Assembly: GCF_022340605.1 (NCBI RefSeq)
Contig: NZ_JAJDNQ010000094.1
Span: 1 to 64,000, forward strand
DNA length: 64,000 bases
Reading direction: 5' to 3'
From: Thiohalocapsa sp.
GTDB taxonomy: Bacteria > Pseudomonadota > Gammaproteobacteria > Chromatiales > Chromatiaceae
The position numbers and the translations under genes were made by a program. Below are positions 1 through 64,000 of this stretch, piece after piece. The notes beneath the pieces were generated by a model, which made no database searches, had not been told where the DNA came from, and saw nothing but the letters and a program-made list of their open reading frames with translations. The stretch's first letter is position 1. Each line of letters opens with the position of its first letter.

Positions 1-1
1 G

Positions 2-3000
2 GGCGAGGGCAGCGGCAACGAGAACCTCGCCGGCGCTCACATCACCCTGGCCGCGAAGACCGGCATCGGCAGCGACGCCACCGCGGACGACGACATCGAC
101 ACCGCCGCCACCAGCTTGGACGCCAGCACCAGCGGCGCGGGTGGCATCTACATCGCCGAGTCCGATGCGCTCACGCTCGGCAATAGCGCCTCCGTCAGCG
201 CCGGCGCCGACCAAGACATCCAAGTCACCACCGGCGGCGTGCTGACCGTCGCAAAAAGCGTCATCACCACCGGCAGCGGCAGCATCACGCTCACCAGCGT
301 CGGCGCGCAGATCGTGAATGCGGCCGTCAGCGCCGGTGGCAACGCCAGCCTGAGCGGTGGCGATCAGACCATCAACGCCGCCGTCACGGCCGGTGAGGAA
401 GCCATCCTCACCAGTGGTGGCAGCCAGCGCATCAACGCCGGCATCGGCGCCGGCGCCGATGTGGTCCTGTCTGCGGCCAGCGGCATCACCCACACCGTGG
501 ACGGCAATGTCAGTGCCGGCAGTGTCATCAGGGCCGACGCCGGCAGCGGCGCGCTGACCATGGCCGATGGCACCGTCTACGACGCCGGCACCGATGCGAG
601 CCTCCGCGCGAGCGGCGACATCGCGCTGGGCCGCTTGCAGGCCGGTGGCGATATCAGCGTCACCAGCACTGGCGGCGCCATCAGCGACGCGAGCGCCGCC
701 GAGGGCAGCGGTAACGAAAACCTCGCCGGCGATCACATCACCGTCACTGCGAGGACCGGCATCGGCACCGGCACCGCGGCGGGCGACATCGACACGGCCG
801 CCACCAGCCTCGACGCGAGCACCACCGGCGCGGGAAGCATCTACATCGCCGAGACCGACGACCTTCAGCTCGGCAACGGCGCGGTCATTGCAACGGGTCA
901 AGGGGATCAGGACATCGAGGTCACCACCGGCGGCGCGCTTACGGTCGCCCGGGCGGTCACCACCATCGGCACCGGTGACATCGTGCTCGACAGCGGCGGT
1001 TCGCAGATCTTCAATCTCGCCGTCAGCGCGGGCAACGATGCCATCTTGAGCAGTGGCGGCGTTCAGATCGTCAACGCCGATGTGACGGCCGGGGGCGACG
1101 CGGACCTCACGAGCTGGCTCAGCCAGCGCATCGACGCCGACGTTCGGGCCGGCCGCAATGCCACCCTCGCCGCTGGCACCGGGATTACCCACACCGCGGC
1201 CGGCGACGTGACCGCCGGCAATGCCATCAGCGTTGACGCCGGCAGCGGTGCGCTGATCCTGGCCGACGGCACCCGCTACGATGCCGGCACCGCCGCAAGC
1301 CTGACGGCGACGGGGAACATCGCCCTTGGGCGCGTCATCGCCGGCACTGACATCGATGTCACCAGCAGTGCCGGCGCCATCACCGACAGCACGGCCGGCG
1401 AAGGCGCCGGCAGTGAAAACCTGGCCGGTGAGTACGTCTCCCTTGCCGCGAAGACCGGTATCGGTACCGGCATCGGGGCGGGCGAGATCGATACCGCCGC
1501 CACCACTCTGGATGCCCGCACCACCGGTGCGGGGGGCATCTACATTGCCGAGACCGACGCGCTGCAGCTCGGCGACGCCGCGGCTATTACCACCGGTCGA
1601 GCCGGCCAAGACATCGAGGTCACGACCGGCGGTGTGCTCACGGTCGCCCGCGCGGTCATCACCACCGGCACCGGCGACATCACTCTCGACAGCGGCGGCA
1701 CGCAGACCGTCGATGCCGTCGTCAGCGCGGGCAATGACGCCGTCCTGACGAGCGCCTGGGACCAGACCGTCAACGCCGCCCTGACGGCCGGCGGCGACGT
1801 CAGCCTCGCAAGCGGTGGCAGGCAGAGCGTCAACGCGGTCGTCAGCGCCGGCGGCAACGCCACCCTGACGGCCGTCAGGGGCATCACCCACGGTGCCGAC
1901 GGCGACGTGACGGCGGGCGGCGCCATCGCCGCGAACGCCGGCAGGGGCGCGCTGAGCATGGATGGTGGCACGCGCTATACCGCCGGCGAGGATGTGCAAC
2001 TGGCCGCGGCCGGTGACATCGTCGTGGGACGGGTGCAGGCCGGTACCGACATCGCCGCCACCAGCACGGGCGGCGCCATCTTCGACAGCAGCGCCGCCGA
2101 CGGCTGGGGCAACGAGAACTTCATCGGCGATGACCTGACGCTGCTCGCCGCCGACGGCATCGGCGCGCCTGGCTCGGGGGACATCGACACGGCGGTGAGC
2201 CGCATCGACGCGGTGACCGGCAGCGGGAACATCTACCTCGACGAGCGCGATGCCGTCACCTTCGGCTTCGACCGGGGCGTGCACACCGGCAACGGCGACA
2301 TCTACGGCAGCGCCGGCGGCACCATGACCATTGGCGCGCCGGTCACCGCCGAGGGCAGCGACATCCTGCTCGCGGCCGGCCGCGAGCTGCTCATCCTGGC
2401 CGATATCGGCACCGACAATGGCAACATCGAGCTGGATGCCGGCAGCAACATCCGCTCCATCGGCCCCGGCGTGATCAGCGCGTCGGTGAACGATGCCGGC
2501 AGCCTGGTGCTGCGCGCCGGCGGTGCCATCGGCGAGCAGGATGCGCCGATTCTCACGGACGTCGCCCTCCTCGCCGCCCTGGCCGACGGTGGCGGCGTCT
2601 ACATCGACCAGATCGATGGCGTGCAGGACAACCTGGAAATCGGGCTCACCACGGGGCCGTCACTACTGGCGGGCATCACCGCCAATGACGGCGATATCGA
2701 GATCCGCACCCTGGGCGACGGCTCGCCGGAGGACTATGGCCGGCTCGACGTCAACGAGGCGGTCCGCGTCATCGGCATCGGCGACATCCTGCTGGTGACC
2801 GAAGGCCTGAACAGCGACATCTTCGTCGACGCCATCATCAGCACCGACAGCGGCACCATCACGCTGGATGCCGGACGCCGTGTGGTGTCCACCTATGACC
2901 TCGGCAACGTCCTGATCCAGAGCCAGGTGGACGAGCTGGCCACCGCCGTGGACTCCACCCTGAGCCTGTCCCGCTACTTCAGCGACTCGATGGCGGAGGC

Positions 3001-3115
3001 CTATGCCATCCCGGACTACGGCGACGACGAGGAGGACATCCTGTTCCTGAGCGACGCGAACGAGTCGCTCTGGGGGCCGGCACAAAACACCAACGACGTG
3101 GACGCAACAGACTGA
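2..3115 (+). CDS. Filamentous-haemagglutinin-like repeat protein, 3' part
   Basis: The reading frame is open to the left edge, so the true start and any signal peptide or secretion domain lie outside the window. The visible 1037 codons are rich in Gly, Ala, Thr, Asp and Ser and low in Lys and Cys, as expected for a secreted beta-helix. A unit of about 233 residues recurs: its marker 'ENLAG' is encoded near positions 20, 716 and 1415, with a diverged copy (ENFIG) near 2114. Each unit contains shorter repeats of about 20 residues of the form 'GG.Q..NA.V.AG.DA.L'. The last 300 residues are non-repetitive and acidic. A CHAT lipoprotein follows after 16 bp, so the two are probably co-transcribed. 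By analogy this is the exported partner of a two-partner secretion system, with the FhaC-type transporter expected upstream; that part is inferred. Confidence 0.8.
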   Translation, partial: GEGSGNENLAGAHITLAAKTGIGSDATADDDIDTAATSLDASTSGAGGIYIAESDALTLGNSASVSAGADQDIQVTTGGVLTVAKSVITTGSGSITLTSVGAQIVNAAVSAGGNASLSGGDQTINAAVTAGEEAILTSGGSQRINAGIGAGADVVLSAASGITHTVDGNVSAGSVIRADAGSGALTMADGTVYDAGTDASLRASGDIALGRLQAGGDISVTSTGGAISDASAAEGSGNENLAGDHITVTARTGIGTGTAAGDIDTAATSLDASTTGAGSIYIAETDDLQLGNGAVIATGQGDQDIEVTTGGALTVARAVTTIGTGDIVLDSGGSQIFNLAVSAGNDAILSSGGVQIVNADVTAGGDADLTSWLSQRIDADVRAGRNATLAAGTGITHTAAGDVTAGNAISVDAGSGALILADGTRYDAGTAASLTATGNIALGRVIAGTDIDVTSSAGAITDSTAGEGAGSENLAGEYVSLAAKTGIGTGIGAGEIDTAATTLDARTTGAGGIYIAETDALQLGDAAAITTGRAGQDIEVTTGGVLTVARAVITTGTGDITLDSGGTQTVDAVVSAGNDAVLTSAWDQTVNAALTAGGDVSLASGGRQSVNAVVSAGGNATLTAVRGITHGADGDVTAGGAIAANAGRGALSMDGGTRYTAGEDVQLAAAGDIVVGRVQAGTDIAATSTGGAIFDSSAADGWGNENFIGDDLTLLAADGIGAPGSGDIDTAVSRIDAVTGSGNIYLDERDAVTFGFDRGVHTGNGDIYGSAGGTMTIGAPVTAEGSDILLAAGRELLILADIGTDNGNIELDAGSNIRSIGPGVISASVNDAGSLVLRAGGAIGEQDAPILTDVALLAALADGGGVYIDQIDGVQDNLEIGLTTGPSLLAGITANDGDIEIRTLGDGSPEDYGRLDVNEAVRVIGIGDILLVTEGLNSDIFVDAIISTDSGTITLDAGRRVVSTYDLGNVLIQSQVDELATAVDSTLSLSRYFSDSMAEAYAIPDYGDDEEDILFLSDANESLWGPAQNTNDVDATD

Positions 3116-3131
3116 GGAGCGGAGCGCGACA

Positions 3132-6100
3132 ATGACTGACGGGTCGATCTGGAACCGCCATTCGGGCGGTCGCGGAGCTCAGCCTGGGCAAGTAGTGGCA
3201 CGTGCCGACTGGCGGCTGGCGGCGGGCGGTGCCGCGGCAGCGGTGGTCGCGGTGGCGCTGGTGGCCTGCACGGCGACGCCGGTGGGCGAGGATGTGACCG
3301 ACGTGGTGCTCGACGTGGGCGAGAACCACGCGGGCGATGCCTGCACCCTGGTTGGGCGCGTCGCCCCGGAAAAGATCGCCGAGGCGGGGGCCAGGTACTA
3401 CAACCTGCAATGCGGCCGCTGGGAGCAGCCGAGCGGGTCTTTGTTTGTCACCAAGGCCAGCGCCGGATCGCCCGAGACCCTGGTGCGCGGCGGCTGGTGG
3501 CGCACCCGTCTGGAGCAGTTCCTCAACTGTGATGCGCCCACCGACACCTCGGTGCTGGGCGGCGTCTCCGCACTCGCGATGGACTGCAACCTGATCAAAG
3601 GCGGGTGGGCTTTTCAGACGCTGGCGGTGCAGATCGGCGATAGCGTGTATCTCGCTGACAGCATCCCCGGTGCCTTCGGCCCCATGGAGCAGGCCATCGG
3701 GGCACTGAGCGGGCGCCGTTCGGCGAACGAGCTCGGCGGCAGCGAGTCCGAGGAGCTGCGCCGGCTGCAGAGCCGGCTGGCCGGGGCGGACTTCGACATC
3801 GGCGACCTCACCCAGTACAACGACCTGCGCCGCCTCGCCCGCTACCACAACCGCCGCGGCGAGTACGCGCTGGCCGAACAGCAGTACCGGCGCGCGCTGG
3901 AGGTTGCCGAGCGCGATCGCCCGGGGCAGGTGGCCTTTCTGTCCATGCACATCGCGCTGGAGCTCAGTAACCAGCGCAAGTTCGCCGCCGCGGACGCGAT
4001 GTTCGACCAGGCCGAGGCGGCGCTGTCCAACTCCGACAACGTGGGGCTCGACCAGGCGCGCCTGCTCGGCTACCGCTCCATGCACCTGGCCAATCAGCGG
4101 CACAACCGCGAGGCGGCGGCGCTCGCCGAGCAGGCCACCGAGCTGTTCCAGGTGCAGGGCTACGGCGGCGGCACCGGCGAATACGATCTCACCGCTGGGC
4201 ACGAGTTCACCGCGGCCTCGGGGCTGCTGATGGCCACCACCGGCGCCGACCTGGTGCGCAGCGACGATGCCAACGCCTGGGCCAACTCGGTCAAGAGCAG
4301 CATGGTGGAGACCCGGACCCTGCTCAACCAGGGGCGCGTCGATGCCGCCGAGACCAAGCTCCGCTCGGCCCGCCAGCTCTACGCCGTCAACCCCCAGGCA
4401 CCGCGGAGCTGGGCGGTGCAGTTGGATGTGCTGGGCGCGGAGATCGCCGAGCAGCGCGGCCAATTGGGCAAGGCGGAGCGGCTCTTGCGCGCCGCCGTCA
4501 ATACCGACCGGAGCCTGGTGAGCCGCACCCGCAGCGGCGGGCTCGCCTGGCTCGCGCTCGGGCGCATCGATGCCCGCCAGGGCAAGGACAGCCAGGCGCT
4601 GAAGGCATTCCGCGAGGGCTTCGCCATCTTCGCCGAGCAGGGCGGCAGCGTCGATCTGGATGAAGCGATGCCGTACTTCCGCATCGGCGCCAAGCGTGGC
4701 GGCAAGGCGTTGGCGAAGGAGCTGTTCGAGGCCGCGCAGCTCGTCAGCAGCGCCACCGTGAACCAGCAGATCGCGCAGGTGACTGCCCGGCTGGAGTCCG
4801 GCGATCAGGACGTGAGCAAGCTCATTCGACAGATCCAGGACGCACAGCGCGAGCGCGAGCGCATCAGCGAGCAGCTCGACGTGGCCGGCGCCGCCAATGC
4901 CCCCGGCGCGGAGGCGCTGCGGCAGCGTTGGGAGCAGGTCAACGCGGACCTGCGCGACCTGGAGCTCCAGGTCCAGACCGCCTCGCCGCAGTACAACCAG
5001 TTGGTGTTGTTCGAGCCGGTGCCGGCGGAGCAGGTGCAGCGCAGCCTGCATGCCGGCGAAGGGCTGTCGCAGTTCCTGATCGGCAACGAGGGCAGCGTTG
5101 GCTTTCTGCTCGGTCCGGACGACATTCAGGTCTACCCGGTCGAGCTCAGTCGCGCCGATGTGCACGACGCGGTCAGCGCCCTGCGCTTCGCGGTGGAAGA
5201 CCCGGAGATTCCGCCGTACCCGGTGGACAAGGCGCACAAGCTCTATCTCGAGCTGTATGGCCCGGTGCTGAAGCAGCTCGACTCGGGCAACATGCGGGAC
5301 TTGGTGACCATCCCCTCCGGCGACCTGCTGAGCCTGCCGTTCGGCATGCTCGTCGTCGAGCCGGGACCGGTGTCTGAATTCGACTACTCCGGCGTGACCT
5401 TCATGGTCGCCCGCCACGCACTCACGCTGGCGCCGGCGGTGCAGTCGTTCGTGAGCCTGCGCGAGACCAAGCCGTCCCGGGCGCCCTATCCCTTCCTCGG
5501 ATTCGGCGATCCGATTCCGGGCGGCAACGCCGCGGCGGTGCTGCAGGGCGCGGACATGCCGCGCTCGGCGGAGTGCCGGCAGGAGGCCGGGCTCATCGCC
5601 CACTTCGCCCCCTTGCCCGACACCGCCTACGAGATCGAGGAGAGCGCCAAGGCGTTGGGGGCGGGGCGCGGCAGCGTGGTGCTGGGGCGCGCCTTCACCG
5701 AGCCCGCGGTGAAACGGGCCCCGCTCGACCGCTATCGCATCGTCTCCTTCGCGACGCACGGCCTGCTGCCCAGCAAGCTCGACTGCCTGTCGGACGCCGC
5801 GCTGGTTACCACGCCGGTGCGGGGCAAGGGGCCGGCCGCCGACGGCCTGCTGCAGGCGAGTGAGGTGGCGGCGGACCTGAAGATGGATGCGAACCTGGTG
5901 GTGCTGTCCGCCTGCGATACGGGCGGCGGTGGCGCCAGCGGCGAGGCCTTGTCCGGCCTGGCGCGTACCTTCTTCTTTGCCGGCGCACGCAACCTGCTGG
6001 TGAGCCATTGGGAGGTGCCGTCGGTCGCCACAACCCAGCTCCTGGTGCGCTCATTCCGCAAGCTCTCGACGCCGGGCGTGACGGCGGCCGAGGCGCTGCG

Positions 6101-6188
6101 CGAGAGTCAGATGGAGCTCATCCAAGAGGGCGTGCTTTCACACCCGAAGGCCTGGGCCGGCTTCACGCTGGTGGGGCACGGCGGCTGA
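3132..6188 (+). CDS. TPR-CHAT domain lipoprotein (caspase-like protease)
   Basis: This 1018-residue protein has a hydrophobic N-terminal segment ending in the lipobox LVAC (Cys46), so it is probably a lipoprotein. A GTG at 3195 would give a more compact signal peptide and is an alternative start. TPR-like helical repeats occupy about residues 220-500, followed by a coiled-coil stretch near 555-615. The C-terminal CHAT domain carries the caspase-type dyad: His876 in 'FATHG' and Cys928 in 'LSACDTG'. CHAT domains are caspase-fold proteases, often with TPR or WD40 partner-sensing regions. The ribosome-binding site 'aggag' overlaps the stop region of the upstream repeat protein, which points to coupled expression. 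Its substrate is unknown; the adjacent exported repeat protein is the obvious candidate. Confidence 0.88.
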   Translation: MTDGSIWNRHSGGRGAQPGQVVARADWRLAAGGAAAAVVAVALVACTATPVGEDVTDVVLDVGENHAGDACTLVGRVAPEKIAEAGARYYNLQCGRWEQPSGSLFVTKASAGSPETLVRGGWWRTRLEQFLNCDAPTDTSVLGGVSALAMDCNLIKGGWAFQTLAVQIGDSVYLADSIPGAFGPMEQAIGALSGRRSANELGGSESEELRRLQSRLAGADFDIGDLTQYNDLRRLARYHNRRGEYALAEQQYRRALEVAERDRPGQVAFLSMHIALELSNQRKFAAADAMFDQAEAALSNSDNVGLDQARLLGYRSMHLANQRHNREAAALAEQATELFQVQGYGGGTGEYDLTAGHEFTAASGLLMATTGADLVRSDDANAWANSVKSSMVETRTLLNQGRVDAAETKLRSARQLYAVNPQAPRSWAVQLDVLGAEIAEQRGQLGKAERLLRAAVNTDRSLVSRTRSGGLAWLALGRIDARQGKDSQALKAFREGFAIFAEQGGSVDLDEAMPYFRIGAKRGGKALAKELFEAAQLVSSATVNQQIAQVTARLESGDQDVSKLIRQIQDAQRERERISEQLDVAGAANAPGAEALRQRWEQVNADLRDLELQVQTASPQYNQLVLFEPVPAEQVQRSLHAGEGLSQFLIGNEGSVGFLLGPDDIQVYPVELSRADVHDAVSALRFAVEDPEIPPYPVDKAHKLYLELYGPVLKQLDSGNMRDLVTIPSGDLLSLPFGMLVVEPGPVSEFDYSGVTFMVARHALTLAPAVQSFVSLRETKPSRAPYPFLGFGDPIPGGNAAAVLQGADMPRSAECRQEAGLIAHFAPLPDTAYEIEESAKALGAGRGSVVLGRAFTEPAVKRAPLDRYRIVSFATHGLLPSKLDCLSDAALVTTPVRGKGPAADGLLQASEVAADLKMDANLVVLSACDTGGGGASGEALSGLARTFFFAGARNLLVSHWEVPSVATTQLLVRSFRKLSTPGVTAAEALRESQMELIQEGVLSHPKAWAGFTLVGHGG

Positions 6189-6268
6189 GGCGCCGGCGGT
6201 CGAAGAGGCACCGCGGTAGATCGGGCTGAGCGGTCGCGAAGCCCGACGCGGACGTCGGGTAGCCCGCG

Positions 6269-6622
6269 CTAGTTCAGCCCTCGCGCGCCCTTGAGTTTGG
6301 CATTGGTCAGGTCCGCGCCCTTGAGCTTGGCCTTGCGCAGGTCGGCATCGCTGAGGTCCGCGTCGCGCAGGTCGCTGCCGCGCAGGTCGGCCTGCCGCAG
6401 CCGGGCGCCGTGGAGGTTGGCGCCGCGCAGGTCGGAATTGCGCAGGTTGGCGCCGTTGAGGTGCGCATCGTGCAGGTCCGCGCCGCTCAGTGCGAGGCCG
6501 CTCAGGTCCTTGTCGTCGAGGTCGACGCCGCCCTTGCCCTTCTTGCGGCGCTCCTTGACCCACTGGTTGAAGGCGTCGATGTCGCCTGCTTTCAATAGCT
6601 CAACGGCCTTTTTCGTTGCCAC
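6269..6622 (-). CDS. Pentapeptide-repeat protein
   Basis: This 117-residue protein is dominated by tandem pentapeptides of the A(D/N)Lxx type (for example GADLH, GANLR, QADLR, DADLS, GADLT) over roughly residues 45-110, which predicts a right-handed quadrilateral beta-helix. The N-terminal 40 residues are charged and helical ('AVELLKAGDIDAFNQW'). I chose the GTG at 6622 because 'gagg' lies 7 bases upstream and the homology-like region begins there; a longer frame to 6703 exists but adds unlikely sequence. It is divergent from the zinc peptidase gene. No catalytic residues are visible. Members of this fold act as protein-interaction scaffolds or gyrase-protecting DNA mimics, but nothing here identifies the role. 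Confidence 0.8.
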   Translation of the reverse strand: MATKKAVELLKAGDIDAFNQWVKERRKKGKGGVDLDDKDLSGLALSGADLHDAHLNGANLRNSDLRGANLHGARLRQADLRGSDLRDADLSDADLRKAKLKGADLTNAKLKGARGLN

Positions 6623-6758
6623 TTGCGCGCCTCGGGCAGCCTTCCACGGAGTGGTGGGGCAAGCGTAACAGACGCTGCCGCCCGGGAGGGTGCCAGTGGT
6701 CAAGGCCGCAGCCGGCCTCTATGCTTGCGCCCATGCCGAGCATCCCGGGAGCAGACGC

Positions 6759-7718
6759 ATGCATCCGCTCGTGATCGTCGTGCCGGTGCTGGGGGCCGTG
6801 GTCGCCCCGCGCTGGTGGGCGAAGGCGCAACTGCGCCGGTTCGACGTGGAAGACGACGCCTTTCTGCCCGCCGACGAGCTGGCCCGGCGCCTGCTGGACC
6901 GCCACGGCCTGACCCTGGTGCCGGTCGAGGTCACGGACTTGGGTGACCACTACGACCCGCGCGCCAAGGCGGTGCGCCTGAACCGGGCGCACTTCCACCG
7001 CAGCAGCCTGAGCGCGGCCACCGCCGCCGCCCACGAGGTGGGCCACGCGTTGCAGGATGCCTCCGGCGACTGGACCTTCCGTGTGCATCACTGGCTGGCG
7101 CGGGTGGCGCAGGTGACCACCGGCGTCGGCACCGTGCTGCTGGTGGCGGTGCCGGCGGCGGCCATCGCGTCGCAGACGCCGGCGCCGCCGCGGGTGCTGA
7201 GTCTGGCGGCCGTGGCCATGCTCGGCACCGGCCTCGTGGCGCAGCTCGCTGCGCTGCCGTCAGAGCTGGATGCGAGCCTCACCCGCGCGCTGCCGTTGCT
7301 GCGGGACAGTTGCTTGTCCGATACGCAGCTGCGCGACGCGCGGCGCATCCTGCTCGCCTGCTCGCTCACCTACCTCGCCTCCGCGGCAGTGCCGGCGCTG
7401 GCGCTCTGGCCGATTCTCGGCGCCCCACTGCGGTCCGCCGTGATGCCCGGGCTGATGGCGCCGGGGCCGGCCATGCTCGCGGCTTCCCGCACCGCGCGCG
7501 GGAGGAAGCGTCGTGCCCCGGCTCGTCCGGCTCCACCGCAGCGAGAGCGGCCGCGATCGGGTGTGTGGCGGGCCGCGCCGAGCGCGCCGGCGGCAACGCT
7601 CCGCGCCGGAGCCGAGACCCGGGCGGTCCAGGGCTCCCTCGCGCGCCGCTACGGCCTGCTGCGCGCCGTGGCCCGTCCGCTGGTGTGCGGCTGGCTGCGC
7701 GCGACCGGCGACTACTGA
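6759..7718 (+). CDS. YugP-type membrane zinc metallopeptidase
   Basis: This 319-residue protein carries the zincin motif HEVGH at residues 92-96, preceded by 'TAAA' as in the YugP (DUF2265-like) family of neutral zinc metallopeptidases. An N-terminal hydrophobic segment (residues 3-15) and two to three further hydrophobic segments after the motif (about 115-145 and 205-245) fit a membrane peptidase. The last 75 residues are Arg/Ala/Pro-rich and not conserved in character. The ATG at 6759 has 'gggag' upstream. It is a stand-alone gene, followed 158 bp later by the P-type ATPase on the same strand. The substrate is unknown. Confidence 0.75.
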   Translation: MHPLVIVVPVLGAVVAPRWWAKAQLRRFDVEDDAFLPADELARRLLDRHGLTLVPVEVTDLGDHYDPRAKAVRLNRAHFHRSSLSAATAAAHEVGHALQDASGDWTFRVHHWLARVAQVTTGVGTVLLVAVPAAAIASQTPAPPRVLSLAAVAMLGTGLVAQLAALPSELDASLTRALPLLRDSCLSDTQLRDARRILLACSLTYLASAAVPALALWPILGAPLRSAVMPGLMAPGPAMLAASRTARGRKRRAPARPAPPQRERPRSGVWRAAPSAPAATLRAGAETRAVQGSLARRYGLLRAVARPLVCGWLRATGDY

Positions 7719-7876
7719 CCGAGCCGGGCGGCACATTTCATGACAGCCGCGCCGTCGTCGTCACGATTTCTCCACAAGAACGGCGCAGTTGACGTCGTCT
7801 GCGCTGGAGATGCCTACCAGTCTCCCGTCGCTGCCGAGTCTGGCGCACGGGGCGCTGCACCATCGACGAGGAGCTC

Positions 7877-10800
7877 ATGGCCGACTCAGCCCAGCCGCTG
7901 ACCGCCACCGCCCGCGTGCTGCCGGTGCACACGCGCTGCCGCGATCGCGTGCGGCTGGAAGTGCGCGGGCTGTACCGGATGCCGGCGCTGAAGCGGCGGC
8001 TGGAAGGGTCCCTGGCGGCGATCGGCGAGATCGACCGGGTCTCGGCCAGCACCGCGACGGGGCGGCTCCTGGTGTGCTTCTCTGCGCCCATGACGCTGCC
8101 GCGGTTGCTGGCGCTGGTGGAGGACGTGCTGGGCGATCGGCCGATGCGTCGACGGCGGCCGGCGCTGCGCGGTTACCCCCGCAGCCGCGCGCTGGCATCC
8201 GTTGCGGCGCTGTTGCGCGGCCTCGGCCGATTGCTGGCGCCGACCTTCCCGCGACGGGCGGCCTGCGTGCTATCAGGCGTGCTGCCCGGCGGGGCGCCGG
8301 CGGTGCAGACGCGCCAGGTGGAGCCGCAGCCCATTCGTGCCTGGTTCGCGATGGCATTCGCCGACGTGGAGCGGGTGCTGGCCAGCTCGGCGGAGACCGG
8401 ACTCACGCCAGAGGCGGTCGGCGAGCGCCTGCGCCGCTTTGGCGAGAACGCGCTGACGGCCGCCGAGAAGCGCTCCGACATCGCCATCTTCCTCGGCCAG
8501 TTCAACAGCCTGCCGGTGGCGCTGTTGGGCGTGTCCGCCGGGGTCGCGGTGGCCACCGGCGGGTTGCTGGATGCGGCGGTGATCCTGGGCGTGGTGATGA
8601 TCAACGGCGCCATCGGCTTCGTCACCGAGCGCCAGGCGGAGCGCACCATCGAGTCCCTGACCCAGACCGGCGTGCGCGCCGTGAAGGCGCTGCGCGCCGG
8701 CGAGGCGGTGGCCGTGCCGGTGGAGCAGATCGTGCCCGGGGACGTGCTGCTGCTGGCGCCGGGGGATTACGTCGCCGCCGACGTGCGCCTGTTGCGCTGC
8801 CATCGCCTCAGCGTGGACGAGTCCGCGCTCACCGGCGAGAGCATGCCGGTGAGCAAGAATCATGAGTACCAGGCCAAGCCCGACACGCCGCTGGGCGACC
8901 GCCGCAACATGGCCTACATGGGCACGCATGTGACCGGTGGGAATGGCCGCGGGCTGGTGGTGGCCACGGCGGCGGCGACGGAGCTCGGCCAGATCCAGAC
9001 CATGGTGGGCGAGGCCGAGTCGCCGGAGACGCCCATGCAGAAGCAGCTCGGGCGCATGGGCACGCAGTTGGCGCTGCTCTCCGGCGGGGTCTGCGCGGGC
9101 GTCTTCGGCGTCGGCGTGCTCCGCGGCCTCGCCTGGCTGGAGATGCTGAAGGCGTCCGTGTCGCTGGCCGTCGCCGCGGTGCCGGAAGGCCTGCCGGCGG
9201 TGGCGACGACGACGCTCGCCATGGGCATCAACGACATGCGCCGGCGCAACGTCGCGGTGCGGCATCTCGACGCGGTGGAGACGCTGGGCTCGGTGCAGGT
9301 GTTCTGCATGGACAAAACCGGCACGCTCACCATGAACCGCATGGCCGTGGTGGCACTCTACAGCGGCGGCATACGGCTCAAGGTGGCCGCCCACAAGGTC
9401 ACCGACGCCGACGGCCGCTTCGTGGACCCGCTGACACGCGACGAGCTGGTGCGGCTTATGCAAGTGGTCTCGCTCTGCAGCGAAGCCGAGGTCAAGGGCG
9501 TGCCCGGCAAGTGGCAGTTCGACGGCTCGCCCACGGAGAATGCGCTGGTGGAGTTGGCGGTGGAGGCGGGCATCGACGTGCCGGCGCTGCGTGCCGAGCG
9601 CCCGCGGCTCAAGACCCGCTACCGCGCCGAGGGCCGGCCCTACATGTCGAGCCTGCACCCGTACAAGGATGGCAAGCACCTGCTGGCGGTGAAGGGCAGC
9701 CCGGAGGAGGTGCTGGGCCTGTGCGACAGCATGCTGCGCGACGGCCGCGAGGTGCCGCTCGACGACACCCTGCGCGCCGAGATCGTCAACGAGAACCAGC
9801 GCATGGCGGGCCAGGCCCTGCGCGTGCTCGGCGCCGCCTACCGGGAGTTGGACGACGGCACGATGCCCGCCAGGACCGCCGGGCTCTGCTGGCTGGGCCT
9901 CGCCGGCATGGCGGACCCGATGCGCCCCGGCATGGACCAGCTCATCGCCGAGTATCACGCTGCCGGCATCGAGACCATCATGATCACCGGTGACCAGAGC
10001 GCGACGGCCTACGCCATCGGCAAGGAGCTGGGCCTGTCCGGCGACAAGCCGCTGCAGGTGCTGGAGTCCGCCAAGCTGGAGGACATGGACGCCGACCTTC
10101 TGGCGGGCCTGGTGCGCAACGTGCACGTGTTCGCGCGGGTGAGCCCGGCGCACAAGCTCAAGATCGTCCGTGCCCTGCAGGAGGCGGGCATGGTGGTGGC
10201 CATGACCGGCGACGGCATCAACGACGGTCCGGCGCTCAAGGCTGCCGACATCGGTGTGGCCATGGGCGAGAGCGGCACCAACGTCGCCCGCGAGGTCTCG
10301 GACGTCGTGCTGGAGGACGACAACCTGCACACCATGACCATCGCCGTGGCGCAGGGACGGACCATCTACAACAACATCCGCAAGATGATCCACTTCATGG
10401 TGTCCACCAATCTCACCGAGATCGAGGTGATGCTGGCCGGCGTCGTGCTCGGCTGGGGCGAGACCATGAACCCGATGCAGCTCCTGTGGATCAATCTGGT
10501 GACGGACATCTTCCCGGGTCTGGCGCTGTCCATGGAGCCCGCGGAGCCGGACATCCTCGATCGCCCGCCGCGGGACCCGGAGGAGCCCATCATCACCCGC
10601 GCGGACTTCAAGCGCATGGCCTTCGAGTCCGGCGCCATCGGCCTCGGCACCATGGGCGCCTTCCTCTACGGCCTGCGCAAGTATGGCCTGGGAACCGGCC
10701 CCAGCACGCTCGCCTTCAACACCCTGGTGCTGAACGAGCTGGCCCATGCGCTCAGCTCCCGCAGCCGGTTCCGCAACGTCTTCGGCGGCGAGAAGCTCAC

Positions 10801-11032
10801 GCCCAACAAGCACCTGACCCGCGCCGTGCTCGGTATGGCGGCGCTGCAAGTGGTGGTGAGCGTCGTCCCGGGCGCGCGGCGGCTGCTCGGCACCGTGGCG
10901 CTGGGCTGGATGGACCTCGCCGCCATCGGCGCCGGCGTGCTGCTGCCGTTGCTCGTCAACGAGGCGACCAAGCCTGCGTACCGGGGGCCGGAGCATGCGC
11001 TGGCATTGGAGGTGGAGCCGGAGGGAGGATGA
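7877..11032 (+). CDS. Cation-translocating P-type ATPase with N-terminal HMA-like domain
   Basis: This 1051-residue P-type ATPase contains the phosphorylation motif DKTGT (Asp479), the actuator TGES (from residue 319), PEGLP in the fourth transmembrane helix (436-440) and the hinge TGDGIND (from 777). PEGLP is typical of Ca/Mn-type (P2) pumps rather than the CPx motif of heavy-metal pumps. The first 90 residues resemble a heavy-metal-associated (HMA-type) ferredoxin-like fold but lack the CxxC metal motif, and a cation-ATPase N domain follows at about 155-230. Six C-terminal hydrophobic helices are present. The ATG is preceded by 'gaggag'. Transported ion: probably Ca, Mn or Mg, but it cannot be assigned. 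The gene ends 8 bp before a heptanucleotide repeat tract. Confidence 0.88.
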   Translation: MADSAQPLTATARVLPVHTRCRDRVRLEVRGLYRMPALKRRLEGSLAAIGEIDRVSASTATGRLLVCFSAPMTLPRLLALVEDVLGDRPMRRRRPALRGYPRSRALASVAALLRGLGRLLAPTFPRRAACVLSGVLPGGAPAVQTRQVEPQPIRAWFAMAFADVERVLASSAETGLTPEAVGERLRRFGENALTAAEKRSDIAIFLGQFNSLPVALLGVSAGVAVATGGLLDAAVILGVVMINGAIGFVTERQAERTIESLTQTGVRAVKALRAGEAVAVPVEQIVPGDVLLLAPGDYVAADVRLLRCHRLSVDESALTGESMPVSKNHEYQAKPDTPLGDRRNMAYMGTHVTGGNGRGLVVATAAATELGQIQTMVGEAESPETPMQKQLGRMGTQLALLSGGVCAGVFGVGVLRGLAWLEMLKASVSLAVAAVPEGLPAVATTTLAMGINDMRRRNVAVRHLDAVETLGSVQVFCMDKTGTLTMNRMAVVALYSGGIRLKVAAHKVTDADGRFVDPLTRDELVRLMQVVSLCSEAEVKGVPGKWQFDGSPTENALVELAVEAGIDVPALRAERPRLKTRYRAEGRPYMSSLHPYKDGKHLLAVKGSPEEVLGLCDSMLRDGREVPLDDTLRAEIVNENQRMAGQALRVLGAAYRELDDGTMPARTAGLCWLGLAGMADPMRPGMDQLIAEYHAAGIETIMITGDQSATAYAIGKELGLSGDKPLQVLESAKLEDMDADLLAGLVRNVHVFARVSPAHKLKIVRALQEAGMVVAMTGDGINDGPALKAADIGVAMGESGTNVAREVSDVVLEDDNLHTMTIAVAQGRTIYNNIRKMIHFMVSTNLTEIEVMLAGVVLGWGETMNPMQLLWINLVTDIFPGLALSMEPAEPDILDRPPRDPEEPIITRADFKRMAFESGAIGLGTMGAFLYGLRKYGLGTGPSTLAFNTLVLNELAHALSSRSRFRNVFGGEKLTPNKHLTRAVLGMAALQVVVSVVPGARRLLGTVALGWMDLAAIGAGVLLPLLVNEATKPAYRGPEHALALEVEPEGG

Positions 11033-11040
11033 TGATGTCT

Positions 11041-11149
11041 CGGAGTGCGGAGTGCGGAGTGCGGAGTGCGGAGTGCGGAGTGCGGAGTGCGGAGTGCGGA
11101 GTGCGGAGTGCGGAGTGCGGAGTGCGGAGTGCGGAGTGCGGAGTGCGGC
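11041..11149. repeat. Heptanucleotide tandem tract (GTGCGGA)n
   Basis: Fourteen perfect copies of GTGCGGA (11045-11142) are flanked by partial copies. The tract starts 8 bp after the ATPase stop codon. Read on the minus strand it gives spurious Ser-Ala-Leu-Arg-Thr-Pro-His peptides, so ORFs through it should not be annotated as genes. A diverged relative lies at 35391-35488. Confidence 0.97.
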
Positions 11150-11187
11150 GGGCAGGTTGGGCTGAGGAACGAAGCCCGACACGGTGC

Positions 11188-11235
11188 TCGATGTAACCTG
11201 CTGGTTTTCGGGGCTCCTGCGTCGGCCCGACCTGC
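11188..11235 (-). repeat. REP-like hairpin element (family B)
   Basis: On the minus strand this reads GCAG-GTCGGGCCGACGC, a spacer, then a conserved tail 'ggttacatcg'. It matches elements at 29321 (same orientation) and 40854 (opposite orientation), but its right hairpin arm has degenerated. Confidence 0.7.
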
Positions 11236-11349
11236 GACAGTTGCGGGACAGGCAGTGGGAACGGGCTTTTGTTCACATCCTCGCAGGCCAATGGCCCGCG
11301 GAAAGCAGTATCGGCAGATTTTCAGACAATTCACGCCCGGAGCGCGGCC

Positions 11350-12537
11350 ATGAGCGACGACTTCATCTTCACATCCGAGTCCGTCACCACCGGCCATCCC
11401 GATAAGCTCTGTGATCAGGTGAGCGATGCCATCGTCGATCACTTTCTGAGTCAGGACCCGAACGCCGGCATCATCGCCGAGTGCGCGGTGGCGAGCGGCG
11501 TGCTCTTCATCTCGGCGCACTATGCCTACAAGGGTGGGCTGGCCATCCCGGACGTAGCGCGCGCGGTGATCCGCGGCATCGGCTATCCGCGGGAGGTGTT
11601 CGACGCCGACGCCTGCACCATCATGACCAGCTTCATGGACCATACCGAGCGGCACTATCGTGAGCTGGACCTCGACGCGCTGGACGACGCTGGCCTCGCG
11701 CGCATCACCGCCCGGGACCAGGTCACCGTATTCGGCTATGCCTGCGACCAGACCGAGGCGCTGATGCCGCTGCCCATCAGCATCGCCCACACCCTGGTGC
11801 GGCGACTCGATGAGCCCGATCTGCATACGGAACTGCCCTATCTGCTGCCGGACGCCAAGGTGCAGGTGGGCGTCGAGTACCGCGGCGGCCGGCCGCTGCG
11901 CATCCATAGCGTCGCCCTGGAGACCAGTCAGCACGAGCGGGGCGGCCCGGGCGCGGACCGGCTCCAGTCGGACCTGATCCACGGCGTCATCACGCCGGTG
12001 CTGGCCGAGCAGCCGGTGGCCCCGGACGGCGACACCCACTACTTCATCAACCCGGCAGGCCCTGTCATCGGCGGCGGCCCGGCGGTGCATTCCGGTCTCA
12101 CCGGCCGCAAGACCGGCATCGACACCTACGGCGAGTACGCCCGCCACAGTGGCGCCGCACTGAGCGGCAAGGACCCGATGCGCATCGACCGGGTCGGTGC
12201 CTACGCCGCCCGCTACGCCGCCAAGAACGCCGTCGCCGCCGGCCTTGCCGCCGAGTGCGAGGTGCAGCTCAGCTACAGTATCGGCTCTGCCGGGCCAGTG
12301 AGTCTGCGGGTGCGCACCTTCGGCACCGGCACCATCGATGACGCCGGGATCGCCGACCGGCTGCGCCAGACCTTCGACTTTCGCATCGGCGCCATCGTCC
12401 GTGACCTGCGCCTCAGAAATCTTCCCGCCGAGCAGCCGCTGGGCTTCTACCGCCGTCTCGCCACCTACGGCCACATGGGCCGCACCGACCTCGACGTGCC
12501 CTGGGAGCGGATCGACCGGGCAGACCACCTCGCCTAG
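11350..12537 (+). CDS. metK: Divergent S-adenosylmethionine synthetase
   Basis: This 395-residue protein matches methionine adenosyltransferase along its length: 'SESVTTGHPDK' at the N terminus, 'FFINP'-like 'YFINPAG', 'GLTGRK', 'YAARYAAKN' and a C-terminal 'YGHMGR'. It would make S-adenosylmethionine from Met and ATP in the cytosol. Several signature motifs are altered. The hexapeptide GAGDQG is replaced by 'TARDQV' (Asp123 retained). The Asp two residues before GLTGRK is His247. GGGAFSGKDPxKVD becomes 'SGAALSGKDPMRID', with Arg278 where Lys is usual. The ATG at 11350 is chosen from alignment to the conserved N terminus; longer frames run into repeat DNA. No SAM riboswitch is visible upstream. 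It may be a second MetK or the sole one; this window cannot tell. Confidence 0.85.
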   Translation: MSDDFIFTSESVTTGHPDKLCDQVSDAIVDHFLSQDPNAGIIAECAVASGVLFISAHYAYKGGLAIPDVARAVIRGIGYPREVFDADACTIMTSFMDHTERHYRELDLDALDDAGLARITARDQVTVFGYACDQTEALMPLPISIAHTLVRRLDEPDLHTELPYLLPDAKVQVGVEYRGGRPLRIHSVALETSQHERGGPGADRLQSDLIHGVITPVLAEQPVAPDGDTHYFINPAGPVIGGGPAVHSGLTGRKTGIDTYGEYARHSGAALSGKDPMRIDRVGAYAARYAAKNAVAAGLAAECEVQLSYSIGSAGPVSLRVRTFGTGTIDDAGIADRLRQTFDFRIGAIVRDLRLRNLPAEQPLGFYRRLATYGHMGRTDLDVPWERIDRADHLA

Positions 12538-12778
12538 CGCCGACGCAAGGCGTGTTGCCGGTCTCGGGACGAAGGATTGAGGTCAATCCCTGATCCGGTC
12601 GCGAGTGAGCCGCCCGATCTCGCGGCCACGCCTGTTCGTGTGAGCCTGTTGTTTGCTCTGTGCGGATGTTGCGCCGCGCCTCGCGGCGGGATTCATCGCA
12701 TAAGGAACCGCGCTCCCTCAGCCAGCGGGGCGGCTCGTCCAAAGAGCGAACGGCTCGGCACACGAAACAGGTCAATCG

Positions 12779-14059
12779 ATGATCAACGCTTGCGCGCTCT
12801 CGCATCCGACTCGTTTGATTCGGCGGCTTTCCCTTGCCGCTGTCTTCGTCGCGGCAGCCGGCGGCGCCATGGCCGACAGCGCCGCGGAAAGCAGCGGCAA
12901 GAGCACGCAAATCTCGGCATCGACCCCTGAGCCCAAGCGCTTCGTCGTTCGCGGCACGTCTGTCGTGGACCAGTCTAGCGGTACGAAGGTCTTCTTCCGT
13001 GGGGTCGGCTACTCGCCCTACGTCCCCGGAGAGACGCCGCTGAACGGTGCATCTCCAGGCGACGATGACCGCTATTCGGAGCACTTCGCACACATTGCGG
13101 AGTTGGGCGTCAATTATCTGCACGTGTTTCCGCTGCTTATGCCGGCCGGCTTCTTCGCGGCGCTGGACAAGACGGATCTCGCCTACGGCCAGGACATCTG
13201 GGTCAAAGGCAATGCGGAGGACTTTCTGGACCAGGGCTTCCAGGCGAGCACGCTGGCACAGATCAAGGCGGTGATCGATCACACCTATGCCGTCGGGCGC
13301 CCCGACCGCCTGGTGCTGTTCTCGGTGGGCGATGAGCTGTCGGCCCAATCAGTGACCGCTACGAACGCTCGGCATTCGGATGTGCACGACTATCTGGGCA
13401 AGCACGTCCAGGTGAAGGGCCGCACCCCGACGGAGGTCGCCCTGGCCCGGCTGATCGATGCGGCCATGGACTACGAGCTGACGCGATACGGCCAGCGCCA
13501 TCTCTATTGCCACACCAGCTGGACGCACATCGGTCCGGTCGCCGACCGCCCCGACCTGGAGGTGGCCGCGGACGACGTCCTGTTGCCTGACATGGGTGAC
13601 CTGTTCTGCCTGAACATCTACACCTATGCCCGCGGGGTGGTTACGTCACCGCCCGGTTCGGTCACCGGAACGACCTATCAGGGCTATCTGGACGAGCTCC
13701 TCGCGCGGGCCACGAAGCCGGTGCTCATCACCCAGGTGGGCCTGTCCACGTCGCCCATCACACCGAAGCCCTGGGTGCCGGGCTGGGGCGGCCACGGGGT
13801 TTCCGGCGTACCAGCGGTATTTCGGTCGGTGTGGCGGGATGTGCGCACGGCGAAGGACAAGGAGAAGATCGCCGGGCTCGTGTTCTTCGAGTTGCACGAC
13901 GAGTGGTGGAAGAGCGGCGAGACCCCCGACGACAGCACCCGCCATGAGGAGAATGACCCGGAGGAATGGTTCGGGCTCTACGAGATCGGTACGGACAAGC
14001 GTCTGACGCCCAAGGGGCGCATCCCGGCGGCCGTGCGGGGGTTGTTTACCCAGCCTTGA
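12779..14059 (+). CDS. Secreted TIM-barrel glycosidase-like protein
   Basis: This 426-residue protein has a Sec-type signal peptide (positive start, hydrophobic core at about residues 17-31, cleavage near 'AMA-DS'). The mature N terminus 'FVVRGTSVVD' and 'KVFFRGVGYSP' resembles GH72 and GH2-like TIM-barrel enzymes that remodel beta-glucans. 'SVGDEL' (about residue 181) and the 'FFELHDEWW' segment (about 364-372) sit where acid/base and nucleophile carboxylates are expected, though I cannot confirm the pair. The C terminus 'WFGLYEI' followed by 'LTPKG' also fits that group. It stands alone on the plus strand and converges on the sulfotransferase operon. The 241 bp upstream contain only a perfect inverted repeat (GGATTGA-gg-TCAATCC, 12574-12589) of unknown role. 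The family assignment is moderate and the substrate unknown. Confidence 0.6.
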   Translation: MINACALSHPTRLIRRLSLAAVFVAAAGGAMADSAAESSGKSTQISASTPEPKRFVVRGTSVVDQSSGTKVFFRGVGYSPYVPGETPLNGASPGDDDRYSEHFAHIAELGVNYLHVFPLLMPAGFFAALDKTDLAYGQDIWVKGNAEDFLDQGFQASTLAQIKAVIDHTYAVGRPDRLVLFSVGDELSAQSVTATNARHSDVHDYLGKHVQVKGRTPTEVALARLIDAAMDYELTRYGQRHLYCHTSWTHIGPVADRPDLEVAADDVLLPDMGDLFCLNIYTYARGVVTSPPGSVTGTTYQGYLDELLARATKPVLITQVGLSTSPITPKPWVPGWGGHGVSGVPAVFRSVWRDVRTAKDKEKIAGLVFFELHDEWWKSGETPDDSTRHEENDPEEWFGLYEIGTDKRLTPKGRIPAAVRGLFTQP

Positions 14060-14279
14060 ACCTAGAAAGGGCGGCCGTGGCGGCGCTCACCCGGCAGGTG
14101 ACGTGCATCTTCGAGCGGACATCCAACTAACCGCGGGCATTTCGATGCCATTGGAAGCGGTCAACTGTTCTTTCCAGGTTGAAGCGGCGCTTGCTGATGC
14201 CGAGCGTCGATTCCCATAGGCTCGGCTTGGGTCAGCCCGCGGGGGCCGCTGCCGGGACAGAGCCCCGTGACAAGGTCGC

Positions 14280-15344
14280 TCAAGCGGGTTGGCTCTCCAA
14301 TGCGGCGCGCGACCTTTGGCGCAACCGGTCGTAGAGTTGGGACGTCTCCTCGGCCAGCGCCGGGTCCGTCGGCTGCTCCGCGGTGACGCGACTCAAGCGT
14401 AACGGCTCGGCGTTGGCGCTGGCGTCCGTGACGTCGGCCATGTCCAGCAGCCGGTCCAGCGTCTCTGCCCGGCCGCACAGATCCTCGTAGCAGACGAATA
14501 CGGCGTCCGGCGGCGCCGTGCGCTCCAGCCAAAGGTAGCTCTGTCGCCAAAGCTCCAGCCAGTAGTCCATCTTGCGGGGGTCGAAGCGCGCGAGTCGCGC
14601 CGCACCGGCGGCATCGAAGCGGAATGGCCGGTGGTCCCCGCCGAACTCGTGGTGCGCGAGCCAAGTCATGTAGGCGCGGACGAAGGCGTCCTGCCGTTGC
14701 ACCTCGCTGAAGTGCGCGTGCTGGCGCCACAGCGAGGTCGCGTGGGTCAACGGCTCCCGGAACGGCAGCAGGATCAGCGCCCGCGGGAACAGGCGCCGTA
14801 TGGTCGTGAGTCGCAAAATGTTGTTGTTGTTCTTCGACAGATAACGTGCGTCAGGTCGATCTGTCGTGCTCAGGATTGCCGCGACGTAGGCGATAAACTT
14901 CTGCGCCGTCTCATCGTCTGGCGTGTGCGGTGCCAGATGGGTCTTGGCGATGTAGCCCTCGCCGTCCAGCACGCGCCAGAACACCTCGTCGAGGCTCTCC
15001 GGGCTGTCTGCATCGACGCGAATACCGTCGCCGTGCGCGCGCTCATGTGCCGTGACGTCACGCTTCATGCCCGCCGAGAGCTTGCCCCACAAGCGTGGCG
15101 CGAGCACGAACGGCATGTGCCGGTAGGTCAGGGAGCAAAAGTCGCCGGTCGCGTGGAAGCGTCGCATCAGAATAGTGGTGCCGGCACGCGCGAGACCCGA
15201 GATGAAGACGTGGCCTTGATGTGCGGTCTGCTCGGGGACGCTCTTCAGCCCCTGCTGATCCAGATCGAAGCTGGCCTCGGCGATCGGCCGCACTTGCAGT
15301 GCCAGCCGATGCAGCAGCCGATCGAGCGCACTATAGTCGGCCAC
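14280..15344 (-). CDS. PAPS-dependent sulfotransferase domain protein
   Basis: This 354-residue, apparently cytosolic protein has the sulfotransferase P-loop equivalent 'FISGLARAGTTIL' at residues 47-59, which binds the 5'-phosphosulfate of PAPS. The region 'LLPFREPLTHATSLWRQH' (about 192-209) fits the 3'-phosphate-binding segment (R..P...S). It is the last gene of a four-gene operon; its ATG lies inside the end of the preceding small membrane-protein gene (14-bp overlap). Its presence next to an arylsulfotransferase-like periplasmic protein suggests sulfation of an exported compound or polysaccharide, which is an inference. About 220 bp of gene-free sequence separates it from the convergent glycosidase-like gene. 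Confidence 0.85.
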   Translation of the reverse strand: MADYSALDRLLHRLALQVRPIAEASFDLDQQGLKSVPEQTAHQGHVFISGLARAGTTILMRRFHATGDFCSLTYRHMPFVLAPRLWGKLSAGMKRDVTAHERAHGDGIRVDADSPESLDEVFWRVLDGEGYIAKTHLAPHTPDDETAQKFIAYVAAILSTTDRPDARYLSKNNNNILRLTTIRRLFPRALILLPFREPLTHATSLWRQHAHFSEVQRQDAFVRAYMTWLAHHEFGGDHRPFRFDAAGAARLARFDPRKMDYWLELWRQSYLWLERTAPPDAVFVCYEDLCGRAETLDRLLDMADVTDASANAEPLRLSRVTAEQPTDPALAEETSQLYDRLRQRSRAALESQPA

Positions 15345-15708
15345 GAATCAATGCCCTTCTGGCGGCGACGTACAGACTCGCGAACACCAAGGTGAACGCG
15401 ATGCCCTGCCAGCTAAGCAGGAAGCTTTGAAACCCGCTGAAGCCGAGCTCGAACAGCACGGTCAGCACCGCGACGACGGCCGCCACCGCCAGCAACAGCA
15501 GGGCGAGCTTGAGCGTCGACAGGAAGGCGCTGCGCGCATAAGCGGCCATGGCCTTCTCTTTCCAATGGTCCGAGATCGCGCGCGCCCTCACGGTATGCAG
15601 CGCCTTGTCGCTGGCGGCAAGGAGTCCATGGATTGCGCCCTGGAATGGCAGTCGCGCGATCAACTCCACCAGGCAGACACAGAGCACGCTGCCCAGCAGC
15701 CAGTTCAC
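15331..15708 (-). CDS. Small membrane protein of the sulfotransferase operon
   Basis: This 125-residue protein has three hydrophobic segments: residues 2-17, about 66-86 and about 98-115. Between the first two is a charged loop with 'DHWKEKAM'. No known domain was recognised. Translation starts at GTG (15708), which overlaps the TGA of the preceding gene as GTGA, so translation is probably coupled. Its 3' end overlaps the sulfotransferase start. The position suggests a membrane partner, for example an anchor or part of an export path for the sulfated product; nothing in the sequence shows this directly. Confidence 0.75.
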   Translation of the reverse strand: MNWLLGSVLCVCLVELIARLPFQGAIHGLLAASDKALHTVRARAISDHWKEKAMAAYARSAFLSTLKLALLLLAVAAVVAVLTVLFELGFSGFQSFLLSWQGIAFTLVFASLYVAARRALIRGRL

Positions 15709-15977
15709 GACGCTTTGGACCCGCCGCCTACGCCGTTGTCGCGACTCTGCGCATCGGTTTGGGCGACCGCCGCCGCGCGGGCGGACCTGCGCTTCTTGAA
15801 CACGCGCTTGACCGGATACCAGAGGACCGCGAAGAACGCCATCACCACGGATGCGAGGATGCCGAGCACCACGGCGATGGTGCCGGCGCCTGCGCCTGGC
15901 CCGATGTATGCTTGTGCCGGGGCTGTCGTCAGCAGCCCGAGCGGGAGCAGGGCGAGGATCAAGTTGCGGGCGGACAT
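15705..15977 (-). CDS. Small signal-peptide membrane protein ('IGPGAGAG' type)
   Basis: This 90-residue protein has a cleavable signal peptide (to about residue 22, 'APAQA'), then the conserved-looking mature start 'YIGPGAGAGTIA', one transmembrane helix (about 33-54) and a basic cytoplasmic tail ('KRVFKKRR'). The ATG at 15977 was chosen over an upstream frame because it begins the signal peptide. It overlaps the end of the arylsulfotransferase-like gene by 19 bp and couples to the next gene through GTGA. Small proteins with a Tyr-Ile-Gly-Pro-Gly-type mature start occur near polysaccharide and sulfotransferase genes, but the function is unknown. Confidence 0.75.
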   Translation of the reverse strand: MSARNLILALLPLGLLTTAPAQAYIGPGAGAGTIAVVLGILASVVMAFFAVLWYPVKRVFKKRRSARAAAVAQTDAQSRDNGVGGGSKAS

Positions 15978-17329
15978 TGCCAATTCTCCACGTCTAGGGC
16001 GTTGAGAGGAAACCATTGCATTTCAGAGATCACGTAGTTTTGAGTGTCGCTACCGGGCTTCGGGTTGACCACTTCCAGCGCTACGTTGCCGTCGCGGTCG
16101 ACCTCGAAGGCGCGGCCCTGCTGCGGGCTGGATATGGCCTGATGGCCGTCGGGGTACAGCTCGTGCTTGCCGCGAATCCGGGTATAGAAACCGTTCTTTC
16201 TCCCGTCGAACAGCACGCGGCGCTTGTAGTTTGCCGGGTCGATGGCGACGAGCTCGCTGTAATCGCGGCTCATGCGGTTGTTCAAGATCAGGATTTCACC
16301 GGTGGGTAGCCAGTCCGGGTCGTGTTGCCGCTCGGTCATCCCGGCGCGCCACCACTTGATCCGCAGCGTGTCCGGATCGATCACGAACAGCAGGTTCAGT
16401 GACCTGGCGCTGATCAGCAGATCTCCGGCGGCGAAATCCTTGAAGCGGTCGGCGATGGCTGACGGCAATGGCTCCACGTCGTTCAAGTGGAACGGGTCAT
16501 ACAGCCATTTCCCTTGCGTGTTGCGGCTGTTCACGTTGAGGTCGTTGTCGTGCAGGCGACGGACCTCGAGAATGTCCGTCGTCGGGTTCGCAGCGATGAT
16601 GTCCTCAACCGGAATAGTGCGAATCACCCTGCCGTCGTCGACGGAGACTTCGGCGATGGTCGTGAACCCCCTGAAGGTCCAAACCGCATCTCGGGCTTCA
16701 TTCAGCGTGACGGCGTGGTTGAATTCACCGCCAGTCGACCAGAGTCGCTTGCCGCACGAGTCGATGCGCTGCAGCGAGATGCTGCCGTCATAGGTGAAGA
16801 TGACCGAGCCATCCGCGAGCATCTGAACGCCGTGAACGAATTTGCGGTACTTCGGTCTCGGCTCGACGCCGTCCACCGGTGTCTCTTCGAGAATCCAGCG
16901 CTTGACGATCTTCAGCTCGGGTGACAGCAGCAGGATCGCGTTCTCCAAGTGTCCATCGACCGTGAAGGTGCCGGCGAGCATTCGCCAGCCGGGCACCACA
17001 TGCCCCTGATGTACCTTGAGCAGAGGCCCTTGCACATCGATACCGGCCGATTCCGGCAGGGTCTCGAAATCGGAGTAGTCTGCATTCGCCTCGCGCTCTA
17101 CGCGCAATTCGGCGTCTTTGTAGTCCCCCGTTGCATAGCCGGCAACTTGCCCGAGGACATCCGTCACGAGGTCGGGGAAGGACGCGACTTCGACGGCGAG
17201 ATTTCCGAAATGGCCGCTACGATCTTCGCCGGCGACCTTCGACTTAACCGCCCAGCCGAAGGCGACCGTCGCGAGCGCCCAAAGCAACATGAAAAGAAGA
17301 ACCAACCAGATTGGAATAGTACGTTCCAT
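15959..17329 (-). CDS. Membrane-anchored arylsulfotransferase-like beta-propeller protein
   Basis: This 456-residue protein begins with one strongly hydrophobic segment (residues 7-28) without a clear cleavage site, so it is probably anchored in the inner membrane with the rest in the periplasm. The body has repeated beta-propeller blades and the 'HDPDWLPTGEILILNN' motif (about residue 337), like the 'HD...LPNGN' motif of arylsulfotransferase (ASST) proteins. 'RRLHDNDLNVN' (about 257) is another His-containing conserved-type segment. Classical ASST uses a transient sulfohistidine and phenolic sulfate donors without PAPS; whether this homologue is catalytic or a binding propeller is not clear. 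It is the first gene of the four-gene operon that ends with a PAPS-type sulfotransferase. Confidence 0.78.
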   Translation of the reverse strand: MERTIPIWLVLLFMLLWALATVAFGWAVKSKVAGEDRSGHFGNLAVEVASFPDLVTDVLGQVAGYATGDYKDAELRVEREANADYSDFETLPESAGIDVQGPLLKVHQGHVVPGWRMLAGTFTVDGHLENAILLLSPELKIVKRWILEETPVDGVEPRPKYRKFVHGVQMLADGSVIFTYDGSISLQRIDSCGKRLWSTGGEFNHAVTLNEARDAVWTFRGFTTIAEVSVDDGRVIRTIPVEDIIAANPTTDILEVRRLHDNDLNVNSRNTQGKWLYDPFHLNDVEPLPSAIADRFKDFAAGDLLISARSLNLLFVIDPDTLRIKWWRAGMTERQHDPDWLPTGEILILNNRMSRDYSELVAIDPANYKRRVLFDGRKNGFYTRIRGKHELYPDGHQAISSPQQGRAFEVDRDGNVALEVVNPKPGSDTQNYVISEMQWFPLNALDVENWQCPPAT

Positions 17330-17824
<495 letters not shown>

Positions 17825-19627
17825 TTAGCGGCGCGCATTCTCCGTCCCTTGGTAAACCTCGGCCGAGGCGTTGGCGCGGCCGCTAACATCCGCACGCCGA
17901 CGCTGCTTTTCCTTGTGGAGCCGCACCGCGGCCATGGCGGCGTCGGTGACGGTGTACATCTCCAGCGTGGCTGACGCCTGGTCGTCGACGGGGGTGAGCG
18001 CCTGGTCCATGTAGTCCTTGGCGCGGGGGTCGCGCTTGAGGCGTTGGCGCTCGAGGGCGAGCGGGATCAGCATGGCGAGCGCCTTGCTGTAGCCGATCAG
18101 GGAGCGGCCCAGGTACTTCGGGTAGAAAAGAAACGGGTGCTCGATGGGCAGCCCCGGGCGGCGCTCGCGGCGCACGCGGCGGCGGATGAAGCCGCTCTCC
18201 AGCGGCTGCACGCCCTCGATACAGGCGTAGACGTAGACCGCGATGGACGACCCCATGATGTTGCCGGTGCTGACCCGGTTGGTGCGGCCTCGCCGCATCA
18301 GTGTCTTGATGTGCTCCACGCTGTAGAAGCTGCGCCAAGCGTCCCGAAAGGCGCCATGCCACTCATCCCGCGACATGACCGGGTGATCGGTGGTGATGTG
18401 GTTGAGATCGTAGTTGTTGAGGTCAGGGTCCATGCGCGCGCCGCGTGCGTAGAGCGCCTTGTGGTCGGCGGAGCCGGGGAGCGGGGTCAGGCAATAGAAC
18501 TGCACCCGATCCATGGGCAATTCGCGCTTGAGGATCTCGACATCGCGGCGAATGGTCTCCGGCGTATCACCGGGAAAGCCGATGATATAGCCGCCGTCGA
18601 TGAACACGCGGTGCTGGCGCCAGGCAAGCAGCATCGCGCGGTAGTCGGTGATTTTATTCTGCTTCTTGTTGGCGGCGACGAGGTTGTCCGGGTTGATATT
18701 CTCCAGCCCGATGAAGATGCGCTTGGTGCCTGCCGCCGCCGCCTTGTCGATGAAGCGAGGGATTTTATGGCACTGGGTGTCCACCTGCAGGGTCAGGTGA
18801 ACGCCGAGGCCCTGGCGCTTGAGTGCGATCAAGCGGTCGAAGATGGGTTCCCAATTCTTGTTGCGGGCGAAGTTGTCGTCGGTGATAAAAAAGCTCTTGA
18901 TCTGCTGGGTTGCATTCTCGCGGACGATGCGCTCGATGTCGTCGGGCGTGCGGAAGCGCGACTTGCGGCCATGCACGTTGATGATGGTGCAGAAGCTGCA
19001 GACGAAGGGGCAGCCCCGGCCGGCGTCGAAGCTGGTGAGCTGGCCCAAGGTGCGCTGCACGTATTCCCGGGGCATGTACGGCGGTGCGACGCCCTCGATG
19101 CCCGGCAGGTCCGCGAGGAAGTTGTAGATGGGCTTGAGCCTGCGCTCGCGGGCGTCTCTGAGAAAGTCGTCGAAGCGGTGCTCGATCTCGCCGGCGAAGA
19201 TGGAAACGCCGAGATCCATGGCCTCCTGGATCTCCGGCGTGACCTCCTGGAGCATCGACAGGACGCCGCTGACGTGGAAGCCGCCTATGGCGACTTGGAT
19301 GCCGTGGGCACGAAAGCGCCGGGCGATGTCCATGGCGCGGGGGAATTGGTTCGTTTGCACGCCCACCAGGGCAATCAGGCCATGGCCGCCGCTACGCTCG
19401 ATCATGGCCGTGAGCCGGTCGATGCGCACGCGCGTGTTCGTCTCGTCGATTGTCGTGATGCGAAGCGCAACGCCATCGCCGAGGACGCTTCGCTCCCCGG
19501 CGTCGCGGGCCAAGGCGTAGAGCGTCGCCAGGGTGTTGGACGGAATGCCGGAGCGCCACCAGCGGATGACGTAACCGTCGTCGTCGTAGTGGGACGGCTT
19601 GAGCAGGACGAGATGAAAGCTTTTCAC
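17825..19627 (-). CDS. B12-binding-type radical SAM protein
   Basis: This 600-residue protein has the radical SAM CxxxCxxC cluster motif as C206-x3-C210-x2-C213 in 'GCPFVCSFC'. It is preceded by a Rossmann-like N-terminal region (about residues 40-130, 'GLIALVGVQTNQFP' and 'VAIGGFHVSG') resembling the B12-binding domain of this superfamily. 'FITDDNFARN' and 'IIGFPGDTPETI' are typical core segments. The C-terminal 200 residues are basic and helical and do not match a domain I know. The start is GTG at 19627. No partner gene is tightly linked, so the substrate is unknown; enzymes of this class perform methylations, rearrangements or methylthiolations. Confidence 0.85.
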   Translation of the reverse strand: MKSFHLVLLKPSHYDDDGYVIRWWRSGIPSNTLATLYALARDAGERSVLGDGVALRITTIDETNTRVRIDRLTAMIERSGGHGLIALVGVQTNQFPRAMDIARRFRAHGIQVAIGGFHVSGVLSMLQEVTPEIQEAMDLGVSIFAGEIEHRFDDFLRDARERRLKPIYNFLADLPGIEGVAPPYMPREYVQRTLGQLTSFDAGRGCPFVCSFCTIINVHGRKSRFRTPDDIERIVRENATQQIKSFFITDDNFARNKNWEPIFDRLIALKRQGLGVHLTLQVDTQCHKIPRFIDKAAAAGTKRIFIGLENINPDNLVAANKKQNKITDYRAMLLAWRQHRVFIDGGYIIGFPGDTPETIRRDVEILKRELPMDRVQFYCLTPLPGSADHKALYARGARMDPDLNNYDLNHITTDHPVMSRDEWHGAFRDAWRSFYSVEHIKTLMRRGRTNRVSTGNIMGSSIAVYVYACIEGVQPLESGFIRRRVRRERRPGLPIEHPFLFYPKYLGRSLIGYSKALAMLIPLALERQRLKRDPRAKDYMDQALTPVDDQASATLEMYTVTDAAMAAVRLHKEKQRRRADVSGRANASAEVYQGTENARR

Positions 19628-19719
19628 CGAGCGGGCCTTTGCGCGTGAGGGCGCTCACACATTATCAGGTAATCCCTTGGTGTTGGTGAAAAATCGCCTG
19701 GCCGCAATTTGCGTCTATT

Positions 19720-19760
19720 CGCTCACGACCACGACCACGACAACGACAACGACAACGAAA
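19720..19760 (+). repeat. Hexamer repeat (GACCAC)/(GACAAC), partial copy of dispersed element
   Basis: Here 'attcgctcacgac' is followed by GACCAC and then GACAAC hexamers running into 'gaaagc'. It is the right half of the dispersed hexamer element; compare 34635, 59335 and 63897. Confidence 0.8.
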
Positions 19761-19841
19761 GCAAAGTCAGGTGACTCGCTGCACTAGGATGATCGGCGTC
19801 TCCACGGCAACGCAGGGATGCGTAACAACGGTGCGCAACAC

Positions 19842-19866
19842 AAAAAGGCCCCGCCTCGGCGGGGCC
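19842..19866 (-). terminator. Rho-independent terminator of the serine hydrolase gene
   Basis: A GC-only hairpin (ggccccgc / gcggggcc, 8-9 bp, loop of 2-4 bases) is followed on the minus strand by TTTTT. It lies 82 bp after the stop codon of the minus-strand serine hydrolase gene. Confidence 0.88.
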
Positions 19867-19948
19867 AAGCTTGCCTGCTCAAACGGAAGGGAAGTGGTGG
19901 GCTCTGCCGGGGGCGGCACTGCGCCGCCAGCGCCGCCGACGCGCGCGC

Positions 19949-20923
19949 TTACGCCAAACGGTGCTGGCTCTGCATGTACAGGTAGACCAGGTTGGACACT
20001 TCCCGAATGGCATTGCTGCGGTTGGTGATCCACCTGCCGTAGGCGCCGCTGCGGCTGGACTTCTCGATGATGCCGACGAAGGTGTAGGGCCGCGGCCGGC
20101 CGCGGCTGTCGCGGCTCTCGATGATGCCCATGTCGCCGCACAGCATCGCCGTGGAGCCCGTCTTGTCGTAGACGCGGACGTCCGACGGGATGTTTCTGAC
20201 GCCTTGGGTGATGCGATCGTGGTTGGGCAGCGCCATCAGATCGAGCACCTCCGACGAATAGGGCATCTGGCGGTGCCACTGAGCGAAGAGGAAGCGACTG
20301 TAGTCCCGCGCCGAGGCCCTGTTCCGATAGGTGCGACCATCGGATGGGATGTACTCGACGACGCTGGTCTGCCGGAACACCTGTGGCGCATTGCGCTTCA
20401 GCACGTATTCGGTGGCCTGTGGCCCCATGTTGCCGTTGTAGCGGCTGATGATCTGCATGATCTCGTTGGTGGCGCTGTTGCTGCTCTTGCGGATCATGTG
20501 CTCCATGGTGTCACGGGTGGCGGACGTGTAGTGGAGCCGGCCCGAGTTGTCGCGCAGGGTGTAGAAGAATGCCTGCGCAACGAACGGCTTGATCATGCTG
20601 GCCGTCTGGCGCGGCTCCTCCTCGTTGATGGAGACGAGCTTCTTGCGGCCGGTGAAGTCGTACACGGACCATGACGTCTTCTCGTCCCAGCGAATCTTGC
20701 CTTCCGCTCGCAGTTGCTTCACCAAATCCACCACGCGGGCTTGCAGCGTGGGGCCGCGCGTGGCGGCGCCGGCAACCAGCGGCAGGCCGGAGAGCAGCGC
20801 GCCGCCGGCGAGTGCGGAAAGCCCAAGGAAGGAACGCCGATCAAACAGCGGTGTCTCGCCGTTGTCGACGCGTGCGACTTCGTCTTGCGGACGGAGACAA
20901 TGGTCCTGCAGGAATCCTTGCAT
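19949..20923 (-). CDS. Tat-exported serine hydrolase, class A beta-lactamase/PBP fold
   Basis: This 324-residue protein carries the serine beta-lactamase triad of motifs: SxxK as 'ASMIK' (Ser109, Lys112), SxN as 'SSN' (147-149) and KTG (from Lys254). The N terminus has twin arginines in 'DRRSFLG' (residues 29-30) followed by a hydrophobic stretch to 'AGAA', which indicates Tat export. The longer than usual pre-RR segment is kept because the ATG at 20923 has 'gggggt' upstream. It could be a beta-lactamase, a D,D-peptidase or an esterase; the SSN in place of SDN and the lack of a recognisable omega-loop ExxxN motif argue against a typical class A lactamase. A clear terminator follows, and a strong hairpin lies in its leader. 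Confidence 0.8.
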   Translation of the reverse strand: MQGFLQDHCLRPQDEVARVDNGETPLFDRRSFLGLSALAGGALLSGLPLVAGAATRGPTLQARVVDLVKQLRAEGKIRWDEKTSWSVYDFTGRKKLVSINEEEPRQTASMIKPFVAQAFFYTLRDNSGRLHYTSATRDTMEHMIRKSSNSATNEIMQIISRYNGNMGPQATEYVLKRNAPQVFRQTSVVEYIPSDGRTYRNRASARDYSRFLFAQWHRQMPYSSEVLDLMALPNHDRITQGVRNIPSDVRVYDKTGSTAMLCGDMGIIESRDSRGRPRPYTFVGIIEKSSRSGAYGRWITNRSNAIREVSNLVYLYMQSQHRLA

Positions 20924-21230
20924 GATGAGTACCCCCAATACCGGCTTTTTCCGAATGGATAAAACCCGCCCGCGATGCCCGCGAACGGGCATCGCTCCCC
21001 CCGGAGTCAGGACGGGCCCCCACGAGCCGTTATGTTTGAGCAGAGCATAGGCGGGAGTAGTTAGAAATACAAGGCCGCCCGCACGGAAAAAACATCAATA
21101 ACTCAGTAGGGTCTGAGGTGTTCTTAAACCAAGGTGCCAGGTTTGTCCGGGTCCAGAGCGGCGCCGGCGCCGGCGCCAGCGCCGGCATCCGGCGTTGATG
21201 CTGTGCAGGTGGCCGTGTCTGCGCCCGGAC
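20924..21230. other. Gene-free interval upstream of the serine hydrolase
   Basis: This 307-bp interval contains the leader hairpin at 20972-20995 and a GGCGCC/GCCGGC-rich stretch at about 21162-21190. No credible gene is seen. Confidence 0.6.
20972..20995 (-). promoter_or_regulatory. Leader hairpin of the serine hydrolase gene
   Basis: A perfect 10-bp stem (gcgatgcccg / cgggcatcgc) closes a 4-base loop that reads TTCG on the minus strand. It lies about 50 bp upstream of the serine hydrolase ATG and is followed within about 10 bases by a short T run. It could act as an attenuator or as an RNA-stabilising leader hairpin; the role is inferred from shape only. Confidence 0.45.
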
Positions 21231-23090
21231 TCAGCCGAGCTTGCGGCGTGGGCGGCGCACTTCCTCGCTGGGCTCGTTGACGCCGCGCAGGTGGCTGGTG
21301 ACGATGATGCGGCTGTGGCGGTAGCGGCGGCGAGCACTGGGGTAGCTGGGCGTGCCCAGACGCGGGCGCATCGCATCGAGCTCGAAGAGCATGAAGTGCG
21401 GCGTGATGGCCCGCAGCCGGCGCAGCCGGGTGGTGACCCGCAGTTGCCGCGTGCGGATCTGGATGGGGCAGCCCACCGGCAACGAGCTGCGTGGCGAGGA
21501 GATGACGCACCAGCCGAGATCATCGTCGTAGGCCAACAGGCAGGGCACCTGTGCGGCGCTACTGTCGGTGCTGTCGTCGCCGACGGTGGCGAACACGTTC
21601 ACCAGCGTCCCGAAGCGTGCGCGGCGGGTGATGCCGATCAGGATCTGTCCGTCGTCGAGGCGCACGACACGTGCGACTTCGCCGATCATGGGCCGCAGAA
21701 AGCCCTCGTCGCCGATGCCGTAGATGGCGAGCGCACCCAGCGCGATGGGCTTGGTGTAGCGCGTCTCTTTGGTGCTCACCACGATGTGTTGGTCCGACTG
21801 CTGCAGCACCAGCCATTCCGTGCCGGCCGTGGCTGCCACATCGTCGCCTTGGGTCGCTGAGCGACCGGCGAAGGCGGCATTGCGCAGCAGTTGGTCGCGC
21901 TTCGCCTGGTCGCTGGTGAAGACCGTCTGCAGGTGCTGGCTCACCCGGTCGAAGCCGGTCTCCAGGCGGAAGTCGCAGCGGTGACGGTCCGTCTCGCTGG
22001 GTCGATGCGGCGGCACGCCGTGTTCCAGGTTGCGTAGCATGGCGCGCAGGATCGGTCGGCGCGCCAGCGGTGGCAGACCGGCGAGACAATTGGCCGTGGT
22101 GCTGGCGACCTGCGTCAGATGCTGACGCCCGGTTTCCTTGTCGCGGCGGACCGCGTCAGCCAGTACGTTGCAGTCGATGAGGATGCGGTGGGTGCTGCCC
22201 TGCTCGGCGGAGCGCCGCGGGGGCGCGTCCTGGTGCGCATGGGTGAAGCGCACGACACCGCCGACGGCCGTCTTCGGCAGGTAGGTGATGACGAGCGCGT
22301 CCGGCATTGCCGTGCAGTAGCTGTCGAGGAAACGCTGGCGGCGCTTGCTCCAGGCGAAGCAGTCGAACAGGCCGAAGGCCTGAATCAGCGTGTAGATGCG
22401 CAGCGCCCGCGTGGTGCCGTCGCTGTCCAGCAGCAGCCGATCGTCGCAAAGCGCCGGCACTGGCGTGTCTTCAGCCCCCGCCCGGCTGAGCAGGCAGAAC
22501 AGGGTGTTGACCGTCTGCCAGGCGCCCCGCGGCAGTGGCTGGTAGCGCAGCGCCCGCAAGCGCTGCTGCAGGTGAGCGAGCTCGAGTACGCGCACGGATG
22601 CCTCGAGTATCCGCGCCTGCTCGGCGCGGCCATGGCGCTCATCGATGCGGTAGTCCGCCTCCACCACCAGCTGATAGCTCGCGCTCAGGGCGTGGATGGC
22701 CTGGTCGGCCATGTCCAGCAACTCGCGCTGGGGCTGCGGCTCGGGAACGCCGTCTTCGTTCTTGCGCAGGGCATCGCGGGCCGCGGCCAGCGTCGGCCAA
22801 AGCCGCTGCTGGAGACCCGTGGTGATCTTCAGGCGCTTCGCGGCGGCCAGGTTGGAGCGGTTCAGGCCGCGCGCCTGGAACAGCGCTTCCTTCAGTAACT
22901 GCTGAGGCGATTCGAAATCGTCGTCCAGATTGCGCAGCAGCTTACCGGGTGAGGCGAGCCCACCGCTTGACCACTGCGCCGGCGAGGCAACCGAGAACTT
23001 GAGCTCGAGCCGATCTGTATGCGCGGACCGATTGCGGAAGAACATCCTCACGCCTGCACGCCAAGGCTCGCCCGGGAGAAGCTGTTGCAC
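21231..23090 (-). CDS. Conserved-looking protein of unknown function (about 600 aa)
   Basis: The frame encodes 619 residues from GTG at 23090, or 604 from ATG at 23045; the latter begins 'MFFRNRSAHTDRLELKF' and may be the true start. No signal peptide or membrane helix is visible. The N-terminal two thirds are helical and Leu/Arg-rich with a possible coiled coil near residues 75-200. The C-terminal 180 residues are beta-rich ('ALAIYGIGDEGF', 'GEVARVVRLDDGQILIGI', 'TLVNVFATVGDD') and could be a small barrel of the PilZ or SH3 kind, but I see no RxxxR or DxSxxG c-di-GMP motif. No family is assigned. The gene stands alone. Confidence 0.7.
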   Translation of the reverse strand: MQQLLPGEPWRAGVRMFFRNRSAHTDRLELKFSVASPAQWSSGGLASPGKLLRNLDDDFESPQQLLKEALFQARGLNRSNLAAAKRLKITTGLQQRLWPTLAAARDALRKNEDGVPEPQPQRELLDMADQAIHALSASYQLVVEADYRIDERHGRAEQARILEASVRVLELAHLQQRLRALRYQPLPRGAWQTVNTLFCLLSRAGAEDTPVPALCDDRLLLDSDGTTRALRIYTLIQAFGLFDCFAWSKRRQRFLDSYCTAMPDALVITYLPKTAVGGVVRFTHAHQDAPPRRSAEQGSTHRILIDCNVLADAVRRDKETGRQHLTQVASTTANCLAGLPPLARRPILRAMLRNLEHGVPPHRPSETDRHRCDFRLETGFDRVSQHLQTVFTSDQAKRDQLLRNAAFAGRSATQGDDVAATAGTEWLVLQQSDQHIVVSTKETRYTKPIALGALAIYGIGDEGFLRPMIGEVARVVRLDDGQILIGITRRARFGTLVNVFATVGDDSTDSSAAQVPCLLAYDDDLGWCVISSPRSSLPVGCPIQIRTRQLRVTTRLRRLRAITPHFMLFELDAMRPRLGTPSYPSARRRYRHSRIIVTSHLRGVNEPSEEVRRPRRKLG

Positions 23091-23482
23091 GTCCGTAAGG
23101 CGCAGGATCCGTGCTGCTGCATGCGACGCAGGCAGCTGCGGGACCGCCGCCTGTGTTCGGGATGGAGCGTGCCGATCCGGGCGCCCGGTTCTCGGGTCTG
23201 TTCGGCAGCGCCAGCCGCGCCTCGTTTTGCTGTGCGTAGTCGCCTGTCGTCACCTTGTGGCCTGTCCACTGGCGGTGCGTACGGCTCGTTGTGTCGCGGT
23301 GCCGTTCTCCAGCCGGGAGTCTCTCTGCCCGCGTCCTTTAAGGATACGCCACGCGAGGTCGAGCGCGCGTGCACGCGGTCACAGATCCATCGGTGCGGAT
23401 GGTGCTACGGAGGCGCCGATGCGTCGGCGTTTCCCTTCAGACGCCGACCGGAGCCATTGGCGGCGTGGCGGTTGCGGTGTGC
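23091..23482. other. Gene-free interval
   Basis: These 392 bp lie between the unknown 600-residue protein and the PHA-type gene. Short frames exist on both strands but none has a plausible start, ribosome-binding site or composition. No repeat of the families seen elsewhere was found here. Confidence 0.5.
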
Positions 23483-23794
23483 TCAGATTCCGTCTTCCGG
23501 CAGTGGCGCCGCCCCGCGGGCGGCGAGCGTCTCGTCCACCTTTGCGGCGATTTGCTGCTCGATCTGGCCGGCGATCGCCGACAGCAGCAGACCGAGTTGG
23601 ATGGTGAGGTCGAGCGAGTTGTCGCTCACCGTGATTTGGCCCGACACGCCCGTGCGCGCGAAGCACAGGGTATCTCCCTCCCACTCGTACTCGGCGCCAT
23701 AGTCGCTCTCGATGCGTTGCGCGATGCGCTCCACCTCGGTCTTGGCGTCGGCGAGCGACAGGGTGTGGGTACGCACGATATGGATTATCGACAT
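23483..23794 (-). CDS. Polyhydroxyalkanoic acid system-type protein
   Basis: This 103-residue protein has the form of the short 'PHA granule region' family: 'MSIIHIVRTHTLSLADAK' at the N terminus, a central beta segment ('GDTLCFARTGVSGQITVSDNSLDLTIQLG') and a C-terminal helix with 'IEQQIAAKVDETLA'. These proteins fold like SRPBCC/START-like half domains and often lie near polyhydroxyalkanoate genes, but no phaC or phaP is present here. The ATG at 23794 has 'aggag' upstream and was preferred over a longer frame to 23845. Confidence 0.75.
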   Translation of the reverse strand: MSIIHIVRTHTLSLADAKTEVERIAQRIESDYGAEYEWEGDTLCFARTGVSGQITVSDNSLDLTIQLGLLLSAIAGQIEQQIAAKVDETLAARGAAPLPEDGI

Positions 23795-23997
23795 GCTTCT
23801 CGGTCTCCTAGGCGGCGCCGGTGGGACGCGCCGCGACGTCGTCATCTGCTATGGGCACGGTGGCGGGCCCGGTTCTGTGGTGTTGGGGCGGGCGCGGGCC
23901 CGCTCGGCGTTTGCGGCCGGCCGTAGCCCCGGCCGGCCCGGTGGGCCGGCGCAAAGAGGGTATTACAGATGGTGTCCGGATTGCGCGACGGGCGGTC

Positions 23998-24729
23998 TCA
24001 GGCGTCGGCTGCGCGGCGCTCGGCCAAGGCGCGCCGAAAGGCCGCGGAGCGCCGGTCGCCGCCGCGGGGCTGCGGGCGCGTGCGGCGGTTCAGCTTGCTT
24101 TCCACCTCGCGGCAGAAGGCGTCGTCGCCAAGTACCCAGGCCTTGTTGGTGGCGTCGCGCAGGCGCTGCACGAAGGCCGGCTCCATAGGCGTCGAGAAGG
24201 CGTCCGCATAGGCGGCCCGCCGCGCCGAATCGTTGTCGCCGAGCGCGAGGTAGACGGCATGCGGCCGGACCAGCTCGTCCTCGGCGCCGAGGGCGTTGGC
24301 GGCGTGGCTGGACCACTCGTAGCCGCTTGGGCTGTCCACCACGCCGGCGCGCACGGGGTTCAACTCGATGTACCGGCAGACGGGCAGCAGGAACTGGTGC
24401 GGAGAGACGAGGGTGGCGCGGTAGCGGCCGTCCCACAGTGTGCCGGTGCGCCCGTAACGCTGGTTGGCGTGCTGGACGTAGTAACGACCCGTGTATTGCA
24501 TCAGCTTGCCGATGCCCTCGCCGCTCTCTGGGGTCAGCAGCAGATGGAAGTGGGTTGGCATCAGCACATAGGCGTGGATCGCGCATTGGAAGCGCTCTGC
24601 GGCGTCGCGCAGCGTGGACCACAGCACCCAGAAGTCGTCCTCGTCGTGGAGGATAGTCAGCCCGTTGTTGCCACGTTGAATCACGTGTTGGGGATAACCT
24701 GGAAGGATGAATCGCGGTAGCCTTGCCAT
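23998..24729 (-). CDS. REP-associated tyrosine transposase (RAYT, Y1_Tnp family)
   Basis: This 243-residue Y1/HUH nuclease begins 'MARLPRFILPGYPQHVIQRG', which is diagnostic for REP-associated transposases. The HUH-type metal motif is 'HFHLLL' (about residues 60-65), and a catalytic Tyr is available in 'MQYTGRYYVQHAN'. The family-typical 'RYIELNPVRAGVV' and 'YEWSS' segments follow. RAYTs cut single-stranded hairpins bearing a 5' GTAG-type tetranucleotide, and such hairpins are scattered through this window. No inverted repeats or partner genes make it a self-mobile IS. Immediately downstream, 23908-23954 is a run of GGCCGG palindromes that could be its own REP pair. Confidence 0.93.
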   Translation of the reverse strand: MARLPRFILPGYPQHVIQRGNNGLTILHDEDDFWVLWSTLRDAAERFQCAIHAYVLMPTHFHLLLTPESGEGIGKLMQYTGRYYVQHANQRYGRTGTLWDGRYRATLVSPHQFLLPVCRYIELNPVRAGVVDSPSGYEWSSHAANALGAEDELVRPHAVYLALGDNDSARRAAYADAFSTPMEPAFVQRLRDATNKAWVLGDDAFCREVESKLNRRTRPQPRGGDRRSAAFRRALAERRAADA

Positions 24730-24866
24730 GGCGTCGGTCCCTGTTGCTACAGAACCTGATTCGAGTATAGCCGAGCGCCAGCGTACGTCCGCGGAGACCT
24801 GCACGCGTACCCTGTCGCGTTGCCGAATAAGCTAAAATTGGCGGTTTTCCCGACGGACATCGCACC

Positions 24867-25965
24867 ATGCAAGACATCAATCCGATCCGTGCGCAGATCG
24901 CCGACCTCCAGGGACGCGTGCAGTCCCTGAGGGGGTATCTTTGACTATGCCGGCAAGAAGGAACGGCTGACCGAGGTCCTGCGGGAGCTCGAAGATCCCA
25001 ACATCTGGTCCGACCCCGAGCGTGCTCAGGCCCTGGGCCGTGAGCGGGTGGCGCTGGAGCAGGTCGTCATCACCGTCGAGGAGCTGGATGCCGGACTCGG
25101 CGATGCGTCCGACCTGCTCGACATGGCCGCGGAAGAGAACGACGCCGACACCATCGATGCCGTCGCCGCGGACCTAGCGGGCTACGAGCAGCGCGTCGGC
25201 GAGCTGGAGTTCCGCCGCATGTTCTCCGGCAAGATGGATGCCGCCAACGCCTTCCTGGACATCCAGGCCGGCTCCGGCGGCACCGAGGCCCAGGACTGGG
25301 CCGAGATGCTGCTGCGCATGTACCTGCGCTGGGCGGAGCAGCACGGCTTCAAGGCGGAGCTAATGGAGGCCTCGCCCGGCGACGTGGCCGGCATCAAGTC
25401 CGCTACCGTCGCCGTGCAGGGCGACCATGCCTTCGGCTGGCTGCGCACCGAGACCGGTGTGCACCGGCTGGTGCGCAAGTCGCCGTTCGACTCGGGTAAC
25501 CGCCGTCACACGTCCTTCGCGGCCGTGTTCGTGTCGCCGGAGATCGACGATTCGGTGGCCATCGAGATCAACCCGGCGGACCTGCGCATCGACGTCTACC
25601 GCGCCTCCGGCGCTGGCGGCCAGCACGTGAATCGCACCGAGTCCGCCGTGCGCATCACCCACATGCCGACCGGCATCGTGACCCAGTGCCAGAACGACCG
25701 CTCCCAGCACAAGAACAAGGACCAGGCCATGAAGCAGCTCAAGGCCAAGCTCTATGAGCTTGAGATGCAGAAGCGCCGCGAGACCGCCCAGGCGGTGGAG
25801 GACAGCAAGGCTGACATCGGCTGGGGCAGCCAGATCCGCTCGTACGTGTTGGATCAGTCCCGCATCAAGGATCTGCGCACCAACATCGAGACCGGCAATA
25901 CCCAGGCGGTGCTCGACGGCGGGCTGGATCAGTTCATCGAGGCGAGTCTGAAGAGCGGACTCTAA
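24867..25965 (+). CDS. prfB: Peptide chain release factor 2, programmed +1 frameshift
   Basis: The gene is read in two frames joined by a +1 shift. Codons 1-25 run from ATG 24867 to CTT, followed by in-frame TGA (24942-24944). Reading continues in the next frame from GAC at 24943 to the stop at 25965, giving 365 residues, the length of E. coli RF2. The product shows the RF2 specificity tripeptide SPF ('[12 protein letters not shown]') and the catalytic GGQ ('[15 protein letters not shown]'). RF2 ends translation at UGA and UAA. The frameshift makes synthesis self-limiting: low RF2 slows UGA decoding and favours the shift. lysS follows on the same strand, as in many gammaproteobacteria. An annotation starting at 25048 would miss the N terminus. 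Confidence 0.97.
24930..24945 (+). promoter_or_regulatory. prfB: prfB programmed frameshift signal
   Basis: The Shine-Dalgarno-like AGGGGG (24930-24935), TAT, then CTT-TGA-C (24939-24945) is the canonical RF2 recoding site: slippery CUU in the P site, weak UGA context, and an internal SD element three bases upstream. Confidence 0.97.
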
Positions 25966-26037
25966 AGATCAGGGGCTAGGCATAGGGCGGCCTAGCGATG
26001 GCGTAACGCGATAATCAATGGCTTGCCCTGCCGCAAC

Positions 26038-26067
26038 GTCGGGTTACGCTGCGCTAACCCGACCTAC
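26038..26067 (-). repeat. REP hairpin with GTAG head (family A)
   Basis: On the minus strand: GTAG, then GTCGGGTTA, an 8-base loop, and TAACCCGAC. It is a perfect 9-bp stem between prfB and lysS and a likely RAYT-type REP. Confidence 0.9.
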
Positions 26068-26194
26068 ACTGGCCGTGTTTCCGCGCGGAACAAGAATGCT
26101 CGCCCTGTGTGCAGGGCGGAGAGGCGAGGCGCATCCGCCGCACGAAAACACCGGGCCGCAGCGACCGCACGTTCAAGATGATGTAACTGGAACC

Positions 26195-27733
<1,539 letters not shown>

Positions 27734-27885
27734 CGATCTCGGTGCTCCAAGGCAAGCATCCGCAGAGGGCTCGCGCAATGACGCAGCGACGCAACGCTTG
27801 ATTGCGCGCGCTGGTGTGGATGTGGCCCGAAGCCCATTGCTCTGTTTGGACCACCGGCCAGCTGCGTCGCGCGGCGCTGGTTCCC

Positions 27886-28329
27886 TTAGGCGGCATCACC
27901 ATCCTCGGGCCAGAACCCGCCATCCATGATCTGCTCGAAGGACCAGGGCAGCGACGGCGGAAAGCTCGCTTCCGGCAGGCCCGTCTCTCTTGAGGCGAGC
28001 AGGGTCGCATCGCCGTAGGCGGCGGCCAGGATCTCCGGCAGCTTGGCCTTCAGGCTGGGGTTGTCCGCAAGATGGCGCTCGATGTCGCGCCGCTGCACCT
28101 TGATGGTGGCGCGCCAGGAGTTGCCCCGTAGCATCGGCTGGACTTGCCACTTGAGCAGGTGCATCAGCAATATCGCCAGCCTGCTCAGCAGCTCGCGCTT
28201 TTCGCGGCGGCCCATGCTCTCGATCTCCTCGGCGATGTGCTCGATGTCCGCTTGCGCGAGCTGGCCGGAACGGAGCAGCTTGGTCTGCTGTTCCGCCCAG
28301 GCGTAGAAGTCGGTGTCGTAGAGTGTCAT
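27886..28329 (-). CDS. DUF29 family protein
   Basis: This 147-residue protein begins 'MTLYDTDFYAWAEQQ', followed by 'LLRSGQLAQADIEHIAEEI' and 'RRELLSRLAILLMHLLKWQ'-type helices, the diagnostic pattern of DUF29, a helical family abundant in cyanobacteria and purple sulfur bacteria. Function unknown; several members lie near toxin-antitoxin or mobile genes. The ATG at 28329 is the family start; the longer frame to 28506 reads into REP DNA. Confidence 0.9.
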   Translation of the reverse strand: MTLYDTDFYAWAEQQTKLLRSGQLAQADIEHIAEEIESMGRREKRELLSRLAILLMHLLKWQVQPMLRGNSWRATIKVQRRDIERHLADNPSLKAKLPEILAAAYGDATLLASRETGLPEASFPPSLPWSFEQIMDGGFWPEDGDAA

Positions 28330-28430
28330 CGGATGGCTGGCCTCGTCCGGGTGCTCGGTGCTGGGGGCGGCATAGCGCCGGTGCAGGGACTTCGCGCCCG
28401 CTCGTCTGGTGATCTGGTTGCGATGCTCTG

Positions 28431-28554
28431 AGACCGTGAAAGTATTGCTCGCGACTCCGAAATCGAGCGGAGCGTAGGTCGGGTTAGCGATAGCGTAACC
28501 CGACAATTAACCGGTTACCGACGCTGAACGTCGGGTTACGCTGCGCCGACCTAC
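28431..28554 (+). repeat. Paired REP hairpins (BIME-like) with shared flank
   Basis: Two opposed hairpins: GTAG-GTCGGGTTA...TAACCCGAC (28474-28504) and GTCGGGTTA...CCGAC-CTAC (28530-28554), separated by a TTAACCGGTTA palindrome (28507-28517). The 45 bp in front (from 'agaccgtgaaag') recur before the hairpin at 54274, so the repeat unit is longer than the hairpin alone. Confidence 0.9.
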
Positions 28555-28672
28555 ACCGTATCCTTGCACACGCTCTCTGCTCCGAGATCGCGTCTGCAAG
28601 CACCGCTTCGCGAGCATCAATGCGTCGTTCGCAGGGGCCGCCGCGCGGAGCAACCGTGGCTGCGGCCCGGTG

Positions 28673-29260
28673 CTATTCGCCCGTGTCGGGCAGCTCCAAC
28701 TTGTCATAGACCTCCGCCAGCGCCAGGCTCGCGTCCACGGACTCCAGCGGCACCGTGTCCGCCAGGCTGTCGTAGGTGCTGAGCAGCCAGCGGCCGTCGT
28801 CCTGGCGGACGTAGAGCTCGGCGGCGACGCGGTGCTGGGAGATCAGCACGTAGGTCTTCAGGCTCGGCAACTGGCGATAGTGGGCGAACTTGTCGCCGCG
28901 GTCGTAGGCCTCGGTGGAGTCGGACAGGATCTCGATGATCAGTGTCGGGTTGGTGATGATGTCCCGGCGCTGGTCGTGGAAGGTACGCTCGCCGCAGACG
29001 GCCATGATGTCGGGATAGGCGCCGACGTTATCGGTGTCGACACGCACCTTCATGTCGCCGGCGTAGACGTAGCAGGGGCGGCGCTTGAACTGGGCGCGCA
29101 GTTCGGCGCTGACGTTGACGGAGATGAGGTTGTGCTCCTCAGTCCCGCCCGTCATGGCGAAGATCTCGCCATCGACGAACTCGCTGCGGGCATCCGTGGC
29201 CGCGCGCTCGGCGGCGAGCCAATCGTCGAAGCTCAGGTGCGGGACGGGCTGGACAGACAT
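28673..29260 (-). CDS. Uma2 family (DUF820) nuclease-like protein
   Basis: This 195-residue protein has the Uma2 layout: 'SFDDWLAAE' and 'SEFVDGEIFAMTGGTEEHN' at the N terminus, 'YPDIMAVC' (Asp of the PD-(D/E)xK core) near residue 98, then 'LIIEILSDST' and 'DRGDKFAHYRQLPSLKTYVLI'. These are predicted restriction-like endonuclease folds that spread in multiple copies in cyanobacteria and purple sulfur bacteria; the biological role is not established. The ATG at 29260 has 'ggag' upstream. An internally deleted relative lies at 36055. Confidence 0.9.
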   Translation of the reverse strand: MSVQPVPHLSFDDWLAAERAATDARSEFVDGEIFAMTGGTEEHNLISVNVSAELRAQFKRRPCYVYAGDMKVRVDTDNVGAYPDIMAVCGERTFHDQRRDIITNPTLIIEILSDSTEAYDRGDKFAHYRQLPSLKTYVLISQHRVAAELYVRQDDGRWLLSTYDSLADTVPLESVDASLALAEVYDKLELPDTGE

Positions 29261-29320
29261 GCTGGGGCTCCAATCGGTTGTCTTGGCCAAGAGCGTGCAG
29301 AGAAGATCCGGTCGTGGCCC

Positions 29321-29367
29321 TCGATGTAACCGCCCGATCGTCGGGCCTCCAGCGTCGGCCCGACCGA
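29321..29367 (-). repeat. REP-like hairpin element (family B)
   Basis: On the minus strand: GTCGGGCC, spacer 'gacgctgga', GGCCCGAC, then the tail 'gatcgggcggttacatcga'. The same unit occurs at 40854 and, degraded, at 11188. It lies in the gap between the Uma2 and murI genes. Confidence 0.8.
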
Positions 29368-29427
29368 CCATGGCCGCCTTCATCGAAGCCACGACCGGAT
29401 TGCGTCAGCTTCGGTCAGTATATGCGC

Positions 29428-30294
29428 TCAACAGGGCAAGGGCTCCACGGGCACGCCCTCGCCCCAAATCCGCTGGATCAGCACTGCTGCGGCGTTGGGT
29501 GAGGGCGCGCTGGTCCAGAAGCCCAGCGACCCGGGCCGCCCGCGGGGCAGCGGGGCATCGCGCAGCAAGCCCGCCGCCGCGAGCCGGTTCTGCACCTGCC
29601 GCGCCACGGCGACACCGGTGTCGGTGATGGTCACGTCCGGCCCTGCGATGTCGGCGATGAGCGCGCGCACCAGCGGATAGTGGGTGCAGCCAAGCACCAG
29701 CGTATCGGCGCCGCGCTGCGTCAGCGGCAGCACCAGATCCGCTAGCAGGCAGCGCAACGCCTCGTCCGCGAAGTCGCCGGCCTCGATCAGCTCCACCAGC
29801 CCCGGGCAGGGCTGGGTCAGCACCTCCACGGCGCCGTGGAAGCGACCGCGCAGGGCCTCGAACTTCTCGCTCTTCAGCGTGCCGCTGGTGGCCAGCACGC
29901 CGACGACGCCGCTCCTGGTGCAGGCCGCCGCCGGCTTCAGCGCCGGCTCCATGGCGATGATGGGCAGGTCGTGCAGCGCCCGCAGGTGCGCCGCGGCGAC
30001 GCCGGTGGCGGTGTTGCAGGCGATGACGATGGCCTTGGCGCCCCGTTCGATGAGGAACCCGGTGATGGCCTCGGCCCGCGCGCGGACGGCGGCGTTCGGG
30101 CGGTCACCGTAGGGTGCATGGCCGGAGTCGGCCACGTACAGCAGGTGCTCGGCGGGCAGGGCGCGGCGGATCTCGGCGAGCACGGTGAGGCCGCCAACGC
30201 CGGAGTCGAAGACGCCGATGGGTCCGGCCGCGGCGGCGGCGCGGACCTCATCCCCGGCGCCCGGCGACGATGCTTCGGTGTCCGTCCCGACCAC
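29428..30294 (-). CDS. murI: Glutamate racemase
   Basis: This 288-residue protein has the racemase signatures 'GVFDSGVGGLTV' (substrate Asp/Ser), 'ACNTATG' (catalytic Cys) and 'GCTHYPLV' (second catalytic Cys). It interconverts L- and D-glutamate for peptidoglycan synthesis. I placed the start at GTG 30294 because it is the best in-frame start after the end of ygfZ; no strong ribosome-binding site is seen, so the first 30 residues are uncertain. It lies 23 bp downstream of ygfZ on the same strand and is probably co-transcribed. The apparent 646-residue frame across both genes is an artefact of the high GC content. Confidence 0.93.
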   Translation of the reverse strand: MVGTDTEASSPGAGDEVRAAAAAGPIGVFDSGVGGLTVLAEIRRALPAEHLLYVADSGHAPYGDRPNAAVRARAEAITGFLIERGAKAIVIACNTATGVAAAHLRALHDLPIIAMEPALKPAAACTRSGVVGVLATSGTLKSEKFEALRGRFHGAVEVLTQPCPGLVELIEAGDFADEALRCLLADLVLPLTQRGADTLVLGCTHYPLVRALIADIAGPDVTITDTGVAVARQVQNRLAAAGLLRDAPLPRGRPGSLGFWTSAPSPNAAAVLIQRIWGEGVPVEPLPC

Positions 30295-30317
30295 GGTGTC
30301 CGCGCTGCCCGCCGCGC

Positions 30318-31379
30318 TCAGGCCGCCTCGCCGAAGCCGTAGGCCGGCTCGCGGAGCTTCAGCACAGGGCCGTCGTCGCCGAGTCGCAGCTCGCTGCCCT
30401 CGGCGGCGGCGATCTCGGCCACCACCAGCAGCTCCCAGCGGCCGGGCGCCGATGCACGTGCATCCACCACACGGCCCGGACCCTGCTCGGAGCTGCTGCC
30501 GGCGGCGCTGAGCGGGTCGCCCGGTTTGGGTGCCGTGCCGGTCTCGAGATCGATCTCGGTTTGGGCGATGTACATGCGCCGCTTGAGCTTGCCGAGATAC
30601 TGCATGCGCGCGACTACTTCCTGGCCCGTGTAGCAGCCCTTGTGGAAGCTCACGCCGTCGATGAGTTGCATGTTGGTCATCTGTGGCACGAAGGCGTCCG
30701 CCGTCTCCGGCAGCACCGTCGGGATGCCGGCGCGGATGTCGTGCAGTGCCCAAAGATCCGGATGGGCCTCGACGGCGCCGTGCCCGGCGGCGTCGGTCCA
30801 GACGGCCTGGGCCTCGCGCGCGGAGCCGATGAACAGATATCGTGGCAGCGTGCCGGCGACGCGGATCAGCGCTGCCTCGCCGGCGCGGATCATGTCGTTG
30901 TCGCCCTGCGGCAGGACGCCGAAGCGGGCGGCCAGGACATCGTCCGCGCAGGTGCCGATGACGCCTAAGCACACCAGCGCATCGCTCGCGTCGTCGATGC
31001 TCACCTTGGCGCGCAGCACGAACATGCGAAGTCGCTTCAGCAGTGCGTCCATCTGGCGGCGCGGCAGCACCAGGAACAGGCTGTCCTCGAAGCGCAGCAG
31101 CCGGAAGTTGGCCAGCATCCGGCCCTTCGGGCTGCAATGGCTGCTGAACTGGGTATGCGTCTCCGACAGCTCGCGGACGTCGTTGCTGAGCTGGCCTTGC
31201 AGGAAGTCCGCCGCCTCCGTGCCGCCGACTGAAATCAGGCCGAGATGCGAGAGATCCGTCAGCGCGCAGGGCGTGTCGGCGGGGGCGCTGGCAAAGGCTG
31301 CCGCGCCGTCGTTGGCGCCGCCGTCGCCGATGACGCGCGCGCCGCGTGCGCCGAGGAAGGCTTGCCAATCCGGATTCAT
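30318..31379 (-). CDS. ygfZ: Folate-binding protein YgfZ (iron-sulfur cluster repair)
   Basis: This 353-residue protein of the aminomethyltransferase-like fold carries the YgfZ signature 'KGCYTGQE' with its essential Cys. N-terminal 'TDLSHLGLISVGG' and 'FLQGQLSNDV' match the family. YgfZ helps maintain certain Fe-S enzymes such as radical SAM methylthiolases in a folate-dependent way. The ATG at 31379 has 'gggag' upstream. It is followed by murI and is divergent from the RNB ribonuclease gene. Confidence 0.93.
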   Translation of the reverse strand: MNPDWQAFLGARGARVIGDGGANDGAAAFASAPADTPCALTDLSHLGLISVGGTEAADFLQGQLSNDVRELSETHTQFSSHCSPKGRMLANFRLLRFEDSLFLVLPRRQMDALLKRLRMFVLRAKVSIDDASDALVCLGVIGTCADDVLAARFGVLPQGDNDMIRAGEAALIRVAGTLPRYLFIGSAREAQAVWTDAAGHGAVEAHPDLWALHDIRAGIPTVLPETADAFVPQMTNMQLIDGVSFHKGCYTGQEVVARMQYLGKLKRRMYIAQTEIDLETGTAPKPGDPLSAAGSSSEQGPGRVVDARASAPGRWELLVVAEIAAAEGSELRLGDDGPVLKLREPAYGFGEAA

Positions 31380-31715
31380 GGTGTCGGGTCTCCCTTGCTT
31401 ATGGTGACGGGAACGGGCAGGCTGAGAAGCATAACGGGTGCCTGCCCGTAACGTCTGCCCAAGAAGGCGTCTATGCAAGACGGCGCCGGGAGCGGCGCCG
31501 GCGCATCGCTCGGCCTGGTGACATTGTCGTCCACCGCTGTCGGTCTCCCGGGACAGACATTCGCGCAGCCCATATGGGGCCGCTGCGGCGGTTGTCCTGT
31601 CGCTGATGTCCTCACGGCGGTGACCCCGATGCCCCCGGCAGGCGCCCACCATTTGCCGCTATCGACGCATTGGGCTGCCGTGTCCGCGGCAGCCCCATTC
31701 CGGAAGAACCCGCCC
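31380..31715. other. Divergent intergenic region between ygfZ and the RNB ribonuclease
   Basis: This 336-bp interval must hold the promoters for ygfZ-murI (minus) and the ribonuclease (plus). The frame of the ribonuclease remains open to 31473, but that extension has no family resemblance. No repeat or RNA structure stood out. Confidence 0.5.
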
Positions 31716-33530
31716 ATGCCGCTCGCCGCCGACAGTCTCGTGCTCTACAAGATTCACCCCGCCCGCGTCGTCAGCGTCGGCGAGAAGATCGAGATCGAGG
31801 TGCCCGGCGGCCAGACCAAGCGCGTACGGCCCAAGGACATCACACCGCTGCATCCGGGGCCGCTCCGGCGCCTGGCCGACCTCGGCGAGCCCGGCACCGG
31901 GAACCTGGAGGACGCCTGGGAGCTGCTCGAGGGAGCCGAGACCAATCTCAAGGAGCTCGCCGAGCTCATCTACGACGACTTCACCCCCACCAGCGCCTGG
32001 GCCGTCTGGCAGCTGCTTGCAGAGGGGCTGTATTTCCAGGGCACGGCCGAGGCCATTTTGCCGCGCCCGCGCGAAGCCATCGAGCAGGACCGCGCCGAGC
32101 GCGAGGCCAAGGCCCGCGCCGAGCAGGAATGGGCCGGCTTCATGGAGCGGCTCGGGCAGGGCCGCATGATCGACGAAGACCGCCCCAGGCTCGCCGAGGT
32201 GGAGCGGCTCGCCAACCAGCAGAGCGAGCACAGCCGCATCCTCAAGGCCCTGGATCTGCCCGAGACGCCGCAAGCCGCGCACCGGTTGCTGACCCGGGTC
32301 GGCTACTGGACTGCCGAGCACAACCCCTATCCGGCGCGCAGCAACGTGGCCGTTGGCGACCCGGACCTGGCGGTGCCGCCGCTGCCGGACGAGGACCGGC
32401 TGGACCTGACCCATCTGCCGGCCTTCGCCATCGACGACGAGGGCAACCAGGACCCGGACGATGCCGTCAGCCTCGACGGCGAACGCATCTGGGTGCACGT
32501 GGCGGACGTGGCCGTGCTGGTGGCCCCCGACGGCGAGCTCGACCGCGAGGCCCGCGCCCGCGGCGCCAACCTCTACCTGCCCGAGGGCGTCGTCAACATG
32601 CTGCCGGCGGCGGTGACGGAGCAACTGGGCCTGGGCTTGCAGGCGACCTCGCCGGCGCTGTCCTTCGGCTTCCGCTGCGACGAGGACGGCAGCCTCGCGG
32701 ACATCGACATCCGCCCGACCCTGATCCGCGCCGAGCGGCTCACCTACGCCGAGGCCGAGACCCGGCTCGTGGATGCGCCCTTCGCGGCGCTCGACGCCGC
32801 GGCACAACGCTTCCGTGCCCGCCGCGAGGCCCAGGGCGCCGCCGGCATCGACCTGCCCGAGGTGAGCATCCGCATCCAGGACGGCGAGATCGTCATCCGT
32901 CCCATCGATCGCCACGGCTCCCGCGCCATGGTGACGGACCTGATGCTGATGGCCGGCGAGGCCGCGGCGCGCTGGTGCGGGGAGCGCGGGCTCGTGATCC
33001 CGCACGCCACGCAGCCGTCGCCGGACAGCATCAAGCACCCGGAGGGCATGGCGGCCATGTATGCCTATCGGCGGCAGTTCAAGCCGAGCCGCACCACCAT
33101 CGAGCCCGCGCCGCACTTCGGCCTCGGCCTCGACGCCTATGCCCGCGCCACCAGCCCTCTGCGCCGCTACGCGGATCTCTTGGTGCACCAGCAGATCCGC
33201 GCCACCCTGGCCGGCCGCGAGCCGCTGACGGCGGAGCAGGTGAGCACCCGCGCCGGCGAGGCGGACCAGGGCGGTATCGCCGTGCGCCGCACCGAGCGGC
33301 AGTCCAACCAGCACTGGAAGCTGGTGTATCTCATGCGGCACAAGGACTGGCGGGGGGAAGGCGTTGTCGTGGAGCTCGGCGAGCGCAAGGACACGCTGCT
33401 GATTCCCGAGCTCGCGTTCGAGACCAAGCTGCGCGCCAAGCAGGAGCTGAGCCTGGATCAGCATCTGCGCCTCGGCATCGCCGAGGTGGACCTGTACGAC
33501 CTGGATGCGCGGTTTCGGGTGCTGGGATGA
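31716..33530 (+). CDS. RNB-domain exoribonuclease (RNase II/R family)
   Basis: This 604-residue protein has an RNB catalytic domain at about residues 230-510. Its acidic cluster 'DDEGNQDPDDAV' (Asp246, Asp248, Asp249) corresponds to the Mg-binding Asp residues of RNase II. The 'YARATSPLRRYADLLVHQQ' motif (about 469-487) contains the conserved RxxD-type arginines. The C-terminal 90 residues form an S1-like beta barrel. N-terminal cold-shock domains are reduced compared with E. coli RNase II or R. It should degrade single-stranded RNA 3' to 5'. I do not assign rnb or rnr because the protein belongs to a shorter group. The ATG at 31716 is chosen on homology. Confidence 0.87.
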   Translation: MPLAADSLVLYKIHPARVVSVGEKIEIEVPGGQTKRVRPKDITPLHPGPLRRLADLGEPGTGNLEDAWELLEGAETNLKELAELIYDDFTPTSAWAVWQLLAEGLYFQGTAEAILPRPREAIEQDRAEREAKARAEQEWAGFMERLGQGRMIDEDRPRLAEVERLANQQSEHSRILKALDLPETPQAAHRLLTRVGYWTAEHNPYPARSNVAVGDPDLAVPPLPDEDRLDLTHLPAFAIDDEGNQDPDDAVSLDGERIWVHVADVAVLVAPDGELDREARARGANLYLPEGVVNMLPAAVTEQLGLGLQATSPALSFGFRCDEDGSLADIDIRPTLIRAERLTYAEAETRLVDAPFAALDAAAQRFRARREAQGAAGIDLPEVSIRIQDGEIVIRPIDRHGSRAMVTDLMLMAGEAAARWCGERGLVIPHATQPSPDSIKHPEGMAAMYAYRRQFKPSRTTIEPAPHFGLGLDAYARATSPLRRYADLLVHQQIRATLAGREPLTAEQVSTRAGEADQGGIAVRRTERQSNQHWKLVYLMRHKDWRGEGVVVELGERKDTLLIPELAFETKLRAKQELSLDQHLRLGIAEVDLYDLDARFRVLG

Positions 33531-33566
33531 GGGCTCGGATGCCGGCTGCCGGAGCGCGCCGGTGCG

Positions 33567-33870
33567 TCAGATAAACAGCTCTTCCGTGTCGCTGGCCTCT
33601 ATGGCGGCCAGCGGCCAGCGCTGCAGCTGAGCCTGGTCACGGCAGCCTTCTATGCGAGCCCGTGTCGCCGCATCGACGGGGAGATCGCGATCCTCCAGCA
33701 GTGCCAGAATGGAGCGGGCGATACCCTGCGCGATACCCTGCTCGGCACCCTCGCTGCAGACAGCGTCGAGGTCGGCGTAGCCTTCGCGCTGCGGCAGGTG
33801 TGAAGCATGGCGCGGTGTCCGGCCACGCGGTCGTACAGCGCCTCCATGGCGTGCTCGTGGTGTTTGTTCG
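33567..33870 (-). pseudogene. Frameshifted 3' remnant of a PD-(D/E)xK / Rpn-like gene
   Basis: On the minus strand the last 80 codons read 'EGAEQGIAQGIARSILALL' then 'DLPVDAATRARI' and end 'ASDTEELFI'. This is the kind of tail (GxAQGxARxILxLLexR) found in Rpn/DUF4351-type nuclease-like proteins. The preceding segment 'TNKHHEHAMEALYDRVAGH' lies in a different frame, so a frameshift occurred near 33800-33815, and no start or catalytic part remains. The 3' end of the next minus-strand gene abuts at 33871. Decayed mobile-type gene. Confidence 0.65.
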
Positions 33871-34581
33871 TCAGTGTAGCCTGCGCTCGACGGGCTTCGG
33901 CGTCAGCCGTGGGTTCGCCGGCGCCGGCAGCAGCGCCACGGCCCGCTCGAAGTCCGCTGGATTAAGGTACTGAATCACCACGCCGCCCTTGGCATCGCGC
34001 GCGACGTCCATGCCCTTGTCCGGATAGAGCCAGTGCACGACGCCGCTCTCCTCCGTGCGCCGCTCGGCGGGGTCGCCGAAGTTGCCGACGATGTCCCGCG
34101 GCTCCAGCCGCTTCCAGGGCAGGTAGGTGAGGACGCGGATGGGCGTGTCCGCGAGCTGCTCGACGTCCGCCGGGTCCAGCTTCACCTTGTGGCTGCCGCT
34201 GCCGGTCTTGCTGATGCGAAGCCCGCGGTCGTACATGACGCCGAGCTGATCCTCCGACACATCCAGCGTCACGAGCCAGTCCGCTTGCAGGTTGCTCAGC
34301 AGGATGTTGTCGAAATAGACCTCGACGCTGTGGCTGCCGTCCGGGTTCTCGAACAGATTGATCTTGCCCTCATCCCCCAGCAGCGCGCGCACGTCCGCGA
34401 GCCTGCTCTCGCCCACGGTGAGATCGAAGACGCGGACGCGGCCCGCCGCATCCCGGCTCACGTGCCAGGGATAGAGCCCGAATCCGGGCCGCTTGTCCGG
34501 CAGGACGGACAGGATCAGCATGATGCCGATGAAGGCCATCAGCGCGGCGGCGAGGGTGTAAAGGATGATTTTGCGGTCCAT
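33871..34581 (-). CDS. Membrane-anchored protein of unknown function
   Basis: This 236-residue protein has one N-terminal transmembrane helix (residues 4-24) after 'MDRK', so the remainder is probably periplasmic. The soluble part contains 'TVGESRLADVRALLGDEGKINLF', which recalls small-protein-A/BamE-like repeats describing a step with a threshold, and 'VVHWLYPDKGMDV' followed by 'YLNPADF'. No certain family. The ATG at 34581 is chosen because the upstream extension translates the hexamer repeat into Ser-Trp and Thr runs. It ends directly against the decayed nuclease-like remnant. Confidence 0.75.
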   Translation of the reverse strand: MDRKIILYTLAAALMAFIGIMLILSVLPDKRPGFGLYPWHVSRDAAGRVRVFDLTVGESRLADVRALLGDEGKINLFENPDGSHSVEVYFDNILLSNLQADWLVTLDVSEDQLGVMYDRGLRISKTGSGSHKVKLDPADVEQLADTPIRVLTYLPWKRLEPRDIVGNFGDPAERRTEESGVVHWLYPDKGMDVARDAKGGVVIQYLNPADFERAVALLPAPANPRLTPKPVERRLH

Positions 34582-34634
34582 GGGCGGGCAGTGCGGAGTG
34601 CGGGCGAACTCTTGTAACAGCGCGCGGGTCTCGA

Positions 34635-34755
34635 GATCGTCTCGGATCGTTGTCGTTGTTGTTATCGTGATCTCAACCGTCCGGATATTCGACCACGACC
34701 ACGACCACGACCACGACAACGAGGGAGCTCGGTCTCGGAATTTCCGCAGCGAAGC
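34635..34755 (+). repeat. Dispersed hexamer element, full copy
   Basis: Order: 'gatcgttgtcg', 'atcgtgatctcaaccgt', 'ccggatattcga', then (CCACGA)n hexamers, 'gggagctcggtctcgga' and 'atttccgcagc'. About 100 bp align with 59335-59440. When translated it gives spurious Phe-Asp-His-Asp-His-Asp peptides. Confidence 0.93.
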
Positions 34756-34756
34756 A

Positions 34757-35128
34757 CTAGTCGAGCAACAGCGCCGCCACCACGTCGCGGCCCTCGCTCA
34801 CCAGGATGTTGTAGGTACGGCAGGCCGCGCCGGTGTCCATCACCTCCAGCCCGATGCCGCGTTCCAGCAGCGCGAACTGCACCTTGGGCGCCGGGAAGTG
34901 CTGCCGGGTGCCAGTGCCGAGGATCAGCACCTGCGTGGACTCACCGAGCACAGCTTCCAGGTGCTCCGCGGTGAGCCCGGCCATCTCGTCCGGTCCCCAA
35001 TCCAGCGCCACGTGCCGCGCGGACACCGCGACGCTGCGGGCATAGTCGCGGCCGTTGATGCGCACGCGTCCCTCGCCATAGGACTCGATGAGGTTCGCGC
35101 CGGTGTCTTCGATTTCGGCGAATTTCAT
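34757..35128 (-). CDS. Mth938-like domain protein (DUF498)
   Basis: This 123-residue protein matches the Mth938/NDUFAF3-like family: 'INGRDYARSVAVSA' in the first third, 'QVLILGTGTRQHFPAP' (GTG-type loop) in the centre, and 'GIGLEVMDTGAACRTYNIL' toward the end. The family fold is a small beta/alpha domain; the mitochondrial relative assists complex I assembly, but the bacterial role is not settled. The ATG at 35128 is the family start. The stop codon touches the dispersed hexamer element. Confidence 0.9.
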   Translation of the reverse strand: MKFAEIEDTGANLIESYGEGRVRINGRDYARSVAVSARHVALDWGPDEMAGLTAEHLEAVLGESTQVLILGTGTRQHFPAPKVQFALLERGIGLEVMDTGAACRTYNILVSEGRDVVAALLLD

Positions 35129-35390
35129 AGTCTGCCTACGGACTGAGAATCTCTTGCTCGTTGTGTCACACGGCATCGGGTCATGATGCCCGATCTCAAG
35201 CCGCTTGCAACTGGCAGCCTGGTTGCCAATGTGTGGTGCTCTCCCCCGCTGCTACAGGGCAACCCGTGACGACGCGCTTTACGTGCGACTGTATGCCAGT
35301 GGAGCCGAAGGGCTGATGCCGTCCCTGTATGCCTCTTCACCGGCCTGCGCTGGTCGGTGAGGACTTGGCGGATGGGCATCGGAAGTCTCA

Positions 35391-35488
35391 GTACGGAGTA
35401 CGGGGTGTGGAGTACGGGGTGCGGTGTGCGATGTTGGATGCTCTGAGTGCGAAGTGCGAAGTGCGAAGTGCGAAGTGCGGAGTGCGGG
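35391..35488. repeat. Graded heptanucleotide tandem tract
   Basis: Fourteen consecutive 7-bp units: early units are diverged (GTACGGA, GTACGGG, GTGTGGA, GTTGGAT), later ones are uniform (GTGCGAA four times, then GTGCGGA, GTGCGGG). It is the same family as the perfect GTGCGGA tract at 11041. Confidence 0.93.
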
Positions 35489-35542
35489 GGCGTTCCGGCG
35501 CAGAGCGCGCCGGCAGCTGCACGCCGCCGGCCTGCCGGGAGC

Positions 35543-35719
35543 GCCGGCATCTTGCCGGCAACTGGGAACGGCGGCTTCCAGCCGCCGGCGCGGGACGCTT
35601 CGCAAGGCGGCGAGTGGTTGCCCCGGTCTTTCGGCAGCGTCTTGTTTCCGGGGCGAGACGCCCCGGTTCCCAGTAGCCGGCGAGACGCCGGCGCTCCCAG
35701 GAGCCGGCAAGATGCCGGC
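35543..35719. repeat. Cluster of small hairpins with 5-base loops
   Basis: At least five hairpins: GCCGGC-atctt-GCCGGC (35543), GGCGGC-ttcca-GCCGCC (35570), CCGGGGC-gagac-GCCCCGG (35648), GCCGGC-gagac-GCCGGC (35676) and GCCGGC-aagat-GCCGGC (35703). Most are joined by versions of 'actgggaacg' or its complement. Stem sequences differ but pairing is kept. The same unit forms the array at 55647. Confidence 0.9.
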
Positions 35720-36054
35720 GCTCCCGGTTGCCGGCGCCTTCGGTCAGTGCAGCCGTCATGGTGCGGGCGGAACAGGACCTGCCCGCCATCGCGAAACAAC
35801 GGTGGCGGAGATCGCGGCGCTCTTGGACTTGGAGCCGGCGGCATTGCGCCAGCTGCGGGCGTAAGCCGCCGCCAACGCCCGTTCTGCCCGCGGCCGCCGG
35901 TCACCAGGGTCGCGCTTCGCTCACCATCGCGCTGTGCACGAATCCCTGGTCCCCTTTGCTGCAGCGCCAGTGAGCCCGCCTTGCCCCAACTGGAGCACAT
36001 CGAGTCCGGCGAGCAAGGGCGGAGCTTCGCGACGAGAGAAGCGGGCGCCCCGGC

Positions 36055-36201
36055 TCAGCCAAGTCGCCGCAGGTCGAGCATGCAGCCCGGCAGCCCCGGG
36101 ATTGCGATGATCAGCTCCACGCGCGAGCCCGGCGCCAGGATATCGGCGCCCGCCATGTGGTAGTCATCTTCCACCGTGTAGCGGTGGCGATGGCTCAGCA
36201 T
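36055..36201 (-). pseudogene. Internally deleted Uma2-family gene
   Basis: The 48-codon frame begins 'MLSHRHRYTVEDDYHMAG' and continues 'ADILAPGSRVELI', the classic Uma2 N terminus. It then jumps directly to 'IAIPGLPGCMLDLRRLG', which looks like the family's C-terminal end. About 120-140 residues including the whole nuclease core are missing, without a frameshift. Non-functional remnant. Confidence 0.75.
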
Positions 36202-36453
36202 CAAGTCTTGAGCGGTGGTGGCCGTGGTTGTCGCTCGCACGCGTCACGTGGGCGGCGCGGCTGTCGCGCACAGTGGTCAGCCGTCGCGCATCAGTGTGGC
36301 CCACGTACCGGCGCCACACTTTCCACGCTCCGCGCGAGGCCGAGACCGTGCGCAACGTGGCAAGCAGTTTCTAGGCGGCGGTAGCGCAGCTCACTCGTCC
36401 GGAGCGTGCGACCGCCATCGCCGCGTTTTCGATGACGATCTCAAGAGGTTTCC

Positions 36454-38379
<1,926 letters not shown>

Positions 38380-38521
38380 TCACAGCATGGTCGGCCCATC
38401 GTGCCCCTTGGGTGGGTCCAGGGAGCGGATGGCGGGGGGGCGGATCGCGGGGGCGGGCCGCGCGGGCGGAGGCGTCGCGAGCGGGAAGGCGAACGGCTGG
38501 GTGCGGCTTCGGCTCGTCCTC

Positions 38522-38605
38522 GCTTCCCTCCGCCGGTATCAACCGGATCAGGTTCCAAGGGACTGTCTCAGCCCGCCTGCGACGGGCACCCCTAGCAGGA
38601 CTGAT
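38522..38605 (-). promoter_or_regulatory. TPP riboswitch (thi box)
   Basis: On the minus strand: 'aggggtgcccg', then 'gggctgaga', 'cccttggaacctgatccggtt', 'gataccggcggagggaa'. All conserved blocks of the thiamine-pyrophosphate aptamer are present in order. It lies upstream of thiC and would control its expression; 'ccggtt'/'accgg' form the P3-type stem. Confidence 0.95.
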
Positions 38606-38973
38606 CGCACGCTAGCCAAACGCCTGGCCGATTGCAACAACAAGCGTCAGCGGCCGGAAGCCTGCCATTCCCGTGCGTCGGTTATGGAAAAGCGCCCGGA
38701 CGGCGGCGAATGCGACCCGGCCGGTCATCTCTTGTTCACTGACTTGCGCTAGCCTGCATTGTCGGCCGCCCTCGGGAAACGGCGATTTATCCGCACATTC
38801 CGTGTGGGGCAGGATGCCTCGTCATTTTCGACGGCCTGAGCCGCTGCAATGGAAGGAATCGCAAGACCGGGGTTCTTTGTGGTTCCCTCCGATTCTTGGC
38901 CTGGATGGCCACTAAGTCAGCTCTTCCCTGGGCCGAACAGGCAGACAGACACCACGTGCTGGAGGATAGCTGT

Positions 38974-39699
38974 ATGAAAATCACATCACTGATGACCCTC
39001 ACCACCGCATCAACGTTGGCCCTGACGCTCGTGCTGGCCGGCTGCGACCAGGGCAATCAGTCCGGGAAAGAGCAGAACACCGCGCCGCCGCCGCAGACCG
39101 GCTCAGCCGAGGCTCCGGCGAGCACCGCGCCCGAAATGCCGGCGAGCATCGCGCCGGAAACGCCGGCGAGCACTGCGCCGGAAGTGCCGGCCAGCCCCAC
39201 CCCGTCCGAATCGAAGGGCACGGCCACCGACATGGTCAACCGAGAGCTTGCCACGGCCCGGGAAAAGGCCCAAGAGGCGGCGGCGAACCTCAAGGCAGCC
39301 GGCGAGCAGTTCGGGGCTGCGGCCGCGAAAGCCGCCAGTGAGGCCCTGGAAGCGGTCAGGGAACGGGCGAACGAGACCACCGCCAGTCTGAAGCAGGCCG
39401 GTGCCGAGGCCAGCGCCGCCGCAGCAGCAGCCGCGTCAGCCGCGGCGGAGAAGACCAGCGAGCTTGCCGGCGCCATGGCGCAGAAGAGCAGCCAGATGAC
39501 CCAGAGTGTCGGCGCCGAGGCCGACGAGCTGATCGCCAAGGCGCGGGTGTACCTGGAGGAGAACGATCTCGACTCCGCCAAGGGCGTCATGCAGAAACTC
39601 GACGAGCTCAAGGATCAGTTGCCGCAGCACCTGAAGGATCAGATCGACAAGCTGCACCAGCAGATCGCCGAGAAGTCGGGCAGCGAGCCCGCCGGCTGA
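38974..39699 (+). CDS. Ala-rich coiled-coil lipoprotein
   Basis: This 241-residue protein has a lipoprotein signal peptide ending 'VLAGC' (Cys24). A Pro/Ala/Thr linker follows with about three to four tandem 8-residue units of the form PAS(T/I)APE(M/T/V) (about residues 47-75). Residues 90-190 are an Ala-rich amphipathic helix ('REKAQEAAANLKAAGEQF', 'ANETTASLKQAGAEA'), and 195-230 form a second helix ending in 'LHQQIAEKSG'. It is probably a periplasmic coiled-coil structural or stress lipoprotein. 'ggagg' precedes the ATG at 38974. No specific family recognised. Confidence 0.8.
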   Translation: MKITSLMTLTTASTLALTLVLAGCDQGNQSGKEQNTAPPPQTGSAEAPASTAPEMPASIAPETPASTAPEVPASPTPSESKGTATDMVNRELATAREKAQEAAANLKAAGEQFGAAAAKAASEALEAVRERANETTASLKQAGAEASAAAAAAASAAAEKTSELAGAMAQKSSQMTQSVGAEADELIAKARVYLEENDLDSAKGVMQKLDELKDQLPQHLKDQIDKLHQQIAEKSGSEPAG

Positions 39700-39865
39700 G
39701 CAGTCGCCCTACCCGCGCCGCCCCCGCGCTGCGCGGGCGGCGACCGCGGCTCTTGCACGCGCGGCCAAGCGCCACCGTCCAGCGGCGCCTTGCGTCCACG
39801 TGAAGCCCCCCCATTAGACTTTAGTCTTAGCCCAACCGGCGCATTCGTCGTGCGCTGGTGACCCG

Positions 39866-40807
<942 letters not shown>

Positions 40808-41140
40808 GATAGCGTCAAGAAAGCCTGTCGCGGCTTCGCGTCAGGCGGCTGCTGTAGGTCGGGCCGACGCCAGGAGGCCCGACGATCAGGCGGTTAGATC
40901 AAAGGGCGCGTCGGGCTTCGCTGTCGCCCAGGCCGACCTCCACGGGTCTGCTTCATGAGCACGGCACCGGTAGGCGGCGAGTCGGCGGATGGCCTTCGTC
41001 GCCACAGTATTGACCGATCGCATTGCTTAACTTGAGATAAATCATCTCTGCGCCATTGCGCGCGGGTTGGCTCCTGTCGTCTCCTAGTGGAATGCTCGGC
41101 GATTACCGTCGCCGACACCGCTGGATGGAGCACGATAATC
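40808..41140. other. Gene-free interval before glcB
   Basis: This 333-bp interval contains the family B REP hairpin at 40854 and the promoter region of glcB. From 41023 to 41065 it is locally AT-richer ('gcattgcttaacttgag', 'ataaatcatctctgc') than its surroundings. No gene is seen. Confidence 0.5.
40854..40899 (+). repeat. REP-like hairpin element with GTAG head (family B)
   Basis: GTAG-GTCGGGCC, 10-base spacer, GGCCCGAC, then 'gatcaggcggttagatc'. The intact family B unit. GTAG directly before the hairpin is the tetranucleotide recognised by RAYT nucleases. Confidence 0.85.
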
Positions 41141-43312
41141 ATGACCGAACGCATCACCGTCGGCGGCCTTCAGGTCGCCGTGCCCCTGCATGACCTGATC
41201 CGCGACGAGATCGCCCCCGGCACCGGTATTGCGCCGGTCGCCTTCTGGTCGGCGCTGGCCGACATCGTTGCCGCGCTGGCCCCGCGCACCCGGGCGCTGC
41301 TGGCACGGCGCGACGAGCTGCAGGCTGCCATCGACGACTGGCATCGCAACCGCCGCGGCGAGCCCTTCGATCCCGCCGCCTACCGCGCTTTCCTCACCGA
41401 CATCGGCTACCTGGAGGCGGAGGGATCGGACTTCGCTGTGACCACCGCCAACGTCGACCCGGAGATCGCCAGCATCGCCGGCCCGCAGCTGGTGGTGCCG
41501 GTGAACAACGCCCGCTATGCGCTGAACGCCGCCAATGCCCGTTGGGGCAGCCTCTACGACGCCTTCTACGGCACCGATGCCATTCCCGAGGAAGGTGGTG
41601 CCGAGCGCGGCGGCGCCTTCAACCCGGTGCGCGGCGAGCGCGTGGTGGCCGTCGCGGTGCAGTGCCTGGACCAGCATTTCCCGCTCCGGGGCAGCACCTC
41701 CCACGGCGATGTCGACGCCTACCGCGTCAAGCAGGGGCAACTGGTCGCCCGCGATGCGGGGGATTGGGTGCCGCTGGTGGCGCTGGCGCAGTTCGTGGGC
41801 TGGCAGGGGCCGGCTGAAACGCCCACCGCCATCCTGCTGCGCCACCACGGGCTGCACGTCGAGCTCCAGATCGACCGCGCCCACCCGATCGGCGCGCGCA
41901 GCCCCGCCGGCGTCAAGGACCTGGTGCTGGAGGCCGCCGTCACCGCCATCCAGGACTGCGAGGACTCCGTCGCCGCCGTGGACGCGGCGGACAAGGCGCT
42001 GGTGTACCGCAACTGGCTCGGCCTGATGCGCGGCGACCTCACCGCCAGCTTCAGCAAGGGCGGCAAGATGCAGGAGCGTCGCCTCAACCGCGATCGCGTC
42101 TACAGCACCCCCGACGGCGGCGAATTGACCCTGCCCGGCCGCGCGCTGATGCTGGTGCGCAACGTGGGCCACCTGATGACCACCGATGCCGTGCTCACCG
42201 CCGCCGGCGAGGAGATCCCGGAGGGCATCCTGGACGGCATGGTGACCGCATTCGCCGCGCTGCACGACCTGAACGGCCTCGGCAGCCTCCGCAACAGCCG
42301 CGCCGGCAGCGTCTACATCGTCAAGCCCAAGATGCACGGGCCGGACGAGGTGCAGCTCGCCGTGGACCTGTTCGCACGCATCGAGGACGCATTGGGCCTC
42401 GCCCGCAACACGCTCAAGATCGGCATCATGGACGAGGAGCGGCGCACCACCGTGAACCTGAAGGCGTGCATCCGCCGTGCCGCCGAGCGCGTCATCTTCA
42501 TCAACACGGGCTTCCTGGACCGCACCGGGGATGAGATCCACACCAGCATGGAAGCCGGCCCCATGCTGCGCAAGGGTGCCATGAAGGCCGCCCCCTGGCT
42601 CGTCGCCTACGAGGACTGGAACGTGGACCTGGGCCTCGCTTGCGGCCTGCCGGGCCACGGCCAGATCGGCAAGGGCATGTGGACCATGCCGGACGAGATG
42701 CGCGCCATGCTGGACACCAAGCAGGGCCACCCGCTGGCGGGCGCCAACTGCGCCTGGGTGCCATCGCCCACCGGTGCCACGCTGCACGCGCTGCACTACC
42801 ACCAGGTGGACGTGACCGCCCGCCAGAAGGAGCTCGCCGCCGGTGGTCGCCGCGCGGATCTGGAGACCATCCTGACCATCCCGCTTGCCGACCCGGCGGA
42901 CTGGAGCACGGACGACATCCAGCAGGAGCTGGACAACAACTGCCAGGGCATCCTCGGCTACGTGGTGCGCTGGATCGACCAGGGCATTGGCTGCTCCAAG
43001 GTGCCGGACATCACCGACACCGGCCTGATGGAAGACCGCGCCACCCTGCGCATCGCAAGCCAGCTGCTGGCGAACTGGCTGCACCACGGCGTGGTGGATG
43101 AGGCGCAGGTCGTGGCGACGCTGAAGCGCATGGCCGAGGTGGTCGACCGCCAGAACGCGTCAGACCCCCTCTACCGTCCCATGGCCCCGAGCTTCGACGG
43201 CATCGCCTTCCAGGCCGCCTGCGACCTCATCTTCCAGGGCCGCGAGGCGCCGAACGGCTATACCGAGCCCGCGCTGCACCGTCGCCGGCGGGAGCGCAAG
43301 GCGCAGGACTGA
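41141..43312 (+). CDS. glcB: Malate synthase G
   Basis: This 723-residue protein is a full-length malate synthase G, which condenses glyoxylate and acetyl-CoA to malate. Visible conserved segments include '[23 protein letters not shown]', '[14 protein letters not shown]' (active-site Arg region), '[14 protein letters not shown]', '[21 protein letters not shown]' and the C-terminal '[12 protein letters not shown]' with the catalytic Asp. No isocitrate lyase or glycolate oxidase gene is adjacent, so it may serve either the glyoxylate shunt or glycolate use. The ATG at 41141 has 'ggag' 10 bases upstream. Confidence 0.97.
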
Positions 43313-43336
43313 GGCCGGGGCATGTCGCCGTCGTGC

Positions 43337-43536
43337 GTGGGAGCGGTATAGCAGCGCTTGTGGGAGCGGCACTCTCGGTGCCGCGACCGGCGGCGTAGCA
43401 GCGCTTGTGGGAGCGGCACTCTCGGTGCCGCGACCGGCGGCGTAGCAGTGCTTGTGGGAGCGGCACTCTCGGTGCCGCGATCGGCGGCGTAGCAGTGCTT
43501 GTGGGAGCGGTACTCTCGGTGCCGCGACCGGCGGCA
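43337..43536. repeat. 47-bp tandem array of hairpin repeats
   Basis: Four units start at 43360, 43407, 43454 and 43501, exactly 47 bp apart, with a truncated copy at 43337. Each unit carries GTGGGAGCGG and the hairpin GCGGCAC-tctcg-GTGCCGC (one unit has a T in the left arm). The units are contiguous with no unique spacers, so this is not a CRISPR array. It lies just after glcB. Confidence 0.95.
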
Positions 43537-43923
43537 AGGCAACCCATCACGCCCCGATTAACCGCTAAGCGGCAGGCAGTCGCGCGGCCCCGATCGCGCC
43601 ACAAAAGGCAGTGGCGCTCCCACGGTGCCGGCGCGCCGGGGCAACTCGTATGGGAGGTCAGGCCGACGCCGGAGGCCAGACCATCAGTGGCTAACGCCAG
43701 CGCTGCTGTTGGGCTGCGGTCCTTGGCCTCGCCGGCTCGACGCCTGAGCCTCGGCGCTCGCGCCAACACCTGCGCGGTGGCGATGCTTGCGCGGTTGCGG
43801 CGCCCGCCCATTGGCCGTCTCGGGTGCCGGCAAACCGTGTTTCCCGATCCCTATCTTTATCGGCCGGATGGCAAGACAATCGGCTGCTCCGCAGAGAACC
43901 GCATCGCAAGAGGAGCGTCCCGC
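43537..43923. other. Gene-free interval with degenerate repeats
   Basis: This 387-bp interval contains scattered fragments of the GTGGGAGCG repeat (about 43610-43625) and of family B REP ('gtcaggccgacgc' near 43658). No gene is supported on either strand. Confidence 0.5.
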
Positions 43924-44238
43924 ATGTACGTCGTCATCAATCGTGTGCCCGTTGCGCCGGACTGGCGCGAGCAGTTCGAGGAACGCTTCCGCAAGCGCGC
44001 GGGGCAAGTGGAGCTACAGCCGGGCTTCGTCCGTATGGAAGTGATGCGCCCGGACAGCGCTGACACGCCCTACTTGGTACAGACCGCCTGGCGCGACCGC
44101 GCCGCCTTCGATGCGTGGCTCAAGTCCGACGACTTCAAGACCGCGCACGCCAATCCGCTGCCGCGCGAGGCCTTCGCCGGTGAGGGGCGCATCGAGATGT
44201 TCGAGGTCATCATCGACGCCCGGGCGGCGGGCGCCTGA
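43924..44238 (+). CDS. Antibiotic biosynthesis monooxygenase (ABM) domain protein
   Basis: This 104-residue protein is a single ABM/dimeric alpha-beta barrel: 'MYVVINRVPVAPDWREQFEERF' at the start, 'VELQPGFVRMEVMRP' in the middle, and 'YLVQTAWRDRAAFDAWLKSDDF' before the last strand. Such proteins are small monooxygenases or haem-binding/haem-degrading enzymes of the HmoA/IsdG kind; the pattern 'GFVRMEVMRP' and 'W.....F..W..S..F' fits the HmoA-like subgroup. 'gaggag' precedes the ATG. No operon partner. Confidence 0.85.
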   Translation: MYVVINRVPVAPDWREQFEERFRKRAGQVELQPGFVRMEVMRPDSADTPYLVQTAWRDRAAFDAWLKSDDFKTAHANPLPREAFAGEGRIEMFEVIIDARAAGA

Positions 44239-44353
44239 GCGTGCACGGGGACGGCATCCGACCGGAAGGCGCGTTGGACGGCGGAATCGGAAACCACGCG
44301 CGGGCGGCGCACCGGCGGCCGCCCGCTCATCGCCGGCGGCCGCCGAATCCCCC

Positions 44354-44716
44354 TCACACGTCCAGCATCAGCTTCCGCGGCTTGCGCATGCCGGCGATCT
44401 TGCAGGCCTGCTGGCCGTAGCCGCGCGGGAACAGCCGATACAGGTAGCGGCGGGTGGCGCGCTCGGGACCCCAGTGCTCGCGCAGGTGGGCGAGCAGGAC
44501 GCGCGCCTCGGGCACGCTGTAGTTGCGCTCGTAATAGTCGCGAACCCAATGGATCACTTCCTCGCGCTCGGGGGTGAGCTCGAGGTCGCTCTCGTCGGCG
44601 AGCAGCGGGATCAGCTCCGGCGTCCATACGCGCGCGTCGAGCAGGAAGCCCTCCTCGTCGCGGGCGAGGGCGTCGAGACGGGGCGGCAGGGTGGTTTGTG
44701 CGGGCACGCTTTGCAT
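44354..44716 (-). CDS. TusE/DsrC family sulfur-relay protein lacking the C-terminal cysteine
   Basis: This 120-residue protein matches the DsrC/TusE fold: 'LARDEEGFLLDARVWTPELIPLLADE', 'LTPEREEVIHWVRDYYERNYSVPEARVLLAHL' and the C-terminal arm 'FPRGYGQQACKIAGMRKP'. DsrC carries two cysteines 11 residues apart on this arm. Here the upstream one is present (Cys105), but the position of the penultimate one is Leu116, and the tail ends 'KLMLDV'. Canonical TusE has the opposite pattern. It therefore cannot form the DsrC intramolecular trisulfide or disulfide and may be a regulator or single-Cys sulfur carrier. The ATG at 44716 has 'gaggagg' upstream. It is divergent from a LysR gene that may control it. 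Confidence 0.9.
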   Translation of the reverse strand: MQSVPAQTTLPPRLDALARDEEGFLLDARVWTPELIPLLADESDLELTPEREEVIHWVRDYYERNYSVPEARVLLAHLREHWGPERATRRYLYRLFPRGYGQQACKIAGMRKPRKLMLDV

Positions 44717-44825
44717 CTGTATGACCTCCTCGATTCTGATGGATCGAGAATAGGTGGCACTTAAGATGCACACAAACGATATTTATTCGCGGTAAATATC
44801 GAGAAATGCGATATTAAGGTGGTTC

Positions 44826-44999
44826 GGCGGCACCTTAGTCGGTGCCGCGTTTTGAGCTCCGTTCGTCGCGGCGGGGACGGTGGCGGGAACGCTGCTCCCA
44901 CGCACGGCGACGCCTGTGTGGGAGCGCCGTCCTCGGCGCGACCCGCGCGTCTGTGCGGGTCCATCGCGGCGGGGACGCCGCTCCCACAGTGGAGGTCCC
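44826..44999. repeat. GTGGGAGCG-type hairpin repeats in the DsrC-like/LysR divergent region
   Basis: Three hairpins of the same class as the 43337 array: GCGGCACC...GGTGCCGC (about 44827-44848), GGGAGCGCCG...CGGCGC (about 44920-44940) and inverted copies ending 'gctcccac'. They fill the space where promoters or operators would be expected; the LysR ribosome-binding site 'ggagg' begins at the repeat edge. Confidence 0.75.
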
Positions 45000-45000
45000 G

Positions 45001-45882
45001 ATGGACATCGAGCAGGCTCGCACCTTTCTCGCCATTGCCGCCCACGGCAGCTTCGTTGCCGCCGCCGAGCGGCTGCACGTCACCCAGTCCACGGTCAGCG
45101 CGCGCATCCGCCAACTGGAGGCGGACCTGGGCGCGCGGCTGTTCGTGCGCAACCGCGCTGGTGCGAGCCTCACCCAGTCCGGGCGGCGCTTCCTGCGGCA
45201 CGCCAAGACGCTGGTGCTCACCGTCGAGCAGGCGCACCACGACCTGGGGCTTTCGGGGCGCTACCAGGCGACGATTCGTATCGGGGCGCGCATTGCGCTC
45301 TGGGACGGCTTTCTGCCGCGCTGGGTAGGCTGGCTGCGGCGCACCGAGCCGGACGTGGCGGTGCAGAGCGAGATCGGCTTCGAGGAGGATCTGATGCGGC
45401 GCATGCAGCAGGGCACGCTGGACGTCGCGCTGATGTACACGCCGACCCACGCGCCGGAGCTGGTCGTCGAGCACCTGTTCGACGAGACCCTGGTGATGGT
45501 GAGCACCAGTCCGGACACCCGCTGGCCCGGCGACGACTACATCTTTGTGGACTGGGGGCCCGGCTTCTATGCCTGGCAGCAGGAGAACTGGCCGGACTTG
45601 GGGCGCCCGCCGCGGACGGTCAACATCGGCTGGCTCGCGGTGCAACTGATGCTGGAGCCGGGCGGGGCGGGCGGCGGCGCCTGCTTCCTGCCACGGCGCA
45701 TGGCGGAGCCCCTGGTTGCGGCGGGCCGGCTGTTCCGCGTGGCCGACGCCCCGGAGCGCGCCCACCCCGCCTATATGTTGTTCCCGCGCCGGATCGACGA
45801 CGACATCCTGCCGCGGGCGCTGGAGGGGCTGCGCCAATTGGTCCGCAGCCCCGGCGCGGGAAATGCGGCCGATGGCGCCTAG
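45001..45882 (+). CDS. LysR-type transcriptional regulator
   Basis: This 293-residue protein has the LysR N-terminal winged helix ('MDIEQARTFLAIAAHGSFVAAAERL', 'TQSTVSARIRQLEADLGARLF', residues 1-60) and a periplasmic-binding-protein-like effector domain (about 90-285). It is divergent from the DsrC-like gene, the usual LysR arrangement with its target, but the effector is unknown. Its stop codon overlaps the end of the convergent SIMPL gene by 4 bp. The ATG at 45001 has 'ggagg' upstream. Confidence 0.93.
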   Translation: MDIEQARTFLAIAAHGSFVAAAERLHVTQSTVSARIRQLEADLGARLFVRNRAGASLTQSGRRFLRHAKTLVLTVEQAHHDLGLSGRYQATIRIGARIALWDGFLPRWVGWLRRTEPDVAVQSEIGFEEDLMRRMQQGTLDVALMYTPTHAPELVVEHLFDETLVMVSTSPDTRWPGDDYIFVDWGPGFYAWQQENWPDLGRPPRTVNIGWLAVQLMLEPGGAGGGACFLPRRMAEPLVAAGRLFRVADAPERAHPAYMLFPRRIDDDILPRALEGLRQLVRSPGAGNAADGA

Positions 45883-46613
45883 TCCGACAGGTAGTAATCG
45901 ACCGTCGACACGACCCGCACCTTCTTGATGTAGGGCGTGTTGCTGTCGCGGTCTTCGATGGAGAACTGGCCCTGGCTGGCGCGGCGAATCTTGCCCAGGT
46001 GGCTGTCGGAGTCCGCGGCGAACTTGTCCGCCACCTCGCGGGCGTTGCGGGTCGCCGCCTCGATCATGCCGGGCTTCAGATCGTTGAGGTGCGTGAACAG
46101 GAACTGCGCCCCAGCCCCCATGTCCTCGCCGCTGATGGCGATCCCTTCCTTGCCCAGGTCCACCAGGTGAGTCATCGCCTTGCGCACCTGCTCGACGTTC
46201 TGGGTGTAGACGGTGATGGTGGAGGTGGCCGCGTAGCGGAACGGGATCTGCGAGGGGTTGCCGTAGCCCTGTGCCTGGCGGTCCACCATCGACGGCGGCG
46301 CGACGCTGATCTCCTGCTCCGAGAAGCCCTGCTTGGCGAGGAACTTCAGCACCAGGGCATTGTGCCGCTGCACGGTGTCGTAGAGCGGCACCAGGTCGTT
46401 GTCGGCGTCGGTGAAGCGGATGGGCCAGATGGCGATGTCAGCCGGCACCTCGCGCTCGGCGAGGCCCTTGACGGTGACGCTGCGCTCCAGGCCCTTGACC
46501 TCCAGCGCACCGCGCGTGGCCCAGTAGCCGAGGCCGATCAGGCCGGCGCAGACGAAGGCGCCCAAGACGAAAGCGGGCAGGAAGGCGGCGGCGATGCCGC
46601 GGGATTGGCTCAT
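45879..46613 (-). CDS. SIMPL domain (DUF541) periplasmic protein
   Basis: This 244-residue protein has an N-terminal membrane segment (about residues 9-30) followed by 'SVTVKGLAEREVPADIAIWPI', the start of the SIMPL/DUF541 domain. 'QGFSEQEISVAPPSMVD', 'YAATSTITVYTQNVEQVRKAM' and 'EAATRNAREVADKFAADS' follow as expected. Members such as E. coli YggE reduce oxidative damage, but the mechanism is unknown. The protein is probably periplasmic and anchored. The ATG at 46613 precedes the TM helix; the longer frame to 46862 lacks support. Confidence 0.9.
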   Translation of the reverse strand: MSQSRGIAAAFLPAFVLGAFVCAGLIGLGYWATRGALEVKGLERSVTVKGLAEREVPADIAIWPIRFTDADNDLVPLYDTVQRHNALVLKFLAKQGFSEQEISVAPPSMVDRQAQGYGNPSQIPFRYAATSTITVYTQNVEQVRKAMTHLVDLGKEGIAISGEDMGAGAQFLFTHLNDLKPGMIEAATRNAREVADKFAADSDSHLGKIRRASQGQFSIEDRDSNTPYIKKVRVVSTVDYYLSD

Positions 46614-46761
46614 GGCGATGTCACCTCGATCTCGAGTGTTGCGATGTCGGGCGCGGTTATGGCCCTCGCCGCAGGCCTTGCGGTAAGCGAGCAGCATGGC
46701 GGGAGCCGCGGACTGAATCTGCATTTGCCCATGCGAGCGGCGTCCCCGCCGCGATCGGCAT

Positions 46762-48429
46762 CTAGCCGGCCCCGCGCAGCATTTCCGCCGCATGGGCGCG
46801 GGTGGTGGCGGTGATCTCGGTGCCGCCGAGCATGCGGGCGATCTCATCGACACGGGCGTCATTGGCCAGCGGTGCGATCTCGGTGTAGGTCTGGCCGTCG
46901 ATGGCCTGCTTCTGCACCTTGAGCTGCTGGTGGGCCTGCGCCGCGACTTGCGGCAGGTGGGTGACGCAGAGCACCTGGCGCGCGTCGCCCAGGCGGCGAA
47001 GCAGCCGGCCGACGATCTCGGCGACGCCGCCGCCGATGCCCACGTCCACTTCGTCGAACACCAGGGTCGGGATGCGCCCGAGCTCCGCCGTCGCCACCTG
47101 GATGGCCAGGCTGATGCGCGAGAGCTCGCCGCCGGAGGCGATCTTGGCCAGCGGCTGCAAGGGCTGGCCCGGGTTCGCGCTCACCTGGAAGGCCATGGCG
47201 TCGAGCCCGCTCGCACCCACCTGCTCGTCGGCGCCGGTCTCGACGGCGACGGCGAAGTGCCCGCCGCCCATGCCCAGCTCCTGCATTGCGGCCGTGACGG
47301 TGTCGCCAAGGCGCGCCGCGGCGGCGTGGCGGGCCTCGCTCAGCGCTCGCGCGGCCTCGAGCAGGGCCATGAAGGCCGCGGCGCGGTCTGCCTCCAGGGT
47401 GCCGAGGGTCTGGTCGTCCTGCTCCAGCGCGGCCAGCTCCGCGGCGCGCTCGGCCAGCGTGTCCATGAGCTGCTCGGGCAGGATGCGATACTTGCGCCCC
47501 AGGTCGTGGATGCGGGCGAGGCGCTCTTCGACCTCGGCGAGCCGGCCCGGGTCCATGTCGAGGTCATCGAGGTACTGCCGCAGGTTGCTGGCGGCCTCTT
47601 CCACCTGCACCGTGGCGCCGTCGACGAGCTCGCGGGTCTCGGTGAGCCGGGGATCGATGCCGGCGAGGCCGGCGAGCTCCGAGCCGGCGTGGCCGAGCTG
47701 GTCGCGCAGCGCGCCTTCGCCGTCGTAGAGCAGCTCCAGCAGGGCCGCGGTGGTGCCCTGGAGGTTGCCGAGGTTGGCGAGCCGGCGCTGCTCGACGTCC
47801 AGTTCGTCGAGCTCGCCGTCGGCGAGGTTCAGCTCGGTGAGCTCCTGCACCTGGAAGCGCAGCATGTCCATACGCTCGGCGCGCTGCTCGCGGGCGGCGG
47901 TGAGCTCGCGGAAGCGGGTATCCAGCTCCCGCCAGCGCCGGTGCAGCTCGGCGACCCGCGCGGCCTGCGGCTGCTGGCCGCCATAGGCATCGAGCAGCGC
48001 CCGCTGCGCCGCCGGGCGCAGCAGCGACTGGTGCGCGTGCTGGCCGTGGATGTCCACCAGCAGGTCGCCCAGCGCCTTGAGCTGCGCGCCACTCGCCGGG
48101 CGGCCGTTGATAAAGGCCCGCGCGCGGCCCTCGCGCGCCAGCACGCGGCGGATCACGCACTCGTCGCCGTCGTCCAGCACCTGCTCGGCGAGCCAGTCCC
48201 GCGCCTCCGGGCATCGGCCGAGGTCGAAGCCGGCGGTCACCTCGGCACGCTCGCAGCCGCCGCGGATCATGCTCGGGTCGGCCTTCTCGCCGAGGGTGAG
48301 GCCAAGGGCGTCGATCAGGATGGACTTGCCGGCGCCGGTCTCGCCCGTGAGTGCGGTCATGCCGGCGGTCAGCTCCAGCTCCAGATGGCTTACGATGACG
48401 AGGTCGCGGATCGCGATGTGGGTGAGCAT
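46762..48429 (-). CDS. recN: DNA repair protein RecN
   Basis: This 555-residue SMC-like ATPase has the Walker A box 'GETGAGKS' (residues 29-36), a long central coiled coil (about 155-370), the ABC signature 'ASGGELSR' and Walker B 'TLVFDEVDVGIGG' in the C-terminal third. RecN acts in double-strand break repair in the RecF/RecBCD pathways. It starts 15 bp after nadK ends and is probably co-transcribed with it. In E. coli recN is SOS-regulated; I did not see a clear LexA box in front of nadK. Confidence 0.97.
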   Translation of the reverse strand: MLTHIAIRDLVIVSHLELELTAGMTALTGETGAGKSILIDALGLTLGEKADPSMIRGGCERAEVTAGFDLGRCPEARDWLAEQVLDDGDECVIRRVLAREGRARAFINGRPASGAQLKALGDLLVDIHGQHAHQSLLRPAAQRALLDAYGGQQPQAARVAELHRRWRELDTRFRELTAAREQRAERMDMLRFQVQELTELNLADGELDELDVEQRRLANLGNLQGTTAALLELLYDGEGALRDQLGHAGSELAGLAGIDPRLTETRELVDGATVQVEEAASNLRQYLDDLDMDPGRLAEVEERLARIHDLGRKYRILPEQLMDTLAERAAELAALEQDDQTLGTLEADRAAAFMALLEAARALSEARHAAAARLGDTVTAAMQELGMGGGHFAVAVETGADEQVGASGLDAMAFQVSANPGQPLQPLAKIASGGELSRISLAIQVATAELGRIPTLVFDEVDVGIGGGVAEIVGRLLRRLGDARQVLCVTHLPQVAAQAHQQLKVQKQAIDGQTYTEIAPLANDARVDEIARMLGGTEITATTRAHAAEMLRGAG

Positions 48430-48444
48430 GGCGCTGATACGGCC

Positions 48445-49374
48445 TCAGCAGACCCGGCCCGGGCGCCCGTGGCTGCCCCAGCCGAGCTTGGCGCGCAGGA
48501 TGCTGTAGTGGTCGTAGCCGCGCGGGTGCAGCAGCTTCAACCGGTGCTTGCTGCGGCGGATGTGGATGGCGCGGCCCTCCGCCAGCGGCAGGTTGGTCTG
48601 GCCATCGCAGGTGAGGCGCACCAGCTCGTGCTCGTAGTCGCGGATGCGAAGCTCGACGTGGCTGTCGCCGCCGACCACCAGCGGGCGGTTGCTGAGCGTG
48701 TGCGGGCAGATGGGCACCATCAGCAGCGCGTCCAGCGCCGGGTGCACGAGCGGCCCGCCGCCGGACAGCGCGTAGGCCGTGGAGCCGGTGGGCGTGGAGA
48801 CGATGACGCCGTCCGAGCGCTGGGCGTTGACGAACTGCCCGTCGATGTAGGTCTCCAGCTCGATCATCCTGACGCTGTTCCACTTGTGCACGACGACATC
48901 GTTGACGGCGCGGCCCTCGACGCCGTCGCTGCTCACCTCCAGCATGGCCCGCGCATCGGCGCGGTACTCACCGGCGAGGATCTGATCCAGCCGCTGCTCC
49001 AGGTGGTCCGGCGAGATGTCCACCAGGAAGCCGAGCCGGCCCAGGTTGATGCCGAGCAGTGGCACGTCCGCCGGCGCCAGCTCGCGGGCGGTATGCAACA
49101 GCGTACCGTCGCCACCGACGACGATGATCAGGTCGCAGGCAGCGCCCAGCCCGGCGAGGTCCAGGGTCGCCGCGGCCACCTCGTCGGCGGCCGGCGCAGC
49201 GTGGGCGCCGGCGCTGGCGCTGGCGCCGGCGGTGATAGCCATGGCCGCCTGCGGGTCGAAGCGGATCGCCACGCCGCATTGGCGCAGGTGCGCCGTCAGC
49301 CGGGCGACGGTGCCGGCCAGTTGCGGATCCTGGTGCTGCTTGCCGACGATGCCGGCGACTCGGAACTCACTCAT
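48445..49374 (-). CDS. nadK: NAD kinase
   Basis: This 309-residue protein has the NAD kinase motif GGDGT (residues 87-91 in 'VVGGDGTLLHTARE'), followed by 'LGINLGRLGFLVD' and the C-terminal 'SGGGPLVHP' segment. It phosphorylates NAD to NADP. An Ala-rich insertion at about residues 43-70 ('TAGASASAGAHAAPAADE') is longer than in E. coli. It is divergent from hrcA and upstream of recN, the gammaproteobacterial order around the grpE locus. Confidence 0.97.
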   Translation of the reverse strand: MSEFRVAGIVGKQHQDPQLAGTVARLTAHLRQCGVAIRFDPQAAMAITAGASASAGAHAAPAADEVAAATLDLAGLGAACDLIIVVGGDGTLLHTARELAPADVPLLGINLGRLGFLVDISPDHLEQRLDQILAGEYRADARAMLEVSSDGVEGRAVNDVVVHKWNSVRMIELETYIDGQFVNAQRSDGVIVSTPTGSTAYALSGGGPLVHPALDALLMVPICPHTLSNRPLVVGGDSHVELRIRDYEHELVRLTCDGQTNLPLAEGRAIHIRRSKHRLKLLHPRGYDHYSILRAKLGWGSHGRPGRVC

Positions 49375-49566
49375 GTGCGCTGTCGCTCTGGCGTCCGAAT
49401 GAGAGACTGATCATCACGTCTGTGGCGCCACGCTGCGCGACGGTAGCATGCGCCCGCAGCCGCGCCAACAACCGCTGAGCGAGGCCGGGCCGGGCCAGGC
49501 CGTCGGCCGGTGGCTCGCGACCTGGCGGCGGGAAGTGCCCGTATCGGCCGGGAGTTGCGCCGGCGG

Positions 49567-49595
49567 TTGACAGCGGCGGTGCCGCGCCCTAGATT
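49567..49595 (+). promoter_or_regulatory. Vegetative-type promoter of the hrcA heat-shock cluster
   Basis: A perfect -35 box TTGACA (49567-49572), a 17-bp spacer and -10 box TAGATT (49590-49595) lie directly upstream of the CIRCE operator. The transcription start would fall at or just before CIRCE. Confidence 0.8.
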
Positions 49596-49603
49596 GGCGC
49601 TGC

Positions 49604-49630
49604 TTAGCACTCGCCGCATCTGAGTGCTAA
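49604..49630 (+). promoter_or_regulatory. CIRCE operator (HrcA binding site)
   Basis: TTAGCACTC, 9 bases, GAGTGCTAA: an exact match to the CIRCE consensus. It sits between the promoter and hrcA, so HrcA should repress the cluster until heat stress titrates the chaperone system that keeps HrcA folded. Confidence 0.98.
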
Positions 49631-49775
49631 TCTTGCGCCCACGCTCGCGAATCCCAATGCCGGCCGGTTATCGCCCAAGCCATGGCCTCAGGCCATGAAC
49701 CTAGGCCATGACCCAGGCCGCGGCCCGGCCGGCGCGAGACCTAACCTCTGATGTACGCATGATGTACGCAGTCCG

Positions 49776-50861
49776 ATGGCCAACAGCAGTCACACGCGCT
49801 CCGGCGACACCCAGGTCTCGCTGCCCGGCGGCGGGCAGATCAGCGAGCGCGCGCTGCATTTCCTGAAGGCGCTCATCGAGCGCTACATCCGCGACGGCCA
49901 GCCCGTGGGCTCGCGCACCCTGGCCCGGGATGCGGGGCTCGACCTGAGTCCGGCGACGGTGCGCAACGTGATGTCGGACCTGGAAGAGCTGGGCCTGGTG
50001 GCCTCGCCGCACACCTCCGCGGGGCGGGTGCCGACGGCGTCCGGCTACCGGTTGTTCGTGGACAGCCTGCTCACCGTGTCGCCCATGGACAACTCGCTGC
50101 TGGAGGAGATGCGCTCGGGCTTCGCGCCGGGGGCCGAGTCGAAGGTGCTCATCGAGTCCGCCTCGCGCCTGCTCTCCGGCGTCACGCACCTGGCTGGCGT
50201 CGTGATGGTGCCGCGCCACGAGCGCGAGGTGTTCCATCAGATCGAGTTCCTGAAGCTCTCCGACACCCGCGTGCTGGCCATCCTGGTGACCGCCGACGGC
50301 GAGGTGCACAACCGTATCATCCATACCGATCAGGAGTGCTCGGCGGCGCACCTGCAACAGGCGTCCAACTACCTGACCGGGCTGTTTTCCGGTCTCGACA
50401 TGCGCGAGGTGCGCCGGCGCCTGCTGGACGACCTCAAGCAGACGCACCGGCGCATGGACGAAATCATGATGCGCGCCATGCAGATGGCGCAGCGGGTGGT
50501 GGAGGGGGCCGAGCACCAGGACGACCTGCTCATCGCCGGCCAGACCAACCTCATGGAATTCGAGGAGTTGGCGAACATGGAACGCTTGAAGTCGCTGTTC
50601 CATGCCTTCACCGAAAAGCGACAGATTCTGGATCTGCTGGACCGCTGCATCGAGGCCGACGGCGTGCAGATCTTCATCGGCCAGGAGTCCGGCTTCGAGC
50701 TCCTGGACGATTGCAGCCTGGTGACCACCACCTACCGCGTCGAGGACCAGATTCTTGGCGTGCTCGGCGTCATCGGGCCGACGCGGATGGACTACCGGCG
50801 GGTCATCCCGGTGGTGGATGTCACCGCCAGGCTGTTGGCCGCGGCGCTGCGCCAGCATTAG
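49776..50861 (+). CDS. hrcA: Heat-inducible transcription repressor HrcA
   Basis: This 361-residue protein has an N-terminal winged helix ('ERYIRDGQPVGSRTLARD', 'DLSPATVRNVMSDLEELGLV', 'PHTSAGRVPTASGYRLFVD') and the C-terminal GAF-like dimerisation region of HrcA ('IFIGQESGF', 'VIGPTRMDYRRVIPVVD'). It binds CIRCE, which is perfect 146 bp upstream, so the gene is self-regulated. Start ATG 49776: no strong ribosome-binding site is visible. It heads the order hrcA-grpE-dnaK-dnaJ. Confidence 0.97.
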   Translation: MANSSHTRSGDTQVSLPGGGQISERALHFLKALIERYIRDGQPVGSRTLARDAGLDLSPATVRNVMSDLEELGLVASPHTSAGRVPTASGYRLFVDSLLTVSPMDNSLLEEMRSGFAPGAESKVLIESASRLLSGVTHLAGVVMVPRHEREVFHQIEFLKLSDTRVLAILVTADGEVHNRIIHTDQECSAAHLQQASNYLTGLFSGLDMREVRRRLLDDLKQTHRRMDEIMMRAMQMAQRVVEGAEHQDDLLIAGQTNLMEFEELANMERLKSLFHAFTEKRQILDLLDRCIEADGVQIFIGQESGFELLDDCSLVTTTYRVEDQILGVLGVIGPTRMDYRRVIPVVDVTARLLAAALRQH

Positions 50862-51245
50862 CGCGGCCAGCGTTGACACAGAAGGTTTCTCGGCGCACCG
50901 GTGACGGGTGGTGCGCCTCGTTCCGGCGCCGGGCGCTCGCGCAGTGCCCGGCCAACATGGACATCAGCCAACGCTCCGGGGAAGACGCCGACGCTAGGCC
51001 ATCCCGGCCGGCATCGGGGCGAGAGGCGCCCTTGAACGAACGCTTGGGCGAGGGCTACTTTGCCGCCCCCGCTATGCCGAGCTGTCAAGCCCTTGTGCGC
51101 GTGAAAGCGGCGGTCATCCCGCCCCGCACGGCCAACGCCGAATGCGCGGCGTTTACCGTGGAGCGCTAGGCCAACTGAGTCAGTCCTCACTGATTTAGTC
51201 CCTACTGAGAGAGTCCCCACTGAGGCAGTCCCTGGAGACGCGACC
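50862..51245. other. hrcA-grpE intergenic region
   Basis: This 384-bp interval has no supported gene. Its 3' end is a 15-bp tandem repeat (51174-51233) that touches the grpE ribosome-binding site. No second CIRCE was seen. Confidence 0.6.
51174..51233 (+). repeat. 15-bp tandem repeat next to the grpE ribosome-binding site
   Basis: Four 15-bp units of the form ACTGAnnnAGTCCnn (ACTGAGTCAGTCCTC, ACTGATTTAGTCCCT, ACTGAGAGAGTCCCC, ACTGAGGCAGTCCCT), ending directly before 'ggaga' and the grpE ATG. Confidence 0.95.
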
Positions 51246-51905
51246 ATGAATCAGGAGCCAGATCACCGACAAGACACCGACATCGAGACCGCCGCAGCCG
51301 CAGAACAGCGGGGCGCGGACGCCCAGCCGGGGCAGCAGTCATCCGCTGCACCGGCGGCCAAACAGGCGGGCGCCAGCGAGGCGGGCGACGTCGAGGGCAC
51401 GCCGGGCGAGGCCGCCGCTACGCTGGAGCCGGACCCGACCCATCTCACCATGCTGCTGGAAGACGCCCGCTCCAAGGCCGACAAGGCGCATGATCAGCTT
51501 CTGCGTACTCGCGCGGAAATGGAGAACATGAGCCGCCGCCAGGCGAAGGAGTTGGAGAACGCGCACAAGTTCGCGCTGGAGGGTTTCATCAAAGAGCTGT
51601 TGCAGGTGCGCGACAGCCTGGAGCTGGGCCATGCGGCGGCGCAGGAGCCGGACGCCGACGTGGCGAAGCTGCGCGAGGGCACCGAGCTGACCCTCAAGCT
51701 GCTCGGCGACGTGATGGGCAAGTTCGGCGTCGAGCGCATCGATCCGGAGGGCCAGCCCTTCAACCCGGAATTTCACCAGGCCATGTCCATGCAGCCGTGC
51801 GCGGACCTGCCGCCCAACACGGTCACCAACGTGATCCAGAGCGGCTACCTGTTGAACGGCCGCTTGGTGCGCCCGGCACTAGTGATGGTCTCGGCACAGG
51901 CCTGA
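51246..51905 (+). CDS. grpE: Nucleotide exchange factor GrpE
   Basis: This 219-residue protein has an acidic, disordered N terminus (residues 1-70), a long dimerising helix ('LLRTRAEMENMSRRQAKELENAHKF', about 80-125) and the C-terminal beta-wing with the signature 'GVERIDPEGQPFNPEFHQAM' and 'QSGYLLNGRLVRPALVMV'. It releases ADP from DnaK. 'ggaga' precedes the ATG. Second gene of the heat-shock cluster. Confidence 0.97.
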   Translation: MNQEPDHRQDTDIETAAAAEQRGADAQPGQQSSAAPAAKQAGASEAGDVEGTPGEAAATLEPDPTHLTMLLEDARSKADKAHDQLLRTRAEMENMSRRQAKELENAHKFALEGFIKELLQVRDSLELGHAAAQEPDADVAKLREGTELTLKLLGDVMGKFGVERIDPEGQPFNPEFHQAMSMQPCADLPPNTVTNVIQSGYLLNGRLVRPALVMVSAQA

Positions 51906-52038
51906 GGCCGACCTCGGTGAGGAGGCACCCTCTCGAGACATTTGCGGGCCGCCGGCGCACTCGGGAGACCGACACGCACGCCGGCGCTGATGCGGCTCGC
52001 GGCGCTCGGCACCGGCCCGGCTCGCGGCCCGCAGTAGG

Positions 52039-52067
52039 CTTGAGAACTTCAAGGTTTTGCCCAACCT
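52039..52067 (+). promoter_or_regulatory. Possible sigma-32 promoter of dnaK
   Basis: CTTGAGA (52039-52045), a 14-bp spacer and CCCAACCT (52060-52067) resemble the sigma-32 consensus CTTGAAA / CCCCATnT. Located 79 bp before the dnaK ATG. The -35 part also forms the palindrome CTTGA-gaact-TCAAG. Match is partial. Confidence 0.45.
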
Positions 52068-52145
52068 CCCCGGCAGTTTCTGTCGCCCCTTGGACTTTCG
52101 CCGGGGCAAACGCAGATTGACAACGAATCAGATCGGAGAAAGACC

Positions 52146-54098
<1,953 letters not shown>

Positions 54099-54128
54099 TC
54101 GTCCCGGCCGTCGCATGATGTAATGAAA

Positions 54129-54160
54129 GGCGCGTGGGTTTCGATCCACGCGCCGCTTCG
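54129..54160 (+). terminator. Probable terminator after dnaK
   Basis: A perfect 9-bp stem GGCGCGTGG / CCACGCGCC (54129-54137 and 54146-54154) with an 8-base loop is followed by 'gcttcgttt', a weak T run. It lies 30 bp after the dnaK stop and could reduce read-through into dnaJ. Confidence 0.65.
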
Positions 54161-54225
54161 TTTAGGCCCCGCCGGAAGTGTGCGGTTGGATTAGTGGCCG
54201 CAGGGCTGTAGGGTGGCTAAGCGAA

Positions 54226-54335
54226 GAGACCGTGAAAGTGTTGCTCGCCATGCCGAAATCGAGCGGATCGCAGGTCGGGTTAGCGCAGCGTAACCCGACC
54301 TGCAGCGAATATTTTCACAGCCTCGAAGCGCATCC
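54226..54335. repeat. Long inverted REP element (family A) between dnaK and dnaJ
   Basis: The central hairpin GTCGGGTTA...TAACCCGAC (54274-54299) is flanked by 'gaccgtgaaagtgttgctcg' on the left and, inverted, 'cagcgaatattttcacag' on the right, so the outer ends are also complementary. The left flank matches 28431-28473. The head here is GCAG, not GTAG. Confidence 0.85.
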
Positions 54336-54455
54336 ACCGTCCGGCGCCTGCGAAGCCATTGCGCTCGACGCGATTTCGACCGATTGCACGCCCATCCGAG
54401 CCGTTACTGAACGCCGCCCACCCCCGCAAGATCACCCAGTCCCCAGACCACGCCG

Positions 54456-55586
54456 ATGCCCCGCGATTACTACGAAGTCCTTGGCCTGAGCCGCAACGCC
54501 AGCGAGCAGGACATCAAGAAGGCCTTCCGCCGGTTGGCGATGAAATACCATCCGGACCGCAACCCGGATGACGCCGACGCACTCGCCAAGTTCAAGGAGG
54601 CCAAAGAGGCCCACGATGTACTCACCGACGCGCGCAAGCGCTCCGCCTACGACCAGTTCGGCCACGCCGGCGTCAGCGGGCAGGGCGGCTTCGGTGGCGG
54701 TCCCGAAGGCTTCGGTGCCGGCGCCTTCTCCGATATTTTCGGCGACGTCTTCGGCGACATCTTCGGCGCCCGGGCCGGCGGTCGGCGCACTCACCGCGGC
54801 ACCGACCTGCGCTATGAGCTGTCTCTGACCTTGGAAGAGGCCGTCGCCGGCAAGGACGTCAGCATCAAGATCCCCACCACCGTCGAGTGCCACCACTGCG
54901 GCGGCAGCGGTGCCAAGCCCGGCACCAAGCCCAAGGAATGCCCCACCTGCCACGGCCACGGCCAGGTGCGCATGCAGCAGGGCTTCTTCTCCATCCAGCA
55001 GACCTGCCCGGCCTGCCGCGGCACCGGCACGGTCATCGAGGAGCCCTGCAAGCACTGCCGGGGCAGCGGCCGGCTGCGCGAGGAGAAGACCCTCAACGTC
55101 AAGGTGCCGGCCGGCGTGGACACCGGCGATCGCATTCGCCTCGCCGGTGAGGGCGAGGTCGGCGAGCACGGCGGCCCGCCCGGCGACCTCTACGTGCAGG
55201 TGACGGTGCAGGAGCACCCCATCTTCACCCGCGAGGAGAGTCACCTCTTCTGCGAGGTGCCCATCAGCTTCGGCACCGCGGCCTTGGGCGGCGAGCTGGA
55301 AGTGCCCACGCTCACCGGCAAGGTCATGCTCAAGGTCCCGCCCGGCACACAGACCGGCAAGATGTTCCGCATGCGCGGCAAGGGTGTGAAGCCCGTGCGC
55401 GGCGGCCCCGTCGGCGACCTCATCTGCCGCGTCATCGTCGAGACCCCGGTCAACCTCACCGACCGCCAGAAGGAACTGGTACGCGAGCTGGACGCAAGCC
55501 TCAGCTCCGACGGCAAGCACCACAGCCCCAACGCCACCGGCTGGCTCGACGGCGTCAAGAGCTTCTTCGAGAAAATGGGCCTCTGA
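54456..55586 (+). CDS. dnaJ: Co-chaperone DnaJ (Hsp40)
   Basis: This 376-residue type I DnaJ has the J domain with HPD (residues 32-34), a Gly/Phe-rich linker (about 75-110), and four CxxCxGxG zinc motifs ([32 protein letters not shown], about 148-205), followed by the C-terminal substrate domains. It delivers clients to DnaK and stimulates its ATPase. It is separated from dnaK by 357 bp holding a hairpin and a REP element, so it may partly depend on its own promoter. Confidence 0.99.
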
Positions 55587-55646
55587 CAAGGCGCAGCTCC
55601 ATCTGCCAAGGCGCAGCTCCATCTGCGCCTTATGCCCGAAACGGAC

Positions 55647-55806
55647 CGCCGGCATCCTGCCGGCCCGCTGGGAGCGCCGGCATCCTGCCGGCCCGCTGGG
55701 AACGCCGGCATCCTGCCGGCCCGCTGGGAACGCCGGCATCTTGCCGGCCACTGGGAACGCCGGCATCTTGCCGGCCACTGGGAACGCCGGCATCTTGCCG
55801 GCCCAC
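55647..55806. repeat. Tandem array of GCCGGC hairpins, 27-28 bp period
   Basis: Six hairpins start at 55647, 55675, 55703, 55731, 55758 and 55785. Each is cGCCGGC-atcct-GCCGGC or cGCCGGC-atctt-GCCGGC, separated by 'ccgctgggaa' or 'cactgggaa'. The loop change (cct to ctt) and linker change (28 to 27 bp) occur together between the fourth and fifth units. Confidence 0.95.
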
Positions 55807-56016
55807 CGGGACTAAGAGCCGTCTCGCCCCCATCTCCAACACAACAACACCACCCCGACACCGCAGCTCAGAACCAGCAACCAATACCAACAGACACCGA
55901 CCACTCCACCCTCGCCGCGGCCGTCACCATCCGTACCGGCGCGGGCAACTCCGCCGCTCCGCATCGTGGGCCCACAAGCCGATCACGGCGCCTCTCCCGA
56001 TCTCTAGCAAGCCTGC

Positions 56017-56062
56017 GTAGGTCGGGCCGCCAAAGGGGACCCGACCATCAGGCCGTGAGGTC
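56017..56062 (+). repeat. REP-like hairpin with GTAG head (family B variant)
   Basis: GTAG-GTCGGG, 13-base spacer, CCCGAC, then 'catcaggccgtgaggtcga'. The stem is shortened relative to the unit at 40854. Confidence 0.75.
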
Positions 56063-56245
56063 GAGCGCCGCGCCGGGCTTCGCGCCTTAGCCCGACCAAT
56101 GACGGATTCCTGCCCAATCTCTCCGCCTCAGCGTTCGGCGTTGGCGGTTCTGCCGCCCGCGTCGGTGCGATAGCTGGCCGCGTGCCTGGCAGACGACAGA
56201 GCCATCAAGCCTGGATGCCGCGTGATAACTCCGACACCAGGCAGC

Positions 56246-57091
56246 TCAACCCGCTGATCGCGGGGCCGCATCGCTCTCCGGCCGCTGCCGCGGCCTCCGG
56301 CAAAGCAACCTGACCGCGCCGTACCGGAAGGCCACGCCGGGTTCTGCCTGCACGGCGTCGAAGGCTGCCGCCATCGCCTGCGCCATGTGCGCGGTCGCAT
56401 AGCCGTGCGCCAACATGCGCTCGGCGCCGGACGCCAGCAGCTCGCGCAGGTACCGAAGCTGGTCCGCCCGGTTGCGCGTGGCATCGCTGCTAGTGATGAC
56501 GAGTCGGGGCTCTTCCGCCAGCACCTCGGCGCCCAGGGATGCTGCAATGCCCCTGAGCGTATGCCCGACGAAGGGATCGCCGCCGCCGACCTCGGCCTGG
56601 CAGCGGTTGAAGGCATCCCACCAGGCAGTGATGGCCGGTTGCGGCGGATCGAAGCCGAAGGTGCTGTTGTCCACTTCGGTCAGGATGACCCGGCCCGTCG
56701 GCTTGACCACGCGCAGCAGCTCCCGCACCACGGCCGCGGCGTCGCCCACATGCTCCAACAGCCAGATGGTCATGCCGACGTCGAAGCTGTCGTCGGGAAA
56801 GGGCAGGGCGCGGGCGTCGCCCTGCACCAGGCGGATGCACTCGCGCTCGGCGAGCCACGCCCGGCCGGCTCGCAGGTGGACGGCGCTGAGGTCGAGGCCC
56901 GTCAGCGCCAGGTGTGGGGCGCGCCGCGCGATCAGGTGGAGCTCGGCGCCGACGGCGCAGCCGACCTCCAGGAGGTTGTGATCGTCCGAAAAATCGAGCC
57001 CGCCAAAGACGGGGTTCGCGAGCATTTCCGCTTGCTCGATCAGGCGCAGGCGTTCCGCATCGCTGAAGCCGTGGATGTAGTGTTCGGACAT
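56246..57091 (-). CDS. SAM-dependent class I methyltransferase
   Basis: This 281-residue protein has methyltransferase motif I 'LLEVGCAVGAELHLIA' (about residues 40-55), 'LTGLDLSAVHLRAGRAW' (motif II region), 'VQGDARALPFPDDSFDVGMTIWLLEHV' (motifs III-IV) and 'GRVILTEVDNSTFGF'. It resembles UbiE-like small-molecule methyltransferases; the substrate is unknown. The ATG at 57091 begins 'MSEHYIHGFSDAERLRL'. It stands alone. Confidence 0.88.
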   Translation of the reverse strand: MSEHYIHGFSDAERLRLIEQAEMLANPVFGGLDFSDDHNLLEVGCAVGAELHLIARRAPHLALTGLDLSAVHLRAGRAWLAERECIRLVQGDARALPFPDDSFDVGMTIWLLEHVGDAAAVVRELLRVVKPTGRVILTEVDNSTFGFDPPQPAITAWWDAFNRCQAEVGGGDPFVGHTLRGIAASLGAEVLAEEPRLVITSSDATRNRADQLRYLRELLASGAERMLAHGYATAHMAQAMAAAFDAVQAEPGVAFRYGAVRLLCRRPRQRPESDAAPRSAG

Positions 57092-57319
57092 CGCTCTTCG
57101 CCTGGCTGCCGGTCTCGGGGCATTATCCGGGGTCCGTGGTGCCCAGTGAAACTCGGCGTCCCCGGGGTGGCCGGTTCGTCGGTGGTCTTCGGGGCTTGTC
57201 CGGGTCTTGTGGTGGATTGAGCCTTCGGCTGGGTTGATCTGGGAGTGAGGCTTGTGGGGGTCGTGACGGTGGAGATTTCGAGCCGCGTGGACTCAGCGCG
57301 GCCGTGGCATCGGCATGGA

Positions 57320-58195
57320 TCAGCGCGCACGGTGCGGTTCGGTTGAAGACCGCAACCACACCACCGCCAATCCCGCCAATACGATGCAAGCGCCGCCGGC
57401 AAGCTCTGCCAGGCTCAGCGCCTCGCCCGCCAGCAGCGCCGCGGAGACGGCGCCGACGATCAGCTCGAACAGCAGCAGCACCGATGAGCGTTGCAGCGGC
57501 AGCCTGCTGATGCCGAACTGGGTGGCCGCCGTCATCGCGCTCATCCAAATCATGCCGATGCCGACCGCGGCGACCATGGCCCACCAGGGCGCGGCAAAGG
57601 TCGACCCGAGCCCCAGCGCCGCGGCACCCGCCAGCGGTGGCACCAGCGCGCAGGTCGCGAGGTTCTTGAGCGCCCCGGGCAGGTCGTGTCCCGCGCGCAA
57701 TTGCACGTTGGTGAGCGCGAACAAGACCCCCGCAACCAGCCCCAACAGGTCAGCGGGGCTGAACGTCGGGAGCAGACCCTCGCCGGCACCGGGCACGTCC
57801 GACAGCAGCATCAGCCCGGCGCCGAACAGCGCCAGCACCAGCGCTGGCACCGTAACCGGCACAATGCGCTCGCCCAGCAGCACCCGCCCCAACAGCACCG
57901 CCCAGAGCGGCGACAGATAGAACAGGATCAGCACCCGTGCCACCTCGCCCTCGATCATGCCGAGACCGAAGGCGATGCCCGCCAGCGCCGCCGACAGGCC
58001 GATGCCGAGCAGCCGCCAGCGTGCGGCCAGCAACACCCGCCACTGCCCACGCGCCAGCACCGACAAGGTCCCGGTCGCGCCGATGTAGATCAGCGTCAGC
58101 GCCCAAAGCCCGCCGAGCCCCGCCTGCTCCAGCCACCGCAGCGGCAGCCAGTACAGGCCCCAGAGGGTGGAGCCGGCGAGCATGATGGGGACCAC
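57320..58195 (-). CDS. EamA/DMT family membrane transporter
   Basis: This roughly 291-residue protein has ten hydrophobic segments arranged as two EamA halves of about 140 residues, starting 'PIMLAGSTLWGLYWLPLRW'. 'LILFYLSPLWAVLLGRVLLGERI' is the typical fourth-to-fifth helix segment. Members export or import small metabolites. The start is uncertain: I use GTG 58195 rather than TTG 58297, which would overlap the lipoprotein gene; ATG 58183 is also possible and has 'ggtgg' in front. It follows the lipoprotein gene on the same strand. Confidence 0.85.
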   Translation of the reverse strand: MVPIMLAGSTLWGLYWLPLRWLEQAGLGGLWALTLIYIGATGTLSVLARGQWRVLLAARWRLLGIGLSAALAGIAFGLGMIEGEVARVLILFYLSPLWAVLLGRVLLGERIVPVTVPALVLALFGAGLMLLSDVPGAGEGLLPTFSPADLLGLVAGVLFALTNVQLRAGHDLPGALKNLATCALVPPLAGAAALGLGSTFAAPWWAMVAAVGIGMIWMSAMTAATQFGISRLPLQRSSVLLLFELIVGAVSAALLAGEALSLAELAGGACIVLAGLAVVWLRSSTEPHRAR

Positions 58196-58272
58196 CAAGC
58201 TTTGTCTTGCATGCTCGACAGCGCCCCTGGTTCGTGCGCTCTTGCTGCGGGCTAGAGTCCGGTCGAGCTCCG

Positions 58273-58599
58273 TCACTCGAGTTGATTGATCACGCAATCG
58301 ATGGCCGGGCCGTTGTCGCCGGCGGGGTAGGCGGTGTTGATGCCTTGCCGGTAGGTGTCGGCGCCGATCTCGCCGGTGCCGAGCTTGGCGGTCAGGTCGA
58401 TGAAGGTGGTGTCGTTGTTTTCGACGCTCAGCAGGTAGTCCATGGGCTGGGTGCCGATGGTCAGACGGCCGCAGGCGGTGTCTACCTTGTTGAGGAAGGC
58501 GTTGCTCGCGGGGCCTTCGGGGGCGAACAGCCCGCCGCCGCAGCCGGCGAGGGCGATGAGCGTGGTCACGGAGGCAACGGTGGCGATTCGGTGCGCCAT
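58273..58599 (-). CDS. Small lipoprotein of unknown function
   Basis: This 108-residue protein has a lipoprotein signal peptide ending 'IALAGC' (Cys20). The mature part contains two further cysteines ('DTACGRLTIG' and 'AIDCVINQLE'), which could form a disulfide, and 'YLLSVENNDTTFIDLTAKL'. No family recognised. The ATG at 58599 starts the signal peptide. It is upstream of the DMT transporter on the same strand and divergent from darP. Confidence 0.75.
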   Translation of the reverse strand: MAHRIATVASVTTLIALAGCGGGLFAPEGPASNAFLNKVDTACGRLTIGTQPMDYLLSVENNDTTFIDLTAKLGTGEIGADTYRQGINTAYPAGDNGPAIDCVINQLE

Positions 58600-58750
58600 G
58601 GGGTGACTCCTGGCATCGAGGTGGATCGGCGGGCGCAGCATAGCCGACGGGGTGTCGCTGCTCCAGCGCGCCGGTGCGGGCGTTGCCCGCACAGTGGTCG
58701 ATGGGCTCGCGGGCATCGTGTCCGTGCCCGGAATCGGCGACAATCGCCGC

Positions 58751-59272
58751 ATGACTTACGAAGATTCAGATTTCATCGACGACGCGCCCGCTGAGCCCAG
58801 CAAGAGCGCCCGCAAGCGCGAGCGCCTGGCGTTGCAGGACTTGGCGGAGGAGATGCTGGGGTTGCCGCGGGCGGAGCTGGAGGGGCTTGGCCTCGGTGCC
58901 GATACCTGGGTGGCCATCGACGAGACCGCGCGCATCAAGGATCGCCGTGCCATGCGCCGGCACATCAAGCGGGTCGCCAACTGTCTGGCGCGGGAGAACA
59001 CCGAGCCCCTGCAGACCCTGCTCGACGCCCGCGCGGAGAAGACCCTGCAGGCGGCCGCGCGCCACCACCAGTTGGAGCGCTGGCGGGCGCGGCTCATCGA
59101 CGAGGGCGACGCGGCACTGACCGAGTTCCTGGACGCCTATCCCGATGCGGACCGCCAGCAGCTGCGCAACCTGGTGCGTGCCGCGCAGCGCGATGCGGCA
59201 CGCGACCGGCCGGACGCGCCGCGCAAGCTGTTTCGGCTGCTGCGGGAAGTGGTGGACGCCGCCGGCCACTGA
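58751..59272 (+). CDS. darP: Ribosome-associated protein DarP (YjgA, DUF615)
   Basis: This 173-residue, all-helical, highly charged protein matches the YjgA/DUF615 family: 'PSKSARKRERLALQDLAEEML', 'DETARIKDRRAMRRHIKRVANCL' and 'RQQLRNLVRAAQRDAARD' with C-terminal 'PRKLFRLLREV'. DarP binds late 50S ribosomal intermediates and assists their maturation. The ATG at 58751 starts the conserved acidic N terminus. Confidence 0.93.
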   Translation: MTYEDSDFIDDAPAEPSKSARKRERLALQDLAEEMLGLPRAELEGLGLGADTWVAIDETARIKDRRAMRRHIKRVANCLARENTEPLQTLLDARAEKTLQAAARHHQLERWRARLIDEGDAALTEFLDAYPDADRQQLRNLVRAAQRDAARDRPDAPRKLFRLLREVVDAAGH

Positions 59273-59334
59273 CGCCAGGCGAGAAGCGCGCAGGAACCGC
59301 GGCATCAGAGTGCGATTCAACAGTGCGCACGTGC

Positions 59335-59440
59335 CGAGACCGTCTCAGATCATTGTCGTAATCGTGATCTCAACCGTCCGGATATTCGACCACGACCGCG
59401 ACCACGAGGGAGCCCGGCCTCGGAATTTCCGCAGCAAAGA
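59335..59440 (+). repeat. Dispersed hexamer element, full copy
   Basis: Aligned with 34635-34755 in the order 'gatcattgtcg', 'gtgatctcaaccgt', 'ccggatattcga', CCACGA/CCGCGA hexamers, 'gggagcccggcctcgga' and 'atttccgcagc'. The hexamer run is shorter here. Confidence 0.93.
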
Positions 59441-59443
59441 CTG

Positions 59444-59478
59444 GCCCCCAGCCCCCAGCCCCCAGCCCCCAGCCCCTA
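59444..59478. repeat. Heptanucleotide tandem tract (GCCCCCA)n
   Basis: Four perfect GCCCCCA units and one changed unit (GCCCCTA), placed about 25 bp before the QueD-like start codon. The unit differs from GTGCGGA but the 7-bp period is the same. Confidence 0.95.
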
Positions 59479-59501
59479 GCTTCTAGCTCCTCATTAAGTT
59501 G

Positions 59502-60629
59502 ATGAACGAACAGCTCTTCCATACCGCCGCGACGGTCTTCGAGGCGGCGTTGCGCGTGCCGGTGCTGCCCGACGGACACCGCGCCGCCCGTCTGCACGGG
59601 CATAGCTATCGCGCTCGGGTGTGGGCCGCGTTGCCGCCGGGCTGGGCCGCTGCCGGGGATGGCTTTGCCGGCGGCGAGACGGACGCGCTGGGGGCGGCGC
59701 TCGCCGCGGCCGTCGCGCCGCTCGATTACGCGGACCTGAACGCGCACCTGCCAGCGCCCACCGATGAGAACCTCGCGCGCTGGGTGCACCGCCGGCTGGC
59801 CGGGGCGGGCGTGCCCGGCATCGCCACGGTCGGCATCCGCAGCACGGCCGACACCGGTGCCGACCTGGCGCCGGACGGGCACGCGCACCTGTGGCACCGT
59901 TTCCGCTTCGAGGCCGCGCACCGGCTGCCGCGGGTGCCGGAGGGCCACCCCTGTGGGCGCATGCACGGGCATGGCTTCGAGGTGATCCTGCACGTGGACC
60001 AGGCGCTGGGGGAGCAGGGAGCCGATGCCGACATGGGCATCGACTTCGACCGCATTGCGGCGCTCTTCGCGCCCTTGCACGCGGAGCTCGACCACGCCTG
60101 CCTCAACGACATCGCGGGCCTGGAAAACCCCACCAGCGAGCTGCTCTGTCGCTGGCTCTGGCAGCGGCTCAAGCCGCAATTGCCGGCGCTGTCCTGGGTG
60201 ACGGTGTACGAGACGGCCACTGCCGGCTGCCACTTCGACGGCGCGCACTACCGCATCTGGAAGGAGCTGCGCTTCGAGTCCGCGCTGCGCCTGGAGCAGG
60301 CGCCGGAGGGCGACGGCCGCCGCCGCCTGCACGGGCACAGCTATGTGCTCAGGCTGCACCTGAGCGCGGAGCTCGACGATGTGCTCGGCTGGACGGTGGA
60401 CTACGGCGACGTGAAGGCGCTGTTCAAGCCCGTTTACGAGCGGCTGGATCACCACCGGCTCGACAGCCTCGTCGGCCCCGCCGGCGCGGACCCGGCGGGG
60501 CTTGCGCGCTGGATCAGGACGCAGGCGGCGGCGGATCTGCCGTGGCTCGGGCGCATCGACCTGCAGCAGACGCCGGGGTGTGGTGCGGTGCTGTGCTGGG
60601 GCGAGCTGGGGCCGGCGCTGCCCGTGTAG
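59502..60629 (+). CDS. Triple-domain QueD-like (6-carboxytetrahydropterin synthase) protein
   Basis: This 375-residue protein is three tandem QueD/PTPS-type domains (about residues 1-120, 130-250, 250-375), each with the HGH zinc pair (His32/34, His155/157, His277/279). Only the middle domain has the full set: first zinc His140 in 'FEAAH', catalytic Cys151 in 'PCGRMHGHG', and the downstream 'LDHACLND' Asp-His. Domain 1 has 'FEAAL' and no Cys; domain 3 has 'FESAL' and no Cys. QueD makes 6-carboxytetrahydropterin, the queuosine precursor used by QueE, whose gene follows after 3 bp. The ATG at 59502 was preferred over an adjacent TTG. The flanking domains are probably structural or regulatory. 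Confidence 0.88.
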   Translation: MNEQLFHTAATVFEAALRVPVLPDGHRAARLHGHSYRARVWAALPPGWAAAGDGFAGGETDALGAALAAAVAPLDYADLNAHLPAPTDENLARWVHRRLAGAGVPGIATVGIRSTADTGADLAPDGHAHLWHRFRFEAAHRLPRVPEGHPCGRMHGHGFEVILHVDQALGEQGADADMGIDFDRIAALFAPLHAELDHACLNDIAGLENPTSELLCRWLWQRLKPQLPALSWVTVYETATAGCHFDGAHYRIWKELRFESALRLEQAPEGDGRRRLHGHSYVLRLHLSAELDDVLGWTVDYGDVKALFKPVYERLDHHRLDSLVGPAGADPAGLARWIRTQAAADLPWLGRIDLQQTPGCGAVLCWGELGPALPV

Positions 60630-60632
60630 GCT

Positions 60633-61280
60633 GTGTCCGCCGTGTCCCGTGGCTACAGCGTCAAGGAGTGCTTCCTGACCCTGCAAGGGGAGGGCGCCCG
60701 TAGCGGTCGCGCGGCGGTGTTCCTGCGCTTTGCGGGCTGCAACCTCTGGTCCGGGCGCGAGCAGGACCGCGCCGGCGCCGTCTGCGACTTCTGCGACACC
60801 GACTTCCGCGGCACCAACGGCCCCGGTGGGGGGCGCTTCGCCGATGCCGATACGCTCGCCGGCCATGTCGCGGCCGTCTGGGGCGCGGATGATGCGGAGC
60901 GCTACGTGGTCTGCACCGGCGGCGAGCCCCTGTTGCAGCTCGATGCGACCCTCATCGACGCGCTGCATGCCCGCGGCTTCGAGATCGCCATCGAGAGCAA
61001 CGGCACGCTGCCGGTGCCCGCCGGCGTGGACTGGATCTGCGTCAGTCCGAAGGCCGACGCGCCACTGGTGCAGCAAGCCGGTGACGAGCTGAAGCTGGTC
61101 TACCCCCAGCCGAAGGCGCCGCCGGAGCGGTTCGCGCACCTGAGCTTCGGCAACTTCTACCTTCAGCCGATGGATGGACCGCGGCGTGCCGAGCACACGG
61201 CCGCGGCCGTGGCCTACTGCCTGGCGCACCCGCGCTGGCGGCTGAGCGTGCAGACCCACAAGCTGATCGGCATCCCGTGA
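60633..61280 (+). CDS. queE: 7-carboxy-7-deazaguanine synthase
   Basis: This 215-residue radical SAM enzyme converts 6-carboxytetrahydropterin to 7-carboxy-7-deazaguanine in queuosine/preQ0 synthesis. It carries the non-standard cluster motif CX14CX2C ('GCNLWSGREQDRAGAVCDFC') described for a QueE subgroup, plus 'FLTLQGEGARSGRAAVFLRF', 'VCTGGEPLLQLD' and 'IESNGTLPVP'. Start GTG 60633 lies 3 bp after the QueD-like stop codon; GTG 60642 is an alternative. The gene pair forms an operon. Confidence 0.96.
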   Translation: MSAVSRGYSVKECFLTLQGEGARSGRAAVFLRFAGCNLWSGREQDRAGAVCDFCDTDFRGTNGPGGGRFADADTLAGHVAAVWGADDAERYVVCTGGEPLLQLDATLIDALHARGFEIAIESNGTLPVPAGVDWICVSPKADAPLVQQAGDELKLVYPQPKAPPERFAHLSFGNFYLQPMDGPRRAEHTAAAVAYCLAHPRWRLSVQTHKLIGIP

Positions 61281-61502
61281 GCCTGCCCATGCCGGTGGCG
61301 GGGGTCGCGGCCCCGGCGAGGTTCGGCTGCATGCCTGGATCGTGCGGGCCGACGCATCGACGTCGAGCCGGTCGCTTTCGGGGACCGCGTCGTGCCAGCG
61401 CCAGGCGAGGCCCGGGCCGGCTGCAGCAGCCGGCCGACCGTCGGACATGGCGGCCGGACCGGATCAACGTCGTCGCGTTGCGTGCGTGAATCCGGGCGAT
61501 GC

Positions 61503-63557
61503 TCAGCTGGTTTCCGCGGAGCGCGCGTATTCGCCGGCCGCGGCTGCCGTTTCGCGGGCGCTGACGCAAACCCGGTCTCTGCCTTGCGCCTTGCTCCGAT
61601 ACAGCGCCCTGTCGGCGCGCAGGATCAAGGTCTCCGGACGGTTGGTATCGCTCGGTACCAGCGCCGCAACGCCACAGCTCAAAGTGACCACGGGCTTGAT
61701 GGGGGAGGCCGCGTGCGCAAGCGCGAGCCGGGCGACGTCGGTCCTGATGCGCTCGGCAATGGCGATGGCGAAGTGAGCATCCGTCTGCGGCAGCAGGAAG
61801 GCGAATTCTTCGCCGCCGAAGCGTACCGCGGCGTCTACATCGTAACGCGTGATCGCGATCAGCACGCCGGCCACGCGGCGCAGGCAGTCATCGCCGGCCT
61901 GGTGGCCGTAGGTATCGTTGTACTGTTTGAAGTAGTCGATGTCGCAGAGGATCAGCGCGAGGGGTGCGCCGAGGTGCCGATGCCGATGCCACTCCGTGCT
62001 CAACCGCCGATCCAGGTAGCGGCGGTTGTAAAGCCCGGTCAGCGGGTCGGTCAGCGCAAGCTGCTGCAGCTCGTTGTTGGACAGGACCAGTGCTAGCTCC
62101 GCGCGCTTGCGCTCGCTGATGTCCAGCGACGAGCCAACCAGGCGATAGATGTGTCCATCGTCGTCGCGCAGGGGAGAGACCTGGGTCAGCCACCAGGTGG
62201 GCTCGCCCCCGCGCTTCAGACAGGTCTCGTAGCGCACCACCTGGCCGTTCTGCGCGCATTGGCGGTAATGCACCGCGGGGAGATCGGCATGGGACTGCGC
62301 CGCCGGGAGGTCGCCGAGCTGCTTGCCGATGAGGTCCTGCTCCTTCATGCCGGTGGCCGCCATGTAGGCGGGATTGACCGCGGCATAGCTGAGGCGGCCT
62401 CGGCGCGCATCCACGTCCACGAGCACGAGCGGCATCTGGATGCCGTCGAGCACCGTCTGCAACTCCTGCTTGCGGCGGCGCAGACGCTTTTCGGCGTCCG
62501 TGCGCCTGGCGACCTCGACACGCAGGCGACGGTTGGCGGCGAGCACCACGGCGACGACGGCGAGCGCGACCAGCGAGACCCCCGCGATCCAGAGCGCCAG
62601 GTCACGCGGGCGGATGCCGAAGTCGTAGCGAACCGCCATCCAGCGGTTGCGCAGCGCCACCTTCTCCTGCGGCGACATGCTGCGCAACGCCTTGTTGATC
62701 AGGCTGGCCAGCTCGGGCCAGTCGCGGCGAATCCCCATCGCGTTCGCGTGCGCGCCGAAGGGTGTCGGTGCGGCCACCTTCAGGTTGGCGAGATTCATGG
62801 TCGCGATCAGGTAGGCGCCGACGGTGAGATTGCCGATGTAGGCGTCCGCCTCGCCGCTGGCGACTGCCAACAGGCAGCGCTCGACAAGCGGTTTGCCGGA
62901 GACGGTCGTGACGATGATGTCGGGGTATCGCTGCGCCAGGAGCTCACGCATCGCGAAGCCCTCCGGGACGATCACGGTCCTGCCGGCGAGGTCTTCGATG
63001 CCGGAGATGAAGGGTGCATCGGTCCGCGTGAAGATGACCCACGGCGGGGACAGGTATTCGTCCGTGAACACCATGTACCGGCGCCGCCGCGCGGTAATCT
63101 TGGCCGTCGGTACCATGTCCACGACTTCACGCCTGCGGATGTCCGCGAGCGCCTCGGGCCAGCTCACACGATCGTCGGTGACGTAGGTGTAATCGATCCC
63201 GTAGCGACGAAAGATGCGCTCCAGGTAATCGATGGCGATCCCTTCGACGCGGCCGTGGTCGATCATCATGAAGGGCGGCCAATCGCCGACCCGCACCCGC
63301 ACCTGGTGGCCCGCGGCGAGCCAGCGCCGTTCTGCCGCGGTCAGCGCGATCGATCGGCCCGCGTCCGCGGGGTCGTCAGCGCGCGGGTCGCCGACGGCGT
63401 GTCGATCGGGCGCGGCGCCGGCAGCCATTGCGCCGGTGAGCGGCTGGCCGCCCGTGGGCTGGCTTTGCGCTGCCTGCGCCATCGCCGTCAGTGGCAAGCC
63501 GGCGGACAACGAGGCAGCGAGCAGCGCGGTTGCGATCCAGCGTCTTGTTCGCATCAT
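61503..63557 (-). CDS. Diguanylate cyclase with periplasmic solute-binding and PAS domains
   Basis: This 684-residue protein has a signal peptide (about residues 1-27), then a periplasmic SBP_bac_3-like domain (about 75-320: 'VRVRVGDWPPFMMIDHGRVEGIAIDYL', 'EGFAMRELLAQRYP'), a transmembrane helix (about 332-352), a PAS domain (about 375-490) and a C-terminal GGDEF domain with 'FGGEEF'. GGEEF is active in many cyclases. No RxxD inhibitory site precedes it ('YDVD' occupies that place). It should couple a periplasmic ligand to c-di-GMP synthesis. Start ATG 63557 (or 63554) has 'ggggg' upstream. Confidence 0.93.
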   Translation of the reverse strand: MMRTRRWIATALLAASLSAGLPLTAMAQAAQSQPTGGQPLTGAMAAGAAPDRHAVGDPRADDPADAGRSIALTAAERRWLAAGHQVRVRVGDWPPFMMIDHGRVEGIAIDYLERIFRRYGIDYTYVTDDRVSWPEALADIRRREVVDMVPTAKITARRRRYMVFTDEYLSPPWVIFTRTDAPFISGIEDLAGRTVIVPEGFAMRELLAQRYPDIIVTTVSGKPLVERCLLAVASGEADAYIGNLTVGAYLIATMNLANLKVAAPTPFGAHANAMGIRRDWPELASLINKALRSMSPQEKVALRNRWMAVRYDFGIRPRDLALWIAGVSLVALAVVAVVLAANRRLRVEVARRTDAEKRLRRRKQELQTVLDGIQMPLVLVDVDARRGRLSYAAVNPAYMAATGMKEQDLIGKQLGDLPAAQSHADLPAVHYRQCAQNGQVVRYETCLKRGGEPTWWLTQVSPLRDDDGHIYRLVGSSLDISERKRAELALVLSNNELQQLALTDPLTGLYNRRYLDRRLSTEWHRHRHLGAPLALILCDIDYFKQYNDTYGHQAGDDCLRRVAGVLIAITRYDVDAAVRFGGEEFAFLLPQTDAHFAIAIAERIRTDVARLALAHAASPIKPVVTLSCGVAALVPSDTNRPETLILRADRALYRSKAQGRDRVCVSARETAAAAGEYARSAETS

Positions 63558-64000
63558 GCTGCCCCCGCGTCGACGTTTGGTGTGAGCCTTCGGCCTGCTC
63601 GGCGAGGGCTGCAACCAGTAGGCTCGCCCCCGGCGCATTGGTCGCGGGACGAGCCGTAGCTCGGGGCACGACTTGGACCCCATCGGCTGGACAGCCGATG
63701 GGCGAACGAGATTTACCGGCGAATCTTACGATACCGGCGGCTGATGAGGGTGTTTACCCGATGCAATGGTAATAATTTCGCCTAATAGGTCGGTCGTGGG
63801 CCGAGCGCATGCGCAGTGCCGGAGACTGGTACCCCGTTTGAGCCAATTTTGCAGGGCGCCAACCCGGGGCGGGCCGGAGCCGAGGAACCTGGTCGAGGTC
63901 TCCGCTCGTGGTCGTGGTCGTAGTCGTGGTCGTGATCGAATATCCGGGCGGTTGAGGTCGCGACAACGACAACGAAAGCGCCTTTAGGAGAAAGGCTGCA
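63558..64000. other. Gene-free right end of the window
   Basis: 443 bp with the cyclase promoter region and one dispersed hexamer element (63897-63979, inverted). 'ccatcggctggacagccgatgg' (about 63680-63701) is an inverted repeat. No gene starts here that can be supported. Confidence 0.6.
63897..63979 (-). repeat. Dispersed hexamer element, inverted copy
   Basis: On the minus strand: 'gttgtcgcgacctcaaccg', 'cccggatattcga', then (TCACGA/CCACGA/CTACGA)n hexamers. The 'ggagctcgg...atttccgcagc' tail found in other copies is diverged. It is read in the opposite direction to 34635 and 59335. Confidence 0.88.

Follow-up and report, generated by a model that had tools for sequence, protein, structure and literature searches.

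A conserved four-gene cassette pairing an arylsulfotransferase-like propeller with a PAPS-type sulfotransferase, and a proposed sulfuryl relay across the inner membrane

Four overlapping genes in a 64,000-nucleotide stretch of a Thiohalocapsa sp. contig (NZ_JAJDNQ010000094.1, positions 1 to 64,000; the window) were found to be a real and conserved unit, encoding an arylsulfotransferase (ASST)-like propeller (P1), two small membrane proteins (P2 and P3), and a PAPS-type sulfotransferase (P4). The cassette is proposed, with somewhat more confidence than doubt, to serve as a two-compartment sulfuryl relay in which the group would pass from P4 to a carrier, from the carrier to P1, and from P1 to an exported glycan. 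No description of the cassette was found in the open-access literature searched.

Organization of the Cluster

All four genes lie on the minus strand. P1 (15959..17329; 456 aa) is an ASST-like propeller sulfotransferase of family PF14269 with a predicted membrane anchor; P2 (15705..15977; 90 aa) is a small membrane protein with a signal-peptide-like start; P3 (15331..15708; 125 aa, GTG start) is a membrane protein with three predicted transmembrane segments (TMs); and P4 (14280..15344; 354 aa, GTG start) is a PAPS-type sulfotransferase of family PF13469. Consecutive genes overlap by 19 bp (15959-15977), 4 bp (GTGA, 15705-15708) and 14 bp (15331-15344), and the open reading frame coordinates agree exactly with the overlaps given by the first-pass annotation. 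An alternative ATG for P2 is present upstream at 16016 and would extend its overlap with P1 to 58 bp; the start at 15977 is favored because the deposited annotations of Rhodobacter sp. CZR27 (10287/10305) and Sagittula sp. P11 (7460/7478) contain the same 19-bp overlap. No promoters or terminators were found (shuffled-sequence means of 0.6 and 3.1), and a Pfam scan of P2 and P3 returned no family above the cut-off.

Conservation and Origin

The order P1-P2-[slot 3]-P4, on one strand, was observed at 58 of 73 named-genome loci, and each of the four window genes, taken separately, has a homolog inside the same four-gene cluster elsewhere. Rhodobacter sp. CZR27 carries the same four genes at 55, 69, 47, and 60% identity, Sagittula sp. 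P11 carries them on a plasmid, and Paracoccus saliphilus and Tateyamaria omphalii have the rearranged form P2-[P3P4]-P1. A held-out phylum sample, in which loci were located with the window P1 query alone, yielded 12 P1 loci in 11 new genomes; P2 and P4 were alongside at 11 of the 12 loci, once (L177) in another order, and the twelfth is a solitary P1 whose genome has a cassette elsewhere. Together, the recurring order, the per-gene homologs in the same cluster, and the held-out sample rule out a chance gene neighborhood. The conserved gene order sought in other genomes was thus found, and the earlier remark that ASST and PAPS types rarely share a transcription unit does not hold within this P1 family, where the pairing is the rule.

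Solitary P1 genes account for 12 of the 73 loci, including L102, which lies at the edge of a contig. A slot-3 gene was found in 11 of the 12 genomes searched (nine with solitary P1 and three contig-edge cases), and the remainder of the cassette is present in eight of the nine solitary-P1 genomes; beside the slot-3 gene in those 11 genomes were P4 (11/11), P2 (10/11), and P1 (6/11). From the solitary P1 copies in cassette-bearing genomes, the donor module appears to be separable from P1. P1-like proteins without a cassette, which count against the relay proposed below, are represented by a weak match in one genome (G350) and a tandem array in Ca. Mailhella (L104).

P1 was absent from all nine congeners and from 92 relatives of the window's genome, and the nearest relative found lies on an alphaproteobacterial replicon, making vertical inheritance within the genus unlikely. 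Mis-binning of the contig is argued against by its tetranucleotide pattern: the window correlated with 13 stretches of its own bin at a mean r of 0.84, compared with 0.85 for the bin against itself (18 of 172 contigs sampled, with the 13 stretches >15 kb used), and the Rhodobacter locus correlated with the window at r 0.61. The contig may nevertheless be an island or foreign, because its radical-SAM neighbor is divergent (53-54% identity to the congeners' copies, against 82-90% for another copy that the bin carries on contig C53) and a neighboring gene of 426 aa is absent from the nine congeners. Either status leaves the cassette itself untouched.

The Propeller and Its Active Site

P1 matched Arylsulfotran_2 (PF14269) with an E-value of 3.5e-29 (102.6 bits against a curated cut-off of 27), and hydropathy placed an N-terminal TM at approximately residues 5-23. 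For its AlphaFold model (pLDDT 74), the best VIA match was Cpz4 (9kf6; Z 27.8, rmsd 3.0, 304 aligned), and AssT (3ets) was matched with Z 26.2, rmsd 3.8, and 313 aligned; a search of PDB sequences with the P1 sequence alone gave no match. The initial description of P1 as a membrane-anchored, arylsulfotransferase-like propeller is thereby upheld, with the propeller presumably on the periplasmic side.

His436 is catalytic in EcAST (PMC13426309). Pairing with P1 was made by motif, by eye against the AssT letters rather than by residue-level superposition, and conservation was counted over P1 rows of at least 400 aa with E <1e-25, identical rows taken once and the window's own included. So paired, the catalytic His436 would correspond to P1 H336 (16322..16324, minus strand), H252 to H205 (16715..16717, minus), and H356-x-N358 to H281-x-N283 (16481..16489, minus), each residue invariant in 108 of 108 rows; R374 would correspond to R309 (16403..16405, minus; 107/108), a pairing that is less sure because the distance to the Asn is 26 residues in P1 and 16 in AssT. 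A conserved Asn follows the catalytic His by 15 residues in both proteins (H436-N451 and H336-N351), and the QHD motif of P1 aligns with that of Cpz4. Judged by these motifs, P1 retains the AssT-type catalytic His together with the helper His, Asn, and Arg, so that the active site whose retention the first-pass annotation proposed to check is kept, and an inactive propeller is unlikely.

The PAPS-Type Sulfotransferase

P4 matched Sulfotransfer_3 (PF13469; E 3e-12, 47.7 bits against a cut-off of 27) and has no TM by hydropathy. The motif GLARAGTT (15174..15197, minus strand), with R53 and T57 in 90/90 rows and G55 in 89/90, is what we take to be the 5'-phosphosulfate loop, and R196...S204 (14733..14759, minus), both residues in 90/90, presumably forms the 3'-phosphate site; rows were of at least 300 aa with E <1e-60, identical rows taken once and the window's own included. 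The family match, the kept PAPS-site residues, and the lack of a TM are all in keeping with the PAPS-type sulfotransferase first assigned to the cluster. APS kinase is present in the window's own genome, and a gene cluster found directly after P4 at six of the 73 named loci, all Pseudomonas or Stutzerimonas, has an APS kinase domain in both of its Pfam-scanned members.

The Membrane Proteins

Sequence and hydropathy confirmed the other two products as small membrane proteins, one containing YIGPGAGAG as initially noted. This protein, P2, has a signal-peptide-like start ending in AQA, then YIGPGAGAG, one further TM, and a basic C-terminus. Tyr24 (15906..15908, minus strand), the presumed mature N-terminus, is invariant: a Tyr occupies its place in 86 of 86 P2 rows, and Y[IV]GPGxG occurs in 84 (one row per locus, without L019-L032 and the window; in a few cases one gene is covered by more than one locus). 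The strong P2 profile matches include rows used to build the model, so the held-out sample is the clean test. The same Tyr is found in a related family of small proteins (Y[LIV]DPG), which occurs in sister clusters lacking both P1 and P4. Of the 17 weaker P2 matches, 13 were followed, and several entries listed as P2-like in the sister clusters are antisense or out-of-frame ORFs.

The TMs of P3 are predicted at approximately residues 4-22, 68-86, and 96-114, with SDHWKE between the first two. P4 carries a P3 homolog fused at its N-terminus at three loci according to profile matches (L033, L021, and L153) and at a fourth (L154) by position only. In most relatives, slot 3 is occupied by another family, an undescribed and uncharacterized bacterial family that resembles the Oxa1/YidC superfamily. 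Its profile matched MJ0480 (5c8j) with an E-value of 1.1e-4 over profile positions 3-118; its model gave a VIA Z of 10.8 with 7tut chain 8 (rmsd 3.6, 136 aligned; next row 6.9), where the tool advises approximately 13 for helical models, and no significant Foldseek match (best E 0.4). Like YidC, archaeal MJ0480, EMC3, GET1, and TMCO1, the family has a TM, a cytosolic hairpin, a long TM, and a further TM, but it differs from them in that a beta-domain separates TM2 from TM3 and that its gene sits in a sulfation operon. The window P3 is too short for this beta-domain, and its match to the slot-3 family is weak (hhalign E 0.18, probability 0.3%), being collinear over TM1-hairpin-TM2.

The Proposed Relay

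In caprazamycin sulfation, a PAPS-dependent step loads a carrier, and a sugar hydroxyl then receives the group from that carrier through an ASST-type enzyme (PMC4924298). The best reading of the cassette, by analogy, is that this two-step logic of Cpz4 has been moved to the cell envelope. In the cytosol, P4 would move the sulfuryl group from PAPS onto a membrane-held carrier, the form expected from ASST chemistry being an aryl or similarly activated sulfate. The slot-3 protein (P3 here, Oxa1-like in most relatives) may serve as the inner-membrane dock of P4 and, together with P2, move the charged head group across. On the outer face, P1, held by its inner-membrane anchor and with the propeller facing the periplasm, would accept the group on His336 and hand it to a hydroxyl of an exported glycan. 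That a carrier is first sulfated from PAPS in the cytosol and the group then transferred by way of the propeller was already suggested by the first-pass annotation, and this idea gains a precedent from Cpz4, the nearest solved relative of P1; the carrier, the membrane step, the acceptor, and the roles of the small proteins are what we infer.

The two enzymes might instead both act on the glycan: in the cytosol, P4 would sulfate it or a glycolipid precursor, and in the periplasm P1 would then edit the product by shifting sulfate among sugar positions or from chain to chain, with no dedicated carrier and with P2 and slot 3 only anchoring the enzymes. The sulfotransferase family of P4 is a broad one, and the P3-P4 fusion is compatible with anchoring; moreover, PAPS and sulfotransferase genes are described in the Cobetia marina cluster for a sulfated capsule, and 'arylsulf' was not found in the available portion of that report (PMC11766843). 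However, a solitary P1 in one-cassette genomes fits a shared donor better than a shared acceptor, and the Cpz4 precedent uses a carrier; we therefore regard direct double sulfation as unlikely.

Neighboring Genes and the Acceptor

Evidence for a glycan acceptor was sought among the neighboring genes. An MdoG/OpgG-family gene is present near the cassette at 15 of 99 loci (3/14 class, 11/73 named, and 1/12 held-out loci), spanning five named genera and two classes in differing arrangements. MdoH (opgH) adjoins in the three class loci and was found in none of the 73 named loci, so the MdoG-family genes of the latter may be OpgD-like. In the class sample, an opgG-family gene occurs in 6 of 12 cassette genomes versus 52 of 357 others (Fisher p 0.005). 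ABC exporter and galactopyranose-mutase genes lie beside P1 at three loci (L025, L027, and L076), and Tateyamaria has a glycosyltransferase cluster; of ten Pfam-scanned genes following P4, one was a glycan gene (L051, glucoamylase-like). The window's own genome (bin 87% complete) gave no match to the opgG/MdoG family and none to type III polyketide synthases (PKS; control positive in 3/14), and no type III PKS was found among the Pfam-scanned neighbors; hence, neither a periplasmic-glucan acceptor nor a caprazamycin-type carrier holds for the window. No report of sulfate on osmoregulated periplasmic glucans was found in the open-access literature searched.

If the product were instead a small lipid or secondary metabolite bearing sulfate, and the nearby glucan genes coincidental, this would accord with the lack of an opgG-family gene in the window's genome, with the absence of a glycan gene among the identified neighbors at most loci, and with the antibiotic that Cpz4's own pathway yields. 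This reading is nonetheless rather improbable given the taxonomic spread and varied arrangements of the MdoG-family neighbors and their place in the clustering of 83 loci (L020, L022, L029, and L030 left out as duplicates of named contigs), where the recurring neighbors were ABC-type proteins (17), MdoG (14), and two antisense-ORF clusters, and no other family exceeded eight loci. Very improbable, finally, is P2 as the carrier, its invariant Tyr being sulfated by P4 before Oxa1-like insertion and then taken by P1 as an aryl donor: the Tyr does stand at the presumed mature start, protein-tyrosine sulfotransferases are the best solved P4 relatives (protein-tyrosine sulfotransferase 1, profile E 2e-10), and Oxa1-superfamily proteins are membrane-protein insertases (PMC8675477, PMC9630114), but the Y[LIV]DPG family occurs where P1 and P4 do not, one protein spent per sulfate is costly, and a single-sequence P4 search reached tyrosine sulfotransferases at E 0.15 only.

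Wider Implications

It is possible, if doubtful, that an Oxa1/YidC-superfamily protein and a small Tyr-x-(Gly/Asp)-Pro-Gly membrane protein form a general module for moving charged head groups across the inner membrane, delivering a sulfo-carrier (possibly a P2 tyrosine sulfate) to a periplasmic ASST here and phosphorus-bearing groups in the sister clusters, which contain YidC paralogs and glycerophosphotransferase-like, PEP-mutase, and sulfatase-superfamily genes. If so, the Oxa1 superfamily would have a role other than that of an insertase. The proposed relay itself would explain the purpose of the long-puzzling bacterial ASST class, and with one branch tied to its own PAPS enzyme and membrane proteins in culturable bacteria, that purpose becomes open to gene deletion. 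It also suggests sulfate as a decoration of periplasmic and exported glycans, and a relay that draws on PAPS and delivers to sugar hydroxyls would make a useful biocatalyst.

Comparison with Known Systems

The natural donor and acceptor of AssT are not established (PMC13426309). P1 resembles AssT of Escherichia coli CFT073 in fold (Z 26.2) and, by motif, in catalytic residues. AssT belongs to PF05935 and P1 to PF14269, and no PAPS enzyme is known to lie beside AssT. Osmoregulated periplasmic glucans receive charged groups from the periplasmic enzymes OpgB and OpgC; P1 is likewise proposed as a periplasmic enzyme decorating glucans, and in several genera the cassette has opgG-family neighbors, with opgH in three loci, but the window's genome differs in having no opgG family. 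The caprazamycin system differs in being an actinobacterial antibiotic cluster whose carrier, presulficidin, is made by Cpz6 and whose type III PKS has no match in the window's genome, and in the cassette two membrane proteins accompany the enzymes. Common to both are a PAPS enzyme and an ASST-type enzyme in one cluster, the latter being Cpz4 in caprazamycin sulfation, the best fold match of P1.

Organization and Conservation of the Cassette

The four overlapping minus-strand genes at 14280-17329 form a real, patchily spread cassette that is apparently undescribed; no description of it was found in the open-access papers searched. The first-pass annotation had singled them out as a candidate new system, and the gene order recurs in other genomes. 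The operon, with overlaps of 19, 4, and 14 bp, encodes an arylsulfotransferase (ASST)-like propeller with a single N-terminal transmembrane segment (TM) (P1, 15959-17329; Arylsulfotran_2 PF14269, E 3.5e-29, Pfam), a small membrane protein (P2, 15705-15977), a protein with three TMs (P3, 15331-15708), and a sulfotransferase without a TM (P4, 14280-15344; Sulfotransfer_3 PF13469, E 3e-12, Pfam). P2 comprises a signal-peptide-like start, the motif YIGPGAGAG, one TM, and a basic tail; neither P2 nor P3 matched anything above cut-off in Pfam or NCBIfam. In the gap upstream of P1, the hexamer ACGACA is repeated in tandem 6.7 times without mismatch (17567-17606).

When genome contigs were scanned with 11 aligned P1 proteins as query, 73 named loci were obtained, two of which (L035 and L038) share contigs with class-sample loci L020 and L022, respectively. 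P1, P2, a gene in slot 3 (the position between P2 and P4), and P4 occur in that order on one strand at 58 of the 73; the remaining 15 are L033, with a slot 3-P4 fusion, L057 and L094, each at the edge of a contig, and 12 solitary P1 loci, among them L102, which likewise lies at an edge. A cleaner test was provided by held-out loci, for which the window's P1 alone (P0001) served as query and 12 P1 loci were recovered from 11 further genomes of the phylum. P2 and P4 accompany P1 at 11 of these 12, with slot 3 being of the type common among relatives in five (L170, L172, L173, L176, L179), of the P3 type in four (L168, L171, L174, L178), and, in L175 and L177, a protein of 234 or 249 residues that was not recognised but has a similar TM pattern; the order at L177 is P2-slot3-P4-P1. 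L169 is a solitary P1, the full cassette of its genome being L170. The set survives rearrangement, given the order P2-[P3+P4]-P1 in Paracoccus saliphilus and Tateyamaria omphalii. P3-P4 fusion was recognized in L033 (E 1e-25, P3 profile) and in L021 and L153 (E 3e-8 and 5e-8); that in L154 was judged from position and length only.

The slot-3 gene was sought in 12 genomes, nine with a solitary P1 locus and three contig-edge cases (L057, L094, and L102), and found in 11 (8/9 of the solitary-P1 genomes). It adjoins P4 in all 11, P2 in 10 (the last being cut by the contig end), and P1 in six; the exception lacking it is Candidatus Mailhella, with its distant ASST array. Three genomes (G142, G265, and G723) each carry a solitary P1 plus the cassette. 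The pattern is consistent with a single donor module that supplies several P1 enzymes, each with its own acceptor. The array itself (L104, 2-14075, Candidatus Mailhella excrementigallinarum) comprises nine ASST-like ORFs in tandem, one of them truncated where the locus ends, and contains no match to P2, slot 3, or P4.

Proposed Sulfation Relay

The likely function of the cassette, offered as a proposal, is a relay in which P4 would load sulfate from PAPS onto a carrier, P2 and the slot-3 protein would move it across the membrane, and P1 would transfer it to an exported glycan. The best structural match to the model of P1 (pLDDT 74) was Cpz4 (9kf6; Z 27.8, rmsd 3.0, 304 aligned), followed by AssT (3ets; Z 26.2, rmsd 3.8, 313 aligned), other propellers scoring Z 22.2 or below, and the QHD motif of the P1 profile aligned to that of Cpz4 (E 2.6e-6). 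AssT residues were assigned from a weak alignment of the distant relative L104 to AssT (3elq, E 0.008); H252, H356, N358, and R374, which we take to have catalytic-site roles, fall within the aligned stretches, and H436 was placed by its distance of 15 residues from Asn451. Motif matching assigns H205, H281, N283, R309, and H336 of P1 as their counterparts, R309 being the least sure (spacing of 26 in P1 vs 16 in AssT). H205, H281, N283, H336, and N351 are invariant in 108/108 P1 rows, and R309 is kept in 107. His436 of EcAST is described as catalytic (PMC13426309). Adjoining the AssT-H252 equivalent, the window encodes Asn204 (16718-16720), whereas the other 107 of 108 rows have His.

In P4, R53, T57, Y168, K171, R196, P198, and S204 are kept in 90/90 rows, and the best solved relatives of its profile are protein-tyrosine sulfotransferases (E 2e-10). 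At six of the 73 loci (L036, L037, L042, L050, L059, and L063), all in Pseudomonas and Stutzerimonas, the gene directly after P4 belongs to one cluster, the two Pfam-scanned members of which resemble CysNC and carry an APS kinase domain (E 3e-67 and 3e-68); the window's genome encodes APS kinase elsewhere than the cassette.

The common slot-3 family had no Pfam match above cut-off among 45 members scanned, save two stray weak matches, and its model (pLDDT 89.5) comprises a TM, a hairpin, a long TM, a beta-domain, and a TM. Foldseek returned no significant match with this model; VIA gave Z 10.8 (next row 6.9), a score that helical models can reach by chance according to the tool, to chain 8 of 7tut, a multipass translocon; we take this chain to be TMCO1. 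Such a translocon contains TMCO1, a member of the Oxa1 superfamily (PMC9630114), and the slot-3 profile matches MJ0480 (E 1.1e-4), described as an archaeal YidC of the same superfamily (PMC8675477). P3 resembles this family in layout and is at most a putative homologue. The presumed mature start of P2 is Tyr in 86/86 rows counted, within Y[IV]GPGxG in 84 and YSGPGVG or YMGAGAG in the others. A sister family of small AY[LIV]DPG[TS]GS proteins occurs in other glycan-type clusters (L118-L130, L180-L192); 13 places were followed among 17 weaker P2 matches, with one or two members of each neighbour family Pfam-scanned. Within about 8 kb were found YidC-like (4/13), glycerophosphotransferase-like (Glyphos_transf; 5/13), methyltransferase (5/13), sulfatase-superfamily (3/13), and PEP-mutase-like (2/13) genes, and no P1, P4, or slot-3 matches at any of the 13. 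Among the leads, the boldest is the pairing of such small Tyr-motif proteins with members of the Oxa1 superfamily.

Candidate Acceptors

An MdoG-family gene is present in 3/14 class loci (with MdoH in all three), 11/73 named loci (MdoH not being found in the 73), and 1/12 held-out loci, in varied arrangements in Chelativorans, Pelagibius, Alloalcanivorax/Alcanivorax, Salinicola, Litchfieldella, and others. Within the class sample, the family occurs in 6/12 cassette genomes vs 52/357 others (p 0.005). A second acceptor pathway is possible from the neighbours of P1 in L025, L027, and L076 (an MsbA/glucan-exporter-like ABC exporter, a weakly glycosidase-like GH-like barrel protein below cut-off, and glycosyltransferase/UDP-galactopyranose mutase genes) and in L094, a contig-edge locus where the ABC protein is the only one of these. 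The Tateyamaria locus includes glycosyltransferases. The window's genome, an 87% complete bin, has no MdoG-family gene, and the 426-residue protein encoded convergently with the operon (12779-14059, plus strand) has no Pfam family and matches a GH2 catalytic-domain structure weakly (E 1e-4); hence, the acceptor is termed an exported glycan, and a periplasmic glucan only for MdoG lineages.

Distribution and History

P1 is absent from 9/9 congeners and from all 92 relatives searched, and occurs in 13/369 class-sample genomes (E up to 1e-5) and 13/398 phylum-sample genomes (E up to 1e-10); both counts include the window's genome. The closest relatives found belong to the Alphaproteobacteria: Rhodobacter sp. 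CZR27, with the cassette on an 860-kb replicon (P1-P4 identities of 55, 69, 47, and 60%), Sagittula sp. P11, with it on a 38.6-kb plasmid, and Marimonas lutisalis; the first two share the 19-bp P1/P2 overlap with the window. The composition of the contig speaks for its placement in the bin. Two window neighbours lack close copies in congeners: the radical SAM gene upstream of the operon (17825-19627, minus strand) has 53-54% identity to their copies, a second copy in the bin (contig C53) having 82-90%, and the 426-residue protein is absent from all nine. The cassette itself was probably acquired by horizontal transfer.

Comparison with the Caprazamycin System

In caprazamycin sulfation, a PAPS-dependent reaction is described as charging a carrier, from which an ASST-type enzyme delivers the group to a sugar hydroxyl (PMC4924298). 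Cpz4 is described as an AST-type enzyme preferring the sugar hydroxyl of glycosides, the natural acceptors of most ASTs being given in the same account as unidentified (PMC13426309), and sulfated aminoribose has been linked to Cpz4 and LpmB (PMC11727664). Given this precedent, the combination of a PAPS enzyme, a carrier, and an ASST follows a known logic; the cassette differs from the Cpz4 system in its envelope setting and its accompanying membrane proteins.
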